From an uncultured Elusimicrobia bacterium (GTDB lineage: Bacteria > Elusimicrobiota > Elusimicrobia > Elusimicrobiales > Elusimicrobiaceae): a DNA stretch of 13,465 bases. Below are positions 1 through 13,465 of the stretch, piece after piece. A program made the position numbers and the translations under genes. The stretch covers positions 1 to 13,465 of the forward strand of contig CAMUXX010000010.1 of the NCBI GenBank assembly GCA_947164805.1, written 5' to 3'. The stretch's first letter is position 1. The number at the start of each line of letters is the position of its first letter. A model generated the notes under the pieces. That model did no database searches and had not been told where the DNA came from. It worked only from the letters and a program-made list of their open reading frames with translations.

Positions 1-11
1 CCGTACGAGAC

Positions 12-136
12 GTTTTTTTCTTCTTAAAACGCGTTATTTCGTTGTTGCTCACTCAGTCGGATACCTCCGCGCTACCGCGCGGCTTCGCACAGTATACCTT
101 CCTCGTTCGCGCCTAGAACTAACGCGTTTTTCTTTG
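12..136. repeat. Large palindromic intergenic element
   Basis: A perfect 11-bp inverted repeat (AAAACGCGTTA at 26-36, TAACGCGTTTT at 120-130) encloses a GC-rich core. The core contains CCGCGC/GCGCGG arms around 67-82 and the motif GCTTCGC at 82-88. Its complement GCGAAGC is known to form an unusually stable DNA mini-hairpin. T-rich tracts lie outside the arms. It sits directly downstream of the MFS gene stop, so it could act as a terminator or be a repetitive palindrome. No protein is supported here. Confidence 0.5.
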
Positions 137-141
137 AAAAA

Positions 142-1374
142 CTACCTAACTTTTATGTGATAATCGTATTTGGAAAGTTTATAACTTATAACGCAGGCAA
201 TAATAAGCATCAAAGCACCTAAAATTAAAAAAGTATTTGCAACGCCGACTGCCCCTGCTAAAGATCCTGCAAAGAAACTGCTGAATGAGTTTGTACCGGC
301 ATAACATAAACTGTTAATGCTCATCACGCGCCCTCGTTTTGAATTTGCAATAACCGACTGCAACAGCATATTTTCTGTAGAAGTAAAACTTGACATTCCA
401 AGCCCGGCAAAAAACATTAAAATCAAAGTCAAAGTAACACTGTGAAACACACTCATAAAAATATATGCAAGGCAAATTATCGAGCAACCGCCAAACAAAA
501 TGCGGCGCATCCAATTAACACTTGTTTTTGTGGCAAGCAATAAAGATGCAAGCAAAGAGCCAACCCCCACTGCACCCAAAACAAAGCCCAAAGTATCGGC
601 ATTTCCGTTTAGTACTTTACTAACATAAACCGGCATAAGCATCGGGTAAGCAAGCATAAGTAAACAAAAAATTGCAAAATAAAGTTGAAGTAGTGAAATT
701 TGATGATGTTTTATAACATAACTGAACCCGGTTTTTAAACTGTGCAACATACTGTCATTTTTAACTTCTTCGGGTTTTTCGTCTGTAATTTGCATTTTGG
801 AAACTAAATAAATATTTGGCAGTATCAACAAAAAGTTTATAAAAAAGCAAATTGTAATATTTGTATAAGCAATCAACATACCGCCGATAGCAGGCCCGAT
901 AAAACGCGCCAAATTAAAGCATGCGGAGTTTAAGGAAATTGCATTTGGCAAATCTTTAATATCATCTACAAGCAAAACAAAAGTTGACTGCCTTAAAGGG
1001 GCATCTATTGCCGCAATACTGTTTAAAAATAAACCGCATACGACAATAGACCAAATTTTAATATTCCCGGTTATTGTAAAAAGTGTGATTAAAAGTGCCT
1101 GCAAAGCAAATAAAACTTGCACCATTAAAAGCAATTTTTGGCGGTTAAATTTATCCACAATTACGCCGGCAAAAGGTGTGATTATAAAAAGCGGTGCGGC
1201 GGTAAAACACATAATTGTGCCCATCGCAAATGGTGATTTTGTTATATCGTAAACAAGCCAAGCGATGGCGATATTTTGTATCCAAATTCCGATTTGGGAC
1301 ACCGCAAGCCCCGGGAAAAACAAACGAAAGTTCCTATACTTGAATGCCCGGAACATTAACTTAAATTCTCGCAT
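142..1374 (-). CDS. MFS transporter, EntS/MFS_3-like exporter
   Basis: This is a 410-residue integral membrane protein of the major facilitator superfamily, probably a proton-coupled exporter in the inner membrane. It has about twelve hydrophobic segments in two halves. The inter-helix motif GVIVDKFNRQKLL near residues 70-82 matches the MFS loop 2-3 signature. LPNAISLNSACFNLARFIGPAIGG (residues about 142-165) is characteristic of the PF05977 (MFS_3, enterobactin-exporter-like) group, and the length fits that group. The substrate cannot be told from sequence. The start is the only ATG in a sensible place. It lacks a clear Shine-Dalgarno sequence, but a TATAAT lies just upstream. The gene is divergent from ychF and followed by a large palindrome. 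It has no partner gene that would reveal a siderophore or drug role. Confidence 0.9.
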   Translation of the reverse strand: MREFKLMFRAFKYRNFRLFFPGLAVSQIGIWIQNIAIAWLVYDITKSPFAMGTIMCFTAAPLFIITPFAGVIVDKFNRQKLLLMVQVLFALQALLITLFTITGNIKIWSIVVCGLFLNSIAAIDAPLRQSTFVLLVDDIKDLPNAISLNSACFNLARFIGPAIGGMLIAYTNITICFFINFLLILPNIYLVSKMQITDEKPEEVKNDSMLHSLKTGFSYVIKHHQISLLQLYFAIFCLLMLAYPMLMPVYVSKVLNGNADTLGFVLGAVGVGSLLASLLLATKTSVNWMRRILFGGCSIICLAYIFMSVFHSVTLTLILMFFAGLGMSSFTSTENMLLQSVIANSKRGRVMSINSLCYAGTNSFSSFFAGSLAGAVGVANTFLILGALMLIIACVISYKLSKYDYHIKVR

Positions 1375-1388
1375 ATATATATTTTAGC

Positions 1389-1394
1389 ATTATA
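1389..1394 (-). promoter_or_regulatory. Candidate -10 box for the MFS gene
   Basis: On the minus strand TATAAT lies 14 bp upstream of the MFS start codon. The -35 region at 17 bp spacing (GGGGCA) is poor, and the untranslated leader would be very short. The call rests on the -10 box alone. Confidence 0.35.
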
Positions 1395-1489
1395 AGAGTA
1401 CACGCGAAAGATGCCCCTACCCTCCAAATTTAGTAAAATATATATAAGTAGTTCCACACTCTAAAACTTTAATTTAAGGAAATAAATTT

Positions 1490-2563
1490 ATGGATATCGG
1501 AATTGTGGGGTTGCCAAATGTCGGCAAATCATCCCTATTTAATGCTCTAACACAAGCAGGCGCACAGGCGTCAAATTACCCTTTTACCACTATTGAACCG
1601 AATGTCGGCGTCGTGCCGATACCGGACAAAAGATTGGATGCACTCTTTGACATTTTTAAACCGCCAAAGAAAACCGCTGCCTTTATCCGTTTTGTGGATA
1701 TTGCAGGTATCGTAAAAGGTGCAAGTAAAGGCGAGGGTCTTGGCAATAAATTTTTGGCAAACATTCGCGAGGTGGATGCAATAATTCACGTCGTACGTTT
1801 ATTTGAAAATGAAAACATTACACATGTTGCCGGCAGTATTGATCCGCTGCGTGATATAGACATTATTCAAACCGAACTTATGCTTGCCGACCTTGAAAGT
1901 GTGGAAAAAATGCTCCCAAAACAAGAAAGTGCCGCAAAGTCAGGCGATAAAGCGGCAAAAGCAAAACTTGAAGTACTCAAAAAACTTCAAAAATGTTTAG
2001 CGGACGGCAAACCTGCCAGCAGTTTAAATTTAGAGGAAGAAGAAAAGGTTGATTTGCAACTTTTAACCTTAAAACCCGTTTTGTTTGTAGGTAATAATTC
2101 CGAAACACCAAATAAAGAAAATGCCCAGAAAGTTGCCGATTACGCAAAAAGTTGCGGCGCGGGTTTTGTGGAACTTTGCGTTAAACTTGAAGCGGAAATT
2201 TCCGAACTACCCGATGATGAAAAACAAATGTTCTTGCAAGATCTCGGTACCGAATATACTGGGCTTGAAAAGATTGTACGCGCAGGTATGAACCTTTTAA
2301 ATATGTGCACATTTTTTACTGCCGGTCCTGAAGTGGAAGTGCGCTCTTGGCTAATCCCTATCGGTTGCCCGGCACCGAAAGCGGCAGGCAAAATACACTC
2401 AGATATTGAACGCGGTTTTATTTGCGCGGAAGTGTATGATGTTAAAGATATTTTGGAATATAAGTCCGAAAAAATTTTAAAGGAAAAGGGCCTTATCCGC
2501 CAAGAAGGGCGCGATTATATTGTTAAAGACGGTGATGTTTGTGTCTTCAAATTTAATGTGTAA
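1490..2563 (+). CDS. ychF: Redox-responsive ATPase YchF (Obg-family, OLA1 homologue)
   Basis: This 357-residue cytosolic P-loop NTPase is close to the usual YchF length (about 363). G1 is GLPNVGKSS (residues 7-15) and G3 is DIAG (70-73). The G4 position reads NNSE (202-205), matching the NxxE form that replaces NKxD in this family and is associated with ATP rather than GTP preference. A helical insert (about 120-190) precedes G4. The C-terminal TGS domain (about 275-357) ends [13 protein letters not shown]. The family binds ribosomes and is linked to stress responses. A Shine-Dalgarno-like AAGGA lies about 9 bp before the ATG. It is first in a compact operon: the RNA methyltransferase overlaps its 3' end and pcrA follows, so all three are probably co-transcribed. 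Confidence 0.97.
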
Positions 2564-3749
2564 AAATGCCGCTTTGTGCGGCGGTTGTGCTTTAATCAAA
2601 GTGCCTTATGAGGAACAACTTAAACAAAAAGTTGCCGCCGTAAGTGCTTTGCTTGAGCCCTATTTTTCAGGTGAAATTAAAGTTACGCCGACCGCATTAA
2701 ATAAATTTTACCGAAATAAAATTGAACTGAGTTTTACACATCAACCCATACATAAAGATCCGCAAAATAAAAAAATTAAACGCGATAAAAGCGTGCCGCT
2801 TGAGTTTGAAGATGTCCTAGGTTTCCGCCAAATGGGGCGTTGGGACAGGGCGGTAAATTTAACCGATTGCCTTATTTTTAATGAGAATTTACCTTGGTTT
2901 GTTTACAAAATTAACTTGTGGGCAAAAGCAAAAAATTTAAGTTTTTACGATCAGCGCAAACATACCGGCATTTTGCGTACTTTAATGATCAGGCAAAGTT
3001 TTAATAAAAAAGGCGGTATGATAATGTTTATTTCCACCGCGCCTTTTGACACAAACGGTCTAACGGAAATTTGCAATCAAATTTACCCCGGCTTTAGTGT
3101 TTTAACTGCTATTAATGACGGGATGAGCGATGCAAGCGGCATTAAAGATATCCGCGTTTTAAGCGGTGTGCCTACAATGCAAGAAGCAATTTTGCTAGAA
3201 GGCGGAAAGGAAATTATTTTTGAAATCTCCCCGCAATCGTTTTTCCAAACAAATACAAAAACCGCAAATTTGATGTACCAAAAAGTACGGAGTAAAGTTG
3301 CCGAAATTAAACCCAAAATCTTATATGATTTTTACGGCGGCGCAGGCAGTTTTTCCTTAACAAATGCGGACCTTGTGGAAAAATCTTTTTGCGTTGAGTG
3401 CGTACCGGAAGCAGTTGAAAACGGTAAAAAAAATGCCGATTTAAACAGTATAAAAAATGTAGAATTTTACTGTCAAACAACTGAAGATTATTTAACCGAA
3501 CATAATATTGAATCAAATAATTCCCTCGTTATTTTGGACCCTGCCCGCGCAGGGGTACACCCAAAAGCATGCGAAAAGTTGGCTAGTTGCGGTGTTAAAA
3601 ATATTTTGTATATATCGTGTAACCCTAAAACTTTAGCGGAAAATTTGGAAGTCTTAACAAAAAATTATACCGTAAAAAGTGCGGAGTGTTTTGACTTTTT
3701 CCCAAACACAAAACATATTGAAACTTTTGTGGAGTTAGTTTTAAAATGA
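2556..3749 (+). CDS. RlmD/RumA-type (uracil-C5) RNA methyltransferase, Fe-S type, no TRAM domain
   Basis: This is a SAM-dependent methyltransferase that makes 5-methyluridine in 23S rRNA or tRNA. Numbering from ATG 2556 (397 residues), a CX5CX2C cluster (Cys2, Cys8, Cys11) plus Cys105 match the four [4Fe-4S] ligands of RumA. SFFQTN precedes the SAM site YDFYGGAGSFSL (about 257-268). DPARAG (about 328-333), the catalytic SCNP Cys355 and the terminal FPNTKHIE motif (base Glu389) complete the fold. The N-terminal TRAM domain of E. coli RlmD is absent. Longer starts exist (ATG 2535, TTG 2520). I chose 2556 because it puts the Cys cluster at the N-terminus with only an 8-bp overlap with ychF, but none has a good Shine-Dalgarno. 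The target base (U1939, U747 or tRNA U54) cannot be decided. The stop overlaps pcrA as ATGA. Confidence 0.9.
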   Translation: MCKNAALCGGCALIKVPYEEQLKQKVAAVSALLEPYFSGEIKVTPTALNKFYRNKIELSFTHQPIHKDPQNKKIKRDKSVPLEFEDVLGFRQMGRWDRAVNLTDCLIFNENLPWFVYKINLWAKAKNLSFYDQRKHTGILRTLMIRQSFNKKGGMIMFISTAPFDTNGLTEICNQIYPGFSVLTAINDGMSDASGIKDIRVLSGVPTMQEAILLEGGKEIIFEISPQSFFQTNTKTANLMYQKVRSKVAEIKPKILYDFYGGAGSFSLTNADLVEKSFCVECVPEAVENGKKNADLNSIKNVEFYCQTTEDYLTEHNIESNNSLVILDPARAGVHPKACEKLASCGVKNILYISCNPKTLAENLEVLTKNYTVKSAECFDFFPNTKHIETFVELVLK

Positions 3750-6097
3750 ACCAAGATTTTTTAAAAACTTTAAACCCTCCCCAACTTGAAGCGGTTAATT
3801 ACACCGGCGGCCCTTGCCTTATTATTGCAGGTGCCGGAACGGGCAAAACAAAAACTTTAACTTGCAAAATCGCAAAACTAATTCAAGACGGTATGCCACC
3901 CTATAAAATTTTGGCGGTAACTTTTACAAATAAAGCCGCAAAAGAAATGCGTGAGCGTTTAAATATGCTTGTTGGTGGCGTTGCAGGGCAAGTGTGGATA
4001 TACACTTTCCACTCCTTTGCTTTGCGTATTCTAAGGCAAAACGCTGAAGCCGCAAAACTTGTGCGCGATTTTGTTATTTACGACGAAACAGAGCAAAAAA
4101 AGGTTATTTCCCTATGCCTTGAAGAAATGGGCGTAAAAGATGCAAAAAAAGAAGTTAATTATTATGTTTCAATAATATCGCGTGCAAAAGATGAAATGCT
4201 TTCCGTTGAAGATTTTTTAGCGCAGGCAGTTGCCTCAAACAATGAAAAAAAGATGCAAATTGCAGAAGTTTACCGCCGCTATCAAAAGAAACTTGACGAA
4301 AGTTTCGCACTTGATTTCGGAGATTTGCTTTTTAAGACGGTGCTACTTTTAAAAAATAATCAAGCCGTGCGCGAATATTACCAGCAATTTTTCCAATATA
4401 TTTTAGTGGATGAGTACCAAGACACAAATAAAACACAATATCTTTTAACTTCGGTACTTGCACAAAAACACCGCAATTTATGCGTCGTCGGCGATCCGGA
4501 CCAATCAATATATTCCTGGCGCGGTGCAAACATAAAAAATATCTTAAATTTTGAACGCGATTTTAAGGATGCAAAAGTCATTACACTTGAGGAAAATTAC
4601 CGCTCCACACAAATTATTTTGGATGCGTCAAATAAACTTATCAAAAAAAATCATAACAGGAAAGAAAAAAGTTTGCACACTTCAAAACAAGGCGGCGAAC
4701 CAATAACAGTAAGGGAATTACCGTCAGAAGGCGAAGAAGCGCGCTTTGTTGCAAACCAAATCCAAATGCAAGTGGAAGATGACGGCGCAAATTTAAATGA
4801 TATAGCGGTTTTCTACCGCACAAATGCACAATCAAGAAATTTTGAAGACACTTTTAGAAGGTATCAAATACCTTACCGCTTAATCGGCGCCGTAAAATTT
4901 TATGACAGAAAGGAAATTAAAGATATTTTGGCTTATGCAAAATTGCTTGTCAATCCAAGTGATAGCGTAAGTTTACTGCGTGTTATAAATGTGCCGCGCA
5001 GAAGTATAGGCAACACAACTATTGCCGCTTTGCTGGCACATGCACAAAAAAATAATATCACTTTGTGGACTGCTTTAAAACAACAAAATTTTATTGACGG
5101 TTTAAAACCTGTGGCGTTACGCGGAATAAAAGAATTTGTTAATTTAATAGACGGCTTAACTTTAGAAAAAGAAATGCTTGCGCCGTCTGAAACATTAACA
5201 AAATTACTTGAACTTTCCGGCTATCAAAAAAGCATTGAAGACGAAATGGAAAAAGACCCTGAGGCAGCACAAAGAATCGGCAACTTAAACGAACTTGTAA
5301 ACGCAGTTAAAGAGTATGAAGAAAGATGTATTAAAGAAAAAGTTGCCCCCACTTTAAGCGGATATTTGCAGGAAATTTCTTTAATCACCGCAGGGGATGA
5401 TAATGAAAATAATGAAAGCGGTGCAGTAACTTTAATGACGGTACACCTTGCAAAAGGCCTTGAATTCCCGACGGTATTTGTAACAGGTTTGGAGGAGGGA
5501 TTGTTCCCCCTCTCCTCAAAAGATGAAGACGAACTTGAAGAAGAACGCCGCCTTTGTTATGTTGCCATGACACGCGCAAAAAAGAATTTATTTATGACAT
5601 ATGCTGCAACGCGCCGCATTTTCGGTAAGACATATGAAAATTTTGCATCAAGATTTTTATATGACAGCGAACTTTTGGAACAAGAAGATTACCAACCGCA
5701 AGAAAGGCAGGAAATAGGTTTTAGAGGGAAACCGCGTGGGCAATATTTTGGCAAATATGACCGCTTTTCCGGAAATACAAGTTACAATAATTCCTCAAAA
5801 TACAAAACAACCGGCATGGGTTTTGATGATGATTTTGAAGGTTATAATAATTATGATAATACACCGAGTTACAGTGCGCCAACCATAACCGATCAACAGG
5901 TCCAAACAAGCGCCCCTGTAAGAAATGTTAGCAGCGGGGTGCGTATCGGCACAGTTATAAAACACGGTGTTTTCGGGCTTGGAAAAGTTGTTTTAATTAC
6001 CGGCAGCGGCGAAGCGGCAAAAATTACCGTCATATTTAACAATGGCACAAAACGCGTTTTTATGCTAAAGTACGCCCCGCTTGAAATTGTTAGGTAA
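3746..6097 (+). CDS. pcrA: ATP-dependent 3'-5' DNA helicase PcrA/UvrD
   Basis: This is an SF1A helicase of 783 residues acting in nucleotide excision repair, replication-fork clearance and transcription-coupled repair. The Q motif LNPPQLEAV (9-17), Walker A AGAGTGKT (28-35, Lys34), motif Ia TFTNKAAKEM, motif Ib TFHSF, motif II DEYQDT (222-227), motif III GDPDQSIYSWRGA, motif IV ENYRST, motif V TVHLAKGLEF (about 564-573) and motif VI YVAMTRAK are all intact. A low-complexity Asn/Tyr/Ser-rich linker (about 670-730) leads to RIGTVIKHGVFGLGKV (from 733). This is the Tudor-like C-terminal domain that in PcrA/UvrD contacts RNA polymerase. ATGA overlap with the upstream methyltransferase implies translational coupling. 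The gene ends 2 bp from the oppositely oriented pilin gene, with no terminator between them. Confidence 0.97.
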   Translation: MNQDFLKTLNPPQLEAVNYTGGPCLIIAGAGTGKTKTLTCKIAKLIQDGMPPYKILAVTFTNKAAKEMRERLNMLVGGVAGQVWIYTFHSFALRILRQNAEAAKLVRDFVIYDETEQKKVISLCLEEMGVKDAKKEVNYYVSIISRAKDEMLSVEDFLAQAVASNNEKKMQIAEVYRRYQKKLDESFALDFGDLLFKTVLLLKNNQAVREYYQQFFQYILVDEYQDTNKTQYLLTSVLAQKHRNLCVVGDPDQSIYSWRGANIKNILNFERDFKDAKVITLEENYRSTQIILDASNKLIKKNHNRKEKSLHTSKQGGEPITVRELPSEGEEARFVANQIQMQVEDDGANLNDIAVFYRTNAQSRNFEDTFRRYQIPYRLIGAVKFYDRKEIKDILAYAKLLVNPSDSVSLLRVINVPRRSIGNTTIAALLAHAQKNNITLWTALKQQNFIDGLKPVALRGIKEFVNLIDGLTLEKEMLAPSETLTKLLELSGYQKSIEDEMEKDPEAAQRIGNLNELVNAVKEYEERCIKEKVAPTLSGYLQEISLITAGDDNENNESGAVTLMTVHLAKGLEFPTVFVTGLEEGLFPLSSKDEDELEEERRLCYVAMTRAKKNLFMTYAATRRIFGKTYENFASRFLYDSELLEQEDYQPQERQEIGFRGKPRGQYFGKYDRFSGNTSYNNSSKYKTTGMGFDDDFEGYNNYDNTPSYSAPTITDQQVQTSAPVRNVSSGVRIGTVIKHGVFGLGKVVLITGSGEAAKITVIFNNGTKRVFMLKYAPLEIVR

Positions 6098-6099
6098 TA

Positions 6100-6603
6100 T
6101 TAAAAACCGTAATTAATTTCGTCCCAATTCCCGAGTTTGCAAAACATTTCGCCTTTGTCTTCTTCATAGTTACACTGTCTGTACCACCCGGAAGGTTCTT
6201 TTGAACCAATCATTTCTGCAAACGCATCTCCATCTTCAGAATTTGTGTACATAAATGCTAACCAAGAACATGATAGAGGACTACACCATACTTCATAACA
6301 AACATATTTTGAACAATAACCTGTAGTGTTGCCAATTGTTTTCTCCGTTAAATTAGATAAGGCGTCTATATCCAATTCTTCAGGATCTATGGGGGCATAC
6401 TGCTCTCCCGATAAAGTATGTGTTAACATATATGTTTCAATACTTTTTTCCAAAGCATTGGTAACGGTATAAACTTCGGCGAGCCTTGCTTTCCAAACAG
6501 TCTTTCCATACTGCGGCAGGGCAATACCAGCAAGTATGCCAATGATAAGTACAACAACCAATAATTCCAGCAAGGTAAAACCCTTGCGATTTTTTGTTTC
6601 CAT
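6100..6603 (-). CDS. Type IV pilin-like protein (prepilin-type N-terminal methylation domain)
   Basis: This 167-residue secreted or membrane pseudopilin or pilin starts METKNRKG, followed by FTLLELLVVVLIIGILAGIALP. Prepilin peptidase would cut after Gly8, giving mature Phe1 and the conserved Glu5 (Glu13 of the precursor). The hydrophobic helix spans about residues 9-30. The C-terminal part has six cysteines (97, 102, 107, 112, 144, 155), which could form three disulfides, and ends in aromatic NYGF. The start is firm: GGAGGT (complement at 6611-6616) sits 7 nt upstream, the strongest ribosome-binding site in the window. No pilus assembly genes are nearby, so it is a stand-alone pilin, as reported for Elusimicrobium-type genomes. 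It is preceded by a long structured leader. Whether it is a major pilin, minor pilin or secretion pseudopilin is unknown. Confidence 0.9.
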   Translation of the reverse strand: METKNRKGFTLLELLVVVLIIGILAGIALPQYGKTVWKARLAEVYTVTNALEKSIETYMLTHTLSGEQYAPIDPEELDIDALSNLTEKTIGNTTGYCSKYVCYEVWCSPLSCSWLAFMYTNSEDGDAFAEMIGSKEPSGWYRQCNYEEDKGEMFCKLGNWDEINYGF

Positions 6604-6610
6604 ATAAGAA

Positions 6611-6616
6611 ACCTCC
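6611..6616 (-). promoter_or_regulatory. Strong Shine-Dalgarno of the pilin gene, with possible anti-SD partner
   Basis: The minus strand reads GGAGGT, 7 nt before the ATG. The CUCC inside the 3' strand of the leader closing helix (6628-6635) can pair with GGAG across a 12-nt A-rich loop. The site could therefore be masked when the closing helix is open. Confidence 0.55.
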
Positions 6617-6627
6617 GTTTTTTATTT

Positions 6628-6900
6628 AGGAGTTTAACCCTTTTTGGAAACCTTATAAAAACAAACGGCTGACTATCTTAAGCCATAGAAGTAACCTAAA
6701 ATAGTCAGCCGTGATTTATCAAAAATTGATAAACGCTCGGCACGAAACCGACGGGTAATTAAGCCGTCAATTTTGTGCCTCACGTGCTGTTTTATGGTCT
6801 TCTATGTGCTATTAAAGCTTGCCTAAAAAGGCACCCAAAAACAGATTAAATTTTATTGAGCCGTTATCTATAAAACAACTCACATAAAAATAAAACTCCT
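6628..6900 (-). ncRNA. Candidate structured leader RNA or riboswitch-like element upstream of the pilin gene
   Basis: Read on the minus strand, this 273-nt stretch folds with little left over. Closing helix P1 is AGGAGUUU (6893-6900) with AAACUCCU (6628-6635). P2 pairs 6884-6889 with 6851-6856 and 6874-6881 with 6858-6865. P3 is UGCCU/AGGCA (6829-6833/6820-6824). P4 is GGCAC/GUGCC (6775-6779/6739-6743) with inner GACGG/CCGUC (6764-6768/6750-6754). P5 is UUUAUCA/UGAUAAA (6727-6733/6715-6721). P6 is 12 perfect pairs (6701-6712/6665-6676) extended by six more (6695-6700/6677-6682). The 12-nt P6 loop contains CUUCUAUG (6684-6691), complementary to CAUAGAAG (6799-6806). G-U pairs in P2 and P6 work only on the minus strand, which sets the orientation. 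I recognise no Rfam class. It fills the whole gene-free gap between the pilin and thioesterase genes. Confidence 0.6.
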
Positions 6901-6918
6901 ATAAAGTAAGTTTACAAA

Positions 6919-6924
6919 ATTATA
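6919..6924 (-). promoter_or_regulatory. Candidate -10 box for the leader RNA and pilin transcript
   Basis: The minus strand has TATAAT here, predicting a start near 6911-6913, about 12 nt before closing helix P1. No good -35 is present at 16-18 bp, so the promoter may be weak or activator-dependent. Its position just downstream of the thioesterase stop and just upstream of the RNA fold supports a separate pilin transcript. Confidence 0.4.
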
Positions 6925-6940
6925 TCTTAAAAGACAAAAT

Positions 6941-7354
6941 TTATTTAACGCAATTTTCCAAAAGGGTGTGCATCTCGGGGTTAACACGCTTAACTGATAT
7001 TGTACTGCCTTCCTTAGAAGTAAAACAATGCTCGCTACTAGCAGTTGCGGAAAGTTTATTTTTGGTTAAATTAAAAATTTCATATTCAAAATTAACGCGC
7101 ACACCTGTATACTTTACCGCTTTAACGCGGACTTCAAATTCATCATCAAACCAAACGGGAAATTGATATTTACAAGTCAAACTCACCACCGGGCTGAAAA
7201 TATTTGCAGCTTCCAAGGCTGTAAAAGGCAAATTTATTTTATCTAAAAAATGAACGCGGGCTTCTTCCATCCACTTTATATAATTTGAATGATGCACAAC
7301 GCCCATTTTATCAGTTTCATGGTACTGTGCTTTGCGTTTATAGGTGATAATCAT
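6941..7354 (-). CDS. Acyl-CoA thioesterase, YbgC/4HBT hotdog family
   Basis: This 137-residue single hotdog-fold protein probably hydrolyses acyl-CoA thioesters in the cytosol. The N-terminal motif Y-H-E-T-D-K-M-G-V-V-H-H-S-N-Y (residues 11-25) with Asp15 is the 4-hydroxybenzoyl-CoA thioesterase/YbgC active-site signature, followed by the helix WMEEAR. The length is typical (130-140). The ATG overlaps the TGA of the TetR-family gene (ATGA, 7351-7354), so the two are translationally coupled. The regulator probably controls a thioester-related ligand or substrate, an inference from pairing only. YbgC proteins elsewhere often sit with tol-pal genes, which is not the case here. The substrate chain length is unknown. 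Confidence 0.9.
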   Translation of the reverse strand: MIITYKRKAQYHETDKMGVVHHSNYIKWMEEARVHFLDKINLPFTALEAANIFSPVVSLTCKYQFPVWFDDEFEVRVKAVKYTGVRVNFEYEIFNLTKNKLSATASSEHCFTSKEGSTISVKRVNPEMHTLLENCVK

Positions 7355-7947
7355 TTTCTTGTGTCCTTATTTAAAGTCATACCGTCAATTAAAAAAGTGA
7401 AAGCCATTTTAAAAGTTTTAAGCGCTTGCTTTAGTTCAAGACGGCTTTTAATGGCATCCACATTAAACCCGCGGCAAAAACACCAAATTGCATAAGCCAT
7501 AGCGCGCACATCCATCGGCTTTAAAAACCCCTTTTTTACGCCGTATTCAATGGCGGGAATCATATGGTCAATCCACCAAAGTTTATTACTTTCGTTGACT
7601 ATATCATTATTAAACATATAATCGCTGAAATCTTTTTTTATCTCATAAGTTTTTACTAAAACATCAGTTGCCAGACTAACTAAATATTTGTGGTAATTTT
7701 CTTTTTCATTATACGGGCGCAACATACATTGGCGCATTTTATGCACAAGATTTTGGGAAACACAAAGCAAGACCTCATCAATATTTTTAAAACGGTTATA
7801 AAAAACGCGGTTCGTGATTTTTAGTTTTTTTAAAACCATCTGCACATTGATATTTGCAGCACCGCCCTCATAAACCATTTTTGTAACGGTTGCTATGATT
7901 TTTTTTGAAATATCATCCTGTAATTTAACGCCACCGGAATAGGCCAT
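7351..7947 (-). CDS. TetR/AcrR-family transcriptional regulator
   Basis: This 198-residue protein has an N-terminal TetR helix-turn-helix. Helix 1 is IIATVTKMVYEGG, helices 2-3 are NVQMVLKKLKITNRVFYNRFKN (about 34-55, matching the usual gvs..tlY.hF pattern), and IDEVLLCV begins helix 4. The divergent C-terminal helical domain would bind a small ligand. AAAAGGA (complement at 7954-7960) is a good Shine-Dalgarno. It is the first gene of a two-gene operon with the thioesterase, behind a consensus promoter carrying an inverted repeat, so autorepression is likely. The ligand is unknown; an acyl-CoA or other thioester is a reasonable guess from the partner gene. Confidence 0.88.
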   Translation of the reverse strand: MAYSGGVKLQDDISKKIIATVTKMVYEGGAANINVQMVLKKLKITNRVFYNRFKNIDEVLLCVSQNLVHKMRQCMLRPYNEKENYHKYLVSLATDVLVKTYEIKKDFSDYMFNNDIVNESNKLWWIDHMIPAIEYGVKKGFLKPMDVRAMAYAIWCFCRGFNVDAIKSRLELKQALKTFKMAFTFLIDGMTLNKDTRK

Positions 7948-7965
7948 AATTTATCCTTTTAATAT

Positions 7966-7985
7966 TGTGCTGTATTGTTAGCACA
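7966..7985. promoter_or_regulatory. Putative TetR operator (inverted repeat)
   Basis: TGTGCT (7966-7971), 8 bp, AGCACA (7980-7985) form a 20-bp inverted repeat. It starts about 6 bp after the predicted transcription start and ends before the Shine-Dalgarno. The size and placement fit a TetR-family autoregulatory operator. Confidence 0.55.
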
Positions 7986-7997
7986 CTGTATGCTTAA

Positions 7998-8026
7998 ATT
8001 ATAGGAGTTTTTAAAATAATTGTCAA
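7998..8026 (-). promoter_or_regulatory. Consensus sigma-70 promoter of the tetR-thioesterase operon
   Basis: On the minus strand there is a perfect -35 TTGACA (8021-8026), exactly 17 bp, and a perfect -10 TATAAT (7998-8003). The predicted start is A at about 7991. Such a fully consensus promoter usually needs a repressor to hold it down, which fits the inverted repeat directly downstream. Confidence 0.85.
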
Positions 8027-8073
8027 ATTTGCGGGTGAGTACATTTTCGCGCCGCGTAGCAGATTTAAGATGA

Positions 8074-8159
8074 TTTTTTATTTTTATATGACGACGTGTA
8101 CCAAGAAGTAAAACGAACGGAGTGAGTTTGCGGTACTCTAGGAATATAAAAATAAAAAA
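8074..8159. repeat. Palindromic repeat copy A with A/T-rich arms
   Basis: A perfect 16-bp inverted repeat (TTTTTTATTTTTATAT at 8074-8089, ATATAAAAATAAAAAA at 8144-8159) encloses a 52-bp core (8090-8141) beginning GACGACGTGTACCAAGAAG and ending CGGTACTCTAG. GTACC/GGTAC inside the core also pair. The same core, inverted, recurs at 10241-10290. It lies between the divergent tetR and nitroreductase genes. Confidence 0.7.
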
Positions 8160-8172
8160 GGGCTTAAATATG

Positions 8173-8193
8173 CAAGCGCGTTTTGCGCGTTTG
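8173..8193. repeat. Small GC-rich hairpin
   Basis: CAAGCGC (8173-8179) pairs with GCGTTTG (8187-8193), with one further inner G-C pair and one G-U pair in RNA. It lies between repeat copy A and the nitroreductase promoter. There is no T-run, so a terminator role is unproven. Confidence 0.3.
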
Positions 8194-8228
8194 TGAGCAT
8201 AATACGGTAAAATGACACGTAAAACGTA

Positions 8229-8257
8229 TTGACTTTTGAGAAGAAAAATTTTATTAT
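8229..8257 (+). promoter_or_regulatory. Sigma-70 promoter of the nitroreductase gene
   Basis: TTGACT (8229-8234), 17 bp, TATTAT (8252-8257). The predicted start is near 8263-8265, at the beginning of a perfect palindrome. Confidence 0.7.
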
Positions 8258-8262
8258 TACTT

Positions 8263-8284
8263 ATATAACTAAAAATAGTTATAT
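8263..8284. promoter_or_regulatory. Perfect 22-bp palindrome, putative operator of the nitroreductase gene
   Basis: ATATAACTA (8263-8271), AAAA, TAGTTATAT (8276-8284): 9-bp arms with no mismatch. It starts about 6 bp after the -10 box and ends just before the Shine-Dalgarno. Position and symmetry suggest a dimeric repressor site. TAACTA/TAGTTA half-sites recall MarR/DUF24-type redox regulators that control nitroreductases in other bacteria, but no such regulator gene is in view. In RNA it would form a 5'-end hairpin. Confidence 0.6.
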
Positions 8285-8296
8285 TTGGGGGTAAAT

Positions 8297-8890
8297 ATGG
8301 AATTTAACGAAACGATAAAAAAACGCCGTTCTTGTTATGACCTCGGACAATTACCTACGGAAAAACAAAAACTGGTTCCGCAAATTATAAAAGACTGTCT
8401 GCTTGTCGCACCAACGCCTTTTAACAGCCAAAGCGCGCGCGTAATTTTGCTTAAAAATAAAAATCACAAAAAACTTTGGGATATTGTTTTAAGTGTTTTA
8501 AGCAAAAAAGTTCCGCCGGAAAACTTTACAACTGTTAAAGAAAAAATAGGAACTTTTGCAAAGGCAAGCGGAACAATTTTGTATTTTGAGGATCTTTTAA
8601 TAACCGAAAATTTACAAAAACAATACCCGGCTTATGCCGTAAATTTTCCGATATGGGCAGCACAGGCAAACGGAATGCTTCAATTTTCAGTTTGGTGTGC
8701 TTTTGCAGGGCAAAATATCGGTGCAAGTTTGCAACATTATAACCCGATAATTGACGCGGATGTTCGCGAAACTTTTAAAATTCCTGCCACCTGGCGGCTT
8801 ATTGCTCAAATGCCTTTCGGTGAAATTTTAAGCGCACCGCAAGACAAAACTTTTGAACCGCTTGAAAAACGTTTTAAAATTTTAAGTTAA
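8297..8890 (+). CDS. Nitroreductase family protein, Frm2-like (COG3560 type)
   Basis: This FMN-dependent cytosolic oxidoreductase has 197 residues from ATG 8297. That start follows GGGGGT, and the upstream TTG at 8285 would place the Shine-Dalgarno inside the gene. The N-terminal KKRRSCYDL (residues about 7-15, RRS FMN phosphate contact) and the block APTPFNSQSARVILLKNKNHKKLWDIV match Frm2/YdgI-like nitroreductases. QANGMLQFSVWCAFAGQNIGASLQHYNP (about 124-151) is the second diagnostic region and MPFGEI the third. Frm2-type enzymes reduce nitro-compounds or quinones, and yeast Frm2 is linked to fatty-acid signalling. The gene is monocistronic, with its own promoter and palindromic operator. 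It converges on the C_GCAxxG gene across a GC-rich hairpin. Confidence 0.9.
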   Translation: MEFNETIKKRRSCYDLGQLPTEKQKLVPQIIKDCLLVAPTPFNSQSARVILLKNKNHKKLWDIVLSVLSKKVPPENFTTVKEKIGTFAKASGTILYFEDLLITENLQKQYPAYAVNFPIWAAQANGMLQFSVWCAFAGQNIGASLQHYNPIIDADVRETFKIPATWRLIAQMPFGEILSAPQDKTFEPLEKRFKILS

Positions 8891-8938
8891 AAGGAATTAT
8901 ATCCCCCATCCGTTTCGCGCCAAAGACCGCGCGAGCCA

Positions 8939-8964
8939 CCCTCCGCCCGCCATGCGGGTGAGGG
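8939..8964. terminator. GC-rich hairpin between convergent genes
   Basis: CCCTC-cg-CCCGC (8939-8950), loop CAT, GCGGG-t-GAGGG (8954-8964) give 10 G-C-rich pairs. A second small CGCGC/GCGCG stem lies at about 8916-8933. It sits between the stops of two converging genes, where a bidirectional terminator is expected. No T-run follows on either strand, so termination is inferred from position and stability only. Confidence 0.45.
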
Positions 8965-8982
8965 CAATATAGGTTTACTTCC

Positions 8983-9423
8983 TTATTTCAAATAATTTTC
9001 TAAGATTTCCGCGGCCATGGCAACAAGTTCCGCGCAAGGGCGTTTCTTGTAATATTCCCCGGTGCGTTCTTCAGGTTTAAGCGGTAAATTATTTTTATCA
9101 AGCCCTAAAAGGTCGCGGCAAATAATACTGCCGTTTTGCTTTTTAAATTCTCCGCAAATTTCTTGTACCGCCAAATAATGTCTTTGTTTGGCTGCATAAT
9201 CTTTAGCGGTATTATAACCGCGCTTTAAGCCAAGTGCCATGCACATACCGCTGACGGCACCGCAAACTTCGCGTTGGGCGCCAAGACCACCGCCGAAAGA
9301 TGATGCTATTTTAAGGGCAACATCTGCGCTTAAACCTTCATCTTTAGCAAAAGCCAAAAAAACGGCCTGCGCACAATTATAACCCTGCAGAAAATAATTT
9401 TTTGCTATTTCACTTTTTGTCAT
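8983..9423 (-). CDS. C_GCAxxG_C_C family protein, cysteine-rich redox-type
   Basis: This 146-residue cytosolic protein of the family named for its C-GCAxxG-C-C signature (PF09719) has six cysteines: 17 (GYNCAQAV), 54 and 61 (EVCGAVSGMC), 90, 102 (ICRDLLG) and 130 (RPCAELV). It also has a glycine-rich turn SSFGGGLGAQ (41-50). The length and motif order are typical. The conserved cysteines suggest a metal, Fe-S or thiol redox role, but no reaction has been firmly established for the family. No clear Shine-Dalgarno precedes the ATG, and the upstream sequence is very AT-rich, so a leaderless or short-leader mRNA is possible. It is divergent from the Bax inhibitor-like gene and convergent with the nitroreductase. 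Confidence 0.88.
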   Translation of the reverse strand: MTKSEIAKNYFLQGYNCAQAVFLAFAKDEGLSADVALKIASSFGGGLGAQREVCGAVSGMCMALGLKRGYNTAKDYAAKQRHYLAVQEICGEFKKQNGSIICRDLLGLDKNNLPLKPEERTGEYYKKRPCAELVAMAAEILENYLK

Positions 9424-9468
9424 AAATAAATTTTACAATTTATCTGCTAAATTTGGTATTATTTTATT

Positions 9469-9484
9469 ACTCGGAACACCGAGT
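9469..9484. promoter_or_regulatory. Hairpin/palindrome at the predicted 5' end of the BI-1-like mRNA
   Basis: ACTCGG, AACA, CCGAGT is a perfect 6-4-6 palindrome between a TATTAT (9457-9462) and the Shine-Dalgarno AGGGGGA (9487-9493). Transcription predicted from that -10 would begin at about 9469, so the hairpin would be at the very 5' end of the mRNA. It may stabilise the mRNA, tune translation, or be an operator. The -35 is weak (TTACAA, 18 bp away). Confidence 0.4.
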
Positions 9485-9496
9485 TTAGGGGGATTT

Positions 9497-10141
9497 ATGT
9501 TTGAAACACTAATGTCAAAAACTTTTATAATATTGACCGCATCCTTGACGGTTGCCTGGCTTGCTTGCATGTTTGCGGCACGCTTGATTAACAGGGCCTT
9601 GCAAATGCAAGATTATCCGGCAATAAAAAAATACTCGCTTTTTGCGATAATAATAAACATTATTGTCTTTTTGGTACTGATGTTTGTGAGAACGGCTTTC
9701 CCGTTAAATATGCTTTTAATGGCACTTTTTACGGCATCAAGCGGTTTCACTTTAGGTGTTTATTTTATTGCTTATAATGATACCGCGCAAAAAGCACTTT
9801 CTTTGACGGTTTTAACTACTTTCTTGACGGGTTTGATTGCCATGTACAGCGGCCTTGATTTTGAATGGTTGGGCAAATTTTTATTTATCGCACTTATAAT
9901 TTTAGTAATTTATTCTTTAATTAGAATCTTTGTCCGTATCCGCGGGCAAAAATTTATGGCAGGTTTGGGTGTTTTAATTTTCACGGGTTATTTGCTTTTT
10001 GATTTTAACCGCCTTGCCAAACTTAAAGCGGTGGCAGATGCAAATAATTGGGACACCGCTTTAAATTTTGCGATTAGTATTTACCTTGATATTATTAACC
10101 TGTTTATCAGTTTGATGAATTTAATGTCATCTAATAATTAG
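9497..10141 (+). CDS. Bax inhibitor-1/YccA (TMBIM) family membrane protein
   Basis: This 214-residue integral membrane protein has about seven hydrophobic segments (roughly 8-30, 43-63, 69-92, 101-119, 124-146, 154-171, 187-210). The penultimate segment is followed by LLFDFNRLAKL (DFNR resembling the YDTQ-type motif). The C-terminus, ALNFAISIYLDIINLFISLMNLM, is the most recognisable BI-1 signature (lYlDiinlFl.lL). Bacterial members act as pH-sensitive cation leak channels or protease modulators such as E. coli YccA on FtsH, so a stress or quality-control role is plausible. AGGGGGA is directly upstream of the ATG. It has its own promoter region and is followed by a long palindrome-rich gap. 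Confidence 0.82.
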   Translation: MFETLMSKTFIILTASLTVAWLACMFAARLINRALQMQDYPAIKKYSLFAIIINIIVFLVLMFVRTAFPLNMLLMALFTASSGFTLGVYFIAYNDTAQKALSLTVLTTFLTGLIAMYSGLDFEWLGKFLFIALIILVIYSLIRIFVRIRGQKFMAGLGVLIFTGYLLFDFNRLAKLKAVADANNWDTALNFAISIYLDIINLFISLMNLMSSNN

Positions 10142-10169
10142 GTAGATTTTTACGCGTTAACGTCCTGTA

Positions 10170-10198
10170 TAAGATAGGAAATTTACAATTTCTACTTA
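10170..10198. repeat. AT-rich hairpin downstream of the BI-1-like gene
   Basis: TAAG-TAG-AAATT pairs with AATTT-CTA-CTTA: 12 pairs with two one-base bulges (10174, 10178) and a 3-nt loop. It lies 29 bp after the stop codon, so it could protect or terminate the mRNA. No long T-run follows directly. Confidence 0.35.
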
Positions 10199-10203
10199 CA
10201 GCC

Positions 10204-10432
10204 GGCTAATTCTTTTTGGTAAATTTTAAGTTTTCTTCTTCTAGAGTACCGAGAGTCGCTTCGCTCCCGTTCTTCTTGGTACTCGTCGTCAAAGAGAAAA
10301 TTAAAATTTCCTCAAAAATACTTGCCGGGTATGCGTGTACGGTTTGGCTTTATTTAAATCTGCTGCGCAGCGCGATACTACTCTCAGGCGCTACGGTTCT
10401 AAATTCTAAATTTTAGAAAATAAAAATTAGCC
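10204..10432. repeat. Nested inverted repeats containing palindrome copy B
   Basis: An outer 8-bp inverted repeat (GGCTAATT at 10204-10211, AATTAGCC at 10425-10432), with further similar A/T blocks just inside, encloses two palindromic blocks. One is copy B of the dispersed repeat. The other (about 10321-10410) contains GCTGCGCAGC at 10362-10371. No coding potential is visible. Together with the small RNA this accounts for the whole 517-bp gap between the BI-1-like and ABC-F genes. Confidence 0.4.
10241..10290 (-). repeat. Palindromic repeat copy B (core), inverted relative to copy A
   Basis: On the minus strand it begins GACGACGAGTACCAAGAAG and ends CGGTACTCTAG, matching copy A (8090-8141) at 18 of the first 19 bases and all of the last 11, with a variable centre. 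GAGTACC/GGTACTC form a 7-bp stem. The centre contains GCGAAGC (GCTTCGC at 10258-10264 on the plus strand), shared with the element at 12-136. Imperfect A/T-rich inverted arms of about 20 bp flank it, differing in sequence from those of copy A. Confidence 0.7.
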
Positions 10433-10444
10433 AAAAAGACGATG

Positions 10445-10614
10445 TAAAGAAATAACCCTCGGTATCTCACGAGGGTTAGTTAGTTATAGACTTTCGTCAT
10501 TATACACATTTCCTTTTAATCCGCCGGCTCAAATTCTTCAAGGGGGCTTAACGCTATGTAGGGGCACCACTGCCACCTCACACAACACCCGCCCGAAACG
10601 GCCTCCGCGGATAT
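10445..10614 (-). ncRNA. Unassigned small RNA gene (about 170 nt) with own promoter and terminator-like hairpin
   Basis: Transcription predicted from a TTGACA-N16-TATACT promoter starts near 10614. The first 94 nt (10612-10519) form a rod: AUCCGC/GCGGAU closing pairs (10607-10612/10519-10524), then GGC/GCC, UUUC/GAAG and GGGC/GCCC. Next come the ten-pair GGUGUUGUGU/ACAUAGCGUU (half of them G-U), AGG/CCU and GGCA/UGCC, capped by GUGG. The many G-U pairs favour the minus strand. A GAC-GAAA-GUC mini-hairpin (10489-10498) follows, then the terminal hairpin. It is much more GC-rich than its surroundings. It lacks SRP domain IV (GGAA loop), tmRNA and RNase P motifs. 6S is unlikely because the 5' and 3' ends do not pair. 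Confidence 0.55.
10454..10477 (-). terminator. Terminator-like hairpin of the small RNA
   Basis: On the minus strand AACCCTCG (10470-10477), an 8-nt loop and CGAGGGTT (10454-10461) are followed by ATTTCTTT. The 8-bp stem and T-rich tail resemble an intrinsic terminator; the tail is interrupted, so efficiency is uncertain. On the plus strand the following sequence is less T-rich. Confidence 0.55.
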
Positions 10615-10620
10615 ACTTAT

Positions 10621-10648
10621 AGTATAAGCACTTTTCCAAATTTGTCAA
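10621..10648 (-). promoter_or_regulatory. Sigma-70 promoter of the small RNA
   Basis: The minus strand has a perfect -35 TTGACA (10643-10648), 16 bp, and -10 TATACT (10621-10626). It begins 11 bp after the ABC-F stop codon and points away from it into the GC-rich rod, with no ORF downstream on that strand. Confidence 0.75.
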
Positions 10649-10658
10649 GGCCCAAATT

Positions 10659-12494
10659 TTATTTTAAATTTTCTAACTCGGTGGTAAGTTCAAGCCATTT
10701 GCTTTCAAGATCGGCGATTTCTTTATTTATAAAGGCAAGTTCTATGCTTAAATCAGTATTAAATTGTGTAGTTAAACGCTGCTCAATATTTTGCTTTTGA
10801 GTAGTTAATTTATCAAGTTTTTTCTCAACTTCCTTGATTTGCTTTTTTATAGGTGCAGCCTGAGCACGAAGTTCGGCTGCCGTTCTTCGGCGTTCTTTTT
10901 TAATGTCCGCTTTATTTTGTGCGGCACTTGCGCCGCCACCGTGTAAGACAAAGTTTTTATAATCTTCCAAATCCCCCTCATAATTTTGAACTGTTCCGTT
11001 AGCAACAAGCAGAAGGCGGTCTGTAACTTCTTCAAGTAAATTAAAATCGTGCGTAACCAAAATAACCGCACCGCTGTAATTATTTAAGGCATCGCTTAAA
11101 GCACGGCGGGAAGTAATGTCTAAATGGTTTGTGGGTTCATCCAAAATCAAAATATTTGGGCGCGCAATTGTAATTATTGAAAGTAATAACCTGCTCTTTT
11201 CCCCCCCTGAAAGGCTGCCGATTTTGGTATCCGCTTTATTTTTTTGCAACCCAAAACAGGCAAGATGCGTGTAAACCTCGGCCTCTTTTGCTTCAGGCAT
11301 TTTTTCTTTAGCAACTTCGTAAGGGGTTTTATCAAGGTCAAAAACTTCCGTCTGATGTTGGGCGAAATAACCCACTTTTATTTTACGTGCATAAGTTAAT
11401 TTGCCTGACATTGTGGGCAGTAACCCGGCAAGCAATTTTGCAAGCGTACTTTTACCGTTACCGTTTGCGCCGAGCAAGGCAATTTTATCCTCCGCGCCGA
11501 TAGTCAGATCAATATTTTGCAAAACAGGTGTATCATTATAACCGCAGGAAACCTGCTCTAAAGTGTATAAGTATGCATCCAAAAGTTCAGGCTCAGGAAA
11601 TGAAAAACGCACACTTTTTTCTATCGGAATTTTTGGGGCATCTCCCATACGCTCAAGCATTTTTAAACGGCTTTGCGCTTGCTTGGCTTTGGTGGCTTTA
11701 TAGCGAAATCTATCAACAAAACTTTGTAAGTGTTTGCGTGTTTCTTCATAGCGTTTTGCGTCTTTTATAATTTGCTCGGTTTGATTGTGACGGGTGCGTT
11801 CATAAGTATCATAATTGCCGGTATAGGTTTTAAGTTTACACTCGTCAACCAAAATAATTTTTTCGCAAATTTTATTAAGTAAATTCCTATCGTGGCTGAT
11901 TAAAAAGAGGGTTTTATCGGTTTTTTCCAAAAAACTTTCAAGCCAAATTGATGTTTCCAAATCTAAATGGTTTGTAGGCTCATCAAGAAGTAAAATGTCA
12001 GACGGTGCAAACAAGGCCGCCGCCAAACTTGCACGCACGCGCCAACCGCCGGAAAGTTCCTTTAAAGGCTTTTTTAATTCTTCATCCAAAAAACCGAGCC
12101 CCCCCAAAATAGCACTTGCACGCGCCGAAGCGCTGTTGGCACCAAGGTTATTTAATTTATCGTAAATTTCGGCAATTTCTTCGCCTGATTTTGCGGTGGT
12201 AAGTTTATCATACAAAACTTTTAAACGCTTATCTGCCTGCAAAACATATTCAAGCGGAGTAAGATTTGTATCTTTAATTTCTTGTTCAACTGTGGAAATT
12301 TGAGTGCCGGAACTAATTGTAATTTTGCCGCCGTCAGGGTAAATTTGTCCGAGAATTAAGCGAAATAATGTAGTTTTACCACAACCGTTTAAACCGACAA
12401 GACCGGTTTTTGTACCGTCGGCAACAAAGCAAGAGGCATCCTCAAAAATAGGGCGAAGGCCTATGTGATAACTTAAATCTGAAATATCTATCAT
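10659..12494 (-). CDS. ABC-F family ATPase, YheS/ABCF3-like ribosome-associated protein
   Basis: This is a 611-residue soluble protein with two ABC domains and no membrane segments. Domain 1 has Walker A GLNGCGKT (34-41), signature LSGGW (147-151) and Walker B DEPTNHLD (171-178). The inter-domain linker (about 230-300) carries DRFRYKATKAKQAQSRLKML, the P-site-tRNA-interaction-type arm. Domain 2 has GANGNGKS (342-349), LSGGE (428-432) and DEPTNHLD (452-459). A Lys/Glu-rich C-terminal coiled coil spans about 540-611. Overall pattern, including KVGYFAQHQTE and YEGDLEDYKNF, is closest to E. coli YheS. ABC-F proteins bind the ribosomal E site and relieve translation problems. It is 21 bp downstream of typA on the same strand, so probably co-transcribed. 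An antibiotic-resistance role is not indicated. Confidence 0.95.
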   Translation of the reverse strand: MIDISDLSYHIGLRPIFEDASCFVADGTKTGLVGLNGCGKTTLFRLILGQIYPDGGKITISSGTQISTVEQEIKDTNLTPLEYVLQADKRLKVLYDKLTTAKSGEEIAEIYDKLNNLGANSASARASAILGGLGFLDEELKKPLKELSGGWRVRASLAAALFAPSDILLLDEPTNHLDLETSIWLESFLEKTDKTLFLISHDRNLLNKICEKIILVDECKLKTYTGNYDTYERTRHNQTEQIIKDAKRYEETRKHLQSFVDRFRYKATKAKQAQSRLKMLERMGDAPKIPIEKSVRFSFPEPELLDAYLYTLEQVSCGYNDTPVLQNIDLTIGAEDKIALLGANGNGKSTLAKLLAGLLPTMSGKLTYARKIKVGYFAQHQTEVFDLDKTPYEVAKEKMPEAKEAEVYTHLACFGLQKNKADTKIGSLSGGEKSRLLLSIITIARPNILILDEPTNHLDITSRRALSDALNNYSGAVILVTHDFNLLEEVTDRLLLVANGTVQNYEGDLEDYKNFVLHGGGASAAQNKADIKKERRRTAAELRAQAAPIKKQIKEVEKKLDKLTTQKQNIEQRLTTQFNTDLSIELAFINKEIADLESKWLELTTELENLK

Positions 12495-12515
12495 AGGGTG
12501 CCCTTTAATTTTAGG

Positions 12516-13465
12516 TTATTCCTCAGCGGCTTCTTCTTTGCGGGATGCTTTGCGGCGCTCGTGGATATTTAAAATTTTCTTTCTAAGACGCACGGATGTA
12601 GGTGTAATTTCCACAAGTTCGTCAGGCGCAATATATTCAATTGCTTGTTCCAAACTCATGATACGCGGCGGTGTTAAAACCAAAGCATCATCAGCCGCTT
12701 TACTGCGCATGTTTGACATACGCTTTGCCTTACACGGGTTTACAACTAGGTCATTATCGCGTGAATTTTGACCGATAATCATACCTTCGTAAACCTGCAC
12801 ACCGGGGCCTAAAAACATTTGGCCGCCGTCTTGTAAAGCGTTCAGAGCATAAGAGGTTGTTACACCCGGTTCTTTGGCAATTAAAACACCGTTAGAACGA
12901 AGTGGCGGAACATCAACTTTTGGATAATACCCGTAAAAACTGTGGTGCATAATACCAAGGCCGCGCGTTGAAGTTAAAAACTCATTTTTAAAACCGATTA
13001 AAGCACGGGACGGAATAACATATTCAAGGCGTAAGCGGTTTTCGCCTTCACTTACCATATTTTCAAGTTTGGCACCGCGTTTACCCACAAGTTCAAAAAC
13101 AGCACCTTGGACATCAGAAGAAATATCCAATATAAGATATTCCATAGGCTCTAAAATTTTACCGTTTTCTTCTTTATACAAAACTTCCGGGCTTGATACG
13201 GCAAGTTCAAAACCTTCACGGCGCATATTTTCAATCAAAATTGTTAAATGCAATTCACCTCGGCCGTAAACTTTAAAACGACCTTCGCCTTCAAGTTGTT
13301 CAAGTTTCATACCCACATTTGTTTGGGCCTCTTTTTCAAGGCGTGCTTTTAAATGGCGGCTTGTTAAAAACTTACCTTCGCGCCCCGCAAAAGGGGAATC
13401 GTTAACAAAAAAGTCCATTGAAATTGTAGGTTCATCAATAACAAGCGGTGGCAAGGCCTCTTCCG
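12516..13465 (-). CDS. typA: Ribosome-associated GTPase TypA/BipA, C-terminal half (partial at window edge)
   Basis: About 316 C-terminal residues of a roughly 610-residue translational GTPase are visible. The reading frame is open to the window end, so the true start and the G domain lie outside. [17 protein letters not shown] opens EF-G-like domain [19 protein letters not shown] and [22 protein letters not shown] are typical TypA blocks. Domain V follows, with [18 protein letters not shown]. The BipA-specific C-terminal domain contains [40 protein letters not shown], ending in a Lys/Glu-rich tail. BipA acts in 50S assembly and in low-temperature and stress growth. It is upstream of the ABC-F gene in a minus-strand pair dedicated to translation. 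Confidence 0.97.

Follow-up and report, generated by a model that had tools for sequence, protein, structure and literature searches.

A multi-copy family of structured leader RNAs with locus-specific pairing, probably transcription attenuators of pilin and other surface genes in Elusimicrobiota

The window, that is, the whole stretch of 13,465 nucleotides of Elusimicrobiota DNA analysed here, carries on its minus strand a gene for a type IV pilin-like protein of 167 amino acids (6100..6603; PF07963 N_methyl, E 2.2e-9; TIGR02532 above cut-off), and the question is what the long gap in front of this gene (6628-6900) encodes. The initial annotation proposed a large structured RNA. The minus-strand fold of the gap reaches -102.4 kcal/mol (z -10.4) and none of 200 shuffled sequences folded as well, which bears the proposal out; the plus strand gave -78.0 kcal/mol (z -7.1) in the same shuffle test. 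Among the neighbouring genes, a PcrA/UvrD-like helicase gene (3746-6097, plus strand; best model TIGR01073, below its cut-off) is convergent with the pilin gene and ends 2 bases from it, and a C-GCAxxG-C-C family protein is encoded at 8983-9423 on the minus strand (TIGR01909, 80.9 bits against a cut-off of 47.4).

All parts of the leader lie on the minus strand and are given here in the direction of transcription. TATAAT at 6919..6924, read directly from the sequence, is the probable -10 box; a consensus scan gave no complete -35/-10 pair on the minus strand. The variable 5′ hairpin P1 (6851..6889) is placed by the MFE fold and by own-genome copies, and by eye it is missing in most copies of G083 (MAG RGIG5124 from roe deer rumen, Elusimicrobiaceae). 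It is followed by the P2 5′ strand CUGUUUUUGG (6835..6844), with UGUUUUUGG identical in 10 of 10 aligned own-genome copies, by the P2a hairpin (6821..6832; MFE, other copies having a hairpin at the equivalent place) and by the P2b hairpin (6808..6819; MFE and other copies). Next come K1, CAUAGAAG (6799..6806), the 5′ half of the locus-specific pair, and the P2 3′ strand P2′, CCAUAAAACAG (6787..6797), which is predicted from family pairs and a truncated fold of the window copy to be also an antiterminator strand able to pair with the terminator 5′ arm. The P3 hairpin (6739..6779) bears in its loop a UAAUUA palindrome (6756..6761), a candidate symmetric kissing loop in view of the palindrome excess in the family, and is followed by the P4 hairpin (6714..6734). 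The last hairpin, P5 (6655..6712), was called P6 in the initial annotation; it is present, with 20 counted pairs at 6712-6665 and then TTGTTTTTAT, and its function is better read as that of an intrinsic terminator with U-tract, about 50 nt before the pilin start codon. Its loop contains K2, CUUCUAUG (6684..6691). An outer closing helix, AGGAGUUU/AAACUCCU, which had also been drawn, turned out to be peculiar to the window copy and not conserved: as a family feature it was rejected, because a single row among the 184 others, a set that includes 12 chance rows, has AAACTCC within the 60 nt that follow the terminator.

That the RNA belongs to no named class, as had been claimed, agrees with Rfam release 15 (4227 models), which gave 0 matches in the window at gathering thresholds; seven homologous loci gave only one, a tRNA outside the leader. 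At a relaxed E-value 12 matches appeared and were rejected, the best being a microRNA family (27.1 bits against a cut-off of 70). With blastn, the window copy had no match in phage and plasmid collections, and 10 matches in its own genome, itself included. A terminator-arm pattern matched 22 times in the own genome (reversed pattern, 0), the window copy, whose U-tract differs, not being among these; it matched 37 of 60 genomes, own included, with distant single matches at control level. We then used a covariance model, R1, built from 37 copies with the window copy left out, which matches the core of the window copy (6658..6800) with 100.8 bits (E 1.7e-24). R1 gave 33 matches in the own genome, of which 28 are copies and the other 5, all weak, lie antisense to copies. 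Under full scoring, with a limit of 150 scored candidates that may cap the number for G083, 132 matches in that genome were among those listed, along with 52 in G014, 48 in G034, 18 in G115, 13 in G005, 12 in G030, 9 in G017, 3 in G001 and 2 in G028, all numbers that may include antisense echoes; G018 and G021 had none.

Under stricter filters, with the best nine candidates at most scored per genome, R1 matched 94 of 340 genomes of the phylum and 8 of 100 genera: the own genus (18 of 18 genomes), genus g6 apart from four exceptions, and, in a second family (f21, which includes the genome RUG658), six genera. The leader is patchy in family f1, being absent from G018 and G021, and reappears in f21. 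The species-genome collection was scanned by the terminator pattern only, a scope that does not prove absence elsewhere; among at least 116 pattern-picked stretches, R1 exceeded 70 bits at 45 loci, 43 of them labelled Elusimicrobiota and 2 'uncultured bacterium', and two weak matches below 29 bits came from other phyla. None of 31 pattern-picked viral contigs had an R1 match at E 0.001 or better. From the 184 pattern rows with K complementarity of at least 7, we removed 12 manually as chance (11 from other phyla and one viral contig), none of which R1 finds; the 172 rows left include L016 counted twice and one likely chance match on L147. Several of the own-genome copies L002, L003, L004, L005, L006 and L007 lie a few hundred bases from contig ends, so that the repeats may break these assemblies and copy numbers in MAGs may be low. 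No publication describing such a family was found in the literature on Elusimicrobi/Endomicrobi RNAs and pili, on pilin-leader antitermination, or on RNA dimerization, attenuation and kissing loops, with subscription journals mostly outside the search. Thus, the leader apparently represents a dispersed, multi-copy family of structured RNAs of animal-gut Elusimicrobiota, undescribed so far. The initial annotation contained neither this family nor the copy-specific paired letters and the variable palindromic P3 loop described below.

Homologues carry the compensatory changes that a conserved RNA should have: in 37 aligned copies, 15 of 15 pairs in P3 and 9 of 9 in P4 show changes on both sides, so that the two hairpins covary at 24 of 24 pairs. 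In the same copies 95.2% of cells are paired, compared with 82.2% in shuffles, and none of 500 shuffles reached this value; whole-structure measures also exceed slid controls. In the terminator, the five outer pairs never vary and are therefore uninformative by themselves. Seven core antiterminator pairs (AACAGCC with GGCUGUU) are paired in 98.1% of cells, one being invariant, four varying on one side only and two on both. Invariant columns of the A2 alignment are mostly found in P2′, the edges of P3 and P4, and the terminator, and no conserved unpaired pocket or aptamer was apparent by eye in the alignments; P4 loops are mostly GNRA, UUCG or U-rich. The look of a riboswitch, ribozyme or large leader, noted earlier, holds as far as a conserved leader RNA is concerned, and no evidence of a ligand or a ribozyme was found. 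At L004, terminator and pilin are separated by another long, imperfect hairpin, about 200 nt in size and closed by GTTTTCTTTTTTGCGGC/GCCGCAAAAAAGAAAAC, and L006 has the start of a hairpin of this type before its contig ends. A leader peptide was also considered, as several own-genome copies have a start codon and immediate stop after a Shine-Dalgarno-like GGAG; it was set aside because most G083 copies, by eye, are without that 5′ part.

K1 (6806-6799) and K2 (6691-6684) are exact Watson-Crick complements 107 nt apart. This 8-nt loop-to-strand complementarity, reported in the initial annotation, is real, and the same places pair with other letters in relatives. In G083, 42 of the 132 matches were read (43 model matches, one a duplicate from overlapping stretches), all taken by the covariance model and not by K match, and in 42 of 42 K1 and K2 are complementary over at least 7 bases, in other letters. 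The cis partner was the row maximum in all 42 (mean 10.0 bp in cis against 5.1 in trans), with single trans matches reaching 9 and 10. Complementarity of at least 7 was likewise present in 27 of the 29 f21 copies read, out of 79 matches in ten genomes. Over 23 own-genome rows (22 copies, one counted twice), cis Watson-Crick pairing spans 7-13 and trans pairing is mostly 4-5 and never above 8; at L022 the cis value of 7 is no better than the best trans match. In G008, 27 of 30 rows reach 7 or more, the other three have no cis match, and two further copies outside the 30 (L223 and the second copy of L222) have none by eye. The G008 copies without a cis match are thus L214, L223, L222 (second copy), L227 and L243 (second copy); L214 and L223 have the same K2. 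These mismatched copies perhaps come from assembly of near-identical repeats or chimeras, or are real exceptions. The K1:K2 pair is private to nearly every locus read.

Column identity in G008 illustrates how localized this variation is, with 0.35 for K1 and 0.34 for K2 against 0.77-0.91 in P2b, P2′, P4 and the terminator arms, 0.78 at the base of P3 and a mean of 0.49 in its distal half. G-U pairs make up 3.9% of the K helices (2523 pairs), compared with 11.9% in P3 and 6.6% in P4. Overlaps of 6 letters among K pairs are as frequent within genomes (1.21%) as between them (1.20%, not counting cross pairs with 9 or more letters in common). The idea that a genome actively keeps its K pairs dissimilar was therefore rejected, and the numbers give no sign of selection for orthogonality. 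Elsewhere in the 219 kb of G083 that were examined, about 13% of the genome, K words were not enriched (22 10-mers against 19.9 expected) and no trans partner was found; three copies have an 8-letter complement of K2 within 700 nt downstream.

Two competing folds are predicted for the leader. In transcripts ending right after K2, K1:K2 is nested in an antiterminator in 243 of 246 folds, and in full transcripts the terminator is in the MFE structure in 217 of 246, favoured by a median of 6.8 kcal/mol; the 246 copies folded are only those chosen for K of at least 7, and pseudoknots lie outside what the folding program can represent. The picture is less clear in the own genome, where no more than 10 of 23 full-length rows have the terminator in the MFE structure (median 2.7). 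For the window copy itself, the truncated transcript folds with the antiterminator and the complete one with the terminator. The family thus has the G+C-rich hairpin and U-run upstream of a gene that mark an intrinsic terminator, and, in predicted folds only, a mutually exclusive antiterminator. The initial annotation regarded K1:K2 as a kissing contact. Its pairing is conserved, and the simplest reading is that it forms the distal part of a nested antiterminator helix which excludes the terminator; in these models, K1:K2 is compatible with an early helix that is later overruled or with a pseudoknot persisting beside the terminator.

The positions of the leaders support control in cis. In G083, 41 of 42 copies precede pilins, and in 41 of 42 a start codon follows 25-47 nt after the model match ends, a distance too short for another promoter. 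TATA[AC]T occurs within 60 nt before P2 in 29 of the 42 copies, compared with 6.0% of random 60-mers from the same DNA. In 62 of 76 rows the next ORF shares the strand of the leader, in 10 it is on the opposite strand and in 4 it is lacking, while the upstream gene is on the same strand in 47, opposite in 22 and lacking in 7; minus four chance rows from other taxa, these numbers become 60, 8 and 4, and 45, 20 and 7. Of 115 leaders, 15 had no callable downstream ORF; a pilin by strict motif is found behind 53 of the other 100, and behind 8 of 29 f21 copies. A Pfam run on 18 chosen non-pilin downstream proteins, 3 of them without a match, identified glycosyltransferases (GT2 twice, GT8 three times, one of these with DUF4422, and group 1 once), polysaccharide pyruvyl transferase, TPR, bacterial PH, DUF805, OMP beta-barrel and staphylococcal nuclease-like proteins, a GmrSD restriction endonuclease (L034) and an EcoRI-type methylase (L254), as well as an Eco57I methylase at L281, which lies 699 nt downstream and is perhaps not the first gene. 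Pilins are abundant in these genomes: the type IV pilin motif matches at least 150 times in the 1.7 Mb of G083 (of 257 candidates, 150 at most were scored) and 106-113 times in G014, G034, G115 and G028. Leader and pilin numbers are uncoupled: G028 has 106 pilin hits and 2 leaders, and G018 has 76 pilin hits and 0 leaders. Conservation and position uphold the earlier suggestion that the leader is placed to control the pilin gene in cis, and position together with anatomy strongly indicates cis attenuation.

The P3 loop is the other variable element. A 6-nt palindrome is present in 20 of 34 distinct P3 loops of 6-11 nt, where 2000 shuffles gave a mean of 2.1 and a maximum of 8; it is present in 14 of 17 loops in G083 (null 1.0, maximum 5) and in 6 of 10 in f21 (null 0.85, maximum 4), and these loops are not independent events. 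Ten of 16 possible palindromic tetranucleotides occur (AATT, TATA, CATG, TGCA, TCGA, CTAG, AGCT, GATC, GTAC and GGCC), so that the letters change and yet stay palindromic, as is looked for in homo-oligomeric RNAs. Since adjacent bases of one strand cannot pair, palindromic tetranucleotides are hard to explain within one strand. Changing palindromic loops in OLE (GGCC, GAUC, AGCU) and in GOLLD were taken as evidence of symmetric kissing loops, and loop-to-strand pairs in ROOL and GOLLD are reported to be intermolecular (PMC12286853). K1:K2 pairing between two molecules is therefore a live option here. The palindromes indicate that the leaders probably dimerise via their P3 loops.

Comparison of loci suggests how K has evolved. 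Among 26,017 pairs from different genomes, with orthologous loci kept and rows from already counted genomes removed, 18 have a K word of at least 10 letters in common, and 15 simulated sets gave no such pair; one same-genome pair shares K once L069 is included (L069/L235). Upstream genes are clearly similar in five of the 19 K-sharing pairs (among L106, L279 and L296; L051/L258; L281/L297). Among the remaining pairs, L037/L174 shares a 39-aa stretch, three share only 31-38 aa, and ten share nothing in the available sequence (25 nt at L055). At the syntenic loci L106, L279 and L296, K is identical over 11 letters in two, with 8 common to the third, and the P2 part is kept; P3-P4 is only 0.56-0.60 identical and the downstream genes are GT8, GT2 and DUF4422-GT8. 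L122/L254 and L174/L253 keep P2a-P2b-K, differ in P3-P4 and genes, and have no common upstream genes. From these patterns, K seems to persist in a leader lineage for a long time, during which P3-P4 and the gene under control are exchanged, although pairs found through K give no unbiased estimate. Judged by the downstream protein alone, retention of K appears mixed: the non-pilin orthologues L034/L039 (99% protein identity), L037/L174 (92%), L281/L297 (88%) and L062/L252 (47%) share K, and L279/L286 (69%), L162/L278 (60%), L016/L286 (53%) and L016/L279 (52%) do not.

Taken together, we favour, with a probability of roughly 0.6, a family of leaders that act in cis as transcription attenuators of pilin genes and of further surface genes, and that probably dimerise and carry a locus-specific key. 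Read-through control, the folding order in cells, dimerisation and feedback are what we infer from these features. Transcription would start just upstream of P2, and P2, P2a, P2b, P3 and P4 would fold first. When the 5′ arm and loop of the terminator emerge, K2 would pair with K1 and P2′ would shift to the terminator arm. The result would be a single long antiterminator helix, which together with P3 and P4 would make up a three-way junction that it closes. As long as this helix holds, polymerase would carry on into the gene, 25-50 nt further downstream; should the helix open, the terminator, being more stable, would halt transcription and an RNA of about 200 nt would be released. Because the P3 loop is self-complementary, two RNA copies would probably pair through it. 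Our preferred guess is that termination at a locus is coupled to the amount of its own leader RNA, since the palindrome and the private key would then both have a job; being symmetric and common to many loci, the P3 loop alone cannot tell loci apart. A tentative extension, which we consider possible and rather doubtful, is that each leader recognises itself, with P3 loops kissing and K1 of one molecule pairing with K2 of the other, so that K would be a private key and a locus would sense its own transcripts only.

The strongest competitor, although improbable by our estimate, is an ordinary signal-sensing attenuator, either a riboswitch or a protein-binding leader, in which K drifts by compensation, the P3 palindromes are of local structural origin and no dimer is formed. 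It is normal for the expression platforms of riboswitches to drift, the predicted folds here include an antiterminator as well as a terminator, K pairs show no active avoidance, and the distal half of P3 drifts too. However, the identity of K1 and K2 in G008 falls far below that of P2b, P2′, P4, the terminator arms and the P3 base, no conserved unpaired pocket is apparent by eye, and ten palindromic tetranucleotides at one loop are hard to account for within a single strand. It is unlikelier still that K1:K2 is a true loop-to-strand tertiary contact, a pseudoknot stabilising the terminated or ligand-bound state. The geometry would permit it, with K1 in the P2 multiloop beside P2′ and K2 in the terminator loop, and comparable loop-strand pairs are described for ROOL and GOLLD, where they proved intermolecular (PMC12286853); against this, in nearly all the truncated folds, from a program blind to pseudoknots, the same letters belong to a nested helix that is longer and runs on into P2′ and the terminator arm.

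We give little credence to a stand-alone barcoded small RNA whose K strand acts in trans, the position before pilins being secondary. The promoter-like box, the leader's own terminator and the K words recurring between genomes would suit such an RNA, yet the short spacing to the start codon, the lack of K enrichment in the 219 kb of G083 and the full pairing of K in cis speak against it. Least probable of all is a DNA-level element, such as inversion repeats, a mobile element or a cassette site, with K as a repeat pair instead of an RNA helix. The nearly pure Watson-Crick K helices and the different genes behind the same leader at L106, L279 and L296 point in that direction; P3 and P4 covarying with G-U pairs, the terminator with its U-tract, the fixed gene orientation, the promoter box and the lack of R1 copies in the 31 pattern-picked viral contigs point away from it.

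T-box, SAM-I and other transcriptional riboswitches, as well as EAR/put-type RNAs, are terminator/antiterminator leaders. The attenuator family favoured here resembles them in that its 5′ leader places an intrinsic terminator directly ahead of the gene and has a strand further upstream that competes with it, and differs in having no Rfam match, no recognised aptamer, K letters private to nearly every copy, a palindromic loop, and 132 listed model matches in one genome, with pilins behind 41 of the 42 read. The HIV-1 DIS kissing loop, a 9-nt loop with a central 6-nt palindrome, serves the dimerisation of the retroviral genome; the loop type is the same, whereas this family has ten tetranucleotide classes at one loop. 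In ColE1, RNA I and RNA II are two separate RNAs of plasmid copy control, in which loop letters set the specificity between alike RNAs, while both halves sit in one RNA in the Elusimicrobiota leader. OLE, ROOL and GOLLD RNAs are larger than this leader core. They share with it co-changing palindromic loops and loop-to-strand pairs (PMC12286853). Unlike them, for they are not attenuators, the present leader has many copies, a core of about 150-250 nt and a terminator at its end, and the oligomer proposed for it is deduced from sequence.

The family may fill about 1-2% of some small genomes, as estimated from 132 matches of roughly 230 nt in 1.7 Mb. Its leaders precede genes of host or phage contact, including pili, glycosyltransferases, an outer-membrane protein, and restriction and modification enzymes. 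Provided that the other G083 copies are like the 42 read, more than 100 different matched RNA keys would share one scaffold within a single genome, which would be useful for studying and engineering orthogonal RNA switches, and the family offers many natural variants for testing cellular RNA dimerisation via palindromic loops. If the self-recognition described above is true, each of 100 or more pilin and surface genes would have its own RNA-based feedback or memory, and this would provide an RNA route to choosing which members of the surface repertoire are made.
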